A stretch of DNA of 64,000 nucleotides from Deltaproteobacteria bacterium (GCA_016183065.1 JACPFF010000027.1:1-64000), one strand, 5' to 3'; shown: positions 1-64,000, counted from the stretch's first letter. The notes: generated from the letters alone by a model not told the origin. Translations and numbers: made by a program.

Positions 1-675
1 ATTACCCTGCACGACATCGATGCGACGGCCGGTCTGTTGCTCCCATTTGCGCAACGTCTTTTCGAGCAGCGGCTGATTGAGACTCCAGAGCGCCACCCCC
101 TGGCCCCGTACCTCCTGCATGCTAAAGAGCCGGTAACTCACGCTGAAAGATTGAAAGCCGGATTCATCGGGACCGCCCCAGACGATAAAATGGGCCGGTT
201 CCTGGATGCGGACGCGGACGGGATTGTCGGGATCCCAATCATCGCGGATAAACCCGACGATGCTCAAGTTGACACGGAGCGACCAGATCGGTTCTTTCAA
301 ATTTTTCATGATCAACATCAGTTCGTCGAGAAAGGTCATCTGGTCGAGCTTCTCGCGCGTCAGCTGTTGGTTGGCATTATGGGTGATAATTTCGAGCGTA
401 TCGGGCATGATCACGCCAAAAAAGGCCCGCAAAAAATTGAAGACCTGTTCGAAGAACCAGACATTGTTCTCTTCCGAGGTCATGCGCGTAAAATCGATGT
501 TGGAGGAGATCCCCCACGATCCCAAGACTTCACCCTTTTTGAGCGAGGTCTCGAGAAAATTATCGAGATTGGTATATGCCTCACTGCGTGCGGGATTGGC
601 CATGGACTGCATCATATCGGGTCGTCGGAGGCGAGGCAAGGGGTTAAGGACGGCTGGCGTTTCGTCACTCCCCAT
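1..675 (-). CDS. Unknown protein, N-terminal part (runs off the left edge)
   Basis: An open frame on the minus strand begins at an ATG at 675-673 and stays open for 225 codons to base 1, so the C-terminus lies outside the window. A GGGGAG ribosome-binding site sits about seven bases before the ATG, which supports this start. The protein is soluble-looking: no signal peptide or long hydrophobic segment, and it is rich in Phe, Asp and Glu in the middle (residues about 60-160). I recognise no domain. The gene is divergent from the gamma-glutamyltransferase, and the two coding starts sit within 20 bases of each other, so any promoters must lie inside the opposite coding regions. In-frame ATGs at residues 21, 22 and 25 are possible alternative starts. 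Confidence 0.7.
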   Translation of the reverse strand, partial: MGSDETPAVLNPLPRLRRPDMMQSMANPARSEAYTNLDNFLETSLKKGEVLGSWGISSNIDFTRMTSEENNVWFFEQVFNFLRAFFGVIMPDTLEIITHNANQQLTREKLDQMTFLDELMLIMKNLKEPIWSLRVNLSIVGFIRDDWDPDNPVRVRIQEPAHFIVWGGPDESGFQSFSVSYRLFSMQEVRGQGVALWSLNQPLLEKTLRKWEQQTGRRIDVVQGN

Positions 676-691
676 GATAGCTCTCCCCGCC

Positions 692-2284
692 ATGGCACGT
701 CGCCGATACGGAAAAACGCGCGGCATCGTCGCGGCCGGGCATGCCAAGACGGCGGCCGCCGGCTGCCATGCCCTCCGCGAGGGCGGCAATGCCTTTGATG
801 CCGCGGTCGCGGCGGCCTTCATGAGTTTTGTGGCGGAGCCCTCGCTCACCACCATTTGCGGTGCGGGATTCATGATGACGCACGAAGGCCGCACCAGGCG
901 CGCGCGTCTCTTCGATTTCTTCGCCGAGATGCCCGGTCGGAACCGCCGACGCATTCGCACAAGCGACCTCGATTTCAAGGCCGTCCATCTCGATTTCGGC
1001 GGGACCTTGCAGGAATTTTTTATCGGGCGCGGCGCGGCGGCAACGCCGGGCAATGTGCACGGATTATTGACCGTACACAAACGCCTCGGGCGATTGCCGC
1101 TGCGGGTCCTGCTTGAACCCGCCATGGTCGCGGCGCGTGAGGGGGTCCCCATCACCGAGAAACAGGCAACGGTCCTCAATGTCGTGAAGGGGACCGTGAT
1201 GGCCACTGCGGGGACCCGTGCACTCTACGCCCCGCAGGGGCACTTGTTGCGCCGTGGGGAATTGTTTTGCAATCCCGCACTGGCCGATACGCTCGACCAA
1301 CTGGCACGCGAAGGACGCCCCCTCTTTTATCGGGGCGCCATTGCCGCACAGATTGCGCGGGAAATCGGCGATCGGGGCGGGCTCATCACACGGCGCGATT
1401 TGGCGGCGTACCGCACGATCGTCCGCACACCACTCCTCACGCATTTTCGCGGCAAGACGCTCCTGACCAATCCCCCACCCTCGCACGGCGGGCAACTAAT
1501 CGCGTTTTCGCTCCAACTGCTGGAATCCGTGTCGTGGCCGAAAACCCTCTCGCCCCGAGATCCATGCTTCTACCGGACGCTCGTGGAGATCATGTGGCTG
1601 ACCAATCACGCCCGCACCCATGTCCGCCGCTTTCCGCCCACCGTGGTGCGGCGCTATCAGAAGTGGTTGCAGGCGCGTTTGCACGGCGTGACACCACTGC
1701 CATCCGAGGCCGTTCCTGATGCCCATCGGGCGCCCGGCAATACGACACATCTGAGCGTCCTTGATGACGAGCGAAACGCGGCGGCGGTGACGACCTCGCA
1801 CGGCGAGGGGAACGGGATCTGCATCCCCGGCACGGGGATCGTCCTGAATAATCTCCTCGGCGAGGAGGACATCAATCCAAACGGCTTCCATCAATGGCCA
1901 CCCGGCACACGCCTTCCGTCGATGATGGCGCCAACGCTCATACTCCACCGTGGCCGCCCAGTGCTGGTGCTGGGGAGCGCCGGGAGCAATCGCCTGCGCA
2001 CGGCCATTTTCCAGACCATCGCCAGATTGTTCGACCTGCACCTCCCGATCGCCCGCGCTGTCAACGACCCGCGGATCCACTGGGAACGCGGTCAACTCGA
2101 CCTCGAGCCGGGGCTTCCCGTACCGGTTCGCCGGATCTTGACCCGGCTCGAACCACATGTCGTGCAGTGGAAGGCGCAGAACATTTTTTTCGGCGGCCTC
2201 CACGCGGTCATGTGCCATCCGGATGGAACGTTTGGCGGCGCGGGTGACCGCCGTCGAGGCGGAACGGTGCGATCCGTGGACTGA
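692..2284 (+). CDS. ggt: Gamma-glutamyltransferase family protein
   Basis: Ntn-hydrolase of the gamma-glutamyltranspeptidase family, which cleaves or transfers gamma-glutamyl groups from glutathione and related compounds. The N-terminus has the family opening (GIVAAGH, then GGNAFDAAVAAA). The self-processing site is the T-T-H motif with catalytic Thr at codon 1742-1744 (residue 351 from this start), followed by a small-subunit-type LNN segment. The glycine loop, usually GSPGG, reads GSAGS here. About 530 aa, near family length. There is no signal peptide, so a cytoplasmic location is likely, unlike the periplasmic E. coli enzyme. An in-frame ATG at 674 shares a CATG with the start of the divergent gene; I prefer 692 because homologous sequence begins just after it. 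The reading frame is open well upstream, but that part is antisense to the neighbour. Confidence 0.85.
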   Translation: MARRRYGKTRGIVAAGHAKTAAAGCHALREGGNAFDAAVAAAFMSFVAEPSLTTICGAGFMMTHEGRTRRARLFDFFAEMPGRNRRRIRTSDLDFKAVHLDFGGTLQEFFIGRGAAATPGNVHGLLTVHKRLGRLPLRVLLEPAMVAAREGVPITEKQATVLNVVKGTVMATAGTRALYAPQGHLLRRGELFCNPALADTLDQLAREGRPLFYRGAIAAQIAREIGDRGGLITRRDLAAYRTIVRTPLLTHFRGKTLLTNPPPSHGGQLIAFSLQLLESVSWPKTLSPRDPCFYRTLVEIMWLTNHARTHVRRFPPTVVRRYQKWLQARLHGVTPLPSEAVPDAHRAPGNTTHLSVLDDERNAAAVTTSHGEGNGICIPGTGIVLNNLLGEEDINPNGFHQWPPGTRLPSMMAPTLILHRGRPVLVLGSAGSNRLRTAIFQTIARLFDLHLPIARAVNDPRIHWERGQLDLEPGLPVPVRRILTRLEPHVVQWKAQNIFFGGLHAVMCHPDGTFGGAGDRRRGGTVRSVD

Positions 2285-2313
2285 ATTCGGTCATCAAAAA
2301 ACCGACTGATGAC

Positions 2314-2341
2314 TTGACACTATTGTTGCACGTCTTATCCT
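2314..2341 (+). promoter_or_regulatory. Sigma-70-type promoter for htrA
   Basis: TTGACA (2314-2319), a 16-base spacer and TATCCT (2336-2341) stand 34 bases before the htrA start codon. This is the only good match in the short gap after ggt. Confidence 0.6.
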
Positions 2342-2374
2342 GAAGCATCTTCCGCAGAAACGTAAGGAGCGCAT

Positions 2375-3910
2375 ATGCAACCGATTCGATCGATCATCAC
2401 CCACCTGGCCGTCGCAATTATTGGGGGCGGTGTGGCCCTTGGGGGTTATCTCCTCACACATCGCGAGTCCGGTGAGATGACTGATCCGTCCGCCACATCC
2501 ACAACAACGGCATCCATCCCGATTGATCTCCCCGCACCGGCCGTCAAGGAGCTGAAGAAGACCTCCAGCGCCTTTGTCGCTATTGCCAAGGCCGTGCAAC
2601 CGGCCGTGGTCAACATCAATACGGTCCAGGTCATCAAGCAGCAGTCGCGCGGCACCCCGTTTGGCAATCCCTTCGAGAACCCGTTTGGGGATTCCTTCGA
2701 CAACGATTTCTTCCGCCGGTTTTTTGGTATGCCAAATCTTCCGCAACAGGACGATCAGGAAATGCGCCGCCAGGGCCTCGGATCGGGGATGATTGTCGAT
2801 GCGGAAAAGGGCTATATCCTCACCAATAACCACGTGGTGGAAGGGGCCGATGAGATCAAAATCATGCTCGCCGATGGCCGCGATTTCGACGTCGAAGTCG
2901 TTGGGACCGATCCGCATACGGATGTCGGCGTCCTGAAAATCAAGAACCCGCCGAAAGATCTCCTCGCGGTCAGCCTGGGGGATTCCGATGTCGTCGAGGT
3001 GGGGGATTGGGCCATTGCCGTGGGGAATCCCTTTGGCCTGAGCCAGACCGTCACGGTCGGGATCATCAGCGCCAAGGGACGGGCCAATGTGAATGTTGTC
3101 GATTTTGAGGATTTTATCCAAACCGATGCCGCCATTAATCCCGGCAATAGCGGTGGACCCCTCCTCAATGTCGATGGCAGCGTCATCGGCGTGAATACCG
3201 CGATTTTTTCGCGCAGCGGTGGCTATCAGGGGATCGGTTTTTCCATCCCCTCCAACATGGCAAAAACCGTAATGAACAAGTTGATCTCCGGTGAAAAAAT
3301 CGAGCGCGGATATCTCGGAGTCTATCTCCAGGATCTGACAAGTGAGCTTGCAAAAAATTTCAAGATCGAGGGAATGGAGGGGGCGCTCGTCTCGCAAGTC
3401 ATCGACGACTCGCCTGCAGAAGCATCGGGGCTGAAGACCGGCGATGTCATTGTGGAGTTCGATGGCAAGCCGGTCAAGAACGTCCATGAACTCCGCAATC
3501 GCGTTGCGTTTTCTCCCGTGGGGAAATCCGTCCCGGTCGTGATCATCCGCACTGCGCAACGCCAGACGCTGGAGGTCACCTTGGGACAGCGGCCCGACGA
3601 ACAAGCGACAAAAACTGAGCCGGAATCCGCCGAGCGCCTCGGCATCGCTGCGGTCACGATCACCCCGGAACTTGTCGAGAAATACCAGCTCAAGGTCAAC
3701 GCCGGAGTGGTCATTGTGGAACTCGACCGGAGTGGTCTTGGGGCCCGACTCGGCCTTCGCGAGGGCGATGTCATGGTGGAGCTCAATCGCCAGACAATCA
3801 CGAATGTCGAAGAGTTCAAAAAGGCGGCGTCCGGACTCAAGGAAGACGAGGGGATTCTGGCCCTCGTCGACCGTCAAGGGAGCCGACTCTTCCTGGCCAT
3901 CCAACCGTGA
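2375..3910 (+). CDS. htrA: HtrA/DegQ-type serine protease with two PDZ domains
   Basis: Periplasmic quality-control protease and chaperone of the S1C family. Residues about 6-28 form a membrane anchor or uncleaved signal. The chymotrypsin-like domain follows, with the triad His153 (NNHVV), Asp183 (HTDVG) and Ser259 (NPGNSGGP). Two PDZ domains come next (about 305-405 and 420-505), which bind exposed C-termini. The Phe/Asn/Gly-rich loop at residues 95-125 is the LA-loop region found in DegP/DegQ. At 511 aa it is a normal length. The start is set by AAGGAG seven bases before the ATG. It has its own promoter and stands alone between ggt and a convergent porin gene. No sigma-E or CpxR-like signal was obvious. 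Confidence 0.95.
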   Translation: MQPIRSIITHLAVAIIGGGVALGGYLLTHRESGEMTDPSATSTTTASIPIDLPAPAVKELKKTSSAFVAIAKAVQPAVVNINTVQVIKQQSRGTPFGNPFENPFGDSFDNDFFRRFFGMPNLPQQDDQEMRRQGLGSGMIVDAEKGYILTNNHVVEGADEIKIMLADGRDFDVEVVGTDPHTDVGVLKIKNPPKDLLAVSLGDSDVVEVGDWAIAVGNPFGLSQTVTVGIISAKGRANVNVVDFEDFIQTDAAINPGNSGGPLLNVDGSVIGVNTAIFSRSGGYQGIGFSIPSNMAKTVMNKLISGEKIERGYLGVYLQDLTSELAKNFKIEGMEGALVSQVIDDSPAEASGLKTGDVIVEFDGKPVKNVHELRNRVAFSPVGKSVPVVIIRTAQRQTLEVTLGQRPDEQATKTEPESAERLGIAAVTITPELVEKYQLKVNAGVVIVELDRSGLGARLGLREGDVMVELNRQTITNVEEFKKAASGLKEDEGILALVDRQGSRLFLAIQP

Positions 3911-4033
3911 TGACCCGTCTCAGTAGCCGGAAGGCAAGGCACCCGCGAACGAGCGACCGGAGCGTATTGGGTTGTACGTGAGGATCGCGAGTGAGGGGGT
4001 AACGAAGCATAAAGGAATTTCTGACGCAGTACA

Positions 4034-5701
4034 CTAGAACTCCATGGTCACGCTGAGACGACCGCCATAGGCCAGTTCGGCCTGATCGGTCGGGATGGCG
4101 GCAATGATGCCGCCGGGATTATTCGTGTTGATATCAAACGCACTACCGGGAACAAAGACCCCAAACTCGAGATTGGTCTTGAGGTGATCAAAAAAGGTCG
4201 CCTCAACGAGGAGGTCCGCCTCGATGCCGTACCATTTGCCCTGACTCTGCAACACCGGCAGCGCGGCAGTACCGCCCGTACCGCTCTGATACGAAAAGGC
4301 GGCAAAATCGAGACTGACCGGATCTTTGTGGGCATAGGCCGACAGCACGCGCGCACCGACCTTAAACTCATTGGCCTGTCGGATGACGTTGCGCACATCG
4401 AGCCGGTGTTTGTAGGTCAATGCCCCGTAGGTGGCGTTGTTGATGAAATTCCCGGTGATCGGGACGCCACCGGTCAGACTGGTACCGGTCGTCGCATCCC
4501 GGAGTGTCGGCGATGTCCCCAACGGATAGTGGAACATGAGGAGACCGATCTGGTAACTGGGACGAAAGCCGAACTGCGTGATCCGTTGCGAAAGCGGGGA
4601 TCCATCGCCCTGTGCAAATCCGGTTTGCACGATAAATTCCCCGCCCCAATCAAAATTCCCCTCGACCTCCAGCGCCGCCAAGTTAACCGCGACATCCTGT
4701 TTGGCCGGCAGCTCGATAATGCCCGAGCCCGAGAGCCCGGAAAAAGGAATGGCATCGAGTGCGACCCCGGTCGAGACCTTCCCGCCGATACGCACATATT
4801 CCGCGGCAATGGAAATATCGCCAGCGCGATACTTGCCATAGGCATCCAGGATATACATCCGCGTATCCCCATCGATCCCCGCCGCCACAGAGGTGCCCGC
4901 CAGGTTGGTCGCGGTCGTGGTCGTACCGTTGCTTCCGTCCCGTTTGCGAAAGGCGCCGAAGAACCCGAGATCAAAATCGGGCCGTTCATAAAAAAGAACG
5001 AGCCCCCATTGATTCGTGTCCTGGCCGTTGTCCCGCACCGCGCCGCCCAATCCGCCAATCCGTGGGTCGAATTGCGACTCGAAAGGGATATCCCACAACG
5101 CACCGATCGACAGGCCGGCCCCATCGGCAAAAACCTTTTGCACAAGGTAGGTCACGCCATCGACGGTGTCGCCAAAATCGCCTTCGGCGCTGTTCCCATC
5201 GTTCTGGATGATCCCCAGGCCCCAATGGATCGGCTGGCGACCGATCCGGAATTTGCCGATCGGTGCCAGGATGTCCATCCACGCCCGGCGCACATTGATG
5301 CTCCCATTTTCTCCGGCCGCACCCCCGACGAGGCTTAAACTCCCGGCCCCGGCCGGCAACGTGATCGTCCCGACGATCGGATCGTGCAGTTGCAGTTGTT
5401 TGGTCGTTGACGAACCAAAGACGACATTGTCGAGGATATCAAACTGCGTATGGAGCGAGAGCTGATCGTTGAGCTTCAACGTCGGCTCCACACGCAAGCG
5501 CATCTGGTTGAATTGGATCAGGCTAAAGCGCCCGTTGCTCAGCGCACTCTGCTTCTGCGTGTCGAGATTCATCAACCCGTGAAAACGGGTACGATAATAG
5601 CCGTGGGCTGAAAAATCGAGGGCTGACGCCGGCGCCGCCACCCCAAGCACTGCAAGCAGACTCCCGATGATCCCCCACCCCTTGCGCATGCCGCGCATCA
5701 T
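4034..5701 (-). CDS. Outer-membrane beta-barrel (porin-like) protein
   Basis: A secreted protein with an N-terminal signal peptide (positively charged start, hydrophobic stretch, then APASA before LDFS). The mature part consists of alternating amphipathic strands rich in Gly, Tyr and Phe, and it ends in Met-Glu-Phe: the C-terminal Phe is the recognition signal for the BAM machinery. About 555 aa, in the range of large porins or uncharacterised barrel proteins. The substrate cannot be read from sequence. I chose the ATG at 5701; a second ATG at 5689 is equally possible, and TATAAT spans the first ATG, so the start is uncertain. No Shine-Dalgarno is evident. It lies downstream of, and in the same direction as, the unknown gene at 5765-6841. 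Confidence 0.75.
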   Translation of the reverse strand: MMRGMRKGWGIIGSLLAVLGVAAPASALDFSAHGYYRTRFHGLMNLDTQKQSALSNGRFSLIQFNQMRLRVEPTLKLNDQLSLHTQFDILDNVVFGSSTTKQLQLHDPIVGTITLPAGAGSLSLVGGAAGENGSINVRRAWMDILAPIGKFRIGRQPIHWGLGIIQNDGNSAEGDFGDTVDGVTYLVQKVFADGAGLSIGALWDIPFESQFDPRIGGLGGAVRDNGQDTNQWGLVLFYERPDFDLGFFGAFRKRDGSNGTTTTATNLAGTSVAAGIDGDTRMYILDAYGKYRAGDISIAAEYVRIGGKVSTGVALDAIPFSGLSGSGIIELPAKQDVAVNLAALEVEGNFDWGGEFIVQTGFAQGDGSPLSQRITQFGFRPSYQIGLLMFHYPLGTSPTLRDATTGTSLTGGVPITGNFINNATYGALTYKHRLDVRNVIRQANEFKVGARVLSAYAHKDPVSLDFAAFSYQSGTGGTAALPVLQSQGKWYGIEADLLVEATFFDHLKTNLEFGVFVPGSAFDINTNNPGGIIAAIPTDQAELAYGGRLSVTMEF

Positions 5702-5764
5702 TATACCGAACGCCCACACGGGGCAAGGAGTTTGGTGGGTGGTGTCACTTGAGATGGACGGCAA

Positions 5765-6841
5765 TTATTCGTGTATCGGCGCCTCGCCACCGGCGATTCT
5801 CATGGCATTAAAGAGGACCCGCTCATAAGGGTTGAAATGCCAGACGTACCACCTGAGACGCTCCGGATGAAGAGTCAGTATGAAGCGAACATTCGCCAAC
5901 CACTCCTGTTCGGCCTCCCTTTTATTGTTCGGAAACCGTTGATAATAATTTTCCAGCGGGCATGGCAAGGAGGTCGGTGTGTCAGGATAATCGCACTTCC
6001 CCCCTACACATGATTCCTCCAGAACGACCCGCTGATTCAATGTCATCTGTTCCAACCCATCTACCGGTTCATTCGTCCAGAATCGTCGAGCCTTTCCACC
6101 TGGCGGCAGATCCGATTGCAGATTGAAGAGATCGTCTCGCGGCAGACAGGCAGGTTCTCCATGCGCGTTCCGCATCAGCACACCGGATCGCCGTATGGTG
6201 ACGCATTTCCGCTCAAAATCGATCGTGGCAATTTGCACCGATGGTGTTGCCATGCGTTCCGCCTCGGCCCGTACTGCGGCGCGGTACATCGCTTCCGTAT
6301 TCTCCGGTAAGAGCGGTCGCACGATCACGTCGAGAGGCCGTGGTGTGGATGCCTCCTCTCGGTGTTGACGATCCGGTGCCGTTGCAGATTCGCGCGGCGG
6401 GGACATCTCTGATGCTGGGGGCGGAGAAGGCGTTTTTTTCCTCGGGGCTTTCGGGGAGTGGTGACCCGTTTTGACCTGTTCCAATGTCAACTGTCGTTCG
6501 GCAGCGGTGTAGTGGCTCGTCGTACACTTCATCTCTCCGGCACGTTCGCGCGAATCCGGCCGAGAAATGCATTGGGTCACCGCGCTCCGGAGCGTGGCAT
6601 GAACGACGAGTTTTCCATTGGCGTCCTCGATGCGTAGATTGAGGATATCTTCTGGAGTGGTTATTGCGAGAAGTCCCCGAAAAATCTCGACAATTTCACG
6701 ATTGGCTACCAGTTCTTCAATTTTTGCGGATGGATAAAATGGTGCCAAGATCTGCCGAATTCTGTCACGGACCTCGGCTATTGGAGGGGGAGTGAGCTGT
6801 TGCCCGGTCGAGAGCGTCTCTCGATATGTGACCTTTGGCAC
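5765..6841 (-). CDS. Unknown protein with a proline-rich linker
   Basis: A 358-aa protein beginning with GTG. No signal peptide or membrane segment is visible. An N-terminal helical part (1-75) is followed by a mixed segment, then a low-complexity Pro/Lys/Ser linker around 130-170. The C-terminal half (175-358) contains several Cys (for example ESCVGGKC) and ends in an aromatic-rich stretch with several Trp and Tyr. I do not recognise the family. The gene stops 63 bases before the chosen start of the barrel protein, so the two may be co-transcribed. The start codon has only a weak purine tract (GAAGGG) 12 bases upstream, so a later start is possible. The codon pattern has lower GC in places than its neighbours. 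Confidence 0.6.
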   Translation of the reverse strand: MPKVTYRETLSTGQQLTPPPIAEVRDRIRQILAPFYPSAKIEELVANREIVEIFRGLLAITTPEDILNLRIEDANGKLVVHATLRSAVTQCISRPDSRERAGEMKCTTSHYTAAERQLTLEQVKTGHHSPKAPRKKTPSPPPASEMSPPRESATAPDRQHREEASTPRPLDVIVRPLLPENTEAMYRAAVRAEAERMATPSVQIATIDFERKCVTIRRSGVLMRNAHGEPACLPRDDLFNLQSDLPPGGKARRFWTNEPVDGLEQMTLNQRVVLEESCVGGKCDYPDTPTSLPCPLENYYQRFPNNKREAEQEWLANVRFILTLHPERLRWYVWHFNPYERVLFNAMRIAGGEAPIHE

Positions 6842-6881
6842 TGTGATATCGAGCCCTTCGCCTCCTAATGCTATTATCGGC

Positions 6882-6945
6882 TATTGTGAGCAATTGTTGC
6901 GTGGAAGGGGCTTTTCGGCACGGGCAGAAATACACAGGGCGTGGA
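6882..6945 (+). repeat. Left direct repeat bounding the DUF4143 gene
   Basis: The first 28 bases (6882-6909) match 8202-8229 exactly. The next ~36 bases match 8238-8273 imperfectly, including GGGCGTGGA. Immediately after, CGTGG (6940-6944) and CCACG (6958-6962) could pair, followed by six T: a degraded version of the groEL terminator hairpin found in the right copy. Confidence 0.8.
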
Positions 6946-6969
6946 GCAACTTTCGCACCACGTTTTTTA

Positions 6970-6997
6970 TTGCTTGTATGAAATTACGGCGTAAAAT
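6970..6997 (+). promoter_or_regulatory. Promoter of the DUF4143 ATPase gene
   Basis: TTGCTT (6970-6975), 16-base spacer, TAAAAT (6992-6997), nine bases before the ATG at 7006. The spacing implies a very short or absent leader. Confidence 0.5.
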
Positions 6998-7005
6998 AGC
7001 AGTCT

Positions 7006-8166
7006 ATGTATAAAAGAGAGTTAGATCTCCCTGTAAAACGCTCCTTTTTCCTTTTTGGCCCAAGACAGACGGGAAAGAGTACTCTCTTACGGCATCTCTA
7101 TGCGGCAGATCAAAGTTACTATTACGATCTGCTAATAACGAGCGAGTATCTTCGATTCAAGGCGACCCCATCGCTTTTCAGAGAAGAAGTGATATCACGG
7201 CCTGCGGGTATTCGCTGGGTCATTATCGATGAAATCCAAAAAATCCCGATGTTGTTAAATGAAGTACACTCGCTGATGGCGGAGTGTCCAGAGCTGGTCT
7301 TTATCATGACAGGATCGAGTGCGCGGAAATTAAAATCCGATGAAGTCAACTTGTTGGGTGGTCGCGCATTAACGTATCATCTTCATCCCTTGACCATTCG
7401 GGAGCTTTTAGAGAGCACTTCCCTATCAACTCTCCTCCGGTTTGGCGCCCTTCCACCTGTTGTCACCGCAGAACCGCAGATGAAGGTCAAGATACTCCAG
7501 TCATATGTCAATACCTATCTCCAAGAGGAAATCGAACGGGAAGCGCAATTAAAAAGAATGGACAGTTTTATTCATTTTCTCCGTTTGGCGGCCTATGAAA
7601 ACGGGCATACGCTCAATTTTTCCAATATCGGCAGGGAAGTCGGAGTCTCTCCGAAAACCGTCCAATCCTATTTTGAACTACTCCAGCATACCCTCATCGG
7701 GTTTTTTCTGTATCCCTATTTAAAATCACAGAGAAAGCGGCTTTCAAAGCATCCAAAATTTTATTTTTTTGATACGGGGGTCGTCGGGGCGCTACAACAG
7801 AGACTGACCGTTGAACTCATGCCGAAGACGCCAGATTATGGAGAGGCGTTTGAGCATTTTGTCCTTTTGGAAATCATGCGGCTTAATGATTATCGAAACA
7901 AGGAGTTTCGGTTTTCCTATTTCCGGACGGAAAATGGGGTGGAGGTCGACTTAGTCATTGAGACACCGGGCAATACCCTCATTGCCATCGAGATCAAATC
8001 GACAGATCATGTGACGAACCAACATGTACGAGGTCTACGCTCATTTCACGAAGAATTTCCCCATGCGAAACTCTATTGTGTCGCCACGGTGCCGCGACCA
8101 ATTCGCAGAGGTACCGTTCAGATCTATCCGTGGCGACAGATGCTGGATCTGTTAGAGACCCTGTAG
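7006..8166 (+). CDS. AAA_14/DUF4143 family ATPase
   Basis: A 386-aa member of the widespread AAA_14-DUF4143 group. Walker A is GPRQTGKS (residues 18-25) and Walker B ends in Asp75-Glu76 (WVIIDE). A winged-helix-like segment lies in the middle (SNIGREVGVSPKTVQSY). The C-terminal DUF4143 part carries E-V-D then E-I-K, a PD-(D/E)XK nuclease-like pattern. Family members are common in accessory regions and are often linked to defence or mobile DNA, but their biochemical role is not established. GC content is clearly lower than in neighbouring genes, and the gene plus one copy of a flanking repeat forms a 1.32-kb unit, which suggests acquisition. A C-terminal remnant of the same family lies at 49664-49942. 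Confidence 0.85.
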   Translation: MYKRELDLPVKRSFFLFGPRQTGKSTLLRHLYAADQSYYYDLLITSEYLRFKATPSLFREEVISRPAGIRWVIIDEIQKIPMLLNEVHSLMAECPELVFIMTGSSARKLKSDEVNLLGGRALTYHLHPLTIRELLESTSLSTLLRFGALPPVVTAEPQMKVKILQSYVNTYLQEEIEREAQLKRMDSFIHFLRLAAYENGHTLNFSNIGREVGVSPKTVQSYFELLQHTLIGFFLYPYLKSQRKRLSKHPKFYFFDTGVVGALQQRLTVELMPKTPDYGEAFEHFVLLEIMRLNDYRNKEFRFSYFRTENGVEVDLVIETPGNTLIAIEIKSTDHVTNQHVRGLRSFHEEFPHAKLYCVATVPRPIRRGTVQIYPWRQMLDLLETL

Positions 8167-8201
8167 AAGACGTACGGATGAGGCTCGGAGCAGAGTCAAT
8201 T

Positions 8202-8273
8202 TATTGTGAGCAATTGTTGCGTGGAAGGGTGGAAGGGGCTTTTTGACACGGACACAAAAAAACGGGGCGTGGA
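8202..8273 (+). repeat. Right direct repeat, merging into the groEL terminator
   Basis: Second copy of the repeat at 6882. It has an internal duplication of GTGGAAGG (8221-8228 and 8229-8236), absent from the left copy, and its end is the ascending stem of the groEL terminator. Confidence 0.8.
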
Positions 8274-8290
8274 AGTTGCTCCACGCCCCG
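8256..8290 (-). terminator. Rho-independent terminator of groESL
   Basis: Perfect 11-bp stem (8263-8273 with 8280-8290), six-base loop, then seven T on the minus strand (8262-8256), about 30 bases after the groEL stop. Confidence 0.9.
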
Positions 8291-8319
8291 TAACACACTC
8301 CTACGATGCAGCAGGCGGT

Positions 8320-9972
<1,653 letters not shown>

Positions 9973-9982
9973 TTATCTTGCG

Positions 9983-10282
9983 TTAGCCCTGCACAATGCC
10001 CAACACGTCTTCCTCACGGATAATCAGATAGTCTTCACCGGTCATCTTCACTTCACTCCCGCTATATTTGCTGAACAGGACCTTGTCGCCGACTTTGACT
10101 TCCAAGGCCTTCACCTGGCCATTGTCCAGGGTCTTGCCATTACCAATCGCCACCACTTTCGCCTCTTGCGGCTTTTCTTTGGCCGTATCGGGGATGATAA
10201 TGCCCCCCTTGGTCTTCTCTTCTTCCGTCACGCGCTGGACCAAGAGCCGGTCACCCAGCGGTCGGAACTTCGGTGCTGCCAT
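9983..10282 (-). CDS. groES: Co-chaperonin GroES
   Basis: The 10-kDa lid of the GroEL chamber, 99 aa. The N-terminal [13 protein letters not shown] and the mobile loop ([19 protein letters not shown], about residues 19-37) are typical. Start ATG is preceded by AGGAGG. First gene of the groES-groEL operon, with its promoter and CIRCE operator at 10319-10388. It is divergent from DAHP synthase. Confidence 0.99.
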
Positions 10283-10318
10283 AGAATGGCCTCCTGTTAT
10301 GTTAATTATTTCAATAAG

Positions 10319-10345
10319 TTAGCAAACGGACCACCCGAGTGCTAA
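10319..10345 (-). promoter_or_regulatory. CIRCE operator (HrcA site)
   Basis: Left arm TTAGCAAAC (two mismatches to consensus), a nine-base spacer and a perfect right arm GAGTGCTAA. It lies between the groES promoter and start codon, the usual position for HrcA repression that is relieved on heat stress. HrcA itself is not in the window. Confidence 0.92.
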
Positions 10346-10359
10346 TCGAAACTGGCGGC

Positions 10360-10388
10360 TATATATGATCTGGATTCCAGAAAGTCAA
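10360..10388 (-). promoter_or_regulatory. groESL promoter
   Basis: On the minus strand, TTGACT (10388-10383), a 17-base spacer and TATATA (10365-10360), with the CIRCE just downstream of the expected transcription start. A perfect DnaA-box sequence (TGTGGATAA, 10394-10402) sits just upstream of the -35. Confidence 0.8.
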
Positions 10389-10435
10389 GAGGGTGTGGAT
10401 AAGTTTTTTCTGCCGACCCTCTACGGGATACACTC

Positions 10436-10464
10436 TTGACAGTATTGGGGTGGCTCTCTATGAG
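10436..10464 (+). promoter_or_regulatory. Promoter of the DAHP synthase gene
   Basis: TTGACA (10436-10441), a 17-base spacer and TATGAG (10459-10464). It overlaps the first in-frame ATG (10460), so translation may really begin at GTG 10472 or later. Confidence 0.5.
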
Positions 10465-11314
10465 CCACGGCGTGTCGTCGGGGAATGCGCGATTAGTCAG
10501 TCGGAGTGCGCAGGGACGTCCGAGTTGCGTGTCGTTGGGTGAGACGGCGTGCATCGGCGATGGGCACTTTCTCCTCGTCGCCGGTCCGTGTGCCGTGGAA
10601 AGTCGCGAGCAACTCTTGGCGAGCGCACGCGCGGCCCGCGATGCCGGGGCCGGCGCCTTGCGCGGGGGCGCCTTCAAGCCACGGACAAGTCCCTATGACT
10701 TTCAAGGACTTGGTGCAGAGGGGTTGCTCCTCCTGGCCGAGGCCCGAGAGGCCACAGGCCTCCCCATCGTGACCGAGGTGCTCGACCCCCGGGACATGCC
10801 CCTGGTCGCCGAATATGCCGATGTCATCCAGATCGGTTCGCGCAATACGCAAAATTACCCCTTGCTCCGGGAAGCGGGTCACGCGCGCAGGCCCGTACTC
10901 CTGAAACGCGGCATGTCGATGACCATTCGCGAATGGTTGTGCGCTGCGGAATATATTGTCAGCGAGGGGAACAGCGAGGTCATTCTCTGTGAACGTGGTA
11001 TTCGGACCTTTGAAACCGCGACCCGTCACACCCTCGACCTGAATGCCATTCCGGTCTTGAAGGCGTTGACGCATCTGCCGGTCATGGTCGATCCCTCGCA
11101 TGGGACCGGTCATGCGGCGTACGTCCCTTCCATGGCCAAGGCTGCTGTGGCCGCAGGGGCGGATGGGTTGCTGATCGAAATCCATCCCGATCCGCGCCAT
11201 GCCTTAAGCGATGGGGCCCAATCGCTCGACTTTCCCACATTTGCCCGACTTGCCCACGACATTGCCCACCTCCGCGCAACGTTGGCACCACAGCGCGTGC
11301 GTGCGAGTATTTGA
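10460..11314 (+). CDS. aroF: 3-deoxy-7-phosphoheptulonate (DAHP) synthase, type I-beta
   Basis: First enzyme of the shikimate pathway: condenses phosphoenolpyruvate with erythrose 4-phosphate. The short I-beta form is recognised by [48 protein letters not shown] and [10 protein letters not shown]. It has no N-terminal chorismate-mutase or ACT-like regulatory domain, so no built-in feedback control is apparent. KDO-8-phosphate synthase is related, but the RTSPY and ERGIRTFE signatures favour DAHP synthase. The start is uncertain: the ATG at 10460 lies in the -10 box; GTG 10472 and GTG 10529 are in frame, and conserved sequence begins around residue 30. It stands upstream of the glycolytic genes. 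Confidence 0.88.
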
Positions 11315-11389
11315 CGCGGCCCCGACCCCGTGTTAGGGCGGGCGCGGATTTCTGCTCGATCGTACTCACGATCAACCTTGGAGGGAGTG

Positions 11390-12397
11390 ATGGCACCGAC
11401 ACGGATTGCAATTAATGGGTTTGGGCGGATTGGTCGCGCGGTGGTGCGCATCGGGATGAATGATCCGGCCATCGAATTCGTCGGGATCAACGACCTCTTC
11501 GATGGTCCGACCATGGCCCATCTCCTGAAATATGATTCCATTTTTGGCCGGGCCCCCTGGCCTGTTGAAGTCGAGGAAGAGGCCCTCGTGGTGAACGGCA
11601 AGCGGATCCCGCTCAGCGCGGAGAAAGATCCGACACAGCTTCCGTGGGGGAAACGGGAGACCGATATTGTCTTCGAATGTACCGGCAAATTTGTCACCAA
11701 AGCGGCGGCAGCGGCCCACCTCACGGCCGGCGCCAAGTCGGTTCTGATCTCCGCGCCGGCAAAGGACGCCGACATGACCTGTTGCTTTGGCGTGAACCAT
11801 ACGGCATGGAACCCACGAGAGACGCCGATCATCTCCAATGCCTCATGCACGACGAACTGTCTGGCGCCCATTGCCAAAGTCTTGCATGATACGTTTGGCA
11901 TTGAGCGGGGATTTATGACGACGATCCATTCGTACACGAACGATCAACGGCTCATGGATAGTCCGCACAAAGACTTGCGCCGCGCGCGCGCGGGGGCCCT
12001 CTCGCAGATCCCGACCACGACCGGTGCGGCCCGCGCGGTCGGTCTGGTCCTGCCGGCACTCAAGGGAAAGCTCGATGGCATTGCCATTCGCGTCCCCACG
12101 CCGAACGTCTCCTGTCTGGACCTCGTCGTGCATGTCGCAAAACCTGCGACGGGTGATGAGGTCAACCATGCGTTCCGTCACGCCGCCGAGGGCCCACTCA
12201 AGCACGTGCTCCGCTATTGTGCCGAGCCGTTGGTCTCCACCGATTTCCTCGGTGATCCCCACTCGTCGATTGTCGATGCCCTCTCCACAGCGGCCAATGG
12301 GTCCATGGTGAAGGTGCTGGCGTGGTATGACAACGAGTACGGCTTCTCGTGCCGGATGCTCGATATGGCCAAGTATGCGGGAAGCACACTCCGCTAG
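11390..12397 (+). CDS. gap: Glyceraldehyde-3-phosphate dehydrogenase
   Basis: Type I GAPDH, 335 aa: oxidises glyceraldehyde 3-phosphate to 1,3-bisphosphoglycerate with NAD. Rossmann motif INGFGRIGR at residues 8-16; catalytic Cys153 in SNASCTTNCLAP; C-terminal YDNEYGFSCRMLD. The Asp of GINDL after the second strand suggests NAD rather than NADP. The start is fixed by GGAGGGAG just before the ATG. It heads the gap-pgk-tpiA cluster, with only 12 bases to pgk, so the three consecutive glycolytic steps are probably co-transcribed. Confidence 0.98.
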   Translation: MAPTRIAINGFGRIGRAVVRIGMNDPAIEFVGINDLFDGPTMAHLLKYDSIFGRAPWPVEVEEEALVVNGKRIPLSAEKDPTQLPWGKRETDIVFECTGKFVTKAAAAAHLTAGAKSVLISAPAKDADMTCCFGVNHTAWNPRETPIISNASCTTNCLAPIAKVLHDTFGIERGFMTTIHSYTNDQRLMDSPHKDLRRARAGALSQIPTTTGAARAVGLVLPALKGKLDGIAIRVPTPNVSCLDLVVHVAKPATGDEVNHAFRHAAEGPLKHVLRYCAEPLVSTDFLGDPHSSIVDALSTAANGSMVKVLAWYDNEYGFSCRMLDMAKYAGSTLR

Positions 12398-12409
12398 GAT
12401 GATCGTGCG

Positions 12410-13591
12410 ATGATTCACTCACTCACAGAGCTCGACTGCACAGGAAAGCGCGTTTTTTGTCGCGTCGACTTCAACTGTCCCATCCACCACGGCCAGGTGA
12501 TCGACGACACGCGCATTCGCGCAGCATTGCCGACGATACACTATATCCTGGAACACGGGGGGCGACTCATTCTGGCCTCCCATCTGGGCCGTCCAAAGGG
12601 GATTGGTTTCGAGGAGGAGTTCTCGCTCGCCCCGGTGGGCGAACACCTCGCCGAACTGTTGGGCAATATCGACATCCTCTTTCCGGAAGACTGTGTTGGT
12701 GATGCCGTACGCAAATTGGCGCACGATCTCCATCCGGGACAGGTCATGTTGCTGGAGAACCTCCGGTTTCATGTGGCGGAGCAGAAAAACGAGGACCATT
12801 TTGCCACCGAACTCGCCGCGCTCACCGATGTGTACGTGAACGACGCCTTCGGGACCGCCCATCGCGCCCATGCCTCGGTCGATGCCCTGCCGCGCCTGAT
12901 AGACAAGCGCGGTACAGGCTTCCTGATGGAGAAAGAGTTGGAACACTTGGGCCGGCTCTTTGAAAATCCGGCACGCCCCTTTGTGGCAATCCTTGGTGGC
13001 GCCAAAATCACGGACAAGCTCGCCATTGTCGAGCATCTCCTCGGCACGGTCGATGCTCTCCTGCTCGGGGGTGGCATGGCCTACACCTTTCTCAAGGCCA
13101 AAGAGGTCCCGATTGGAGCCTCGCTGGTCGATCAGACCAAGGTCTTCTGGGCCCACAAGATGCTTGACCGGGCAAATACAAAAGGTATCAAGTTGCTCAC
13201 ACCGAAGGACCATCTGATTGCCCAGTCGCTCGAGGCAACTGTTGGTGAGACCACGACCGGTGTGACGATTCGCGAAGGGTGGTTGGGCCTTGATATCGGC
13301 CCCAAGACGGTGGAGGCCTTTTCGCGCGTGATCGGGGAGGCGAGGACGATTTTGTGGAACGGACCGCTCGGTCGCTGTGAAGTCGAGGCCTTTGCCGCTG
13401 GTACCCTGGCCATCGCGCGGGCGGTCGCCAAAAGTCGCGCGACCTCCGTGGTGGGCGGCGGCGACTCGGTGGCCGCGCTGACGCGTGCCGGATTGACGGA
13501 AGAGATCACACATATCTCCACAGGGGGTGGGGCATGTCTTGAATTTCTCGAGGGGAAAAAGCTCCCCGGAATTGTGGCGCTTGAATCATGA
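12410..13591 (+). CDS. pgk: Phosphoglycerate kinase
   Basis: Transfers phosphate from 1,3-bisphosphoglycerate to ADP in glycolysis. 393 aa, the normal bacterial length. Hallmarks: RVDFNCP near the N-terminus, the substrate-binding SHLGRPKG, ILGGAKITDK, the nucleotide-site GGGMAYTFL, and the C-terminal GGGDSVAAL followed by STGGGACLEFLEG. Twelve bases after gap, and it overlaps tpiA by four bases (ATGA), which indicates translational coupling. Confidence 0.98.
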   Translation: MIHSLTELDCTGKRVFCRVDFNCPIHHGQVIDDTRIRAALPTIHYILEHGGRLILASHLGRPKGIGFEEEFSLAPVGEHLAELLGNIDILFPEDCVGDAVRKLAHDLHPGQVMLLENLRFHVAEQKNEDHFATELAALTDVYVNDAFGTAHRAHASVDALPRLIDKRGTGFLMEKELEHLGRLFENPARPFVAILGGAKITDKLAIVEHLLGTVDALLLGGGMAYTFLKAKEVPIGASLVDQTKVFWAHKMLDRANTKGIKLLTPKDHLIAQSLEATVGETTTGVTIREGWLGLDIGPKTVEAFSRVIGEARTILWNGPLGRCEVEAFAAGTLAIARAVAKSRATSVVGGGDSVAALTRAGLTEEITHISTGGGACLEFLEGKKLPGIVALES

Positions 13592-14361
13592 GACGACGAC
13601 TGATTGTTGGGAATTGGAAGATGAACGGGACGGTCCCGGAGTCACTCAAAATTGTGACCGGACTCGAACACCACATTAAAACCCCGCCCGATGTCGATCT
13701 GGCCGTGGCGCCCCCGTTCACGGCCCTCTACTCCGTCAGCGTGGCGCTGCAGGAGAGTTCCATTTTGCTGGCGGCCCAGAATTGCCACTGGGAAGAGAAG
13801 GGCGCACTGACTGGGGAGGTCTCGCCGGCCTTTCTCGCAGATCTGGGGTGCCGTTATGTCATTGTCGGCCATTCTGAACGGCGGCATCTCTTTGGTGAAA
13901 CCGATGAGATGATCAACAGGAAAGTCCATAGCACCTTGCGCAATGACCTCTTGCCGATCTTCTGTGTCGGCGAGACCGAGCAGGAACGTGAACGAGGCAC
14001 GGCCTGGCAGATCCTTGATGCACAGGTCAAACGCGGTCTGGCGGGCCTGCACATGAAGGAGCTCGATCATCTCGTGGTGGCGTATGAACCGGTCTGGGCC
14101 ATCGGTACCGGCAAGACCGCAAGTGCCGCACAGATCAGTGAGGTCCATGCCTTTATCCGGAACCTGCTGGAAAAATTGTTCGATGCCCCGTCGGCCAGTA
14201 CGGTAAAAATCCTCTATGGGGGAAGTGTCAAGGCCGAGAATGCCGCAGGGCTCGCCGCGGAAAAATCGATCGATGGGTGCCTGGTGGGGGGTGCCTCGCT
14301 TGAACCCGCCGAGTTTGCCGCCATTGTCCGGGCCATGGAACGACGACCGAGTGAATCGTAA
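13588..14361 (+). CDS. tpiA: Triose-phosphate isomerase
   Basis: Interconverts dihydroxyacetone phosphate and glyceraldehyde 3-phosphate. 257-aa TIM barrel with Lys11 (GNWKMN), catalytic His95 (VGHSERR) and Glu167 (YEPVWAIGTGK), plus the phosphate-gripper loop YGGSVK and a C-terminal VGGASL. Its ATG overlaps the pgk stop. The secG gene follows after 27 bases. Confidence 0.98.
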   Translation: MRRRLIVGNWKMNGTVPESLKIVTGLEHHIKTPPDVDLAVAPPFTALYSVSVALQESSILLAAQNCHWEEKGALTGEVSPAFLADLGCRYVIVGHSERRHLFGETDEMINRKVHSTLRNDLLPIFCVGETEQERERGTAWQILDAQVKRGLAGLHMKELDHLVVAYEPVWAIGTGKTASAAQISEVHAFIRNLLEKLFDAPSASTVKILYGGSVKAENAAGLAAEKSIDGCLVGGASLEPAEFAAIVRAMERRPSES

Positions 14362-14388
14362 GGGTCTGACCCTAGGTGAGGAGTGTCT

Positions 14389-14748
14389 ATGCAACCACTG
14401 TTACTGATCGTGCATGTCATTGTTTGTCTGGTCCTCATTGCCGTTATTTTGGTCCAGGCCGGCAAGGGGGCGAGCATTGGGGCCGTCTTTGGCGGCGGAT
14501 CGGCACAGACCCTATTTGGGGCGCGCGGCCCGGCCACGTTTTTTCAGAAGTTTACCACGGGCGCGGTCGTGGTCTTTCTTTTCACGTCGATCAGCCTGGC
14601 ACGGTACGCCAAGGAACAACGGAGCAGCTCCGTGATTGACAGTGTTCCCATCAATACGTTAGCGCCGGAGTCCGACGAGGGGAATCCCCTGGAAGGAGCG
14701 CCGATGGAAGGCGTGAAGGAGCCGGCTACAAAAGACGAAACACAATAG
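14389..14748 (+). CDS. secG: Protein translocase subunit SecG
   Basis: Small accessory subunit of the SecYEG channel. Two membrane helices (about residues 3-22 and 52-70) flank the conserved cytoplasmic loop with GKGASIGAVFGGGSAQTLFG, followed by a hydrophilic acidic tail. 119 aa. The ATG at 14389 is chosen because TGAGGAG ends five bases before it; the in-frame GTG at 14383 overlaps that site. The order tpiA-secG-tRNA-Leu(GAG) resembles the secG-leuU arrangement of E. coli. Confidence 0.95.
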   Translation: MQPLLLIVHVIVCLVLIAVILVQAGKGASIGAVFGGGSAQTLFGARGPATFFQKFTTGAVVVFLFTSISLARYAKEQRSSSVIDSVPINTLAPESDEGNPLEGAPMEGVKEPATKDETQ

Positions 14749-14788
14749 ACGAATAGAAAATCGAAAATAGAGGGCACCTTCGGTGCTT

Positions 14789-14870
14789 GCCGCGGTGGTG
14801 GAATTGGCAGACACGCACGCTTGAGGGGCGTGTGGGTAAAACCGTGTGAGTTCGAGTCTCACCCGCGGCA
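14789..14870 (+). tRNA. tRNA-Leu (anticodon GAG)
   Basis: The acceptor arms GCCGCGG and CCGCGGC pair fully, followed by discriminator A at 14870. Anticodon stem CACGC/GCGTG encloses the loop TTGAGGG, giving GAG. A long variable arm (class II) and the T-arm GTGAG-TTCGAGT-CTCAC are present. CCA is not encoded. Just upstream is a weak hairpin (14774-14786). Confidence 0.97.
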
Positions 14871-14984
14871 CAGAAAAAAACCCCTTAAGGGTCATTGTCG
14901 GCTGGGACCAGACGAGACCCGCCTGTGCCGTTTACATTTCTCGATACACAGCATATTCTCGCATCGATACGAGTGGAGGTTGGC

Positions 14985-15107
14985 ATGCCACACCAAATGA
15001 CCTGGGAAGAGATGAAGCAAGCATATCCGAATGAGTGGTTGCTCATCACAGAATTTGAACTCAATGACTTCGGACAAGTAGAACATGGTGTTGTTCGACG
15101 GCATTAA
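14985..15107 (+). pseudogene. Truncated small protein of an aspartyl-protease module
   Basis: A good GGAGGT site precedes the ATG at 14985. The 40 residues (MTWEEMKQAYPNEWLLITEFE and on) resemble the short partner often found before retropepsin-like genes in other bacteria. After the TAA at 15105-15107 the same frame continues for about 40 further codons (KEKFEVYRR, then FEYTGE) that fit the expected end of such a protein. That suggests a nonsense mutation, with the downstream part scrambled by a deletion. Confidence 0.5.
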
Positions 15108-15204
15108 AAAGAGAAGTTCGAGGTCTATCGCCGTCCCATACCGGCAGATGAGTGCGCATTTGAGTACACTGGCGAAACGACTTTTCCTGGTGGGTGGAGA
15201 GCGC

Positions 15205-15426
15205 ATGCCAAATGTCACCACATTTAATCCAGAGGGACGGTATATCGTGCTTCCACTTGTTGAAATCTGTTCTCATCGCATTGAAAATTTTCCCGTCTAT
15301 GTCTCACATTTTGAGAAATCATGGGGCATTGATGCCCTGATTGGTCTCGATTTTTTCCGGCAATTTCGTGTGACCATTGATTATCAACAAGGTGCGCTCA
15401 CCACAGAATCGTATGCTGTTGCGTAG
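15205..15426 (+). pseudogene. C-terminal remnant of a retropepsin-like aspartyl protease
   Basis: The frame encodes the end of a clan-AA protease: a flap-like strand, then GIDALIGLDFFRQFRVTIDY, the usual closing motif. The catalytic Asp-Thr/Ser-Gly part is missing. The frame is open back to 15085, but that upstream sequence (STLAKRL) overlaps the tail of the preceding small gene in another frame, as if the catalytic half had been deleted and the ends joined. It is probably inactive. Confidence 0.5.
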
Positions 15427-15455
15427 GGCAATATCTGCAACTGTCATTCCAGCGC

Positions 15456-17222
15456 TCAACTCTTCTCCGCGTGGTGTCCCATGGCCCAGAGGATGGCGGC
15501 CAGGGTGCGGGCGGTGCCGGAGAGCGCGTTTATCCCCTGATTCTCGTTCGGCCCATGGGCGTTGGTCTCGGGATCCTCGATGCCCCAGACATACACGGGC
15601 TTTCCGGGGAAGAAATCGACAAATGGCTGCAGGAAGCCGATGCTGCCACCGCACCCGCTGACAAGGAGCGGCTCTCCTGTGGCCTGCATGACCGCGGATT
15701 GGATGGCGCCAAATGCGGGCGCATCGGTATCCCCCAGCCACGCAGGGATGGAGCCGTTCTTGGAAAACCCCACCGTCGCACCCTTCCACAGCAGCGATTG
15801 AATACGCGCGTATAATGCCTGCTCAACGGCCGCGGCATCGACACCCGGCGGAATACGCACTTGTACCACCGAGCGCGCCTCCGGCACAATAATCCCTGCC
15901 ACGTTCGCGAGATCCTGCCCTTGATGGGCCAGCAGATGGATGGCCCAATCACACCACGTCGTCAACAACGGATGCCCCTCGGAGTTGACGACAAAGGACA
16001 TGCCCTCGGGCATCCCGGCCGCTCTCCGTAGGTACGTCACATCGGTGACAGCCGCAGCACTGGCCTTAAAGACCTCGGGAATGGCAATCTCTCGGTCCGT
16101 GAATCCGGGAAGATAGAGGCGCCGATTGACGTCCATCAGTTGCGCGACAATCCATGCGCTCTCGGTCGATGCCCCCGGCGCCATGCTATTGCCCCCTGCA
16201 TGGGTGGCCATCGCGACCGTGCGAACGGCCATCTCGCATTGCACGAGACCACGTGTGGCAATGGTCGCGGTCTGTCGGCCTGACTGGAGATTCCACCCGT
16301 CGACCGCCAGCAAGAGATCCGGAGGCTGGGCGTCAATTTGCGGCAAGACCTCGCCGATATGGATCGACCCGATCTCCTCTTCCCCCTCGACCACCGCGAC
16401 CACATTCACGGGGAGAGGAATCCCCGCATTCCGATAGGCCATAATGGCCGTGAGTGCCGCGATGAAACCGGCCTTGTCGTCTGAGGCCCCGCGACCAAAG
16501 AGCCGCCCTTTGCTTGCATGCGCGACCCATGGATTGGAGCGCCATTCTTTCGGGTCCGCGGGCTGGTCATCATGGTGGCTATACAGCCAGACGGTCTCCT
16601 TTGCGGGATCGGATCCAAAGACGGCATAGACCGTGGGGAGTCCACCGGTCGGCGTCACCGTAGTAACCCGATCTGGCCCGGCGGCCTGCAGGAGTGGTGT
16701 CACCCACTCGCTGGCCGTTCGTCGGACTTCATCCCACAGGGTGTCATCGTGACTCACCCCGCGAAAACTGATCCCGCGCGCGAGTTGTGACAGCATCTCG
16801 CGGGCAAGGGCGTCGACTTGCGTCATGACGTCCGCCAGCGATTGCGGAAGGCCCTTATCCCACCGAGGGAGAGCCGTGATGACGCCATCGAGCGCATGCT
16901 GTACGTCCGTTGTAGAGAGATCCTGTATCTGACGCGCGAAGAGATCCGGCGACCGGAGATAGTTTGCCAGCGGGGTTGGCGGGTCTTGACGAAACCATCG
17001 ATTGGGTCTCATGTGTCGAAAGTGTGATGGGGTCGATGGTGAGACGCTCTCTAGCACGAGCTGCGCCACATGGCCGGCGACCTCCGGTGTCGGCGCCAGC
17101 CGACGAAACACCTCTGCCGCAGCCGCTGGGACGTTGGGCGCTGATCGCGCCTCTTGCAACAGCGCCCGCGCCGAACGAAGAGCGGGGGTCTGTCCGACCA
17201 CTGCGGATTTCATCGCTGGCAT
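15456..17222 (-). CDS. M20-family metallopeptidase with an N-terminal extension
   Basis: Zinc-dependent peptidase of the M20/M25/M40 family, 588 aa. Metal and catalytic motifs: His216-x-Asp218 (YSHHDDQP), Asp248 (GRGASDDKAG), the EGEEEIGS glutamates (281-283), VDGWN, and a C-terminal His in ETNAHGPNEN. The GCGGSIGF segment is also typical. The first ~150 residues are helical, have no counterpart in ordinary family members (about 450 aa), and I do not recognise them. The start at 17222 is fixed by AAGGAG seven bases upstream. Substrate unknown, probably dipeptides or other small amide compounds. It lies 114 bases after an unknown gene in the same direction. Confidence 0.85.
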   Translation of the reverse strand: MPAMKSAVVGQTPALRSARALLQEARSAPNVPAAAAEVFRRLAPTPEVAGHVAQLVLESVSPSTPSHFRHMRPNRWFRQDPPTPLANYLRSPDLFARQIQDLSTTDVQHALDGVITALPRWDKGLPQSLADVMTQVDALAREMLSQLARGISFRGVSHDDTLWDEVRRTASEWVTPLLQAAGPDRVTTVTPTGGLPTVYAVFGSDPAKETVWLYSHHDDQPADPKEWRSNPWVAHASKGRLFGRGASDDKAGFIAALTAIMAYRNAGIPLPVNVVAVVEGEEEIGSIHIGEVLPQIDAQPPDLLLAVDGWNLQSGRQTATIATRGLVQCEMAVRTVAMATHAGGNSMAPGASTESAWIVAQLMDVNRRLYLPGFTDREIAIPEVFKASAAAVTDVTYLRRAAGMPEGMSFVVNSEGHPLLTTWCDWAIHLLAHQGQDLANVAGIIVPEARSVVQVRIPPGVDAAAVEQALYARIQSLLWKGATVGFSKNGSIPAWLGDTDAPAFGAIQSAVMQATGEPLLVSGCGGSIGFLQPFVDFFPGKPVYVWGIEDPETNAHGPNENQGINALSGTARTLAAILWAMGHHAEKS

Positions 17223-17336
17223 ATGCACACTCCTTGTTGTCGAAAGGTCCTCACTATTCCCTTGTTCGGCCCGGGGCAAATAAAGATTCTGCGTCATACC
17301 CTGGTTCAATGCCCAGGGACATATTGGGGATTTTGG

Positions 17337-18641
17337 CTAATTGACACAACCATCGCTCGACAACTCCCTGGTCCAAGGCATACCGGCTACGGGTTGAGGA
17401 TAGGGCGTTGGCAGTGGATAGGTTCCAAAGGGGTAGCGTCGTCCATTTGTCACACTGAAATCATGGAGATTCATCAGAACTCCTGAGGGATACAATCCAC
17501 AACTGGCAGCGGTCTCTGCATCAAGCCCTGGAAAGCGCCTGCCAATCGCGCGTGCGACTTTCTGGCACGCGAATCCACTGTCGGGTGCCGACCAGTCAGC
17601 AAACTCTCGCAGCCAGGCACTGACATCCGCTGATTGCAATGGGTTCGTCGCAAACGTCGCCAGATGTGCCAAAGTCACGAGCCCCAACAGTCGCACACGT
17701 TCCAGATTCGACGCCATCGACGGAGTCCCGTTGTTGCTCGGCACATCTGTCGCAGTGTTCACGCCATGAATACCCATCGTAATGTGGGTTGTTCCGCGAT
17801 CTGCTTCGGTCATCTGATATCGTTGATACCCCAAAGTCCTGTCATTGGATCGGTGCGTTAAAATAGGAATCTCACGGCCAAGATCATGCCAGGCATCATA
17901 CAATACCAGGGGCGGTGTCCCATCGTGAGGAGCAACTACCCGCTTATCCAACATGCCATGATGTACGATGGCGTGGATATATGTACCAGCCAAGACATAG
18001 GCAAGACGCTCAATAATGGTCAGCGCCGGCTTCGCAAATTGTTCTCCGAGCCAATACAATTCCGACCCGGCGATCACGACCAACTCGGATTGATAAGCCG
18101 CGTCATTTTTATCGAACTGAAGCATAGGCATATACAGCGCCAGGCCATACAACGAACGGACGGCACTCCATCGTATCTCCAGCTCTTGAATCAGCTGCGG
18201 TACCACGTCGATCCCGTTGACCTCGAGACGCGTCCCATTCCATGCCCGCTGAAAAGCTTCGCAGGTCTCATCGATCATGCGACAAGCGCCACTCCGTATC
18301 GAGAAGGGCCGGTGGACGGTTTCATATTCCTTGCGTGATTCATGAACAAGCACTCGACTGACCCGATTCGCAAGAAGTGGCGCATACCGATCAAATGATT
18401 TGTCATAGCTGACGGTCCCATTGATCTGATCGAAGAAGATCCCTGTAGCGATTGCTTCATCACTGACCTGCAGCGGTACACAAACATTGCCACGAGGATC
18501 ACAATATGCCGGGATTAGGGGGTGATAAAAAGTTCGCCAGGCCCGCCCGGTCCGTAGCGCGTCGAGACGCAATTGATTCACGTACCGTTGTTCAACGGCA
18601 GCATCCAATGGTACGCGGCTTATCGCAATCGTTGTTGTCAC
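17337..18641 (-). CDS. Unknown 434-residue protein
   Basis: No family recognised. The start is GTG at 18641, with AAAGGAG four bases upstream; the frame is open further upstream but has no better signal there. The protein appears soluble, with no signal peptide. It contains an HAIVHH cluster in a hydrophobic helix (about residues 225-235), several aromatic-rich stretches, a few Cys in the C-terminal quarter, and a Pro/Tyr-rich end. The first half contains Arg/Glu-rich helices. It sits between the GH9 gene (101 bases upstream) and the M20 peptidase (114 bases downstream), all leftward, so the three may form a loose unit. A metal-binding role for the His cluster would be speculation. Confidence 0.6.
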   Translation of the reverse strand: MTTTIAISRVPLDAAVEQRYVNQLRLDALRTGRAWRTFYHPLIPAYCDPRGNVCVPLQVSDEAIATGIFFDQINGTVSYDKSFDRYAPLLANRVSRVLVHESRKEYETVHRPFSIRSGACRMIDETCEAFQRAWNGTRLEVNGIDVVPQLIQELEIRWSAVRSLYGLALYMPMLQFDKNDAAYQSELVVIAGSELYWLGEQFAKPALTIIERLAYVLAGTYIHAIVHHGMLDKRVVAPHDGTPPLVLYDAWHDLGREIPILTHRSNDRTLGYQRYQMTEADRGTTHITMGIHGVNTATDVPSNNGTPSMASNLERVRLLGLVTLAHLATFATNPLQSADVSAWLREFADWSAPDSGFACQKVARAIGRRFPGLDAETAASCGLYPSGVLMNLHDFSVTNGRRYPFGTYPLPTPYPQPVAGMPWTRELSSDGCVN

Positions 18642-18742
18642 GTTACTCCTTTCATACCAACTGGTTTGTCGGTTGTTTGTAGAAGAAGTTGCGTGGATCA
18701 GTACAACGGTATCCAAACAGGACCACAACGGGTGAGTGTTCG

Positions 18743-21700
18743 CTATCTTCGCAGTGCACACCCTCCTGTTGCTGGCAGATCCGACACTCCCGTCGCTTGG
18801 CTCCCCTGATCGTTTCCCTCTCCTGAGGCACCGTCGGTCGAGGGACCGACAGTCGAGGGACCGGCCGGCGGGCTGGGGGCCGGATCCATGACCACGGGTT
18901 TCTCTACTCCGTCGTCGGCCTCGTCTTCGCCGTCTTCCTCTTCCTGCACGGTCGGTGACGCCATCAGCACGCCCGCATTGCGCGGGAAGTCGCTGGCCGT
19001 GAGCAGTGAGAGATCAACCGGTGACTCATCACTCACCGCGTAGAGAAAACCGTAGGCAAAGACCGTGTAGGCCATGTCGCCCCACACGGTGAACTCGTTC
19101 ATCGGCGCCATATTCACCCACGGCGAGTAGTGTCGCATGCGCGGCGTGGGGCTGGTGGCCGGATCCGCCGTGGCCGCAGGATCAAAGTGATTGTAGACGA
19201 GACACTTCCAATAGGTCGCTGGCATACATGATGGCGAGTAGGAATTGGGGAATGGTCCATTGACCGGAATTCCCGCGATCGGTTGCTCCTCACCATCGTA
19301 CAGAGAATCGAGGTGGAGCGGCGAGGCTATAAAATGGCCGAGCCCACTCATCCAACTCCGCGCCAATGGGTGCGCGCCCAGGTGAAAATCGACATTGAGC
19401 GCGACGGCATCGATGATCGCCGGATCGGGCGCAAAATGGTACTGCAGCATGGCCGGGAGCAAAAATTTGAGTGCGAGCGTCCCATTGCCCCAGTCGAGGG
19501 GATACTCCGGCTTGAGCGCATTCCGATACGCGTGACTCGACATATAGCCCATAAACTGCGCAGAGAGGGAGGCCAACCGCTTGTGCACATCGGCCTGCAA
19601 CATCGCATCGACCGCTGGTCCACTCGCGACCAACATCCCCCAAAGCGACGTGACACTGTCCCAATTCGTCGGTCCCTTCACAATAACCCACTCCTGCGCA
19701 AAGGCGGTCTGATACGTGGGGACGCCGGTCGCGGCAAACAACTGACCGGCTGCGGACATGCGGGCACGGTGGATGGCACTCTCCTTACTCGCATCACTAT
19801 TTGGTACCGGACTGGTGATCCCCCACTCTGTCTGCGCCTCGGCCCACTGCCACGCTGCAAGAGCAGCATTCAGCAAGAGCGCACCTTTGTCCGCATCTCC
19901 GCCAAACGGGGCCCCGTCAGACAGCAATCGTGCCGCATGCGCGGCAGATGCGGCAAATTGATATGACGTCCACCGATTGGCCGCATAGGTCCAGTAGGGG
20001 AGCGGGTCATTCGGTGCAGTGACACCCGATGGATGCGCGTAGCTCTCGGTCCCGGCCCCCACCCCCCCATCGTCTTGCTGCAGTTGCTGCCACAGGGCAA
20101 GCCCGTAGAGGGCCTCGTCGAGCAGGTCGGAGAGGCCATTGCCACTCTCGGGGATATTGAGCAGGCCATCGCCAAAGCGATCGGGAAAGAGCTCGGTCAA
20201 GATCAAGAGATGTTCCACGGTCGCGAGATGTAAAGGCCGACGATCAAAATCTCCGGCGTCGTGCCAACCACCAACGATGGTGATGGGAGAGTCCTTGGGT
20301 GTTGCCGATGAGAAAAATTTTCCCCAATCTTTGAGCGAGTCGTCGGAAAAGAGTGTCGACTCGTGACACGTCGCGCGCGGCCACGGGGTATAGTCCGGGA
20401 GGAGTGCCGTACTGCACCGCTGGTGATAGAGACCACGGGCGGCGTGATAGAAGGCCTCAAAACTGGTCCCGCCGATCCGGAACGGCAGGGAGCGCCCCAC
20501 GTCATCGACCTCCAGATAGTAACTCCCGGACGCCAGCGGACCGAGATCGATCGCCTCTACCCACTCGCCGCTGTCGGCATCCCATCCATGATCCACGGCC
20601 ATGCCGCTCGCCACCACGGCATGCGTTGTGGCATGGTGCACATCGTAGCGGAGTAGACCGCTGAGGAGGAGCGGCCCGCCACTCCCGAGCCAATCCCCGA
20701 CATAGGCATAGCGGACCTGGCTCGCGCCGGCGTACCCGAACTGATTGATCTTGATCGCCCGTGCAGCCCCGTCTGCGTCTTGCCCCATGGTCACCGACCA
20801 GGGCGCAAAAGTCGGGACCTCGATGGTCCATGAACCTTCGGTCGACAATGCGTAGGACCAATAGGCCTCGGGCGTGAGATAATAATAGACGACCGCCGGT
20901 CCCTCGCCGGCTGCGGCATTGACCTCATATGTTGTCGCACTTAGTGGCGTCAGTGCATATCCCGAACCCGGGGACAAGGCCTGCGGAATACCGAGGAGTG
21001 GCTGCACGACAATGCTGTACGAGGCATCGAGCGCCAGCGGGTGCGGTAGTTGGAGGTAGAGTTCATGGCGGAGCACGACATCAGCGAGCGTCTGGCCATT
21101 TTGATCATGATCGTCGGCATCGAGCGTATAACTGAACCGATCCACGGCCACCGGACTCTCTCCCCCGGCATATTGCGGATCATCACCCGACGTTATGGTC
21201 CAGAGCGCGGGATCATCTGCGAACAGGGTATTGAGCGCTCCATCGAGCGTCACCATCAACACCCTTTCCGTAATCACGCGCACGGCATCTTGCGTCGGGG
21301 GAACGACCGCCGGCAGGAGGACCGCGGTGTCGGGCGGACCGCCCGTGGCTGTCGGATTGGTGAGCACAACCTCCGCGCTGATCGGTCCGCTCCCCGTGAG
21401 GGTGACGATGAAATCTGTGACCTTGTTTGGAGAAAATGCCTCGGTGGCAAACTCCGGCAACGGAATCGACACTGTCGCAGTGGTCCCAACATACACGGAC
21501 TCGCCAAGGGCATTCTCCGCGGGAATGACGAACGCCTGCGACGCACCGGCGGTCCATGCCGCATCGTAGAATTGGAGGGTCAGCGGCGTCTCCCCCGTGA
21601 CATTGCCAGTGAGGTTGGTGACCTGGAGGGAAAAGGTCAGATAGCGATACATGGAGAGATCCAACGATGGGACAAAGCGAAAACGAACCGTGGCTCCATT

Positions 21701-21877
21701 CCAACCGGCAAAATGGATGGTGGCGGCGTTGGCCTCGCTATCGATCTCAACGGTCGTGGAACCACTTGGAATCACCCAAGCTGGCGCATTCGGTAACGGG
21801 AGTGGCTGGTCCGGAAGTGCCGCCGCCATACGTCCAATCGTGAGAAACAGAATCGTCCAATACCACCACTGCCGCAT
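18743..21877 (-). CDS. Exported glycoside hydrolase family 9 protein
   Basis: A 1044-aa secreted enzyme. Signal peptide at residues 1-20. The N-terminal ~370 residues are beta-rich, probably carbohydrate-binding or Ig-like. A CelD_N-type Ig domain follows (about 372-470, beginning KINQFGYAG), then the GH9 (alpha/alpha)6 catalytic domain (475-955). Catalytic candidates are Asp540/Asp543 in GGWHDAGD and Glu928 in NEFTVWGD. The family cleaves beta-glucans such as cellulose, but substrate is not proven here. An acidic then Pro/Ser/Gly-rich linker leads to a C-terminal ATGGCALRR, which looks like the Gly-Gly-Cys start of a C-terminal sorting signal without its membrane helix. The expected transcription start almost coincides with the ATG. 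Confidence 0.85.
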   Translation of the reverse strand: MRQWWYWTILFLTIGRMAAALPDQPLPLPNAPAWVIPSGSTTVEIDSEANAATIHFAGWNGATVRFRFVPSLDLSMYRYLTFSLQVTNLTGNVTGETPLTLQFYDAAWTAGASQAFVIPAENALGESVYVGTTATVSIPLPEFATEAFSPNKVTDFIVTLTGSGPISAEVVLTNPTATGGPPDTAVLLPAVVPPTQDAVRVITERVLMVTLDGALNTLFADDPALWTITSGDDPQYAGGESPVAVDRFSYTLDADDHDQNGQTLADVVLRHELYLQLPHPLALDASYSIVVQPLLGIPQALSPGSGYALTPLSATTYEVNAAAGEGPAVVYYYLTPEAYWSYALSTEGSWTIEVPTFAPWSVTMGQDADGAARAIKINQFGYAGASQVRYAYVGDWLGSGGPLLLSGLLRYDVHHATTHAVVASGMAVDHGWDADSGEWVEAIDLGPLASGSYYLEVDDVGRSLPFRIGGTSFEAFYHAARGLYHQRCSTALLPDYTPWPRATCHESTLFSDDSLKDWGKFFSSATPKDSPITIVGGWHDAGDFDRRPLHLATVEHLLILTELFPDRFGDGLLNIPESGNGLSDLLDEALYGLALWQQLQQDDGGVGAGTESYAHPSGVTAPNDPLPYWTYAANRWTSYQFAASAAHAARLLSDGAPFGGDADKGALLLNAALAAWQWAEAQTEWGITSPVPNSDASKESAIHRARMSAAGQLFAATGVPTYQTAFAQEWVIVKGPTNWDSVTSLWGMLVASGPAVDAMLQADVHKRLASLSAQFMGYMSSHAYRNALKPEYPLDWGNGTLALKFLLPAMLQYHFAPDPAIIDAVALNVDFHLGAHPLARSWMSGLGHFIASPLHLDSLYDGEEQPIAGIPVNGPFPNSYSPSCMPATYWKCLVYNHFDPAATADPATSPTPRMRHYSPWVNMAPMNEFTVWGDMAYTVFAYGFLYAVSDESPVDLSLLTASDFPRNAGVLMASPTVQEEEDGEDEADDGVEKPVVMDPAPSPPAGPSTVGPSTDGASGEGNDQGSQATGVSDLPATGGCALRR

Positions 21878-21886
21878 AGATTTTTC

Positions 21887-21915
21887 ATTAGATCATGATT
21901 TCTGTGCTAGCACAA
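21887..21915 (-). promoter_or_regulatory. Putative promoter of the GH9 gene
   Basis: On the minus strand, TTGTGC (21915-21910), a 17-base spacer and TCTAAT (21892-21887). The -10 ends nine bases before the ATG and no Shine-Dalgarno is visible, suggesting leaderless initiation. Confidence 0.4.
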
Positions 21916-22063
21916 GGCATGCTGCGGTAGGACTGGGCCGTCAATGTTCTGACGCTCACCACTCCCATTCCAGATTTGAGAGCCTCCTGATGGATATAGC
22001 CAAGATGACCGTGGCACCAATTTTGCACCTATAAAGATTCTTTTTACTGAAAGGAGTACTCCC

Positions 22064-24013
22064 ATGCCGACTCGACGATATGTACGATCCATCCTTATGA
22101 TAGGCCTCCCCATCTTTCTCATGGCCTGTGAAGAGGGGGCTGCGCCACCCACTCCTGCCACACAATCCACTCCTGCCGCACAATCGGGAGAATCTGGCGA
22201 AATCACCCTTCCCGACAACATAGCCGTCACCACACCACTCCAAACAACGCCACAACCACAACCGCTCCCTATCCCACCGCTTTTACCAGGGGCCGAAACC
22301 TTTGACGCAACAAATGTCGCAGGGACGACCGATAGTGTGACATCGGAAGAGAGTGCCGCCGGATCACCGATCGCGGAGGAGACAGTCGAACTTCCGGTCG
22401 ATACGCCGGCAGACAACGGTTCTGGTTCGCTCCCCATTGAACCGCCATCTACTGATGAGACACCAACAACCCCCGATGAGACAACCCCCATTGCCGAAGA
22501 ACCGCCACCCCTCAGCAAACCGGTCACCCCACTGACCCCGATCTCTGCACCCGCGACGCCACCAACAGGCACGGTGTGGGTTGCCCGGACCGGAACGGCC
22601 ACGGCAAGTGAACCAAACGCCGGCACACTGCAGCATCCCTTCGGTTCGTTGGCACAGGCCATTCAATTTGCGAAGACTCAAATTGCCGCAGGGATCGCAG
22701 TGCCGATGATCGGCATGCTCGCGGGTACATACAATGTGGTGCCCATCACCGAAGACTTTTCGGACATAGAAAAGGGGATTCATGGGGGATTCACGGTCAC
22801 AAAAGGTGGTGGCACCGAATATCACCCGCTCAACTATGCCGTCTCCTGCGTCGAGACCACTATGACCTGTCTCTCCGCCACCTCTTACAAATCGCTCTTC
22901 ACACTCCGTGGGAGTTCACTGACCAATCTCTACATGCAATTCTCGCCCCCTGCTGGCAAGGGTCCGTTTGCCGCGATCGCCATGGCTCAGGGTTCCGATC
23001 TCTTCAATTCCACGATCGTCATTACCACGCCATCGACGGACGCTGTGTACGGAATTTCCGTCAATCCCCGGCTCGTTGCTGCCGACGACCCGCATCCCCA
23101 ATCCACCATTCTCTTCAATCGGATTGTGATCAAGGGAGCACAAGGGACGGCCATTTACGCATCATACACCGAAACACCGAATGTCTCGCTCCTGATCGCG
23201 TCCAATCGCGTCCTTGTCTCCGGGGCAATGTCGATGGGCATCATTGCCGAGATATGGCGAAGCGGAACCGTGAAGATCGCGAATAACCATGTCCGCGGCA
23301 GTGTCGGGACCTCTGCTGGCGGGACCGCGATCGGCGCCTTAAAGGCGGAAAACGTCCGTATAGAGGGGAATGCCCTCACGATGACCATGGAAGACGGTGC
23401 CACGTCATTCGCACTCGGCGGGATCGTCGCAAAGACGATCAAACAGCTGGTCATCGGGACCAATGGGATCCTCCTCACACTCCCCGCCACTGCATCAACC
23501 ACGTTTCTCAGTGGCATTGAGCTCGGCCCGGAGATTACGTCGGCGGGCATCTGGCAGAACACGGTTCGTCTCGTCTCTGCCGGGACGCCGAACAACATGT
23601 CCGGAATCAAAATCGCGACACCGACGGCGCTGCAGGTCATCAACAATCTGATCTCGCTCGATCAACAATCGCAGGTCGTCCCATTGGTACTAAGCAAAGA
23701 GGCACAGAAGGCCTTTTATGGCGATTATCCCAATTACATCCAGTGGCGCAACAGCGCTTCCGTGGGGAATACCGCTCCGCAGGGAGCAAATATGCAATGG
23801 GGTACCTTCATGGCAGATCCCCCGGTCACGGCCGGACTGCCTCTCTCGGCGAAACTTTTTTCTCTCATCCCTGGGCATCAAGCCATTGCGATCGATCAGG
23901 GCGAGGTACCGCCGCCAGCGGCATCGCCGAATGGGAAGGCCATCAAGGATTTGCTCGGTCAGTCCCGTCCGCTGGGCAAGGCCTTTGACCTGGGGGCCAT
24001 CGAATATCAGTAG
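22064..24013 (+). CDS. Beta-helix surface lipoprotein
   Basis: Lipoprotein with a signal peptide and lipobox FLMAC (lipidated Cys22). Residues 23-165 form a long Pro/Thr/Glu-rich linker. From about 170 (GTVWVARTGTATAS, then GTLQHPFGSLAQAIQFA) the protein has the features of a right-handed parallel beta-helix, as in pectate-lyase-like folds: repeated short strands with Asn and Val/Ile ladders. It ends GAIEYQ, a frequent end of such surface proteins. No catalytic residues can be assigned. AAAGGAG precedes the ATG. The last seven bases overlap the end of convergent thrC. With the divergent GH9 gene it suggests surface polysaccharide binding or breakdown. Confidence 0.8.
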   Translation: MPTRRYVRSILMIGLPIFLMACEEGAAPPTPATQSTPAAQSGESGEITLPDNIAVTTPLQTTPQPQPLPIPPLLPGAETFDATNVAGTTDSVTSEESAAGSPIAEETVELPVDTPADNGSGSLPIEPPSTDETPTTPDETTPIAEEPPPLSKPVTPLTPISAPATPPTGTVWVARTGTATASEPNAGTLQHPFGSLAQAIQFAKTQIAAGIAVPMIGMLAGTYNVVPITEDFSDIEKGIHGGFTVTKGGGTEYHPLNYAVSCVETTMTCLSATSYKSLFTLRGSSLTNLYMQFSPPAGKGPFAAIAMAQGSDLFNSTIVITTPSTDAVYGISVNPRLVAADDPHPQSTILFNRIVIKGAQGTAIYASYTETPNVSLLIASNRVLVSGAMSMGIIAEIWRSGTVKIANNHVRGSVGTSAGGTAIGALKAENVRIEGNALTMTMEDGATSFALGGIVAKTIKQLVIGTNGILLTLPATASTTFLSGIELGPEITSAGIWQNTVRLVSAGTPNNMSGIKIATPTALQVINNLISLDQQSQVVPLVLSKEAQKAFYGDYPNYIQWRNSASVGNTAPQGANMQWGTFMADPPVTAGLPLSAKLFSLIPGHQAIAIDQGEVPPPAASPNGKAIKDLLGQSRPLGKAFDLGAIEYQ

Positions 24014-25290
24014 TCCTTGAGGAGGTCGTGCAGTGCCGAGGGGGTTGCGGCCGGCAACATCACCCGCTGCAAGGGACGCGCGCAGGTCGCCTGGAGCGAT
24101 TCCGGCCTCTCCGGCGTTGCCCCGGTGGTCGCCGTCACGATGTCGGGAAACTTGGCCGGATGCGCGGTGGCGAGAATCAGAGCGTGCGCCGCAGGATGAC
24201 GCATGGCTGCCGCACAGGCCATGGCCGTGTGCGGGTCGATTACCAGGCCATGGCGTGCATGGATCTCGTGCATGACAGCCTGCGCTTCGGCATCGGTAAT
24301 CACGCAGCCGGTGATGTCGTGGGCCATGGCCCCGGCATCATCATGGTAGAGCGTTCGTAGTCGTTCGAAATTGCTCGGTGCACCGACATCCATGGCATTG
24401 GCCATCGTCGGAACCGTCGATCGCGGGGCATACCGGCCCGTAGCCAGATACCGTGGCACGGCATCATTGGCGTTGGTTGCGCCGATGAAGCCGGCAATCG
24501 GCGCCCCCATCCGCTTGGCCAGCACACCGGCGGTGAGATTGCCGAAGTTGCCGGACGGCACCACCATCGTGAGCGGCGACGGCTGTGCGGTGCGGAGGGC
24601 GAAATACCAGTAATAGATCGTCTGCGGCAAGAGACGGCCGATATTGATCGAGTTGGCCGAGGTCACATGCCATCCGTCGAGACGCTCATGCTGCAGCGCC
24701 TCTTTCACCAATCGCTGGCAATCATCGAAATCGCCGGGCACGGCCACGGCAGTGACATTGCCGCCCCATGTGGCGATCTGCTGTTCCTGGACCCGGCTGA
24801 TCCGCCCGAGTGGATAGAGAATCACGGCACGGAGCCGTTCGCGCCCATGGCAGGCTGCGGCGACCGCGCTCCCTGTATCGCCCGAGGTGGCGGTGAGGAT
24901 GAGCGCTTGTTCATTGTCGCGTGCCATGATGCGGTCGAGGAGCCGCATCAGAAATTGCGCGGCGATGTCTTTAAAACTGAGCGTTGGCCCGTGAAACAGC
25001 TCGCCGAGTTCCCACGGTCCGCAGGAGCGCAATGGCAGGGGAAAATAATAGGCCTCTCGGACAATCGCGTCGAGCCACGCAGCCGCGAGATCCTCGCCAA
25101 ACCACGCGGTGGCGATCCCGGTGGCAATGGTCAGGAAATCGGCCCGGTGACGCCATCCACTCACGGTCTCGCACGGCACCACAGGAACCCGTTCGGGGAG
25201 GTAGAGTCCCCCGCCTGGTGCCAGACCGGCAAGGAGCGCTTCCTTGAGTGAGGCCCGATGCCGGGCATTGCGCGTACTCTGATACAACAT
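24007..25290 (-). CDS. thrC: Threonine synthase
   Basis: PLP enzyme that converts O-phosphohomoserine to threonine. 427 aa, similar to the E. coli-type enzyme. PLP lysine is Lys107 in GPTLSFKD, the same number as in E. coli; other motifs are TATSGDTGSA, VPSGNFGN and the N-terminal GGGLYLPE. GGGAG sits six bases before the ATG. Third gene of thrA-thrB-thrC, 101 bases after thrB. That gap, unlike the five-base thrA-thrB gap, contains hairpin-rich repeat sequence that may affect expression. Confidence 0.97.
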   Translation of the reverse strand: MLYQSTRNARHRASLKEALLAGLAPGGGLYLPERVPVVPCETVSGWRHRADFLTIATGIATAWFGEDLAAAWLDAIVREAYYFPLPLRSCGPWELGELFHGPTLSFKDIAAQFLMRLLDRIMARDNEQALILTATSGDTGSAVAAACHGRERLRAVILYPLGRISRVQEQQIATWGGNVTAVAVPGDFDDCQRLVKEALQHERLDGWHVTSANSINIGRLLPQTIYYWYFALRTAQPSPLTMVVPSGNFGNLTAGVLAKRMGAPIAGFIGATNANDAVPRYLATGRYAPRSTVPTMANAMDVGAPSNFERLRTLYHDDAGAMAHDITGCVITDAEAQAVMHEIHARHGLVIDPHTAMACAAAMRHPAAHALILATAHPAKFPDIVTATTGATPERPESLQATCARPLQRVMLPAATPSALHDLLKDY

Positions 25291-25520
25291 GGACTCTCCC
25301 GACTGCGTGCGACGTCCATCCCGTGCGGATCGGGAGATCCCCGGTCAAGCCGGGGGATGACGGCTCGTTGCCTGCAGATGACCGTTTTTGATTACAGGGG
25401 CTCGCGTCGCCCCCTCCACCGGCAAAGCCGGTGGAGCCTCCCCCTCACGCTCGCCGTGCTCGCTGGATCGCTTCCCACGGGCGACGCGAGCTGCCGAGGA
25501 CCGCGCGCTTGTCCGTGGGA
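25291..25520. repeat. Hairpin-rich repeat element at the thrB/thrC junction
   Basis: Contains CCCCGG-(5)-CCGGGG (about 25343-25359) and a perfect CTCCACCGGC-AAA-GCCGGTGGAG hairpin (25413-25437), then CTCCCCCTCACGC. The segment 25405-25465 resembles 62109-62232 in the order and wording of its blocks. It encodes the atypical last 42 residues of thrB and fills the thrB-thrC gap. Confidence 0.65.
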
Positions 25521-26462
25521 AGCTATATGGGCTCCCGGCGCTCCAAACGCCCCAATCCAGCTCGTGCACGCGACATGCGCCGCACGAAAGGCCTCCGACA
25601 TGGCCGTCTCGACGCGAGCGGCATCACTGCGGCGCACCACACTACACATGGCCGGCCCGGAACCGGCAATGGTACAACCGAGGGCCCCCGCCGCTGTGGC
25701 AGCCCGTTTCACCGCCGCATAGCCCGGAATCAGGCGACTGCGGAGCGGTTCAATGAGGCGGTCGTCGAGGAGGCTCCCAAGTCGTGGCAGATCCTCCTCG
25801 TAGAGGGCCGCCACCAGGGCCCCCACTTGCGCCCATTGGCGCACGGCATCGCCCAGCGGAATGGCGGCAGGCAAGATCTTGCGGGCTGCTGCCGTCTCCA
25901 CCACCACCGCCGGATGCACGACCACGTAGTGAAGATCGTGCGGGGTTGGCAGGGCCATGACCTCCGTCGGTTGATGCGCAATGACGAGCTGCCATCCACC
26001 GAAGAGCGCCGGCGCCACATTGTCCGCATGCGGCGTGCCGCTTGCGACTCCTTCGCCTGCAACGGCAAATGGGAGGAGGGCCTCGCGCGTCAGGGTCCCG
26101 CCAAAGAGTTGATTGGCCGCCATTGCCGCGGCCACAGCGCTCGCCGCCGAACTCCCCATGCCGGAACCGATCGGAATGGCTGCAGCGATTTTGACTTCTA
26201 CATCCTCCTGCACGCCGTAATGGGCCATGAGGGCCTGCGCCGCGGCTCCCGCGGTATTGCGCGTCGGGTCGGTCGGAAGTTCGGGACGATTCGTCCGGAT
26301 GCGGATGCCCCGACCCCCGGCATCGCCAAACCGGACGGTGACCGTCACCCCCGGCTCGGCCATGGCAAAGCCGAAGACATCAAAACCTGGTCCCACATTG
26401 GCTACCGTTGCGGGGGCCCATGCGCTGATCCCTTCCTCTCTCGTTGCGCTGCTCTCCTTCAT
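25392..26462 (-). CDS. thrB: Homoserine kinase with an aberrant C-terminal tail
   Basis: GHMP kinase that phosphorylates homoserine, the step before threonine synthase. 356 aa against about 310 in E. coli. The N-terminal APATVANVGPGFDVFGFA and the ATP loop PIGSGMGSSAASAVA (about 97-111) are typical, as is the late AGSGPAMCSV. Conserved sequence ends near residue 314. The remaining 42 residues are Arg/Ser/Gly-rich and encoded by the repeat element at 25395-25520, so the native stop has probably been replaced. Five bases after thrA. The core looks intact, so activity is likely retained. Confidence 0.93.
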   Translation of the reverse strand: MKESSATREEGISAWAPATVANVGPGFDVFGFAMAEPGVTVTVRFGDAGGRGIRIRTNRPELPTDPTRNTAGAAAQALMAHYGVQEDVEVKIAAAIPIGSGMGSSAASAVAAAMAANQLFGGTLTREALLPFAVAGEGVASGTPHADNVAPALFGGWQLVIAHQPTEVMALPTPHDLHYVVVHPAVVVETAAARKILPAAIPLGDAVRQWAQVGALVAALYEEDLPRLGSLLDDRLIEPLRSRLIPGYAAVKRAATAAGALGCTIAGSGPAMCSVVRRSDAARVETAMSEAFRAAHVACTSWIGAFGAPGAHIASHGQARGPRQLASPVGSDPASTASVRGRLHRLCRWRGRREPL

Positions 26463-26467
26463 GCACT

Positions 26468-28927
26468 CTACCCTGTGGTCAACAAGTGGGCCACCTTGAG
26501 GATGTCGGCAAAAACCCCGCCCGCGGTCACATCCGGCCCGGCACCTGGTCCCCGCACGATCAGCGGATTGGTGCGATACCGTGCGGTCGTGAAGACGACC
26601 AGATTATCGCCACCACGCAGACTCCCAAAGGGCGAGTCCCGTTCGACTGCCGTGAGGCGCACCGAACACCGGCCATGCTTGATCAGCCCGATGTAGCGAA
26701 GCACCTTTTCCCGCTTTGCTACCGCGACCACGCGCGCGCGGTAGGCGTCGTCAATGGTCGTGAGGCGCCGAAAGAATTGGGCAACTGTTCCTCCACGACG
26801 CAGCGCCTTGGGAAGGAGCGGCTCCACCGCCACCTGCGCCAGCGTGCACCGCACACCCATGGTCCGCGCCAGAATGAGCAATTTCCGCGCCACATCGAGA
26901 CCCGACAGGTCTTCGCGCGGATCGGGTTCCGTAAACCCGCGCCTGTGGGCATCGCGGACAATCGCACTGAAGGCCCGGCCCGCCTCGAGTTCGCTGAAGA
27001 GAAAACCGAGCGTTCCCGAGAGCGCGGCCTCAATCTGGAGGATCGTGTCCCCGCTGTCGATCAAATCCTGCAGCGTGGAGATCACCGGCAATCCGGCACC
27101 GACGCACGTCTCGTAGTGATAATAGGCGTTCCGCCGACGGATCAACTGTTGTAATCGGTCATAAAACGGCTGCGACATGGTATTGGCCTTTTTGTTCGGC
27201 GTCACAATACTCACTCCGGCGGCCAACCACTCGGGATAGCGCGCCGCCACGTGATCGCTCGCCGTGGCATCGACGAGAATCAAATTTTCGAGACGGCTCT
27301 CGATCAAGGTCTTCGTCAGCTGTGAAAGCGCCGATGCCTCCCCACGTGTCACCAGTTTTTTCCACTGCCGCACCTTGAGCCCCGCGGGGGTGAAACAGCC
27401 CTCGCGCTGACCGAGGATCCCCACGACATTGACCTGCAGATCACGATCGCGAACAAGCCGCTCCTGGTTTTCGGCGATCTGCTCCAGCAACTTGCTTCCG
27501 ATGGTCCCTTTCCCGATCAGCACGACATTGACATGCCGACGGGCCAGGTGAAATGCCCCATGGATTACATTGATGGCCTTGGTCGCATCGGCCGCTGCCA
27601 CGACCACGGAGATATTGAGTTCCGACGATCCTTGTGCAATCGCCACCACATTGATCGCATTTTTTCCGAGCGCTGCAAAGAGACGGGCCGCCACACCGGG
27701 CGCCCCCTGCATCCCCGCACCGACCACTGCGACCACGGCAATATCATTGCGACAGTCGATGCGACGGATATCGTGTCGTGCCATCTCGGCGGCAAAGACC
27801 TCGCGCACGACACGGCGCGCCCGCACGGCATCCTGGCGGCGGATGACGCAGCAGATGCTCTGTTCCGATGAGCCCTGGGAGATAAGGATGACGTTGATCT
27901 GCGCACGCGCCAGGGCATCGAACATCCGCGCGGCCACTCCATTCACGCCCACCATCCCCGCGCCTTCGAGACTGAGCAACGTGACATCGGCAATGGCGGT
28001 GATCCCTTTCACCGCACGGGCCCACCGGCCGGTCGCGGACGAGATCAGCGTCCCGGAAAACCCGCGATGCCCCAGGTTGCGAATGCGGAGCGGGATCCCC
28101 GCCTCAATGGCGGGAATCACGGCGCGCGGGTGGAGAACTTTGGCCCCGAAATAGGCCAGCTCCATGGCCTCGGCATAACTGAGCTGTTCGAGCGGAAACG
28201 CTTCGGAGACCAGCGCCGGATCGGCACTCATGACCCCATCCACATCGGTCCAGATCTCGATCTCGCGGGCCTTGAGGAGTGCGCCGATCAGCGCCGCAGA
28301 GTAATCGGACCCGTTGCGTCCGACGGTCGTCGGCACACCATCGGGCGTGGCGGCAATAAAGCCGGTGATCACCGGGATCTCTCCGCGCCACGTGGCCTGG
28401 GCCGTCTGTAGACGCTGACGGGTCGCCGCGGCATCGACCACGGCATTGCCAAAGTCGGCATCGGTCACGATGAGCTGACGTGCATCCACCGGGACGGCCC
28501 GCAAGTGCTTCCCCCGCAACACGCCCGCGATCAGCTGTGATGAGAGCAACTCTCCATAACCGATCACGCGGTCGCGCGTCCGCGCCGTGCACTCCCCCAC
28601 CTGCGCAATGCCGTGGAGTAGTGCCTCGATTTCCTCTCCCGCTGTCACAAGGGTTCTTTGCAAGGGAGTACGCAGGCGCGCAGGAATGGCCGTGCGCAAC
28701 AGGACCGTATGGTGCCGGAGGATCTGCCGCAGCCGCGCGCGGAGCGTCGGTAGCCGTTGTTGTTCTGCCGCCGCAATGCAGGCAAGAAGGGCGTTCGTGA
28801 CCCCGGAGAGGGCGGAGACCACCACGATGGTCGTATCGCGCCGTTGGGCCTGCCGCACCACTTCGGCCACAGCCAGACAGTCCGCCGCCGACCGGAGGGT
28901 GCTTCCGCCAAATTTCAGGATCCGCAT
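26468..28927 (-). CDS. thrA: Bifunctional aspartokinase/homoserine dehydrogenase
   Basis: A fused enzyme catalysing the first and third steps of the threonine/methionine branch from aspartate. 819 aa, as in E. coli ThrA. Aspartokinase domain at about 1-290 (KFGGST at residues 5-10, GRNGSDYSAALIGALL), then tandem ACT domains (310-460) that normally sense threonine. The homoserine dehydrogenase part follows (about 465-819): the NAD(P) loop reads IGKGTIGSKLLEQ rather than the usual GVGGVG-type loop, with later GTLGFLFSELE and FTEPDPREDLSGLDVARK. AGGAAG precedes the ATG. First gene of the operon; I see no clear Thr-rich leader peptide or attenuator in the 96 bases upstream. Confidence 0.96.
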   Translation of the reverse strand: MRILKFGGSTLRSAADCLAVAEVVRQAQRRDTTIVVVSALSGVTNALLACIAAAEQQRLPTLRARLRQILRHHTVLLRTAIPARLRTPLQRTLVTAGEEIEALLHGIAQVGECTARTRDRVIGYGELLSSQLIAGVLRGKHLRAVPVDARQLIVTDADFGNAVVDAAATRQRLQTAQATWRGEIPVITGFIAATPDGVPTTVGRNGSDYSAALIGALLKAREIEIWTDVDGVMSADPALVSEAFPLEQLSYAEAMELAYFGAKVLHPRAVIPAIEAGIPLRIRNLGHRGFSGTLISSATGRWARAVKGITAIADVTLLSLEGAGMVGVNGVAARMFDALARAQINVILISQGSSEQSICCVIRRQDAVRARRVVREVFAAEMARHDIRRIDCRNDIAVVAVVGAGMQGAPGVAARLFAALGKNAINVVAIAQGSSELNISVVVAAADATKAINVIHGAFHLARRHVNVVLIGKGTIGSKLLEQIAENQERLVRDRDLQVNVVGILGQREGCFTPAGLKVRQWKKLVTRGEASALSQLTKTLIESRLENLILVDATASDHVAARYPEWLAAGVSIVTPNKKANTMSQPFYDRLQQLIRRRNAYYHYETCVGAGLPVISTLQDLIDSGDTILQIEAALSGTLGFLFSELEAGRAFSAIVRDAHRRGFTEPDPREDLSGLDVARKLLILARTMGVRCTLAQVAVEPLLPKALRRGGTVAQFFRRLTTIDDAYRARVVAVAKREKVLRYIGLIKHGRCSVRLTAVERDSPFGSLRGGDNLVVFTTARYRTNPLIVRGPGAGPDVTAGGVFADILKVAHLLTTG

Positions 28928-29023
28928 CGCGTCTTCCTAACGGGTTGTCACTTATCACGCAACTTTTCTTCGAGAGTGCCGATAATGGAGAAAGAGGGGA
29001 TTTGCTCGCGATAATCGAGGTGT

Positions 29024-30394
29024 ATGATGGCACCAATTTACCCTGTGCGGAGTCGCTTCTCCCGCATGCCCCAGGTCCGCCGTGTGGCGACCCCCGATGG
29101 CGCGGCCGCAACGTCATCTGCCACGCGTTTTGTGCGGGCCGCGGCCTGGATGAAGGGGTTGCTCTCCGTCGGATGGCAGCGGTCCGCCGTCGCCAGGCAG
29201 GGGCAAGCCATCCGTCTGAACGCTGCCGATCCCGCGGTCCTCGCCGCCTTCTCGGCCATAAGCCACACGGTCGCCTTCGATGTCGTCTCCCCACGGGCGG
29301 GTCGGACGGAGGTTTTGGAAGGACCGCCGTTGCGTATTGCCCAAGAGGATCATCACGTCATAATCACGGTCCCGCAAGGGCTCACGGCCTCGCAGGAGAT
29401 TTTTCTGGGGCGGCATCGTGCCCCAGAAACACCCAATTGTCACAGTGTGGTCCTCTCGAGTCCGTATGTCTCAGGCCAACATGCGCGGGTCGACATTCAC
29501 CCGAATGGCCGTGTGCAGATCGCTGATACGGGATCGAAAAATGGCACCTTTCAGGACGGAGAGAGCGTCCATTTCATCACGGGGTCCCTCCATCATGGGC
29601 CCGTCAGATTCTCCCTGAGTCTGGCCGTGCAGGTCACGATTGCCAAGGACACGGTGGCACCCGCGGCCGCAACAGACGCAGAGACCTCGCACAATTTCAT
29701 CCCCACCAGGCTCGTCGAATCGGAGCCGCTCGCGGCGCGTGCCGCGATTGCACACGCCACACCGTCCCAGCCCCGGCAATTGGGGAGTTTGCTCGGCGCA
29801 CTGGCGCAGGAGGCCGGCTTTCCCATTGACGCTTTTACGATCCGGCAGACCTCCGACGTCTTCAGCAGCACGCCCACCACCATCATCACGCTGACGCACG
29901 GCGCCACCCGGCTTATCGTGACGACACCCAGCCGGGTCGACAGCGCCGCGGTTGCCAGGACCCTTGCCCGGGTTATGGCGGAACAGGGCCACGCCTTCTC
30001 AGGCCATGCGATCACGGTCCGGATTGCCCTCGAATCGTCTGCGGATATCGCGGCGTCGGCCTGCAGGGGCGGGGCAGCCATCGCTGGCCATCGCACCGGA
30101 TTCACCCTTGCCACAATTTCGCCGGATGGCGAAGTCACCTACACGGCCCTCTCCATCCCACAGGGGGTTCTCCGCCCCGATCGCCACGGTGTCATACTCA
30201 GGAGCGTACTGGCACCGGGCGCACGGGCAACGGCCCTGCGCGCCGCCATCTCTCTCCCCTGGAATCTCGGCGAGCAGGACACGCCGGAGCGCCAGGCCCG
30301 TGAACTCAATACGCTCGCGGATACACTGCGTCATGCCCTGCGGCGGGTCATCGAGACCACAGCAAGCCATTTTGCGCAGCACGGGGAGCGATGA
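29024..30394 (+). CDS. FHA-domain protein
   Basis: A 456-aa cytoplasmic protein. Residues about 122-200 form a forkhead-associated domain, which binds phosphothreonine: LGRHR (128-132), the SGQHARV motif (150-156), and DTGSKNGTFQDGE (168-180). The remaining two-thirds, including about 230-450, are Ala/Thr-rich alpha/beta sequence that I cannot assign. FHA proteins usually pair with Ser/Thr kinases or secretion systems, but none lies nearby. GAGG upstream suits the second ATG (29027) slightly better than the first. The gene is divergent from thrA and convergent with the TA pair. Confidence 0.75.
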   Translation: MMAPIYPVRSRFSRMPQVRRVATPDGAAATSSATRFVRAAAWMKGLLSVGWQRSAVARQGQAIRLNAADPAVLAAFSAISHTVAFDVVSPRAGRTEVLEGPPLRIAQEDHHVIITVPQGLTASQEIFLGRHRAPETPNCHSVVLSSPYVSGQHARVDIHPNGRVQIADTGSKNGTFQDGESVHFITGSLHHGPVRFSLSLAVQVTIAKDTVAPAAATDAETSHNFIPTRLVESEPLAARAAIAHATPSQPRQLGSLLGALAQEAGFPIDAFTIRQTSDVFSSTPTTIITLTHGATRLIVTTPSRVDSAAVARTLARVMAEQGHAFSGHAITVRIALESSADIAASACRGGAAIAGHRTGFTLATISPDGEVTYTALSIPQGVLRPDRHGVILRSVLAPGARATALRAAISLPWNLGEQDTPERQARELNTLADTLRHALRRVIETTASHFAQHGER

Positions 30395-30438
30395 GCCGCC
30401 TGCCTTTGCAAAACCACCATTGGGACATATCGTGAGGA

Positions 30439-30852
30439 CTAGACACTTTCCACCGGAAGCCGTAGCCGTCGTGCCGCCTGTAATTGACGCTGATCAGCGG
30501 AGAGAAAAAGATCGCAGTGTGCGGAGAGGGCACAGCCGAGCTGTAACGCATCGAGCGCTTTGAGTGGCGCACGTTCAAGACATTGGATGGTGTATTGCAA
30601 AACCAATTCCGAAAGATCGAGAATAGTGGCCTGTTCGATATCCCGTGCAAAATCGGCTTTCATTTGCCGATAGTGCTTTGCCGTGAGTTTCTTTTCCCGC
30701 CGCAACCGGTTGAACGCGGAAATCATCTCTGGAATCGTGACGATGCAGAGGAGAATTTCGGTGGCCTGCGCACAATGGTCTGCAACGGCGACTGTCCCTG
30801 ATTCCTCCACGTACCGTTTCGCCAAGGCGGAAGAGTCCAAAAAAAGGCGCAT
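30439..30852 (-). CDS. vapC: PIN-domain ribonuclease toxin (VapC-like)
   Basis: 137-aa PIN-domain protein. Acidic residues typical of the metal-dependent nuclease site: Asp6 (LFLDSSALAKRY), a central Glu (TIPEMISAF), and a C-terminal Asp pair (KALDALQLG, FLSADQRQL). Toxins of this family cleave specific RNAs, often tRNA or 23S rRNA. The ATG at 30852 starts four bases after the antitoxin stop; the frame is open further upstream inside the antitoxin gene, but conserved sequence begins here. The pair is leftward and convergent with the FHA gene. Confidence 0.88.
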   Translation of the reverse strand: MRLFLDSSALAKRYVEESGTVAVADHCAQATEILLCIVTIPEMISAFNRLRREKKLTAKHYRQMKADFARDIEQATILDLSELVLQYTIQCLERAPLKALDALQLGCALSAHCDLFLSADQRQLQAARRLRLPVESV

Positions 30853-30856
30853 GCTG

Positions 30857-31078
30857 TCACTCCGCTCGTTCCCGCACAATTGCCGCACTGAGCGATGCCC
30901 CACGAACCCTGCGTGGCTGACTGATTTTCCAGCGCGCTAAGGATTTATTGCTGACCGGAGAAACAATGGCGATGGGTTTGCCATTCCGGTATACTTCCAA
31001 TGATTCCCCCCGTTCCACCGCATCAAAGTACTTTCGTGCATTATTGCGCAATTCGCTGAACGTCACATTGTGGGTCAT
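30857..31078 (-). CDS. vapB: Phd/YefM-type antitoxin
   Basis: 73-aa antitoxin. The N-terminal half (NVTFSELRNNARKYFDAVERGESLEVYRNGKPIAIVSPV) is the Phd/YefM fold, which binds DNA as a dimer; the C-terminal ~30 residues, rich in Arg and Ser, should wrap the toxin. GGAGG lies eight bases before the ATG at 31078. Directly upstream of the PIN toxin. The palindrome at 31102-31117 overlaps the -10 box and is the probable autoregulatory operator. Confidence 0.88.
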   Translation of the reverse strand: MTHNVTFSELRNNARKYFDAVERGESLEVYRNGKPIAIVSPVSNKSLARWKISQPRRVRGASLSAAIVRERAE

Positions 31079-31101
31079 CGAAGCAGCCTCCAAATTTGAG
31101 C

Positions 31102-31135
31102 GTACATGATAATGTACAATATCATGTCATGTCAA
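31102..31135 (-). promoter_or_regulatory. TA promoter with an embedded palindromic operator
   Basis: TTGACA (31135-31130 on the minus strand), 17 bases, TTATCA (31112-31107). The perfect palindrome GTACAT-GATA-ATGTAC (31102-31117) covers the -10 region, the layout expected for repression by the antitoxin-toxin complex. Confidence 0.75.
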
Positions 31136-31163
31136 GAAACTTCCTCATGGGCGTATCGAGACC

Positions 31164-32282
31164 TCACAGTGTTTTATTATAGATAGCGTATTGTTTCTCC
31201 GCCTTGCCGCCAAACCCTTCGGCCAGGCTGTTCATCCCCGTGTTGTCGCCGAGGACCCAGGTGATCTCGCCAGAGCGATACCCGGCGGCCGGACACCGCT
31301 CCCAGGACTCGGCGATGAGCAACACGCCGATCCCCTGCGATTGATATTCCGGCAAGACGGCAAACGCATAGCCGCGCATGCTCTGGATGTCGGACTTGCG
31401 GAAGAGGATCCGATAGAGCCCCTTCGGAAAGAGCCGCCCGCGACAATCGTGAAGAATATCGTTGTAATTTGGGAGGTTGATCACCACGCCTACGGGACGA
31501 CGGTCGACTTCGGCAATCAAGATGATGCGGGGATCGGCAATTCGCCGCAAGTCGCGCGCCATGGCACGGACCTGCTTTTCCGTGAAGGGGACAAAACCCC
31601 AGTTATTCTTGAGCGCCTCGTTGAAGATCTGCCGGATGATCTCGGCCTCTTCGGAGAGTTTCGCGAGATCGATCGGTCGCACCACGAGCCCCGGCACGCG
31701 CCGCGCCTGTGCCACGCGCTCGACAATCCATGCGGGGAGGGGAAACTCGCTCGTGACCGAGTAGGAGTTCAGTCGCATGGTCTCGGTGAGACCGGCCTGC
31801 CGGGCATGGTCCAGATAGTACGGCTTGGAATAGGGCATCATGAACATGGGCCGGAGGTGAAACCCCTCGCGCAAGAAACCGGGGGCCGGATCTTCGAGCC
31901 GAAAGTTGTAGGGTCCGACCATTTTTTTTGCCCGCCGCTCCCGCAACCACGCCTCCGCAGCGCCAAAGAGCGCGGCCCCGACCGATCGATCGTCGATCGC
32001 CTCGTAGAACCCGAAATTCCCCTCTCCCGGCGCATCGCCTGGATGGGCCAACCGGTCGATCTGTGCACTGATGCGTCCCACAACCGTCCGTCCGTGTGTG
32101 GCAAGGAAGAGGACCGCATCGCTCTGCCGAAAGAAGGCATTTTTTTCGGGATCGAGACGTTGTGCGAGTTCGAGGCGGAGCGGCTCGATCCAGGCATCGC
32201 CGCGGCCATAGATGCGCCGCGGGAGATTCAGGAAGGCCCGGCGACTCCGCGCTGAGCGGACGTGGACGATCGTCGGCGTCAT
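31164..32282 (-). CDS. GNAT-fold acyltransferase, probable bacterial ceramide synthase
   Basis: A 372-aa protein with a C-terminal GNAT-like region (residues 255-350: acetyl-CoA-site-like VLPEYQSQGIGVLLIAES) and an N-terminal region of the YghO-like group (FLNLPRRIYGRGDAWIEPL; NFRLEDPAPGFL). Its start overlaps the stop of the serine palmitoyltransferase gene by four bases (ATGA), so the two are translationally coupled. In Caulobacter a GNAT-family protein has been reported as the bacterial ceramide synthase (bCerS) working with Spt. By family and coupling I infer N-acylation of a sphingoid base here. No signal peptide. Another acyl-transfer role cannot be excluded from sequence alone. Confidence 0.72.
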   Translation of the reverse strand: MTPTIVHVRSARSRRAFLNLPRRIYGRGDAWIEPLRLELAQRLDPEKNAFFRQSDAVLFLATHGRTVVGRISAQIDRLAHPGDAPGEGNFGFYEAIDDRSVGAALFGAAEAWLRERRAKKMVGPYNFRLEDPAPGFLREGFHLRPMFMMPYSKPYYLDHARQAGLTETMRLNSYSVTSEFPLPAWIVERVAQARRVPGLVVRPIDLAKLSEEAEIIRQIFNEALKNNWGFVPFTEKQVRAMARDLRRIADPRIILIAEVDRRPVGVVINLPNYNDILHDCRGRLFPKGLYRILFRKSDIQSMRGYAFAVLPEYQSQGIGVLLIAESWERCPAAGYRSGEITWVLGDNTGMNSLAEGFGGKAEKQYAIYNKTL

Positions 32283-33547
32283 GAGGCAAACAAGGCGCTC
32301 AAATCATAATAGTCGGCCGGTGGGAGTGTGGCAGGATCTTGGGCAAAGTGGGTGGTCCTGATCTGATAGGGATCCGCGAGTGCGTCAAACGCCTTGATGA
32401 TCGCGGCGATATCCTCGGTCGTATGCGACGCCATGTACGACGTTCGGATGAGGGCGTGGCCATACGGCACGGCCGGATACGCCACCGGTGTCGCAAAAAC
32501 GCCGAGGTCACGCAGGGCCATGGTCAATTTGAAGGCCTTTCCTTCGGCACCGACCCATAGCGCCAAAATCGGGGCCTTCGAGGGCATGATGTACATACCA
32601 ATCTCTTCCAATCCGTGTCGCGCAAACGCACAATTGCGCCACAATTGCTCACGATGGGTCGATTCGGTGGACATGACTTCCAGGGCGGCGATGGCCGCCG
32701 CGGCACTGGCGGCGGGGATCGACGCGCTGAACCAGAGAGGTCGCGCCTTGTGGCGGATATATTCGATCACCTCCGGCTCGCCGGCCACAAACCCGCCGAT
32801 CGAGGCAAAGGACTTCGAAAAGGTCCCCATGAGGAGATCGACCTCTCCCTGCACATCCCAATGTTCGGTAATACCGCGGCCCGTCTCCCCAAACACGCCG
32901 AGTCCGTGGGCATCGTCCACGTAGATCCGGACGTGGGGATGCGCACGCTTGATCGCCACCAGTTCCCGCAGCGGCGCAATGTTGCCGGTCATGGAAAAGA
33001 CACCGTCGGTCACGATCCCCGCGCCGCCTGCACAGGGCGTCGCATCAATTTTGGCGCGACAATCGGCCGCGTCGGCATGGGCATAGCGAATGACGCGACC
33101 GCGACTCTGGCGACACCCGTCGATGATCGAGGCATGGTTATCGGCATCACTGAAGATGCAATCCTCGGATTCAAAGAGACACCCGATCGTCCCGTGATTG
33201 ACCATAAATCCGGTCGAAAAGACGAGAGTCTCCGGTTTGCCGACAAATCGCGCGAGGTTGCGCTCGAGCTGCACGTGGAGGCTGGTGTTCCCGTTGAGGA
33301 ACCGGGAACCGCTACACCCCGTGCCATAGCGTTCGAGGGCGGCCACTGCCGCGGCCTTGACGCGGGGGTGGTGCGTCAATCCGAGATAATTATTCGATCC
33401 GGCCATGATCAGACGCTTGCCATGACAATGAACATGCGCGCCGGCCGACTCCTCGATCTCCTGAAAAAACGGATAGGCCCCCGCGGCCTTCACCAGTTGC
33501 GGCTGTTGGTAAAACTCGTGACACTTCTCGAATAAATCCTTTGCCAT
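32279..33547 (-). CDS. spt: Serine palmitoyltransferase
   Basis: PLP-dependent alpha-oxoamine synthase that condenses serine with a fatty acyl thioester to 3-ketosphinganine, the entry into sphingolipids. 422 aa from ATG 33547, the size of soluble bacterial SPT. Motifs: YPFFQEIEES, GSGCSG-type GTGCSGSRFLNG, DADNHASIIDGCRQ (PLP-stacking His138), VDDAHGLGVFG (Asp211, His214) and Lys245 in GTFSKSFASIGG. The SRFLNG..LHVQLE block and IDGCRQ segment look much more like Bacteroides and Sphingomonas SPT than like glycine C-acetyltransferase or AONS, the main alternatives. No membrane segment. Coupled to the GNAT gene downstream and divergent from an alcohol dehydrogenase. Confidence 0.85.
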   Translation of the reverse strand: MAKDLFEKCHEFYQQPQLVKAAGAYPFFQEIEESAGAHVHCHGKRLIMAGSNNYLGLTHHPRVKAAAVAALERYGTGCSGSRFLNGNTSLHVQLERNLARFVGKPETLVFSTGFMVNHGTIGCLFESEDCIFSDADNHASIIDGCRQSRGRVIRYAHADAADCRAKIDATPCAGGAGIVTDGVFSMTGNIAPLRELVAIKRAHPHVRIYVDDAHGLGVFGETGRGITEHWDVQGEVDLLMGTFSKSFASIGGFVAGEPEVIEYIRHKARPLWFSASIPAASAAAAIAALEVMSTESTHREQLWRNCAFARHGLEEIGMYIMPSKAPILALWVGAEGKAFKLTMALRDLGVFATPVAYPAVPYGHALIRTSYMASHTTEDIAAIIKAFDALADPYQIRTTHFAQDPATLPPADYYDLSALFAS

Positions 33548-33562
33548 TGGGTTGGCGCGACC

Positions 33563-33589
33563 TTTATACAGTGGCTTGCATGAAGTCAA
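33563..33589 (-). promoter_or_regulatory. Putative promoter of spt
   Basis: On the minus strand, TTGACT (33589-33584), a 15-base spacer and TATAAA (33568-33563), about 15 bases before the spt ATG. It lies in the divergent region before the dehydrogenase gene. Confidence 0.5.
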
Positions 33590-33636
33590 GCGACCACAGG
33601 TCTGATAATCTCTCTGTCCGTGCAGCACGAGAGACC

Positions 33637-34848
33637 ATGCACGCTCTCCAGTTCGAACTCTCTATCCCCAGGTATCTGCTCAACAAAACACTTTGCCACC
33701 TTGCCCCCCACCATTTTTTTCCGCGCGTCAGCCTCCTCCACGAGCGCCGCGTCCCCGTGCCATCGCTCCCGAATGCCGAATGGGTCCGTGTGGCGATCGA
33801 GGCGTGCGGAATCTGTGGCAGCGATCTCAATGCCTTGCGCGGCCACGAAGCCTACTCCATGGAGCCGTACGCGAGCTTTCCGGCCGTAATGGGCCATGAA
33901 ATTGTCGGACGCGTCGTGGCGTGTGGTGACGCGGTGCCCGAGGTCCCGCTGGGAACGCGGGTGGCCGTCGAAAACATCCTCCCGTGTGCCCCGCGCGGGA
34001 TGACACCACCGTGCGCGGCCTGCGCCCGCGGCGACTATGCCCTCTGCGAACACTTTGCGTGCGGCGCCCTTCCTCCCGGTGTCTGTCTCGGTTTTACCCG
34101 CGGACTGGGCGGTGGCTTTGGCAAATATGTGGTTGCACACCGGAGCCAATTGTTTCCCCTCCCCGACGACGTACCGCTCGACGCTGCGGTCCTGATCGAC
34201 TCGCTGGCCTCGGCCCTCCAGCCGGTGGCCCACCATCGGCCGGCGCCCGGTGCCACAGTGCTGGTCTTCGGAGCGGGGATCATCGGTCTCCACGTCGTGC
34301 AGGCCCTGCGTGCCACGGGCTTCACCGGCCAACTCGTCGTCGTGGCCCGACACCGTTTTCAGGGAATGCTCGCCAAACGCTTCGGGGCCAGCGCCATCGT
34401 CCTGCGCAACATCATCCACTATCTCGCCGAACTGACCGGCGCCACGGTGCGACGGCCCACCCTCGGTCCACCAGTGCTCGACGGTGGCGTGGATCTCGTC
34501 TTCGACTGCATCGGGTCATCGCACAGTATCGACACGAGCCTCCGCATCACCCGCAAACGGGGGACGGTGGTCGTGGTCGGGACGGCCGGGGCCTTGTCGC
34601 GCGTCGATGCCTCGCCCCTCTGGTTCAAGGAGATCACGCTCACCGGGAGTGCGCTCTGTTCCACAGCAGAGATTGGGGGCCTCCGCCAACGGACGTATCA
34701 ACACGTGATCGACATGCTCTCGGACGGCCGCCTGCAGAGCGAGGGGCTCGTCACACACTGGTTCCCGCTCCACGAATATCGCAAGGCCTTTGCCACCGCC
34801 CTCGACAAGCGCCGCCACCAGAGCCTCAAAGTCGCATTTCGGGTGTAA
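33637..34848 (+). CDS. Zinc-type (MDR) alcohol dehydrogenase
   Basis: Medium-chain dehydrogenase/reductase, about 403 aa. N-terminal catalytic zinc motif EACGICGSDL with GHE further on; a Cys-rich structural-zinc-like lobe (PCAPRGMTPPCAACARGDYALC) with an unusually long first spacing; a Rossmann fold with FGAGIIGLHV, then FDCIGSS and VVVGTAG. It reduces or oxidises an alcohol/ketone with NAD(P); the substrate is unknown. It is divergent from spt, so a role as ketosphinganine reductase is attractive but unproven: the reductase reported in Caulobacter is from the short-chain type. The start is uncertain (33580 is also in frame); conserved sequence begins soon after 33637. Confidence 0.82.
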   Translation: MHALQFELSIPRYLLNKTLCHLAPHHFFPRVSLLHERRVPVPSLPNAEWVRVAIEACGICGSDLNALRGHEAYSMEPYASFPAVMGHEIVGRVVACGDAVPEVPLGTRVAVENILPCAPRGMTPPCAACARGDYALCEHFACGALPPGVCLGFTRGLGGGFGKYVVAHRSQLFPLPDDVPLDAAVLIDSLASALQPVAHHRPAPGATVLVFGAGIIGLHVVQALRATGFTGQLVVVARHRFQGMLAKRFGASAIVLRNIIHYLAELTGATVRRPTLGPPVLDGGVDLVFDCIGSSHSIDTSLRITRKRGTVVVVGTAGALSRVDASPLWFKEITLTGSALCSTAEIGGLRQRTYQHVIDMLSDGRLQSEGLVTHWFPLHEYRKAFATALDKRRHQSLKVAFRV

Positions 34849-34892
34849 AGGCTATATACACCGGCCACTTTCGCAAAACATCGTTTAGTTCA

Positions 34893-34934
34893 TTATGTAT
34901 TTTATAATTTACATTATGTATTTTATGATTTACA
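34893..34934 (+). promoter_or_regulatory. Two tandem 21-bp direct repeats in the MNT/HEPN promoter
   Basis: Copies at 34893-34913 and 34914-34934 differ by one base (A/G). Each contains a -10-like hexamer (TATAAT at 34903-34908; TATGAT at 34924-34929). AT-rich in a GC-rich setting; probable promoter plus operator for the HTH-bearing protein that follows. Confidence 0.75.
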
Positions 34935-34942
34935 ATCGCAAC

Positions 34943-35473
34943 ATGTTATATCTCGATCGAGCCAAGCTGGAAGAGGTGCTGCGACGCCACGGGCTCTCGC
35001 TTGCGGCGCTTGCACGGCAGGCGGGAATCTCTCGACAGAGTCTCTACCTGATGTTCAAAAATCAACCAGTGTTTGCCATCCCCTTTCAGCGAGTGTTGGA
35101 TACGTTGCATATCGATTATCGAGCGATTACCAAAGACATGTCTGTCGGCGACACCATGATGGCGGTGGCTCCCATACAAATCCATAAGGTCACCATGCAA
35201 CTCATTGAGTTCTGTCGCCACCATCATGCCGACCTGGTCCTTTTTGGTTCGCGGACACGAGGGAAAATGACGATTCAGGCGGATTGGGATTTTGGGGTCT
35301 GGTTTCGCAGGACAATAGATGATTACCCTCTGCGAGTCCTCAAACAGCAACTCGTGGACCGTGCGTTTCCCTATCGCATTGATGTGGTGAACCTCAATCA
35401 GGCGCCGCCGTGGTTTCGAAAGTCGGTAGACGCTCACCATGTTGTCCTGTACGGAGCATATCGATGCCACTGA
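34943..35473 (+). CDS. HTH-MNT fusion: minimal nucleotidyltransferase antitoxin
   Basis: 176 aa. An N-terminal Cro-like helix-turn-helix (about residues 5-55: LRRHGLSLAALARQAGISRQ) is fused to a minimal nucleotidyltransferase (about 80-176) with the active-site pattern GSRTRGKMTIQADWDFGV (GS, ten residues, D-x-D). In MntA-HepT systems the MNT protein silences the HEPN toxin by adding AMP to a Tyr. The HTH fusion is the notable addition and suggests direct autoregulation at the tandem repeats upstream. Several ATGs lie within those repeats; I chose 34943 because the folded HTH begins just after it. There is no Shine-Dalgarno. It overlaps the HEPN gene by ten bases. Confidence 0.82.
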   Translation: MLYLDRAKLEEVLRRHGLSLAALARQAGISRQSLYLMFKNQPVFAIPFQRVLDTLHIDYRAITKDMSVGDTMMAVAPIQIHKVTMQLIEFCRHHHADLVLFGSRTRGKMTIQADWDFGVWFRRTIDDYPLRVLKQQLVDRAFPYRIDVVNLNQAPPWFRKSVDAHHVVLYGAYRCH

Positions 35474-35889
35474 CCCACGTTGACAGCATGAAACAGCAGA
35501 CCATCGCAGCGTTGCAGTGTCTGCATGCGGCGTTGGAACATCTCCAACAAGCCGCCTCAGACAAAGCGCTGCAAGATATTCTTGAAGACGCGGTTGTCAA
35601 ACGTTTCGAGGTGCTCTTTGAATATGTGTGGAAATTACTGAAGGCCGCGGCAGAATATCAAGGGGTGGAAGCCCCTGGTCCCCGTCCGGCCATCCGTGAA
35701 GGCGTCCGTTTCGGATGGATTACCGATCCAGATTTTTGGGCCGTCGCACTCGATGCCCGCAATGGAAGCGTGCATGATTACTTCGGGATGTTGATGTCGG
35801 AATATCTGAAGTTGATCGTCCGTTTTGCACAGGAAACCTCGACGTTGTTGGACAAACTCTCGCAGTCATTCGACAGAGCACGACGATAG
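35464..35889 (+). CDS. HEPN-domain toxin (HepT/HI0074-like)
   Basis: 141-aa helical protein. The segment VVKRFEVLFEYVWKLLKAA with a following IREG and the motif Arg99-x4-His104-x-Tyr106 (RNGSVHDY) match the RX4HXY signature of HEPN ribonuclease toxins. In that family Arg and His form the RNase site and the Tyr is the AMP acceptor. ATG 35464 has GGAG eight bases upstream; an internal ATG at 35488 is possible. Overlap with the MNT gene implies coupled synthesis of toxin and antitoxin. Confidence 0.85.
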   Translation: MPLTHVDSMKQQTIAALQCLHAALEHLQQAASDKALQDILEDAVVKRFEVLFEYVWKLLKAAAEYQGVEAPGPRPAIREGVRFGWITDPDFWAVALDARNGSVHDYFGMLMSEYLKLIVRFAQETSTLLDKLSQSFDRARR

Positions 35890-35953
35890 ATAGCCCCTCC
35901 CGCCCTTTTTTCCAATAATCATCATGAATGATCCGTGAGCGCGCAACTTTTGT

Positions 35954-35986
35954 CGGCGGTGGCCGATAATCGGCGGTGGCCGATAA
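35954..35986 (+). repeat. 16-bp tandem direct repeat before the orphan gene at 35996
   Basis: CGGCGGTGGCCGATAA at 35954-35969 and again at 35971-35986, one base apart. The second copy ends just before AAAGG, the ribosome-binding site of the next gene, so it may be an operator or part of a promoter. Confidence 0.7.
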
Positions 35987-35995
35987 AAGGTCCGT

Positions 35996-36760
35996 ATGGT
36001 CAAACGATCCTCCATAACCCCTGTGCAGCAGTTTTTGACGGCCAGCCTGCAACCAACGGTGTTGGGGCCCGCCATGGCCGCACGCCGGCGTTGTGGACCG
36101 GATGGCGTGGTTCAGAGCATAGGAAGAGCCGTTCTTGATATGCGACAGGCCGCCGATGCCCGCCGAGGGGTCTCCCCCATGCGGGATGAACAATTCCCCC
36201 TTGGCGGCACCTGTTTTGGACGCCACCACACGGTCATCGGACGTCTTCGGTCGATGTATCAACGCGAACCACAACCCCGACGCATTCTTGACGTGGGCGC
36301 AGGAATTTTTTCTCTCTTCAGCATGGAGAATTGCATTCCCGGCCTTGCCCAGATCCTGAGAAACTATGGGTATGTCGCCGAGGGATTTTCGTACGAGCCG
36401 GTCGAACTGGCGACGTTATTGCCGTCTGACGGTCGTGTGGACGTGGTGGAGTTCGACGCACGGATTGCCACTACGGTTTCCGCATCGGCCCACCAGATGG
36501 TCGTTTCCGTCCACCAACCAGTCATGGGCGCCTGCCGACGTATCACCGCATCGCAGCTCGCAGCAGGAGACACTGACGCCGTGGCTATCTATGATCAATG
36601 GATGGACTATCTTGACAGCTTTATCAGGGACTATCCCGAACAGCGCATTGAACTTGCCGCACAACGCGGCACTGCGACGATTCCTCTGGGCTATTGGATG
36701 GGATTACCGCTCACGCTCGCCGAGCAGATCCATGTCATGCACGCCGATATGGTGCGTTAA
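35996..36760 (+). CDS. Unknown protein, possibly methyltransferase-like
   Basis: 254 aa; the ATG is preceded by AAAGG with five-base spacing. A central segment RILDVGAGIFSLF (about residues 95-107) resembles motif I of Rossmann-fold SAM-dependent methyltransferases, followed by a helix and a strand with FSYEPVE and VVEFDAR, where motif II would be. Later motifs are not clear, so this is weak. No signal peptide. The C-terminal part contains Trp/Asp-rich helices. It stands alone between the MNT/HEPN module and another orphan, with repeat structures on both sides. Confidence 0.55.
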   Translation: MVKRSSITPVQQFLTASLQPTVLGPAMAARRRCGPDGVVQSIGRAVLDMRQAADARRGVSPMRDEQFPLGGTCFGRHHTVIGRLRSMYQREPQPRRILDVGAGIFSLFSMENCIPGLAQILRNYGYVAEGFSYEPVELATLLPSDGRVDVVEFDARIATTVSASAHQMVVSVHQPVMGACRRITASQLAAGDTDAVAIYDQWMDYLDSFIRDYPEQRIELAAQRGTATIPLGYWMGLPLTLAEQIHVMHADMVR

Positions 36761-36803
36761 CTTTTCCTGAGTACATGCGTCTTACGGTACCATAAGTATT
36801 TCT

Positions 36804-36839
36804 AACGTTTAATGAGCACATTTGTACTCATTAAACGTT
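36804..36839. repeat. Perfect 13-bp inverted repeat
   Basis: AACGTTTAATGAG (36804-36816) and CTCATTAAACGTT (36827-36839) around a ten-base centre. There is no T-run on either side, so it is not a standard terminator. It covers the TTG start proposed for the next gene and is more likely an operator or a recombination-type site. Confidence 0.85.
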
Positions 36840-37209
36840 GAAATACTATATCACTGTGCAACCGATTCGTGAGACCTATGATCTGGCGTGGCTGACCAAT
36901 GTCTATGCCTATATGGCCGATCCGCTCTGGACCGCGCTCCTCGTCCGTGTCATTGCAAGTTTGCCGATTGGGGGACCTGACGGCGGTGGGCTGTTGGTGA
37001 CAAATCATTTTGATCAAGACACGAGGATTGCGGAGACACCCATGGCCGGAGAGATGGGCGCCATATTGACACTCGGTGGCATGACGCTCGTTGACGAAAT
37101 CCGTTCACCGCTCGACCACTCACTGCCACTGATCATTGCCCGGCGGACATCGGCCAGCCGCTGGATCGATGCAGCATGCGCCCTCCTGCGACAGCATGGA
37201 CTCACGTAA
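36838..37209 (+). CDS. Unknown small protein
   Basis: 123 aa if the TTG at 36838 is used; ATG 36913 is an alternative. No Shine-Dalgarno stands before the TTG. The frame shows the same strong GC preference at third codon positions as neighbouring genes, which supports real coding. It is a mixed alpha/beta sequence with a Gly-rich turn (IGGPDGGG) and many short hydrophobic segments. No family recognised and no signal peptide. The inverted repeat at 36804-36839 overlaps its start, so it may be controlled there. The next gene is convergent. Confidence 0.45.
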   Translation: MKYYITVQPIRETYDLAWLTNVYAYMADPLWTALLVRVIASLPIGGPDGGGLLVTNHFDQDTRIAETPMAGEMGAILTLGGMTLVDEIRSPLDHSLPLIIARRTSASRWIDAACALLRQHGLT

Positions 37210-37223
37210 GGGGATGAGACCGG

Positions 37224-37893
37224 TTACCCAATGAGGGCCCTGATTTCCTCCATCAGATCCCATACCTCTTCTGACGGAGGCTGATACCGGATCACCAACT
37301 CCCCTGATGTAGTGAAACTTTTGGCCGCAAGAGTAGCAGAATCCCGCTTTGTCATGGGAGAGAGCCGGACCGATGCCCTATCAGCGACCAAAGGTCGCCA
37401 CTGGCCAACAAGAGCCAAATCCCCGTGTGCGCAGAGTGCGAAGGTCATATTCTGAGGCCCTCACGTGGCACTCCGCCCCGACGAGCTGAAGTGCGGAGAA
37501 GAATTGCTGCATCCCCTGACTCACGGTGGTATGCAATGACAAAATGAGGTTCCCTGTACTGTGCACAGGTTCTGGCAAGCGCTGCACGCCAAGCACTTCT
37601 TTCAGCACCGCGACCGGTTGGCTGTATACCCCACGGGTTGGCATCCGGTCCGGACCAAACTGGACAATACCACGCCTGGCATCCAATACCTGTGGGTAAC
37701 GTGGAGTCTGACCACAACCGGCTGCACGGAGTTGTCCGACCGAAATTGCATCAATTTTCCCTTGTATGTGGGGGAGTGCTTCCCGGCCTATGGCAAAGCG
37801 CGCCCGGGTATCACCCGCTCTGAATGTCGCTGCGATCTGCGCGACGCGTTGCCCGGCACTCCCCGAATTGCGTGCTGTTGACGTGCTAACCAT
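37224..37893 (-). pseudogene. Unknown gene interrupted by a probable frameshift
   Basis: The frame from ATG 37893 (AAAGGA nine bases upstream) encodes plausible protein to about 37455 (LVGAECHVRAS). It then runs on for 25 Arg/Gly-rich residues to a stop at 37381. A second frame, 37448-37224, continues with plausible protein (MTFALCAHGDLALVG, ending WDLMEEIRALIG). A single-base change near 37450 would join them into a ~220-aa protein. Two overlapping genes is the alternative: GTGAGGG stands before the second ATG. No family recognised. Confidence 0.5.
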
Positions 37894-38005
37894 GGGCTTA
37901 AGTCCTTTCGTGGTCGGTTTCCGGCATCTATCACTCCCAAACGACCGTCTGTCAATTGGTTCCTGATTGACGATTTCATCCATCCTGCATTAGGCCGCTC
38001 CCCGT

Positions 38006-38767
38006 ATGCACGTTGACCCCCTCCTTGTTGCCCTCATCCCGACCGTGTTTGTTGCCGGATTCGTCGATGCCATTGCCGGCGGTGGGGGTCTCATTACCGT
38101 CCCGGCCTATCTGCTCGCCGGGATTCCGCCGACGTTTCTCCTGGGGACCAACAAGTGCGTCTCGACGATCGGGACCATGGCATCGACCGCACGATATATC
38201 CTGGGACGCCGGATGGTGTGGCCCGTGGTCATGGTCGGCATCCCGTGCACGCTCGTCGGCGCGGCGTTTGGTGCGCACACCGTCGCCCTCCTGCCGCAAG
38301 AATATGTCCGTACCGTTATTTTTGTCGCCCTCCCGATTGCCGCCGGGCTCACATTGGCCCCGCGTCCGAAACATATCTCGGCGCATCTCGTGACGTGGCG
38401 CTCACCGCGACTCTGGTGGTCCGTCCCCATCATCGGGCTCAGCATCGGCTGGTACGATGGCTTCTTTGGTCCCGGGACCGGGAGTTTCCTGATCCTCGCC
38501 TTCTACGGACTGACACACCTGCCACTCCTCAATGCCGCTGCCGTGGGACGCCTCTTTAATCTCGCCTCCAATGCTGCGGCGCTGGTCACGTTCATCCTCC
38601 ACGGCAAGGTTCTCTACACCCTCGCCCTTCCCTTGGCGCTCGCCGGCATTGCCGGGCAATACTGCGGGAGTCATCTCGCCATTCGGCGCGGCGATCGCCT
38701 GGTACGCGGCATGCTCATGGCCGTCTGCGCCATGCTCCTTCTCTTTCTGATTTGGCGCCCTGTGTGA
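38006..38767 (+). CDS. TauE/SafE (TSUP) family permease
   Basis: 253-aa inner-membrane protein with seven to eight hydrophobic helices. The paired family signatures are clear: AGFVDAIAGGGGLITVPAYLLAGI with GTNK in the first half, and GWYDGFFGPGTGSFLILAF with AAVGRLFNLASN in the second. The family exports sulfite, sulfoacetate or related organosulfur anions; the substrate is unknown here. It is a single gene with no Shine-Dalgarno, convergent with the M1 peptidase. Confidence 0.93.
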   Translation: MHVDPLLVALIPTVFVAGFVDAIAGGGGLITVPAYLLAGIPPTFLLGTNKCVSTIGTMASTARYILGRRMVWPVVMVGIPCTLVGAAFGAHTVALLPQEYVRTVIFVALPIAAGLTLAPRPKHISAHLVTWRSPRLWWSVPIIGLSIGWYDGFFGPGTGSFLILAFYGLTHLPLLNAAAVGRLFNLASNAAALVTFILHGKVLYTLALPLALAGIAGQYCGSHLAIRRGDRLVRGMLMAVCAMLLLFLIWRPV

Positions 38768-38791
38768 TGGGTCTTGCGTGGCCAATGCCCA

Positions 38792-41302
38792 CTACAACAA
38801 TTGTTTTGCGAGCGATGCAATGAGCGGGGGTGGCGAGGATTTGAGGAGGGCACGGAGCCCTTTGCGCGCCTCCCGTTGCACCTCTGCGGATGCCGATGCC
38901 AGGCCCTCCAGCGCGCGTAACGCGGCAGCCGCCACGAGCGGACGGTCGCGGTTGGTCTCGACAAATTGGAGGATGGTCGTCACGCCGTCGCTCGTATTGG
39001 CCACACCGCGATTGTTGCGATGGAGTGTCTTGAAGACCCGGATCGGCGTGGAACTATCGTCGCGCGCGACCACAGTGGTGTCGCTCAAGAAACGGATGAG
39101 CGGCGGCATGATGGCAGGATCCGGGGTCTGTGCCAAGACCTGCAGGAACTGGAGCTGACGGCTCCGATTCCCCTGCGCAGCGGTCAGCATCGCTCCAAGT
39201 TGTGCAAAGCGGTGTGGTTCGCTCGTCCGCAACACTCCGGCCAATGCACCCAACTGGATATCGACGACCGCATGGCCAAGACGGGCATGCAGGAGCGGAT
39301 AGAGGTCCGGATCATCCAGTTCGCCGAGCAACGTCAGACACCCTTCCTGCAACTGTGCCGCAATCGGCTCCAGTGGATGAAGCTGGAGATTGCCCAGCAG
39401 CACCTCCTGGAGTGTCCGCACGAGCGCCTTGGTCTCGGGATAATGGTTGCGCGCCAGCAGCATCCCCTCCACCACACCGGCTCGGACGGCAAGGCTCTCA
39501 TCGCGCAATGCGGTCATGAGGAGTGGGGCCACTGCCGATAACGGGACGTTGTCCCGCAGCAAGCGATAGATCCCGGCCACGCGGGCAACACCGCTCGGCT
39601 CCCCCTTCAGGACCGCGGCCAACTCCCCGGCTTCGTCTTGCACGCGAAACTGTGCCAGAAAGCTGCCGTCCCGGTTCACACTCACGGCTCGTGGTTTGGC
39701 AGGGACGCTCAATGCAAAGCGCTCCTCGCTTTGCGCCACCCCGACATCGATCTGGTGATGGTAGTCGTCGCCGATGACCGCCACGTTGATCACGCCGGGA
39801 AAGGGTCCCGCGAGCGGTCGACCGTAAAAATCGTACTGGCGCAGGGTGATCACCGTCTGCGCATCCTCCTCCTCCCAGGTATACGAGGCCTCAACCCACG
39901 GAAACCCCGAGCGCTCGAGCCACTGATGGGCAAAGTGCTCTAGGGGAACGCCCGTGGCCATGGTCACGGTGCGGAAAAAATCGGCCGTGGTTGCGTTCCG
40001 ATGCTGAAACGTCGTCATGTAGCTCTGCATGGCCCGTTGAAAGTTCACCGGACCCACGAGCGATTCCAGCATGCGGACGACCTGCACCCCTTTGCTATAG
40101 GTGATGGTGTCGATCAACTCTTCAATGGTCGCCGGATTTTCGACAAGGACAGGATGCGAGAACGGCCCGCGATCCTGGAGAAAATACCCTTTCTCCAGCC
40201 AGAAGAAATTCTCGATGGCGACATAGTCGTCCCCGAAGACCTGCGCCACGACCTTCTGCTCCATGAAGGTGGCAAAGGCCTCGTTGAGCCAGAGATCATC
40301 CCACCACTGCATGGTGACCAGATTGCCAAACCACTCGTGGGCCAGCTCGTGGGCCACGAGGGCCACGATTTCGGCCTCTTTCTGATAGGGTTCATCCGGA
40401 TTCCAATAGAGCGCAGTCGCATTGAGATTGGCGAGTCCCATATTCTCCATGCCACTCCAGGTGAAGCCCTCCACCGCGACCATGCCGTGTTGCTCCCACG
40501 GATAGGGGATGCCGAAGTAGTCCTCGAAAAACGCCATGGACTCCTGCAACGCATGCCATGCGACCTGTGCGTCACCCGAGCGCCCCGGTGCGGTGTAGAT
40601 GGTGAGGGGGATCAATCCTTTTGTCGACCGGTAGGGGCGTTCCACGGCCTCGAGCTGCGCGGCCACAAGGGTGATGAGATAGGGACTGATCGGTGCCTCA
40701 TTGCGAAACGTGACCGTTCGGCGGCCCTTCTGCACCACGTCATGTTCTTTGCGGCCGTTGGAGAGGAGCGTGTATCGCGCATCGGCGCGTATCGTCACTT
40801 CGGTGGTCGCCTTGTCAAACGGCTCGTCGTAACAGGGAAAGACCCGTCGTGCCCCTTGCGGCTCGAACTGGGTGTAATATGCGGGCAACTGGCCCGGGGT
40901 GCGGACCACAAAGAGGCCTTCCTGGGCCCGCGCATTGGCCTGACCATGAAAGGCGAGGACCACCGTCACGGGGGCTTGCGGCGTCAGTTTTTCCGGGAAC
41001 GCGATCTCCACACGATTTTTGCGATGGTGAAATGGGAGGGTGGCTGTTCCGTCCGCAGTGGTCACGGCATCGATGGTCAGCCCGTCGGCGTGCAGCCAGA
41101 GCCCCCGCTGCCCTTTTTCCGTGACCTGAAAGGTCACGGCAACGGTACCGGTATAGATGGCCTCTGCCGCATCGAGATCGAGGGTCAGTTGATAGTGCTC
41201 CACATCGATGGCCTGATGATCGGGGGAGAGCTTGGCCTCGGCAATCGCCGGGCTCCAGGACGCGAAACCGAGGAGCATGGCGGCAAGGCACTGCACGCGC
41301 AT
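38792..41302 (-). CDS. Exported M1-family aminopeptidase
   Basis: Zinc aminopeptidase, 836 aa, with a signal peptide (residues 1-22, ending AIAEA), so probably periplasmic or secreted, unlike cytoplasmic PepN. The exopeptidase motif is GMENMG (284-289); zinc site His318-Glu319-x-x-His322 (HELAH) with Glu341 (NEAFATF). The N-terminal beta domain spans about 30-220 and the catalytic domain 230-480. The C-terminal ~200 residues form HEAT-like helical repeats. The frame is open upstream, but the start at 41302 follows GGGGGTGAG and lies five bases after the stop of the FAD oxidoreductase, suggesting one transcript. Confidence 0.92.
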   Translation of the reverse strand: MRVQCLAAMLLGFASWSPAIAEAKLSPDHQAIDVEHYQLTLDLDAAEAIYTGTVAVTFQVTEKGQRGLWLHADGLTIDAVTTADGTATLPFHHRKNRVEIAFPEKLTPQAPVTVVLAFHGQANARAQEGLFVVRTPGQLPAYYTQFEPQGARRVFPCYDEPFDKATTEVTIRADARYTLLSNGRKEHDVVQKGRRTVTFRNEAPISPYLITLVAAQLEAVERPYRSTKGLIPLTIYTAPGRSGDAQVAWHALQESMAFFEDYFGIPYPWEQHGMVAVEGFTWSGMENMGLANLNATALYWNPDEPYQKEAEIVALVAHELAHEWFGNLVTMQWWDDLWLNEAFATFMEQKVVAQVFGDDYVAIENFFWLEKGYFLQDRGPFSHPVLVENPATIEELIDTITYSKGVQVVRMLESLVGPVNFQRAMQSYMTTFQHRNATTADFFRTVTMATGVPLEHFAHQWLERSGFPWVEASYTWEEEDAQTVITLRQYDFYGRPLAGPFPGVINVAVIGDDYHHQIDVGVAQSEERFALSVPAKPRAVSVNRDGSFLAQFRVQDEAGELAAVLKGEPSGVARVAGIYRLLRDNVPLSAVAPLLMTALRDESLAVRAGVVEGMLLARNHYPETKALVRTLQEVLLGNLQLHPLEPIAAQLQEGCLTLLGELDDPDLYPLLHARLGHAVVDIQLGALAGVLRTSEPHRFAQLGAMLTAAQGNRSRQLQFLQVLAQTPDPAIMPPLIRFLSDTTVVARDDSSTPIRVFKTLHRNNRGVANTSDGVTTILQFVETNRDRPLVAAAALRALEGLASASAEVQREARKGLRALLKSSPPPLIASLAKQLL

Positions 41303-41307
41303 AACAC

Positions 41308-42417
41308 TCACCCCCTGGCCAGTTGCGCAACATACCGCGCCATGGCTGGGGCGGCCGTTAACCCCGGGGAGTCGATCCCCAGCAGATGGAGGTGACAGTC
41401 TCCCTCGCGAAAAACGAGAAAATCGCCGAGCGGTTTCCCATCTTCGTAGATCTTTGGCCGGTTCCCCGCGTACGCCATTTCGAAACTGGCCGGATGCATC
41501 ACCGGCGCATAGTGCGAGGCCTGCTCGACAAAGGCCTCGCGTGGTGTGGTTACGGCATAGTCGGTTTTCTGGTCCCAATCGAGTTCGATCTGTGTGGGCC
41601 CGACAAAGAGTTGTCCCCCCGTATCCCGATGGAGATGAACCCCCATGCTGCTGACCAATCGTTTGTCATGCTCCCTGCCCGGCAGATAGCGTCGCGGCAC
41701 CGGGTAGATCATGGACGCCACCCTGCCATCTTTCCAGATGTAATATTCCCCCTTGAACGGTTTGATCCGCAGTCGCCGTGTTCCGCCGGTCATGGCGTAG
41801 ATGTCATCGGCCCACAATCCTGCGCAATTAATGAGGAGGGAATATTCCATGGCCCCGCGAGTCGTCTCCACCACATGCCGCACGGGATCGATGGCCGTGA
41901 CCGCACACGGATAGAGGAGATGGCAATTCTCCTGCGCAGTCAGGTACCGTTCGAGTGCGCGCAAATACCCCGCGGCATCCATCATCCCGGAGGTCCCGGA
42001 AAAAACGGCGCCCGCAAATCGGTGGCATGCCGGCTCTGCCGCCGCGACGTCCGCCGCACTCACTTCGCGCAGGCCGGCGGCACCGCAGGCCTCCCCGATC
42101 TCGAGGACCTTGGCAAGCGCGGGGAGTTCCTCGTCGTGAAAAGCGACGACCCATTTGCCACACCGATGGTGCGTCACGCCGAGGCGTAACAGCCATTCGT
42201 AGCTGAGCGGATTCCCCTCGACGCACAATCGGGCCTTGAGTGAACCGATTGGGTAGGCAAAGCCCGCATGGATCACCTGACTATTCCGGCCGCTCGTGTG
42301 ATCGCCAAGAAATGGGGCCTGATCGCACACCACGATGTCCGGATGGCCCGGCATGTCCTCTGCTACGGCAATCGCCACATGGAGCCCGATCACGCCACCA
42401 CCAATGATGAAAATCAT
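41308..42417 (-). CDS. FAD-dependent oxidoreductase, L-2-hydroxyglutarate-oxidase-like
   Basis: 369-aa member of the DAO superfamily. N-terminal dinucleotide loop IGGGVIGLHVA (5-15), then SGRNSQVIHAGFAYPIGSLKARLC, which closely follows the LhgO-type pattern, and a C-terminal GIDSPGLTAAPAMA that closes the FAD site. Such enzymes oxidise L-2-hydroxyglutarate or related 2-hydroxy acids and pass electrons to quinone. No signal peptide. It precedes the aminopeptidase by five bases. Which 2-hydroxy acid is used cannot be read from sequence. Confidence 0.88.
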   Translation of the reverse strand: MIFIIGGGVIGLHVAIAVAEDMPGHPDIVVCDQAPFLGDHTSGRNSQVIHAGFAYPIGSLKARLCVEGNPLSYEWLLRLGVTHHRCGKWVVAFHDEELPALAKVLEIGEACGAAGLREVSAADVAAAEPACHRFAGAVFSGTSGMMDAAGYLRALERYLTAQENCHLLYPCAVTAIDPVRHVVETTRGAMEYSLLINCAGLWADDIYAMTGGTRRLRIKPFKGEYYIWKDGRVASMIYPVPRRYLPGREHDKRLVSSMGVHLHRDTGGQLFVGPTQIELDWDQKTDYAVTTPREAFVEQASHYAPVMHPASFEMAYAGNRPKIYEDGKPLGDFLVFREGDCHLHLLGIDSPGLTAAPAMARYVAQLARG

Positions 42418-42485
42418 AGGTCACTCCCCATAGCAAAGTGCCCGGACCTTGACTAGTCTCTCCGTATGTACATACGAAGACCGCC

Positions 42486-43682
42486 ATGGACCTCACCGCG
42501 CAGATCTATCAATACGTGGTTGCGCACTATCTGCCGCCGCGCTTGCAGAAGCGTCCGCTCCAGGCATTGGCCAAAGGCGCGGCCCTCGTCTCTGCGGCCT
42601 TTACGAGCGAGCGTCGGACGTTGCCAATACACTACTTCAACCGGCCGGACTATCGCTCTGGCTATCTCCTCTATTTTGTGGCCGTCAACCTGCCAAAGAT
42701 TCTCCATTGCCTTTCGATGTCGCACATCGCGGCGCGCCTTTTGCGGCAACCTTCGCTCCGCGTCCTCGATCTCGGCTGCGGCCCGGGGACCGGGGCCTTG
42801 GCCATGGCCGCGTGGTGGCAGGGGCATCACCAGCAAGGGACGCTGACGATCCTTGGCGTGGATCAGAATCGAAAGATTCTCGAGGATGCCCGAAATCTCA
42901 TGGCGCGCTGCTTCCCGCAGGTCTCGCACACAACCGTGCCACGCACCATCACGGCCAACACGCTCCCGTCACTCCGCGGTGGCCCCTTTGATGTCATCCT
43001 GTGCGCCAACCTGCTCAATGAAATCCCCTCGGAGAGAGAACGCCTCGGCCTCGTGTCGACCCTGGTGCAACAGCATCTGACCGATCATGGCATTTCCCTG
43101 ATCCTCGAGCCGGCGCTGCGCCAACCGACCCGTGCACTCATGGTGCTCCATGATCAGTTGCTCGCCCCACACACGACACCACACACCGATCCCCGTTCTC
43201 CCCGTTCTCCCCGTTCTCTGGCGCGCATTCCGCATATCCTCGCCCCCTGTCTCCACCAGGCCGCGTGCCCCATGCTCCGGCCCTCCCGGCGTGACTGGTG
43301 CCACGCCTATCTCGATTGGGAGCGACCACCATTGATTGCCAAACTCGATCATCTCATCGGCAATCGGAAAGAGTATCTGAAATTTTCCTATCTCATCCTG
43401 AGCAACAGAGGCTCCGAGACGTCCCGGCTCAACCAGCATCTGCCACAGTATCGCGTCGTCAGTGCGCCACTCCGCTCCAAAGGAAAAACCGAACTCCTCC
43501 TCTGCCCCGCAACCGCAGCGCCCGAGGCTCTCACGCGACTGACCCGTCTGGATCGCGACCGATCGTCAGCCAACGCGGAGTTTGACCGCGTCCTGCGTGG
43601 CGATATTGTCGAAACCATGGCAACCACACGGCTCACCGCCGATACTGACTTCCGGATTATTCAATCCTTTCGTGTCTTGTAA
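42486..43682 (+). CDS. Rsm22/METTL17-type putative rRNA methyltransferase
   Basis: 398 aa. N-terminal helices, then a SAM-binding domain with LDLGCGPGTGALA (about residues 94-106). In the C-terminal part is a Cys motif APCLHQAACPMLRPSRRDWCH, followed by WERPPLIAKLDHLIGNRKEYLKFSYLIL. That pattern is typical of the Rsm22 group, linked to small ribosomal subunit assembly and, in the mitochondrial homologue, to an Fe-S cluster. A short Ser/Pro/Arg insert (about 238-246) is encoded by three tandem copies of a nine-base CCCGTTCTC-type unit. Divergent from the FAD oxidoreductase. Confidence 0.85.
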   Translation: MDLTAQIYQYVVAHYLPPRLQKRPLQALAKGAALVSAAFTSERRTLPIHYFNRPDYRSGYLLYFVAVNLPKILHCLSMSHIAARLLRQPSLRVLDLGCGPGTGALAMAAWWQGHHQQGTLTILGVDQNRKILEDARNLMARCFPQVSHTTVPRTITANTLPSLRGGPFDVILCANLLNEIPSERERLGLVSTLVQQHLTDHGISLILEPALRQPTRALMVLHDQLLAPHTTPHTDPRSPRSPRSLARIPHILAPCLHQAACPMLRPSRRDWCHAYLDWERPPLIAKLDHLIGNRKEYLKFSYLILSNRGSETSRLNQHLPQYRVVSAPLRSKGKTELLLCPATAAPEALTRLTRLDRDRSSANAEFDRVLRGDIVETMATTRLTADTDFRIIQSFRVL

Positions 43683-43703
43683 AAATCCGCTAGACTATTG
43701 CGA

Positions 43704-44447
43704 ATGCAGATCCATTTCCTCGGCACGACCGGCTGGTTTACCACGGCCATGGGCGAGACGCCCTCGATCCTCATTGATGCGGCTGAGGCCTATGTCATCC
43801 TTGATGCCGGTCAGTCTTTGCGAAAGGTCCCTCCGCTCATCACGACCGAGAAACCGATCTATCTTTTCTTGAGCCACTTCCATCTGGACCACACCTATGG
43901 GTTCCACACGCTCCCCTTGTTTCATTCCCCTCAAGGCCTCACCATCTATGGACAACCGGGGACCGAACGACTGCTACACACCTTGATCGCCAGGCCATGG
44001 ACCTGCCCGATCGAACGGCTCAAGATCCCGGTGCGGATTCAGGACATCGACGCCGGAACCTATGATGCACCGATCCCCTTCACCTGCACGGCCCTCGTGC
44101 ATACGGATCCCTGCTTTGGTTATCGCCTCACGCTCGAGGGCAAAACCGTTGCGTACTGCACGGACACGGGCGTGTGTGCTGGCCTGCACACCCTCGCCAC
44201 CAAGGCGGACCTGCTGATTACGGAGTGTACGTGGCAGCATCCAAACGAACGGCCCGATTGGCCGCACCTGGCCCCCGAAGACGCGGCCACGGCGGCGCGC
44301 GATGCCGGGGCCCGTGCGCTCGCGCTCATCCATTTTGATGCCAACAATTACCGTACGCGGGGAGACCGTACCGACGCGGAGACACGCGCGAAGGCCATTT
44401 TCCCGAACACGCGCGCCATGCACGATGATGAAGTGATTCTGCTTTAA
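43704..44447 (+). CDS. Metallo-beta-lactamase-fold hydrolase
   Basis: 247-aa RNase Z-like or phosphodiesterase-like MBL protein. Metal motif His58-x-His60-x-Asp62-His63 (SHFHLDHT); further ligands are His in ALVHTD, Asp in YCTDTG and a late His in LALIHFD. N-terminal HFLGTTG is typical. It has no RNase Z exosite arm, so tRNA processing is not evident; the substrate is unknown. The ATG at 43704 is chosen; a TTG two codons earlier is in frame. It lies 21 bases after the Rsm22 gene in the same direction, probably in one operon. Confidence 0.85.
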   Translation: MQIHFLGTTGWFTTAMGETPSILIDAAEAYVILDAGQSLRKVPPLITTEKPIYLFLSHFHLDHTYGFHTLPLFHSPQGLTIYGQPGTERLLHTLIARPWTCPIERLKIPVRIQDIDAGTYDAPIPFTCTALVHTDPCFGYRLTLEGKTVAYCTDTGVCAGLHTLATKADLLITECTWQHPNERPDWPHLAPEDAATAARDAGARALALIHFDANNYRTRGDRTDAETRAKAIFPNTRAMHDDEVILL

Positions 44448-44505
44448 CAAAAACACTCTAAAAACACAATAAACTTCAAATAGTTACAAACCGTATGACG
44501 TACCC

Positions 44506-44937
44506 TTAATGCATTAAGACCTGGCGCTCGATATAGACCCACACCTCATTGATCGCGGCCTTGTCGAAGCGCCGCTCCTTATTGCGGGAGGTCTTGATGC
44601 GGACCGTCGACTGCCGCTTCCCTTCCGGGCGAATCAGCAGCGTCACCTGGTAGGCATCGAACTCCCGCTGCGGAATGTTCTCATCCACAAAAATCGAGAT
44701 GGCACGACGGTGCTGTTTTTCCCCCACGACCACCCCACTCTCCTTATCGGAATGGGTGAGCGTATATCCCAAATCAAAGAGCGATTCAATTGCCGCCTCA
44801 TAGACTTTTTCAAAGGGGGCGTCGATGGTCCGTGTCTCCAGCTGGGTAATGGCCGCCTGACTGAGCGGCGGTTCCCCCCATGTGGCGCATCCCACCAACA
44901 GGGGAACGAAGATTAGTAGTCGCATCGCATGGCGCAT
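44506..44937 (-). CDS. Small lipoprotein
   Basis: 143 aa. Signal peptide with lipobox LVGC (lipidated Cys17). GGAGGGGAG precedes the ATG. The mature part has a strand-helix pattern (RTIDAPFEKVYEAAIESLFDLGYTLTHSDKESGVVVGEK) seen in small envelope proteins that sense or bind ligands, ending with basic strands. Function unknown. It is 14 bases downstream of another small lipoprotein, so they are probably co-expressed. Confidence 0.78.
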   Translation of the reverse strand: MRHAMRLLIFVPLLVGCATWGEPPLSQAAITQLETRTIDAPFEKVYEAAIESLFDLGYTLTHSDKESGVVVGEKQHRRAISIFVDENIPQREFDAYQVTLLIRPEGKRQSTVRIKTSRNKERRFDKAAINEVWVYIERQVLMH

Positions 44938-44951
44938 GGTCTCCCCTCCGA

Positions 44952-45335
44952 TCAGAATTGTGTGGAATGCAACCGGTACTCTTGCACGACTTCGTGCCGA
45001 TCAAAGTCGATAATGAGCATGATCGACCGACTCGATCGCCGCGACGATTCTTTGCCATAGCTAAAGAGGAGAACCGTCAAGAAACCGCTGCTGCTGGTGA
45101 CATCGTGTGAGATCTTGTCGTAGGTCCATCGCTCGCGCCCTTCCTTATGGACGACCAAATCGGGCGGCCCAAAGATCTCCAGCACCTCCGCCTCGGTCGT
45201 CTCCCCGCGATAAATATATTTTTTGGCCATTCCGGGCGTGAGCGGGCTCTTTTGCATGGGCGCCTGCTGCAGACAGCCAACGCCTCCGATCACTATCGAC
45301 ACCATCAGGACATATTGCAGAATGCTTCGTATCAT
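44952..45335 (-). CDS. Small BamE/SmpA-like lipoprotein
   Basis: 127 aa. Lipobox GGVGC (lipidated Cys21). The mature segment IYRGETTEAEVLEIFGPPDLVVHKEGRERWTYDK has the turn-helix-GxP pattern of BamE/SmpA-like domains, suggesting an envelope assembly role, but BamE itself is not proven. AGAGGAG precedes the ATG. First of two coupled lipoprotein genes. Confidence 0.75.
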   Translation of the reverse strand: MIRSILQYVLMVSIVIGGVGCLQQAPMQKSPLTPGMAKKYIYRGETTEAEVLEIFGPPDLVVHKEGRERWTYDKISHDVTSSSGFLTVLLFSYGKESSRRSSRSIMLIIDFDRHEVVQEYRLHSTQF

Positions 45336-45364
45336 GTCGGTCTCCTCTTTCCTACGTGACGTAT

Positions 45365-46276
45365 TTACACGGTCTCGCGCAGATGTTCAATGATTGCCGT
45401 CAAATCGTCCGGGAGTGGCAATGCCAGATCGACCTTGGCCCCCGTCACGGGATGCCGAAAGGCCAACCGCGCGGCATGGAGCGTCAGTCGTTCAACCGGG
45501 AGCGGATCGTCTGGTGGTCCATATCGACGATCCCCGAGCACTGGATGCCCAATGGCAGCGCAATGGACACGAATCTGGTGGGTCCGCCCTGTCTCGACGC
45601 GGAGGCGCAGTAGTGTGGCCGCGGGATAACGCTCTTCCACGTGAAAGTGCGTCACTGCCGACTTGCCGCACGCTGCCGGCATGACCTTGCGCCCATGCCC
45701 AAATTCCCCCTTCGTGAGCGGGAGATCGATCGTCCCGTCTGATTGTTCGACTCCCCCACGGACGATGGCCAGATATTCACGCGCAATTTTGTGCGCCTTA
45801 AAGAGGGCAATGGCCCCTTCTCCTGCGCGCGATTTGGCCAGGAGGAGGATTCCGGAGGTGTCGCGATCGAGGCGGTGGAGGGGACGCGCATACGTGCCAC
45901 GCGCCCCGGGATGGCGTCGCCGCAAGTAGGCACGGACCTGATCGACCATGGTCGGTTCGCTGGTCGTCGACGTGGCCACCGCCAGCATACCGGGTGCCTT
46001 GGCGACCGCAATGAGGTCGCGGTCCTCAAAGAGAACGTCGATCCGCCGATGGGAGAGACGACGCTCGCGTTCCTGCGGTGTCCTGGCCGCATGGCAGGCC
46101 ACCCGGTCCCCGGCCTTGAGCGACCACTTGGCGATCGCGACTCTCCGCCCATTGATTGCCACACGACCGGCATCAAGCTGCTGTTTGGCCAGCTTCCGAC
46201 TCATCCCCGCCCGCTGTGCGAGCCAGAGATCGAGCCGCGTCCCCCCATCCTCTGCGGTCACAATCCAGTGTCCCAT
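45365..46276 (-). CDS. RluA-family pseudouridine synthase
   Basis: 303 aa. S4-like RNA-binding segment at residues about 12-70 (RLDLWLAQRAGMSRKLAKQQL), then the synthase domain with catalytic Asp in PLHRLDRDTSGILLLAK and the closing GRTHQIRVHCAAIGHPVLGD. Converts specific uridines in rRNA or tRNA to pseudouridine; RluC or RluD type cannot be decided. The frame is open to 46429; I chose ATG 46276 because conserved sequence begins there, though no strong ribosome-binding site is present. Confidence 0.92.
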   Translation of the reverse strand: MGHWIVTAEDGGTRLDLWLAQRAGMSRKLAKQQLDAGRVAINGRRVAIAKWSLKAGDRVACHAARTPQERERRLSHRRIDVLFEDRDLIAVAKAPGMLAVATSTTSEPTMVDQVRAYLRRRHPGARGTYARPLHRLDRDTSGILLLAKSRAGEGAIALFKAHKIAREYLAIVRGGVEQSDGTIDLPLTKGEFGHGRKVMPAACGKSAVTHFHVEERYPAATLLRLRVETGRTHQIRVHCAAIGHPVLGDRRYGPPDDPLPVERLTLHAARLAFRHPVTGAKVDLALPLPDDLTAIIEHLRETV

Positions 46277-46427
46277 GGTGGCTGGAGCCCAACCACATTC
46301 CCCCGCCTTTGACAATAGATTTACCGCCGCGCAGTGGCACTGAGGGGGCTTTGTCATTAATGAACCCCCGGAATAGGCCGTCGAAAAATCCTTGCCATCC
46401 GCCAAGACCCCTGCTACGGCCCACCGC

Positions 46428-46919
46428 ATGCCGATGATCGATCTTTCAGGGTTGACCGCAGAAATTCCGGATAATTGGAATTGTCAGGGGATGCTGACGC
46501 TGACGCTGCCGTCGCCCGATAAGAACGTGAAACCGAACGTCATTCTGACCAAGGAATTTCTCCCGCGGCCGATTCCCTTGGCCGAGTATTTTACCCGAAT
46601 CAAGGAATCGATCCAAAAGCGGGGGATCAAGGATCTCAAGATCAGCGACGAACGCGAAATTGTGGTCTCCGGCGTGCGCGGCAAAATCATGGTCTGTTCC
46701 TGGGATGTCTCGGCCATGGCCGCCATGCTGCAGCGGGAAAATCCGGAGCAAAAGGCCCCGGCCAATATTAAACCAGGCCAACTCGTCAAGCAGATCCAGG
46801 TGACCTTGCTCAAGGAGACCTTGGCCATCAACATGACCGCCAGTTTTCCTGCCGAGCAGTTCGATGTCTATTATCGTCCCTTCCAGCTTTTCCTCAAGAG
46901 CATGAAGATCGCCGAGTAA
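46428..46919 (+). CDS. DUF1795 (DcrB-like) domain protein
   Basis: 163 aa, cytoplasmic by sequence. Pattern: IPDNWNCQGMLTLTLPSPD, NVILTKEFLPRPIPLAEYF, later TLLKETLAINMTASFPAEQFD and a final phenylalanine-rich helix. This is the DcrB/DUF1795 fold, often found near type VI or Rhs systems, though none is seen here. An ATG at 46434 is also possible. It is divergent from the pseudouridine synthase and convergent with bTHX. Confidence 0.75.
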   Translation: MPMIDLSGLTAEIPDNWNCQGMLTLTLPSPDKNVKPNVILTKEFLPRPIPLAEYFTRIKESIQKRGIKDLKISDEREIVVSGVRGKIMVCSWDVSAMAAMLQRENPEQKAPANIKPGQLVKQIQVTLLKETLAINMTASFPAEQFDVYYRPFQLFLKSMKIAE

Positions 46920-46961
46920 GGGCGGACAACATCGCAGGGGACCTCTCACAATCACTGCGTA

Positions 46962-47060
46962 TTACTTCTTCGTCTTTTTCTTCGCCGCGCGTGGCCGTCG
47001 TTTCCCATAACTCTTGTTCACAATCTTGCCCCGTCGGGTCCGTTGATCGCCCTTCCCCAT
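46962..47060 (-). CDS. thx: Ribosomal protein bTHX
   Basis: A 32-residue, very basic peptide (MGKGDQRTRRGKI, NKSYGKRRPR, then an Ala/Lys-rich end). It matches the small 30S-subunit protein Thx, which sits in the head of the small subunit. GAGGAG lies seven bases before the ATG. It starts 18 bases after the gyrB stop, so it is probably read from the gyrB transcript. Such short genes are easily missed by annotation. Confidence 0.9.
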   Translation of the reverse strand: MGKGDQRTRRGKIVNKSYGKRRPRAAKKKTKK

Positions 47061-47078
47061 GATACCACTCCTCTCGCG

Positions 47079-49544
<2,466 letters not shown>

Positions 49545-49663
49545 TCACCGCAAGATCAAGAACGGCGCCAGCTGGCGCCGCATCTTTCCAGAAAATCGTA
49601 ACAAGAAAAACTCCAGAAGTAAAGGAAAATTAAAGGGAAATTCGGGCGTATCTTTCCTATTGT

Positions 49664-49942
49664 GCGCACGACGCACCCCTCACATTTTGGCGTACCGCCT
49701 CGGGTTTTGAAGTCGATCTCATTATTGGGGACCTGGATGTGGCCATTGAGTTCAAATCGGCAAAAAAGATCCTTGCCAATCATTTAAAGGGTATCCGTGC
49801 GTTCCATGAAGAACATCGGGCCAGGCGATTACTCGTCGTCTCCTGTGATCCGGGAGTCCGAAAAACAGGCGAGGGCATTGAACTGATGCATTGGCAGACG
49901 TTTTGCCGCCAACTGTGGAAAGGCGCGATTGTTCAATCATGA
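49664..49942 (+). pseudogene. C-terminal remnant of a DUF4143 ATPase
   Basis: In one frame, FWRTASGFEVDLIIGD, then AIEFKSAKKI, GIRAFHEEH and a final WKG match the C-terminal domain of the intact protein at 7006-8166 (for example YFRTENGVEVDLVIE, IEIKS, RSFHEEF). The ATPase part is missing. The rest of the 49515-50022 gap has no other gene that I can see. Confidence 0.7.
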
Positions 49943-49987
49943 TTGCCGCCGTTCCGCAGCAGAATTGAGCACAAATTGTAATGGTAA

Positions 49988-50015
49988 TTGACAATTATAC
50001 AAATAAATATACAAT
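49988..50015 (+). promoter_or_regulatory. Promoter of the nucleotidyltransferase gene (leaderless)
   Basis: TTGACA (49988-49993), 16 bases, TACAAT (50010-50015). The -10 ends seven bases before the ATG and there is no Shine-Dalgarno, so transcription should start at or next to the start codon. The segment is strongly AT-rich. Confidence 0.65.
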
Positions 50016-50022
50016 TTAGGCA

Positions 50023-50547
50023 ATGAATAAAGAAATCATGTTATTAGCACTCAAGTCATTGGACCATCATCTTGATGTCCCCACGAAATTATTGATTGGC
50101 GGCGGCGCGGCGATGCTCCTCGCCTACGGTTTTCCGGTGTCCACTCTGGATATCGATGGCCTTGTTTTCCAGAGTGACATCACGCAGGTTGAACTCGATC
50201 CGCTTGTGAAGGCGGTCGCGAAAGAACACGCGCTCCCCGCGGACTGGCTCAATAGTTATTTCAATACGTTTCTCTTTGCATTGCCACGCGATTATGGCTC
50301 GCGACTGTTCCAGATTTTTTCCGGCCAACAGCTCACGGTCTATGCGCTGAGCATGGAAGATTTGCTGGTCCTGAAGTGCTTTGCCGGTCGCCAAAAGGAT
50401 GTGGGCCATGCCCGTGCCCTGCTCCGGAAGATCCCCGATTACCGTATTGTCGAAGATCATTTACATGCCGCACGAGACCGAAATCTTCCGGGAGCAGAGG
50501 CGGCGATCACCTTTTTTGAAGACCTGCTCGAAGATGTAGGGATATAA
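50023..50547 (+). CDS. DUF6036/AbiEii-like nucleotidyltransferase
   Basis: 174 aa. Nucleotidyltransferase-fold signs: GGGAAMLLAYGFPVSTLDIDGLVF (residues about 26-49), with the Gly loop and D-x-D metal pair, and a later VLKCFAGRQKDVGHAR helix typical of the DUF6036 and AbiEii groups. Such proteins occur as toxins or antitoxins that transfer nucleotides to tRNA or protein. The partner gene follows after two bases. It sits in an island that separates recF from gyrB. Whether it is the toxin or the antitoxin cannot be told from sequence. Confidence 0.75.
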   Translation: MNKEIMLLALKSLDHHLDVPTKLLIGGGAAMLLAYGFPVSTLDIDGLVFQSDITQVELDPLVKAVAKEHALPADWLNSYFNTFLFALPRDYGSRLFQIFSGQQLTVYALSMEDLLVLKCFAGRQKDVGHARALLRKIPDYRIVEDHLHAARDRNLPGAEAAITFFEDLLEDVGI

Positions 50548-50549
50548 TT

Positions 50550-51281
50550 GTGCATCTCACGATTCCGTCTGCTGCAGATCTAACCCATCTCTACTACGAA
50601 CTCGGTCGCCTCGGGGTTCGCACTGTTGGCCAACCGATTCCATGGCAATTTTCGCCGAAAAACGCGGAGGAACTGCTGGCCCTCGCGGCAGATTGTTCGC
50701 GCTACGATCCTCGTCTCTTCGATGCATTGGTGGAATTTCTCTGGCGCTCGTGGTCGACCTTTCATCCGGTACGACTTCGCCGGGCCATGGCCACAATGTG
50801 GACCCCACAGGTTTTTGGTGTCCTTGCGGAATTTTTTCACGCTCGAACATCCGATCGTGAGTGTCACTACTATTACGAATATCTTCTTCGGGGGTATGCC
50901 AGGGTTCCCTATCAGTTTTTCTTCCACTTCCTCCACGGACCAGGAACGGCCAGCGCTCAGCGTACAGCAGAAGAATCCCTGGCAGAATTTCGGCGGTGGG
51001 GATTTTTGGCGACAGAGCGACCGATCATCGATCAACGGGAAAAAACGACATGTGGAAGATATGAACCTGAAACGCGGTCACGTATTCTTCATCGACTATT
51101 GCACAGAACAAACGTCATTACGACCGATCAATATCTGACCGCTCTTGATCACTCTATCTCACGCCAGCAGGCCGTGCTCGATCTGCGTCGGTATCCAGGG
51201 CTTCAGCAGAGAGGGCACGGTCGTGGGGCGCGATGGCAACGTGGCCACCCGTCACGGTCACCGTCTCCCCGCCGGGGATAG
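50550..51281 (+). CDS. Unknown partner of the nucleotidyltransferase
   Basis: 243 aa as read. It starts at GTG, with AGGGA seven bases upstream and inside the end of the preceding gene. No recognised domain: mostly helical, rich in Tyr, Phe, His and Arg, with FHPVRLRRAMATMWTPQVFGVLAEFFH and a C-terminal NVITTDQYLTALDHSISRQQ that might be a small winged-helix. From about 51154 the frame runs antisense to recF and becomes Arg/Gly/His-rich, so the last ~42 residues are probably not native. The gene and its partner form a two-gene module of TA-like design. Confidence 0.55.
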   Translation: MHLTIPSAADLTHLYYELGRLGVRTVGQPIPWQFSPKNAEELLALAADCSRYDPRLFDALVEFLWRSWSTFHPVRLRRAMATMWTPQVFGVLAEFFHARTSDRECHYYYEYLLRGYARVPYQFFFHFLHGPGTASAQRTAEESLAEFRRWGFLATERPIIDQREKTTCGRYEPETRSRILHRLLHRTNVITTDQYLTALDHSISRQQAVLDLRRYPGLQQRGHGRGARWQRGHPSRSPSPRRG

Positions 51282-52311
51282 CCCGCTGCAAAACCTCGCC
51301 GATATGGATCGTGGTCAGCACAATCTGGCACGTCATGGCATGGAGGGTCTCGAGGAGGGCTGCGAGGCGTTGCGGGTCGAGCTCGCTCGCCACGTCGTCA
51401 AGCAGCAAGATTGGGAGGCGCCCCGAGGTGTCCTGCACCAACGCGACCTCGGCCAATTTGAGACTGATCACCACACTGCGATGCTGTCCCTGCGAGCCAA
51501 AGTGTTGTAAGTCGTTTCCGGCCACCATGGCCACGAGATTGTCGCGCTGTGGCCCTGCCACGGTGATCCCCCGCACGAACTCTTCATCCTGCCGCGCAGC
51601 GAGGACCGCGCGAAAGGTCGCTGCATCGGCCACATGCGGCGAGTAGTGCAAGACAATTTCGCCATCGCATGCGGCAAATTGTGCGTAAATGGCCGGAAGG
51701 AACGCCTGCAAGCGTTCTACCCAGCTCCGGCGGGCGACCACGAGCTCGGCACCACAGGCGATCAGCTGCTCGGTCCACGGCTCCAGTTGGCAGGCGCGGG
51801 CGCCCTGGGCCCATTCCATGCTGTCGTGGAGGAGGCGATTGCGTTGGCGCAGCACGCGGTCGTAGTTGCGGAGGAGATTACGGTAGCTCGGATCAATCCC
51901 GCTGATGAGCCGGTCGAGATATTCGCGACGATGCTGCGGTCCCGTGCGAAAGAGAAGCGTCTCCTCCGGGGCAAAGAGGATGCAATAGGGCCATGTCCGA
52001 TCGGGTCGTCGGACGCCTTTCCCGTTTTTCAGGAACCGGCGGCGCCCGGCAATCTCTACAGCAAACTGATCGATCAATCCCCCGGTCATGGCCTGCGCCC
52101 GTATAACGGCCGCTCCCCGATCATGTGCGATCAGATCGTGCCGTTCCGAGGTGCGAAAGGAATCGCCGCGGCCCAGGTAATAGAGCGCCTCCAGCAGATT
52201 GGTTTTTCCCTGCGCATTATCCCCCACAATGCGCGTCACCTGGGGGTGCAGGGCCAGTTCCAACGTCTGGTAATTGCGAAAATGGACGAGTGAGAGATGT
52301 TGGAGAATCAT
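51154..52311 (-). CDS. recF: DNA recombination/repair protein RecF
   Basis: SMC-like ATPase that helps load RecA at gaps. 385 aa. Walker A GDNAQGKTNLLEAL (30s region), signature Q-loop segment (LLFRTGPQHRREYLDRLIS), and the C-terminal LLLDDVASELDPQRLAALLE Walker B/D-loop. The start overlaps the end of dnaN. The last ~20 residues (after GGHVA) are charged and atypical, and are antisense to the unknown gene at 50550-51281, suggesting that the island insertion replaced the native stop. Confidence 0.96.
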   Translation of the reverse strand: MILQHLSLVHFRNYQTLELALHPQVTRIVGDNAQGKTNLLEALYYLGRGDSFRTSERHDLIAHDRGAAVIRAQAMTGGLIDQFAVEIAGRRRFLKNGKGVRRPDRTWPYCILFAPEETLLFRTGPQHRREYLDRLISGIDPSYRNLLRNYDRVLRQRNRLLHDSMEWAQGARACQLEPWTEQLIACGAELVVARRSWVERLQAFLPAIYAQFAACDGEIVLHYSPHVADAATFRAVLAARQDEEFVRGITVAGPQRDNLVAMVAGNDLQHFGSQGQHRSVVISLKLAEVALVQDTSGRLPILLLDDVASELDPQRLAALLETLHAMTCQIVLTTIHIGEVLQRAIPGGETVTVTGGHVAIAPHDRALSAEALDTDADRARPAGVR

Positions 52312-53426
52312 TACAGGCGCATTGGCATAATCACGGCAAGAAAGTTCCGGTCAAATTCCGAGCGAAAGAGTGCCGGCCCCATCTCCCCTTTGAGCTCCAT
52401 CACCACCTGTTCATCCGCCATGACATTCAGAAGGTCGAGAAAATACCGTCCATTGAAGCCGATCTCAAAGGTTTCGCCTTGATACTTCACCTGCAACTCT
52501 TCATGCGCCTCCCCAATGTCGGGATTCTTTGCGGTCAATTCCAGGTGTTTTGGGGAGATTCTGAACCGAATTCCACGCGATCGATCGGTGGTGACCAATT
52601 GCACCCGCCGAATCGACTGTTGCAAGATTTCGCGCCCAACGGAAATAACCCACTTGTGGCTGTCTGGAATCACCTGCTGATATGGCGGGAATTGCCCGTC
52701 GATGAGCCGAATAATCAGAGTGACATTATCTTTCTGCACGGTGACCTGCTTGGTCCCGATGGCCAATTGAAAGGTCCCATCGACCCCTTCAAGGAGGCGC
52801 TTCCACTCGAGGATCCCTTTGCGCGGGATAATCACGCCGCTCTCCAGTTTCCATTTCCCCTTAACGGCCCGGTCTGCATACGCCAAGCGGTGGCCATCTG
52901 TAGCCACCAGTCGCAAACGCGCCGTCCCGTCGTCCCCCTTCACCTGTTCCATCAAGACGCCATTGAGTGTGTACCGCGTCTCATCGGTCGACATGGCATA
53001 GGCGGTCTTCGTCACCATGTCGAGAAAGTCGGCGACATCGACGATCATGAAGTGCTCTTTTCCACTCTCCGGCAATTTGGGAAATTCCTCGGCCGAAAGA
53101 CCAACGATCTTGAAATGCGATTTTCCGGACTTCACTTCCATCCAATGATTCGGCAAGGCATGGAGATGGACACGATCATCGGGGAGTTCCTTGACAATAT
53201 CAAAGAGTGACCGCGCACTGACCGTTAATTCCCCCTCTGTGACCACTTCCGTCGCTAGATCAGCCACGAATCCCACTTCAAGATCCGTAGCGCTGAGGGT
53301 CAGGGTTTTTCCATGTGCGCATAGACAGACATTGGCGAGGAGAGGCATGGTGGTTTTTCGTTCTACGATACTGCTCGCCAACACTAACCCTTGTACGAGA
53401 TCTTTTTTTTGAATTTTTATGTCCAT
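52311..53426 (-). CDS. dnaN: DNA polymerase III beta sliding clamp
   Basis: Ring-shaped processivity clamp, 371 aa. Three repeated clamp folds: MDIKIQKKDLVQGLVLASSIVERK at the start, the central LVATDGHRLAYAD, and the C-terminal DLLNVMADEQVVMELKGEMGPALFR ending in the typical MPMRL. ATG 53426 is used; the frame is open ten codons further. It overlaps recF by one base. Part of the classic dnaA-dnaN-recF-gyrB order. Confidence 0.98.
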   Translation of the reverse strand: MDIKIQKKDLVQGLVLASSIVERKTTMPLLANVCLCAHGKTLTLSATDLEVGFVADLATEVVTEGELTVSARSLFDIVKELPDDRVHLHALPNHWMEVKSGKSHFKIVGLSAEEFPKLPESGKEHFMIVDVADFLDMVTKTAYAMSTDETRYTLNGVLMEQVKGDDGTARLRLVATDGHRLAYADRAVKGKWKLESGVIIPRKGILEWKRLLEGVDGTFQLAIGTKQVTVQKDNVTLIIRLIDGQFPPYQQVIPDSHKWVISVGREILQQSIRRVQLVTTDRSRGIRFRISPKHLELTAKNPDIGEAHEELQVKYQGETFEIGFNGRYFLDLLNVMADEQVVMELKGEMGPALFRSEFDRNFLAVIMPMRL

Positions 53427-53690
53427 AGAATCCCCGCTCTTCTTTCTTTTAATCATGAATATATAAAACCAGTAGTAATAGTAGTAGCGGCTGTGAATAT
53501 GTGGGTAACAGATCCAATGTGGTGATGTCGAACGACAATTGTCTGTGAATGGCCTCTGGATGACGTCCGTGAGTTATCCCGAGCTATGCACATGCTGTGA
53601 GGATAGAATTGCTATTGCGGGAATGTCAACAATCGAATCATGCCCAATGCACAGCAAATGCACAGGAATTCACAGCGAACGTGGGGATAA
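53427..53690. promoter_or_regulatory. dnaA-dnaN intergenic region with degenerate DnaA boxes
   Basis: Near-matches to TGTGGATAA: TGTGGGTAA (53500-53508), TGGGGATAA (53682-53690) and TTATCCCGA (53574-53582). A repeated CACAG word also occurs. These may serve dnaA/dnaN control or a secondary part of the origin. No gene is seen. Confidence 0.45.
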
Positions 53691-55040
53691 CTACACCAGA
53701 CTTTTTTCGAGGAATTCGATGTCGCCGCGCAGTCGAGCATCTGTCGTGATTTGTGCAGAAATCTTCCGACAGGCATGCATGACCGTGGTATGATCCTTGC
53801 CGCCGAATTTATGGCCGATTTCGGGAAAGGAACTCTTCACATGCTTCTTGCAGAGATACATGGCAATTTGCCGCGGAAAGGCCAGATGCTTCATCCGACG
53901 GGCCGATTTCATATCGGAGAGTTTGATCTGGTAAAAGTCGGCGACCAATTTTTGCACGTTTTCAATGGAGCAGCGATTCGGCTCATCCTTGATGAGATTT
54001 CGGAGTACCTCACGCGCCAGCTCAACCGTGATCGGGAGAGCATTCAGCGAGGAATAGGCCGACAGACGGATGAGCGATCCTTCGAGTTCACGGACATTGG
54101 TCCGGATCTGCTGGGCCAGAAAGAAGGCGACCTCGTCCGTGAGCCGCACATTATCGCACTCGGCCTTCTTGTGCAGAATAGCGATCCTTGTTTCGAGATC
54201 GGGAGGCTGCATATCGGCTATCAGCCCCCATTCGAATCGCGTGCGGAGCCGCTCTTCCAGGAGTGGAATATCTTTTGGAAATTGATCGCTTGTGACGACG
54301 ATCTGTTTTTGCGCCTCGTAGAGACAATTGAAGGTATGGAAAAATTCCTCTTGGGTGCGCTCCTTGCCGGCAATAAATTGAATATCATCCATGAGCAAGA
54401 TGTCGCAACTCTCGCGATATTTTCGTCGCAGCTCCCCCATTTTGTCGAACCGGATTCCGTGAATCACTTCATTCATGAAGCGCTCCGACCCGATGTTGAG
54501 GATGCGCAGATTCGGATGCGTCTGTTGGACACTGAGACCAATCGCGTGGAGAAGATGGGTCTTTCCGAGACCAACCCCCCCATAAATAAAGAGGGGGTTG
54601 TAGTGGCCACCGGGAAACTCGGCGACGGCCTTGCACGCCGCACTCGCAAACTGGTTATTGGCCCCCGTGACAAATCGGTCAAAACTGTATCGCGGATTGA
54701 GGGCCTCGGCAATCGGGGCACGGACGATTGAGGTGACAAGCGGTGAGGATGGACGCGAGTTTGATTGTTCGCCCTTCACCGGGACCGCGCTGTCGGGTGC
54801 GGGTTCGCGAATCTCAAATTGGAGGGCAACGTCGTTGCCGGTCAGTTTTTTTAATTCTTCACGGATCGTATCGCTGTAATAATCGGTCAACCAATCTTTG
54901 GTGAAAATATTGGGAACGGCCAAAAGAAGGTTCTCATCGTTGGACTCCACACAATGGACCTGTCCAAACCAGGCACTGTAATTGACATCGCTGATTTTAC
55001 TGCGGATTTTACCGAGGATCTCTTGCCAAATTTCCGACAT
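53691..55040 (-). CDS. dnaA: Chromosomal replication initiator DnaA
   Basis: Binds DnaA boxes and melts oriC. 449 aa. Domain I at 1-80 (MSEIWQEILGKIRSKI), a variable Ser/Pro linker, the AAA+ domain (NPLFIYGGVGLGKTHLLHAIG; Walker B LLMDDIQF), and the C-terminal DNA-binding helix-turn-helix with GGKDHTTVMHACRKI. The ATG at 55040 matches the conserved N-terminus; the longer frame is a run of Cys and Trp and is rejected. It reads leftward away from the oriC candidate. Confidence 0.98.
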   Translation of the reverse strand: MSEIWQEILGKIRSKISDVNYSAWFGQVHCVESNDENLLLAVPNIFTKDWLTDYYSDTIREELKKLTGNDVALQFEIREPAPDSAVPVKGEQSNSRPSSPLVTSIVRAPIAEALNPRYSFDRFVTGANNQFASAACKAVAEFPGGHYNPLFIYGGVGLGKTHLLHAIGLSVQQTHPNLRILNIGSERFMNEVIHGIRFDKMGELRRKYRESCDILLMDDIQFIAGKERTQEEFFHTFNCLYEAQKQIVVTSDQFPKDIPLLEERLRTRFEWGLIADMQPPDLETRIAILHKKAECDNVRLTDEVAFFLAQQIRTNVRELEGSLIRLSAYSSLNALPITVELAREVLRNLIKDEPNRCSIENVQKLVADFYQIKLSDMKSARRMKHLAFPRQIAMYLCKKHVKSSFPEIGHKFGGKDHTTVMHACRKISAQITTDARLRGDIEFLEKSLV

Positions 55041-55472
55041 TCGCCACCAAATCCACAGACATATCCACCGCTGTGGATAACAAACACCCACGCAGAAAAA
55101 ACGCATTATACAAAAGACGTCCGATCACGACAGTACTGAGAGGACGTTCTGTTGAGTGGGAAGGATCACATGGCAGTAACTTTGCGAGGGGCAAGAATAT
55201 GGCAATCACCATTGAGTTCTCGCGCCACGCAAATACTTCTTCACCGCCACCACCACATCAACAGCAGGAGTGAGTGTACATCCGCTCTCTCAATGCCGAC
55301 ATCTTTTCAAAGAAAGTGACGATGCGCATACTCTTCTGTGGAAAACTTGTACAACAATTTTTTTTTGCCAACGCAACTCCTTGTGATGGCTTCGAAAAAA
55401 AATCACCTTGACAGTTCTCGCATTCACGCCTAACCGCTACCGCGCGCAACCAATTGATCAATCGAGGATTTT
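55041..55472. promoter_or_regulatory. Candidate replication origin (oriC)
   Basis: A 432-bp region between leftward dnaA and rightward rpmH with no credible gene. A perfect DnaA box TGTGGATAA lies at 55072-55080; near-matches are AAATCCACA (55049-55057) and TGTGGAAAA (55337-55345). An AT-rich tract with nine T in a row (about 55358-55367) and another A-run (55394-55402) could be the unwinding element. The rpmH promoter is at its right end. Confidence 0.65.
55408..55436 (+). promoter_or_regulatory. rpmH promoter
   Basis: TTGACA (55408-55413), 17-base spacer, TAACCG (55431-55436; a weak -10), 36 bases before the rpmH ATG, which is preceded by CGAGGA. Confidence 0.45.
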
Positions 55473-55619
55473 ATGAAACGTACCTATCAACCGAGTAAAC
55501 GCCGCCGCGCGCGCAAGCACGGATTCCGGGCGCGGATGAAGACCAGCAGTGGTCGGCGCGTCCTTTCCCGCCGTCGGGCACGCGGCCGAAAGGCGCTCGC
55601 GGTTTCCAAACCGCGCTGA
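55473..55619 (+). CDS. rpmH: Ribosomal protein L34
   Basis: 48 residues, extremely basic: [20 protein letters not shown], then [20 protein letters not shown]. This is the standard L34 of the large subunit. A GAGGA tract precedes the ATG. First gene of rpmH-rnpA-yidD-yidC, three bases before rnpA. Confidence 0.98.
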
Positions 55620-55622
55620 CCG

Positions 55623-55979
55623 ATGTCGGGCCTCTCTCGTACGGACCGTCTTCAACGCCCCTCACAGTTTCTCGCGGTTCAGCGGTCGGGTCGTCGAGCG
55701 CGATGCCGCAGCTGCGAGCTCTCCTGGTCTGCACCGGCGCAGCAGCGTGCCTCGGTGCGATTAGGGATGATTGTCAGCGCCCGTGTGGGGCCGGCCGTGG
55801 TCCGCAATCGTGTAAAGCGCGTTATTCGAGAATGGTTTCGTCGACATCGCGGCGTACTTCCCCAAGGGGACTTTGTGATTCGGGCCTTTCCGACCATACG
55901 CCAGCGGGCAACAGAGGACATTTGGGACGATTTGACAAGGTTAAGTCAATCAGTCAGAAAGCGCTCATGCAACAGATAG
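55623..55979 (+). CDS. rnpA: Ribonuclease P protein component
   Basis: 118-aa basic protein that assists the RNase P RNA in maturing tRNA 5' ends. The diagnostic RNR motif is present (VVRNRVKRVIREWFRRH, residues about 59-75), along with the N-terminal LQRPSQFLAVQ-type start. Three bases after rpmH; its end overlaps the start of yidD by 13 bases. Confidence 0.95.
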   Translation: MSGLSRTDRLQRPSQFLAVQRSGRRARCRSCELSWSAPAQQRASVRLGMIVSARVGPAVVRNRVKRVIREWFRRHRGVLPQGDFVIRAFPTIRQRATEDIWDDLTRLSQSVRKRSCNR

Positions 55980-56224
55980 CCCTTCGTGCAATCCGCCTCT
56001 ATCAAGTCCTGCTGGCCCCCCTGTGCGCCCTGTTGGGCGCGCAGTGCCGGTACCATCCGAGTTGCTCCGCCTATGCGTACGAGGCCTTTCAACATCATCG
56101 CGGATGGCGGGCGGCCTGGTTCTCCATCCGCCGCTTTGTCCGTTGCCATCCCTATCGGCCTGGCGGATTCGACCCCGTTCCGCAGATGAGAGTGTGGAGT
56201 GAAAGAAGAGGGATGCGATCATGA
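55967..56224 (+). CDS. yidD: Membrane protein insertion efficiency factor YidD
   Basis: 85 aa. Family core LYQVLLAPLCALLGAQCRYHPSCSAYAYEAF followed by GWRAAWFSIRRFVRCHPYRPGGFDPVP is clear. Aids YidC-dependent membrane insertion. ATG 55967 lies inside the end of rnpA. Its stop overlaps the yidC start by four bases (ATGA), so rnpA-yidD-yidC are coupled. Confidence 0.95.
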   Translation: MQQIALRAIRLYQVLLAPLCALLGAQCRYHPSCSAYAYEAFQHHRGWRAAWFSIRRFVRCHPYRPGGFDPVPQMRVWSERRGMRS

Positions 56225-57891
56225 AAACGGAACTCCGTATGCTCCTCGCCGTGGTGGCGAGTATCGCCATTTTTGCCGGCTGGTCCTACTGGTTCGCCCC
56301 GGAACCGCCCGTCGTGGAACCATCAGTGGGTGATGCCGTCGTCGAGGCCGCCGCTGAGCGTGGGGCCCCTTCCTCACGTGCTAAGATCGCCGACCAACCG
56401 GTTGCGGCCACGACCGACGGTCCGGTCGATCCCCAGCGCGATCTTGCCGTGCAGACCGTGGCGTTAGAGGGGGAAAAGGCGGTCATCGAGATCACCAACG
56501 ACGGCGGGGTCCCGATCACGTGGCGACTTCACGAGTATCAACAGGGGGCGCGCAAGAGCGAATATCCGATCGACCTCGTCACAACGCCGGAGGTACCCCC
56601 CCTCTCCTTTGCCCTGCTCGGACTGGAACAACTCGTCCCTCTGAAACCGCGCTATGTCGTGCGCCATGCCGATGCGCAGTCCGTGACCCTGGTCTGGGAG
56701 TCCGAGACCGTGGCGATCGAGAAGCGCTATCGCCTGTTGGACCAGGATTATGGCGTCGGTGTCACGGTGCGTGTGGAGAATCGGACGACCGCACCCCTGC
56801 AAGGGCGTTTTTCCCTCGGCTGGACCATGGCCAATCCCGAGGTCAAGAAGGGCGGATTTTTTACCTTTATGCAGCCGGTCGATCAGTGGCATCCGGTCTA
56901 TTTCCTCGATGGCGAGGTCTCGCGGTCCACGAAGGAGGCGGAGAGTAGTCGAGATGGCAATATCTATTGGGGAGGGATCGAAAGCCGCTACTTTTTGACC
57001 GCACTCCTTCCACGCGAGGCCTCGACGCAGACCCGGCTCCTCATCGCGCGTCGTCCTGCAGGGACGGGAGAGATTGTGGAGACGCGTCTGGCCACCGCAC
57101 CGGTGGTGCTTCCCGCCAAAGAAGCGGTGACGCAAGAGTTTGTCGTCTATGCCGGCCCCAAAAAAATCGAGGCACTGCAGCATATGGGCGTCGAGCTCGA
57201 AAAGGCCATCAATTATGGGTTCTTTAGCGTGATCGCGGTTCCGATCCTCTATCTGCTGAAATTCTTTTATCTACTGATTCACAACTATGGCGTCGCGATC
57301 ATACTCCTGACCGTATTGATCAAACTCCTCCTCCATCCGATTACAAAAAAATCGATGCAGTCGATGCGACGGATGCAGCAGCTTCAGCCGGAATTAAAGG
57401 CCCTGCGAGAGAAGTTCAAGGAGGATAAACAGCGGCTCAACATGGAGATGATGCAGCTTTTTAAACGGCACAAGGCCAATCCCATGGGGGGATGTCTCCC
57501 GATGGTTCTACAGATTCCGGTCTATATTGCGCTTTACCAAGTCTTGTGGAACTCGGTGGAGTTGTATCGTGCCCCGTTTTTCTGGTTTTACACCGACCTC
57601 TCTGCGCCCGATCCATATTATGTGACCCCGATTTTATTGGGCGTTGCCTTCTTTCTGCAACAAAAATTGACCCCCTCGCCCACCATGGATCCTGCGCAGC
57701 AAAAAATGATGATGATCATGCCCCTCTTTTTCTCGGTCTTCATGCTCTTTCTCCCCAGCGGTCTGGTGTTCTACATCTTGGTCAATACGGCGTATACGGT
57801 GTTGCAACAGTGGTTGATGAATCGCGGCCTCGGATTCCGTGATCTGCTCCGCGGTCGCATCACCCCGGCGCATCGCCCGGCGAATGGATAA
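56221..57891 (+). CDS. yidC: Membrane protein insertase YidC
   Basis: Inserts inner-membrane proteins with or without SecYEG. 556 aa, the Gram-negative long form: an N-terminal helix (about 7-24), a large periplasmic beta domain (about 60-320), then five C-terminal helices starting around 335 (FFSVIAVPILYLLKFFYLL). The conserved cytoplasmic RMQQLQPELKALREKFKEDKQ hairpin and NPMGGCLPMVLQIPVYIALY follow. The jag gene often found next is absent; a convergent lipoprotein gene stops two bases away. Confidence 0.98.
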   Translation: MKTELRMLLAVVASIAIFAGWSYWFAPEPPVVEPSVGDAVVEAAAERGAPSSRAKIADQPVAATTDGPVDPQRDLAVQTVALEGEKAVIEITNDGGVPITWRLHEYQQGARKSEYPIDLVTTPEVPPLSFALLGLEQLVPLKPRYVVRHADAQSVTLVWESETVAIEKRYRLLDQDYGVGVTVRVENRTTAPLQGRFSLGWTMANPEVKKGGFFTFMQPVDQWHPVYFLDGEVSRSTKEAESSRDGNIYWGGIESRYFLTALLPREASTQTRLLIARRPAGTGEIVETRLATAPVVLPAKEAVTQEFVVYAGPKKIEALQHMGVELEKAINYGFFSVIAVPILYLLKFFYLLIHNYGVAIILLTVLIKLLLHPITKKSMQSMRRMQQLQPELKALREKFKEDKQRLNMEMMQLFKRHKANPMGGCLPMVLQIPVYIALYQVLWNSVELYRAPFFWFYTDLSAPDPYYVTPILLGVAFFLQQKLTPSPTMDPAQQKMMMIMPLFFSVFMLFLPSGLVFYILVNTAYTVLQQWLMNRGLGFRDLLRGRITPAHRPANG

Positions 57892-57893
57892 CG

Positions 57894-58967
57894 CTAAAGG
57901 GTCCCTAACAAGGTTGTCTGGACATCCACCGAGGTGGCGGACGCCTTTGTGTTGGCATAGGGTTTGGCAGTGGCGCTCGTGGCGGTGGTCTGTTGCTCAC
58001 GATCGAGGTAGACCATGGCGGCCGTGGTGGCGTCATGAAACCAGTCTTCTGAAAAATTTTGATAGGCGACCGTGAGGACCACACCATCCCCTGCCTGAAA
58101 TGGGATCCCCTCCAGATCTTCGAACGTGGGGAGTGAGACCACTTGGTGCTCCGCATTGATTGAGGCCGCGGCCTTCCAAAATGGCGCGGCCTCTGTTTCC
58201 TTGGCCAAAGTAATTTCAATACCGTAATCTTGCAGGAGACCATACGCCGCAATCAGTGAACCATCGCTGGGGACTCCAAAGCGCTCACTCCGCTTCAGAT
58301 AGCCACCCGGTTCCACCGCAAGGGGGAGATGTTGACAGGGGTCGGCATCGAGAAGGAGTGGTTGGAGATCCTTGATCTCGCCACCCTTCTCCATCGGGAC
58401 GCCGACAATCTTGAAGGTAAAGTAGACATCGTGATAGGCGTCCATTGTGGGATTATGCAGGACCACCGAGGCCTCCAGCGTATCGCTGGGGAGGACGGCG
58501 TACCCGTAGCCTGTGGGAAATACAATCTTTTTCAGTGCCGATGTGGCGGCGACAAAGGGATTGGCGGTCTCCTTTTTTTGGCAGAGAGGATTTTCTTCAT
58601 TCCGGTTGCCGAGGAACGCAAAGTGAAGGAGCTCACCGGGAACGGCCTCCCCGTTGGCATCTTCGAGTTTTGGTTCAAAGGCGGTGATCCACATCGGTTC
58701 GTCGACTTTGAAGGTCATTTTTGCGGGCTTTTCCCGCATCCCTTCCGTGGTCATTCCCGCTGGGAGATCAAAGGGACCCATTTGATAGGTCTGTTTTTCG
58801 ACACTCGCACTCGTTCCTGGCTGGGCCGTTGTCGTCTCCGGTTTGGCACTCGATGGCGTAGCCGCGGTCGGCAAAACCCCAGAGGACTTGACTGACGGGG
58901 TCGACGCCCCTTGCGTACAGGCGCAGAGGAGGAGCGGTACAATCATAATTGTAAGACGTTTCAACAT
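57894..58967 (-). CDS. Unknown lipoprotein
   Basis: 357 aa with signal peptide and lipobox LLCAC (lipidated Cys18). A Ser/Thr/Pro-rich linker (19-60) precedes a beta-rich domain with MTFKVDEPMWITAFEPKLED and FAFLGNRNEENPLC, later His and Met residues and a second half ending in a Thr/Ala-rich tail. The layout resembles monooxygenase-like or cupredoxin-like surface domains, but I cannot assign a family. It lies convergent with yidC and divergent from mnmE, splitting the usual yidC-mnmE neighbourhood. Confidence 0.7.
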   Translation of the reverse strand: MLKRLTIMIVPLLLCACTQGASTPSVKSSGVLPTAATPSSAKPETTTAQPGTSASVEKQTYQMGPFDLPAGMTTEGMREKPAKMTFKVDEPMWITAFEPKLEDANGEAVPGELLHFAFLGNRNEENPLCQKKETANPFVAATSALKKIVFPTGYGYAVLPSDTLEASVVLHNPTMDAYHDVYFTFKIVGVPMEKGGEIKDLQPLLLDADPCQHLPLAVEPGGYLKRSERFGVPSDGSLIAAYGLLQDYGIEITLAKETEAAPFWKAAASINAEHQVVSLPTFEDLEGIPFQAGDGVVLTVAYQNFSEDWFHDATTAAMVYLDREQQTTATSATAKPYANTKASATSVDVQTTLLGTL

Positions 58968-59008
58968 CTTGGGACGGAGAAGTATCAGAGAGTCGCAGAG
59001 AACAAAAT

Positions 59009-59050
59009 ACGCAGTGCGGCGTTATTTGACGCAGTGCGTTTTGACGCAGT
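59009..59050 (+). repeat. Three ACGCAGT repeats upstream of mnmE
   Basis: ACGCAGTGCG at 59009-59018 and 59029-59038, and ACGCAGT at 59044-59050; TTGACGCAGT occurs at 59026-59035 and 59041-59050. They lie between the divergent lipoprotein and mnmE genes and may be a regulator site. Confidence 0.55.
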
Positions 59051-59140
59051 CTTGTGTGGGCGCTGACGTGCCGATGTCTTGATGCAGATTTGCGCTCTCC
59101 CCTTGACAGCGAAAGCTCGCTCCGACAGAGAGTCGGCCCT

Positions 59141-60538
59141 ATGCGGGATCCACGCCGAGAGGAGACCATTGTTGCCATTGCCACGCCACCAGGACCGGGG
59201 GCGATCGGGATTGTGCGGATGAGCGGACCTGCGGCCGTTGCGATTGCGCATCGGGTGTGGAGAAGTCGGGATAAAGTTGTTGATAACTTTGAAAGTCATC
59301 GAATCTATTATGGAAGTATTGTTGATAACTCGACAGGCTTGGTCGTGGATCGCGGTCTCCTCCTCTATTTTCGTGGGCCACATTCCTATACTGGCGAGGA
59401 CGTCATTGAATGGCAGGTCCATGGCAACCCACTGATTTTAGATCAAATTCTTGCTGTAGCCCAGGCCGAAGGGGCTGAGCTCGCGGCGCCGGGCGAGTTT
59501 ACCCGCCGGGCCTTTCTCAATGGCCGCATCGATCTGGCCCAGGCTGAGGCCGTGGCCGATATCGTGGCGGCTGCCAGCAATGCCGGCCTGCGGCAGGCCG
59601 AGGAGCAACTCAGCGGCAGATTGTCGCAGCAAGTCCGTGCTGACCTTGGCACACTCACGACACTCCGTGCCTACGTCGAGGCCACGATCGATTTTCCCGA
59701 AGAGGATGCGACGCACCTCGATGCTGGCGGGATCCTCCTACGTGTGACTGCCCTGCATGAGCGGCTCTCGCGCCTCGCAGCGACCTATCAGGCCGGTCGG
59801 TTGGTGCGCGATGGTGCGCGCATTGTCTTGACCGGTCCACCGAATGCGGGAAAGTCTTCGCTCCTCAATCAGTGCCTTGGTGAGGCCCGTGCGCTTGTGC
59901 ACCACACTGCCGGGACCACGCGCGACACGATCGAGGAATCGCTCTGCTGGGAGGGCATTCCGATCCGGCTCGTCGACACGGCCGGCCTGCGTGCGCTGGT
60001 TACGACATCGGCACACGATGACATCGAATCCCTCGGCATGATACGGACGCGGGAGTGGATCGCACGTGCCGATCTCGTGGTGTTGGTGTTGGATGGACAC
60101 ACCCCGCTCGATCGATCGTTTTTCATATCATTGCCGACTGAACGGCTGATCGTGTGGCGCAACAAATCGGACTTGAGACCGTCTTGGGACGATGCCGAAT
60201 TGCGGTATCATCTCGGTGCGATTGCAATACTCCATGGATCGGCCATAACGGGCGAAGGTCTTGAGCACCTGCAGCGCACCGTCTGCACGCGACTCCGTGG
60301 TGCGGTCAGTCATGACGCGGAAGGTGTGGTGGTGACCACGCGACGACACAAGATTGCGCTCGATGGTGCAGTTGATGCTTTGCAAAACGGGAGAGTTGCG
60401 CTAGAGGAGGGCCGCGCGCCGGAGTTTGTGGCAGAGCATCTGCGTGTGGCGTCGGAACGACTGGGCGAAATTGTCGGTGTCGTGTCAACAGAGGCATTAC
60501 TCACGGAAATCTTTCAACATTTTTGTATTGGTAAATAA
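59141..60538 (+). CDS. mnmE: tRNA modification GTPase MnmE
   Basis: With MnmG it builds the 5-carboxymethylaminomethyl group on wobble U34 of certain tRNAs. 465 aa. N-terminal folate-binding domain (ETIVAIATPPGPGAIGIVRMSG), helical domain, inserted G domain with G1 GPPNAGKSS, G2 TTRDT, G3 DTAG and G4 NKSD, and the invariant C-terminal FCIGK. ATG 59141 matches the family start; the frame is open upstream. Its partner mnmG is 2.1 kb away in the same direction. Confidence 0.97.
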   Translation: MRDPRREETIVAIATPPGPGAIGIVRMSGPAAVAIAHRVWRSRDKVVDNFESHRIYYGSIVDNSTGLVVDRGLLLYFRGPHSYTGEDVIEWQVHGNPLILDQILAVAQAEGAELAAPGEFTRRAFLNGRIDLAQAEAVADIVAAASNAGLRQAEEQLSGRLSQQVRADLGTLTTLRAYVEATIDFPEEDATHLDAGGILLRVTALHERLSRLAATYQAGRLVRDGARIVLTGPPNAGKSSLLNQCLGEARALVHHTAGTTRDTIEESLCWEGIPIRLVDTAGLRALVTTSAHDDIESLGMIRTREWIARADLVVLVLDGHTPLDRSFFISLPTERLIVWRNKSDLRPSWDDAELRYHLGAIAILHGSAITGEGLEHLQRTVCTRLRGAVSHDAEGVVVTTRRHKIALDGAVDALQNGRVALEEGRAPEFVAEHLRVASERLGEIVGVVSTEALLTEIFQHFCIGK

Positions 60539-60559
60539 CTGTTCGTAAGGAGGAATGTC

Positions 60560-61999
60560 ATGCGGCGGAGCATTATCGGAAGTCTGGTGGTCCTCTCTCT
60601 GGCGACCACCGTGGCCTGTGGCGGGAGTAGTAGTGGTGGCGGTACCGACGGTGACTTAAGCGATACGAATTCCATCACCGGAACCGTCTTTGCGCCAAAC
60701 GGCACGGATCCGATTGCCGGAGCGACGGTCTATCTCCCCTCGAGCAGTTCGTCATCGCTCTCCACGCCCGCCATGGTGGCGAAAACCGTCACCGTCACCT
60801 GTAGTGGGACCTCGGTAAGTTGTTCCGATCCTTCGGCCGCAGCCGCCGTGAGCACCTGTTCCTGTGCGGATGGGACGTTTTCGCTCGATGTGAGTTCACT
60901 CACGTCGGGGACGACATTGGTGATCGAAAAGGGAGCGACATCAAAAACGGTCTCGCTCAGCTGTACGGAGACCACGTGTGCGCTCGGTGCGAGCGACACG
61001 ACCTTCTCCTCCTCGGGTACGGGGGCACTCACCATGGCCGTTGTCACCGGTGCCTACGACGAAATCCAGGACGTATTGGCCAAACTCGGCTACGGGACAC
61101 TCGACAGTGCCACGAACCGGCTCGATATTGGCACAGAGCAGTTTGCGATCTATCGCGGGGGTGGATCGGACGACAGTGCACTCGCATCAATCAGCGAGAC
61201 GACCTATCCCGAGGCCTCGGCGCTCTTTGGGACGCTGGCCACCATGCAACAGTATGACATCATCTTTATTAACTGCGGGGCGGATGAGAGTGTGTCAGGC
61301 CTCAGCAATATCTCTGTTCCCAATTCCAAGGGATTGAGCCACGCGGAATATCATGCCTATCACAAGGCCTTTGCCGGATCCAAATCGGTGAATACCACGG
61401 CGGTTACGAACATCCAGTCGTATGTAAATGGCGGTGGAAAGATTTACGTCACCGACCTGGCATATGACTTTATTGAGCAGGCCTTTCCCGAGGTGATGGA
61501 CTTTCAGGACGGCGGGGACGATGACTCCACCACGGCGGAGACTGCGGACGCCGCACAAGACGGCACGAGCGGGATTGTCTCCGATGCCACGGTCAATGAT
61601 ACAGAGATGCGGACGTGGCTCAGCGGACGGGCAACCAATACAATCGATAGTTCAACGAGTCCTAATAGTGGTACCTGTACGACCACTACGGGTGGGAGTG
61701 CCACGGCACTCAATAGCGACAATACGATCCGGATCGGGGATTTTCTCCCCGGCTGGGCCGTGATGGATGAGGCCTATGATACCAGTACCACCGTATGGTT
61801 GCAGGGTCCGGTCGATTTCTCTTCCGATGCAGGACCCGTCCTCGACGAAGTGCGACCGTTGACCGTGTCTCGCACGATCGGGAGCAACAGTGGAAAGGTT
61901 CTCTACTCGTCGTATCACACGGCCCATAGCTGCCCGACAGCGGGATTTTGGCCACAAGAACGGGTCTTGCAATACCTCGTCTTTGAAGTGGCGGAATAA
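60560..61999 (+). CDS. Surface lipoprotein with a carboxypeptidase-regulatory-like domain
   Basis: 479 aa, lipobox TVAC (lipidated Cys20), followed by Gly/Ser. Residues 36-130 form a beta-sandwich of the carboxypeptidase-regulatory type (ITGTVFAPNGTDPIAGATVYLP) with three paired Cys. The rest (about 150-479) has an alpha/beta pattern with YDIIFINCGADES and YVNGGGKIYVTDLAYDF, resembling the class-I amidotransferase-like fold seen in surface proteins (ThuA/DUF4159-like). No active site is assigned. AAGGAGG precedes the ATG. The strong terminator at 62355-62377 closes the unit. Confidence 0.7.
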   Translation: MRRSIIGSLVVLSLATTVACGGSSSGGGTDGDLSDTNSITGTVFAPNGTDPIAGATVYLPSSSSSSLSTPAMVAKTVTVTCSGTSVSCSDPSAAAAVSTCSCADGTFSLDVSSLTSGTTLVIEKGATSKTVSLSCTETTCALGASDTTFSSSGTGALTMAVVTGAYDEIQDVLAKLGYGTLDSATNRLDIGTEQFAIYRGGGSDDSALASISETTYPEASALFGTLATMQQYDIIFINCGADESVSGLSNISVPNSKGLSHAEYHAYHKAFAGSKSVNTTAVTNIQSYVNGGGKIYVTDLAYDFIEQAFPEVMDFQDGGDDDSTTAETADAAQDGTSGIVSDATVNDTEMRTWLSGRATNTIDSSTSPNSGTCTTTTGGSATALNSDNTIRIGDFLPGWAVMDEAYDTSTTVWLQGPVDFSSDAGPVLDEVRPLTVSRTIGSNSGKVLYSSYHTAHSCPTAGFWPQERVLQYLVFEVAE

Positions 62000-62354
62000 G
62001 ACCTCTCCTCAAACCATCGTGAGCGGCTATTGGAGGGGCTCACGTACCCTGCGGCTCCGCCTCCGGGTACTTCCTCGTCCACCCGCTTCGCGGGTGCCCG
62101 GACTCGGTCGTCGCCACACCCCCCTCCAGCGGCAAAGCCGGGTCAAGGCCCAGCTGTGCTGGGCCGCGAAGCAAAGTCGAAGACTGTGCGGAGTGTAATG
62201 GAGTCTCCCCCTCAACGCCGCGGTGCGGCTGGGGCGTGGGGCCCCGGACGTCAATCCGGGGGGTGTCGTGCGCAGGCGAAGCCTTCTCCCAGGGTGCCAC
62301 GGGCGTGAGCCCGTGGTGCCCCACTAACAGTGGAATGATGTGGGGGATGTCTGG
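62000..62354. repeat. Hairpin-rich non-coding region with a repeat element
   Basis: No gene is seen. Several stem-loops: ACCCGC-TTC-GCGGGT, GGCCCAGC-TGT-GCTGGGCC, CCCCGGA-(6)-TCCGGGG and CCACGGGC-GTGA-GCCCGTGG. The part 62109-62232 shares ordered blocks (CCCCTCCA, CGGCAAAGCCGG, CTCCCCCTCA) with the element at 25405-25465 in thrB. Confidence 0.6.
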
Positions 62355-62377
62355 GGGGCCTTCGGGCCCCTTTTTTT
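62355..62377 (+). terminator. Rho-independent terminator
   Basis: GGGGCC (62355-62360), TTCG tetraloop, GGCCCC (62365-62370) and seven T (62371-62377). It ends the transcript from the lipoprotein gene upstream. From 62378 to 62673 I see no further gene. Confidence 0.93.
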
Positions 62378-62673
62378 CCCTCAAACACGTCTAGTAAAGT
62401 CCCTGAAGTCGTATGCGAGTCCTGTCATCGGGACGGGGGGAGACCGGTCCGGCGGGAACTCTGGCGATCGCCACACACGATGGAAGCAACGCGCTATCTC
62501 AAACGTTCTTAGACGACGTCGACACATGCATGCGCTCTCCCACTCCGTCCCGCTAATCAGCACGCTCTGACCCCGTCTCGCTGCACCCGCACGCATCATC
62601 ATGACTCTGCCAAAGGCCCTAGACATTCCTCCCCCAATCTGGGTAGAGAGGACTCCTCACGTACGAGCGTATT

Positions 62674-64000
62674 ATGACTGAAACGGTCCGACATCACTAC
62701 GACGTCGTCGTGGTCGGGGGGGGCCATGCGGGCTGTGAGGCGGCGTGGGCCGCGGCGCGCATGGGCTGCTCGACCCTTCTCCTGACGCACAATCTCGATA
62801 CGATCGGGCATATGAGCTGTAATCCGGCCATCGGAGGGTTGGCCAAGGGACATCTCGTGCGGGAAATCGATGCTCTCGGCGGTCTCATGGGGCGTGTTGC
62901 AGACCATGCCGGCATCCATTGTCGACGACTCAATATGACAAAGGGACCGGCGGTGCGGGCCACTAGGGCCCAGCAGGATCGGAATCACTATCGCATTCGG
63001 ATGAAAACCATCTTGGAAGAATGCCCGAACCTGGCCATTAAGCAGTGTGGGGTCGAAGAACTCTTGATTGATCATGGCAGAGTCCAGGGAGTGATAACCC
63101 ATTTTGGCGAACACTGTCTGGCAAAGGGAGTCGTTTTGACTACCGGAACGTTTCTCAATGGCCTGATGCACTATGGCGATCGACGGATTGCCGGTGGACG
63201 CGCAGGCGATCGTGCAGCCCATGGGCTTTCGGTTGCACTGCAGCAAGCCGGTTTCCGTATGGCCCGTCTCAAAACCGGGACCGTTCCGCGCATAGACGGC
63301 AAGACCGTCGATTTTTCGACACTCGAACGCCAACCCGGTGACGAACCGAAGCCGAAATTTTCTTTCTATGCCACTGAGACACCACTTCCTCAACGGTGCT
63401 GTTATTTGACCTATACCAATAATACGACACATGAGCTCATTCGATCAAATTTGCACCGCTCTCCACTCTATGCCGGGGTTATTGAAGGCATTGGACCACG
63501 ATATTGCCCATCCATCGAGGATAAAGTGGTTCGTTTTGCTGAAAAAGAGCGTCATCAGATTTTTTTAGAGCCAGAAGGGCTGGAAACGCACGAGATCTAC
63601 GTCAACGGCCTGTCGACATCTCTCCCATTGTCTGTCCAGATTGCCATGCTGCGGACGATTCCAGGACTCGAGCGAGCAGAGATTATGCGTCCTGGATATG
63701 CGGTCGAATATGACTGTGTCTTGCCAGACCAGCTGTTTCCGACACTCGAGACAAAGTACGTGCGCGGCCTGTATCATGCAGGACAGATCAATGGAACGTC
63801 CGGCTATGAAGAGGCCGCTGCCCAAGGGATCATGGCGGGCATCAATGTCGCAAGGGCGGTCCGGGGGGAAGCGGAAGTCGTATTTGATCGGTCGCAGGCC
63901 TATATTGCGGTCATGATTGATGATCTGGTCACCAAGGGGGTCGATGAGCCGTACCGCATGTTTACATCACGTGCAGAATATCGGCTATTGCTTCGGGAGG
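62674..64000 (+). CDS. mnmG: tRNA uridine modification enzyme MnmG, N-terminal part (cut by the window end)
   Basis: FAD-dependent partner of MnmE. The frame from ATG 62674 is open to the end of the window (442 codons of an expected ~620-630). FAD loop [32 protein letters not shown]; the substrate/FAD signatures TGTFLNG and [16 protein letters not shown]; and the later [12 protein letters not shown]. The start agrees with the family N-terminus. With mnmE it restores a normal wobble-modification pair, though lipoprotein and repeat sequences lie between them. Confidence 0.97.

Follow-up and report, generated by a model that had tools for sequence, protein, structure and literature searches.

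A stretch of 64,000 nucleotides from an uncultured Deltaproteobacteria bacterium (GCA_016183065.1 JACPFF010000027.1:1-64000; "the window" hereafter denotes this whole stretch) contains a sphingolipid locus of known type whose keto-reductase has probably undergone a new non-orthologous replacement. The locus consists of the genes for a serine palmitoyltransferase (SPT), a tandem-GNAT acyltransferase and a divergent medium-chain dehydrogenase/reductase (MDR) (Table 1). Our preferred reading, held with somewhat better than even confidence, is that this order makes ceramide, an animal-like membrane lipid, by the ordinary bacterial pathway except that CerR, the epimerase-type SDR, has been replaced by an MDR that depends on zinc and probably uses NADPH. 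SPT would form a 3-keto long-chain base from an acyl thioester and serine (or a related amino acid), the YghO-type GNAT would N-acylate this base, and the 3-keto group would be reduced by the divergent zinc MDR instead of CerR; the substrate, the direction of the reaction, the cofactor, the order of reduction and N-acylation as well as lipid production are predicted here. The basis consists of the families of the three proteins, their conserved linkage and the failure to detect a CerR ortholog, all of which were computed in this study.

Spt, bCerS and CerR have been stated to be present in all sphingolipid-making bacteria (PMC11087976), while non-homologous replacements have only been speculated about (PMC11334938). 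Surveys that demand CerR would overlook lineages of the kind proposed here. CerR is itself puzzling, as in Caulobacter it resides in the periplasm, where no NADH is obviously available, and there is disagreement on whether reduction or acylation comes first. This order could be tested directly in a lineage whose reductase is unrelated to CerR and probably soluble and cytosolic.

Table 1. Features of the putative sphingolipid locus, in coordinates of the window
Feature	Position	Strand	Description
SPT	32279-33547	-	422 aa; PLP-dependent alpha-oxoamine synthase; Pfam PF00155
GNAT	31164-32282	-	372 aa; tandem-GNAT acyltransferase, YghO / bacterial ceramide synthase (bCerS, 'aca') family
MDR	33580-34848	+	422 aa from ATG 33580; zinc-type MDR, proposed ceramide-pathway keto-reductase; PF08240 + PF00107
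ATGA overlap, SPT stop / GNAT start	32279-32282	-	Translational coupling
SPT-MDR intergenic region	33548-33636	.	Divergent; 32-89 bp depending on the MDR start; possible shared promoter region

Gene layout

All three reading frames are open and intact, and they are taken as real genes rather than chance frames because their products are conserved at 58–65% identity in two further genera. The four-base overlap in which the stop of SPT meets the start of GNAT, as described by the first-pass annotation, is present (ATGA) and is repeated in genome G020, the two genes being approximately 120 bp apart in G024. The divergent arrangement of SPT and MDR was also found in the loci L058 and L059, and a consensus scan of the intergenic region returned no promoter match. 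The annotation had also reported that no ACP lies nearby, in agreement with the single PF00550 match of the genome, which is located on another contig; four genomes were found to have one ACP each, none of them near the SPT-GNAT locus.

Serine palmitoyltransferase

The four SPT-like blocks previously read in the PLP enzyme (YPFFQEIEES, SRFLNG, IDGCRQ and GTFSKS) were all recovered in its translation. Compared with the other NCBIfam models, the SPT model NF047600 ranked first (454 bits), with 358 bits obtained for the BioF model and the same value for the higher-scoring KBL model of two; the SPT, BioF and KBL scores are all under the models' own curated cut-offs. NF047600 is a Bacteroidota SPT equivalog with a cut-off of 640 bits, and the PLP enzyme was not filed in this narrow group because its score falls below that value. 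The closest relatives in the PDB are the structures of Sphingobacterium multivorum SPT (8guh and 3a2b, E 1e-103), and the cysteate acyltransferase 28eh was matched at E 2e-68. In a maximum likelihood tree of 35 sequences, the protein clusters with the two types of bacterial SPT of known structure (3a2b, 2jgt) and with the annotated E. coli spt, in a clade whose split from KBL/BioF received support of 100/100, with E. coli KBL and BioF, Thermus KBL/AONS and the KBL of the window's own genome (G000) remaining outside. In the alignment, GSRFLNG (GSR-LNG) and GTFSKS with the PLP lysine are common to the window protein and the SPTs and absent from KBL. The choice between the SPT, KBL and AONS families, which the first reading had left to be checked, is settled by the tree in favor of SPT and away from KBL/BioF. 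We consider the identification as a serine palmitoyltransferase by descent to be strong, serine condensation itself being a prediction.

Acyltransferase

The PF00583 match of the GNAT protein lies in the C-terminal half. Homology of the protein to E. coli YghO extends over the full length (35% identity over 369 residues), and the tree placed it inside the YghO/bCerS family, as had been suspected when it was proposed as a ceramide-synthase candidate. A structure model built from a four-sequence alignment (pLDDT 68.6, medium confidence) had tandem GNAT structures as its best matches (Z about 21). The assignment to the YghO/bacterial ceramide synthase family is strong, and N-acylation is the activity predicted from it. 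The reference proteins for bCerS and CerR came from E. coli, Rahnella and Roseomonas. In the trees, the stem of the window order is long for GNAT (1.59 changes per column) vs. short for SPT (0.22 changes per column), and because the GNATs of the trio sit on this long stem their substrate may have shifted; we would guess that it changed when the reductase changed, e.g., from ketosphinganine to sphinganine.

Some public names in this family are misleading: the bCerS-family GNAT of Roseomonas (L121 5935-7095) carries the misnomer "dATP pyrophosphohydrolase", and the yghO product of E. coli MG1655 (L057 9044-10216) is misnamed "putative DNA-binding transcriptional regulator YghO". An IS5 element sits at the beginning of yghO in E. 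coli K-12 MG1655 (L057 10147-11341), at the site where intact strains hold spt, ACP, epimerase and acyl-AMP ligase genes (compare L126).

Divergent dehydrogenase

Two in-frame start codons are candidates for the MDR, ATG 33580 and ATG 33637, and the ortholog alignment is conserved only from 33637 on, which makes the latter the likelier start. Residues C79, H106, E107 and D207 as well as C136, C145, C148 and C156 are invariant in the alignment of three orthologs, and from knowledge of the family we take the first group to be the catalytic zinc residues and the second to be the four structural zinc cysteines; R257-H258 is likewise invariant across the three. An Ala/Gly-Arg following beta-2 of the nucleotide fold aligns with the Ala-Arg of 1e3j, an NADP(H)-dependent ketose reductase, an alignment suggestive of NADPH and hence of the reducing direction. 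The enzyme probably uses NADPH, and it is probably soluble and cytosolic.

By profile and zinc sites, the ketose reductase 1e3j, RspB (4ilk) and the zinc-binding dehydrogenase 4ej6 belong to the same MDR family as the window protein, but they share only a distant profile similarity with it (97–114 bits) and differ from the MDRs of the trio, which have an N-terminal extension of approximately 30–50 residues. No close relative with a solved structure was found, and a single-sequence AlphaFold model (pLDDT 37.5) was left out of the argument. Outside the phylum, plasmids yielded only generic MDRs (best 34% identity to the window MDR), three further genomes gave MDR matches of at most 81–84 bits, and viral contigs had no MDR. 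No MDR-type ketosphinganine reductase was found in the literature; the role as pathway reductase is suggested by synteny, co-occurrence and sequence.

Comparison with known ceramide loci

The N-acyltransferase gene that E. coli carries as yghO is named "aca" in the rhodobacterial ceramide gene set (PMC9386255). Where the E. coli cluster is intact, it comprises spt, ACP, epimerase/dehydratase, acyl-AMP ligase and yghO, a gene set also found in Rahnella; the E. coli strain BL21 has a set of its own. The SPT and YghO/aca-type GNAT of the Spt-bCerS-CerR systems (Caulobacter crescentus, E. coli yghO cluster) are homologous to the window pair (PMC9386255, PMC11087976), and the first and the N-acylation steps are expected to be the same. 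In contrast to these systems, no CerR/epi ortholog was found in the genome of the window, which has the divergent MDR instead, and neither a dedicated AcpR nor an acyl-AMP ligase lies beside its SPT-GNAT genes. In the operons of family f16, which belongs to this phylum, and of plasmid 1 of Rubrobacter radiotolerans, GNAT directly follows SPT as it does in the window, but the third gene is a CerR-like SDR, whereas the window order is without it and has the MDR. Since the f16 SPT is the sister lineage of the SPT of the window order (100/99) and is arranged as SPT-GNAT-CerR, replacement of CerR by the MDR would be the simplest history.

Distribution in the phylum

GNAT is present in 22 of the 46 genomes of the phylum and is adjoined by SPT in 20 of these, a linkage that recurs in Rahnella and Rubrobacter. 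Of the 22 GNAT genomes, 18 have a CerR-like SDR that groups with the E. coli epimerase, directly behind GNAT in 13 (one of them with a short ORF in between) and elsewhere in the genome in the remaining ones. In searches with a 12-sequence profile, CerR-like proteins scored 255–508 bits (271–508 bits in these 18 genomes), while no CerR ortholog was found in G000, G020 and G024, whose SDRs reached only 151–156 bits (156 bits for the best one of G000), the level of a second paralog (150–195 bits) that CerR-positive genomes have too. The split between this paralog and CerR is weakly supported in the SDR tree (SH-aLRT 71), and it is the gap in bit scores that carries the argument. Genome completeness was 88.8% for G000, approximately 88% for G024 and 99% for G020, and the CerR-negative result was the same in G020.

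Across the 46 genomes, orthologs of the MDR were found only in G000, G020 and G024, in each case head-to-head with SPT. The co-occurrence of MDR presence and CerR absence gave a Fisher p of 0.0026, a value that ignores the relatedness of the genomes, and the pattern probably reflects one evolutionary event in one order. Every member of this order that has the SPT-GNAT pair keeps the dehydrogenase beside it, so that the synteny proposed for checking holds; the order-mates G021–G023 have neither the pair nor the MDR. Within 20 kb the trio represents the only genes common to the window and the G020 locus, i.e., the three genes stay together while their surroundings change. The first-pass annotation had raised the possibility of a different reductase solution, and this idea gains support because CerR orthologs are missing in exactly the MDR-bearing genomes, G019 apart; its "two-gene core" would be better described as a set of three genes in which the reductase has been exchanged.

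G019 (98% complete) is the fourth GNAT genome without CerR: its locus L075 has the SPT-GNAT pair, and neither a CerR-like SDR nor the MDR was detected in the genome. A missing CerR does not, therefore, require the MDR, and the pathway may tolerate other solutions. The neighbors of the pair in L075 are a glycosyltransferase/polysaccharide deacetylase fusion upstream and an FAD oxidoreductase downstream.

Alternative readings

Pairs of kbl and tdh have a similar make-up: a PLP alpha-oxoamine synthase next to a zinc MDR by which a 2-amino-3-keto and a 2-amino-3-hydroxy compound are interconverted. Tdh is a zinc MDR whose reaction, in partnership with an alpha-oxoamine synthase, is the reverse of the one proposed for the window MDR. 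The locus might accordingly be read as a KBL/BioF-type enzyme with its threonine dehydrogenase and an unrelated GNAT, the MDR scoring 106 bits against the Tdh models. We consider this highly improbable. That score is far from the curated cut-offs (458 and 380) and the identity to Tdh proteins is just 22–26% (25% to E. coli Tdh), which excludes the MDR as an L-threonine 3-dehydrogenase, while a KBL/BioF identity of the PLP enzyme is ruled out by the fully supported split in the tree together with a separate kbl-tdh pair in the same genome. This pair lies adjacent on another contig (C29, L081 8704-10959) and looks genuine (617 bits for KBL against a cut-off of 460; 375 bits for Tdh, slightly short of its cut-off of 380), providing an internal contrast to the SPT-MDR pair, whose members belong to other subfamilies and whose MDR is proposed to reduce a lipid. 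Use of alanine, glycine or cysteate by the SPT homolog, with GNAT and MDR acting on the resulting base towards deoxy-sphingolipids, sulfonolipids or another amino lipid, is quite unlikely in our view: a cysteate acyltransferase does belong to the same family, the substrate is not readable from the sequence and the SPT score is under the equivalog cut-off, but the nearest solved relatives are true SPTs by a wide gap in E-values and the SPT hallmark blocks are retained.

A more serious alternative, though still an unlikely one, is that SPT and GNAT make ceramide while the MDR acts elsewhere, at a head-group or precursor step, and reduction of the keto group is left to an unlinked housekeeping SDR or does not take place. 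Such an activity has a precedent in BT_0972 of Bacteroides, a classical, KDSR-like SDR with 3-ketosphinganine reductase activity (PMC9278070), and G019 appears to manage with neither CerR nor MDR. Against this stand the exclusive head-to-head link of the MDR to SPT in all three genomes, its absence elsewhere in the phylum, and the lack of CerR in just the MDR-bearing ones. Within the preferred reading of an exchanged reductase, a more elaborate scenario is tentatively conceivable, in which a cytosolic, NADPH-dependent MDR displaced CerR and moved keto reduction to the cytosol, possibly ahead of N-acylation as in the eukaryote-like order, with the GNAT re-specialized for sphinganine. If so, the contrast between the long GNAT and the short SPT stem would be a trace of the switch in reductase and order.

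Flanking genes

Behind GNAT lie a PIN-domain toxin gene (30439-30903, minus strand) and a short upstream antitoxin-like gene (approximately 30891-31080, minus strand), which we assign to a VapBC-type pair; a good sigma-70-like promoter match is located at this pair (31135-31106). Just behind the MDR, a nucleotidyltransferase gene and a HepT-like partner (34895-35473 and 35410-35889, plus strand) form an MNT/HepT-type toxin-antitoxin pair, so that toxin-antitoxin pairs border the lipid genes on either side. In G024, too, the MDR is followed by a HepT-like gene (L059 12292-12882). Further away in the window (24007-28927, minus strand), genes for threonine synthase, a homoserine kinase-like protein and a fused aspartokinase-homoserine dehydrogenase-like protein lie in a row, the latter two names resting on a reading of the translation only.
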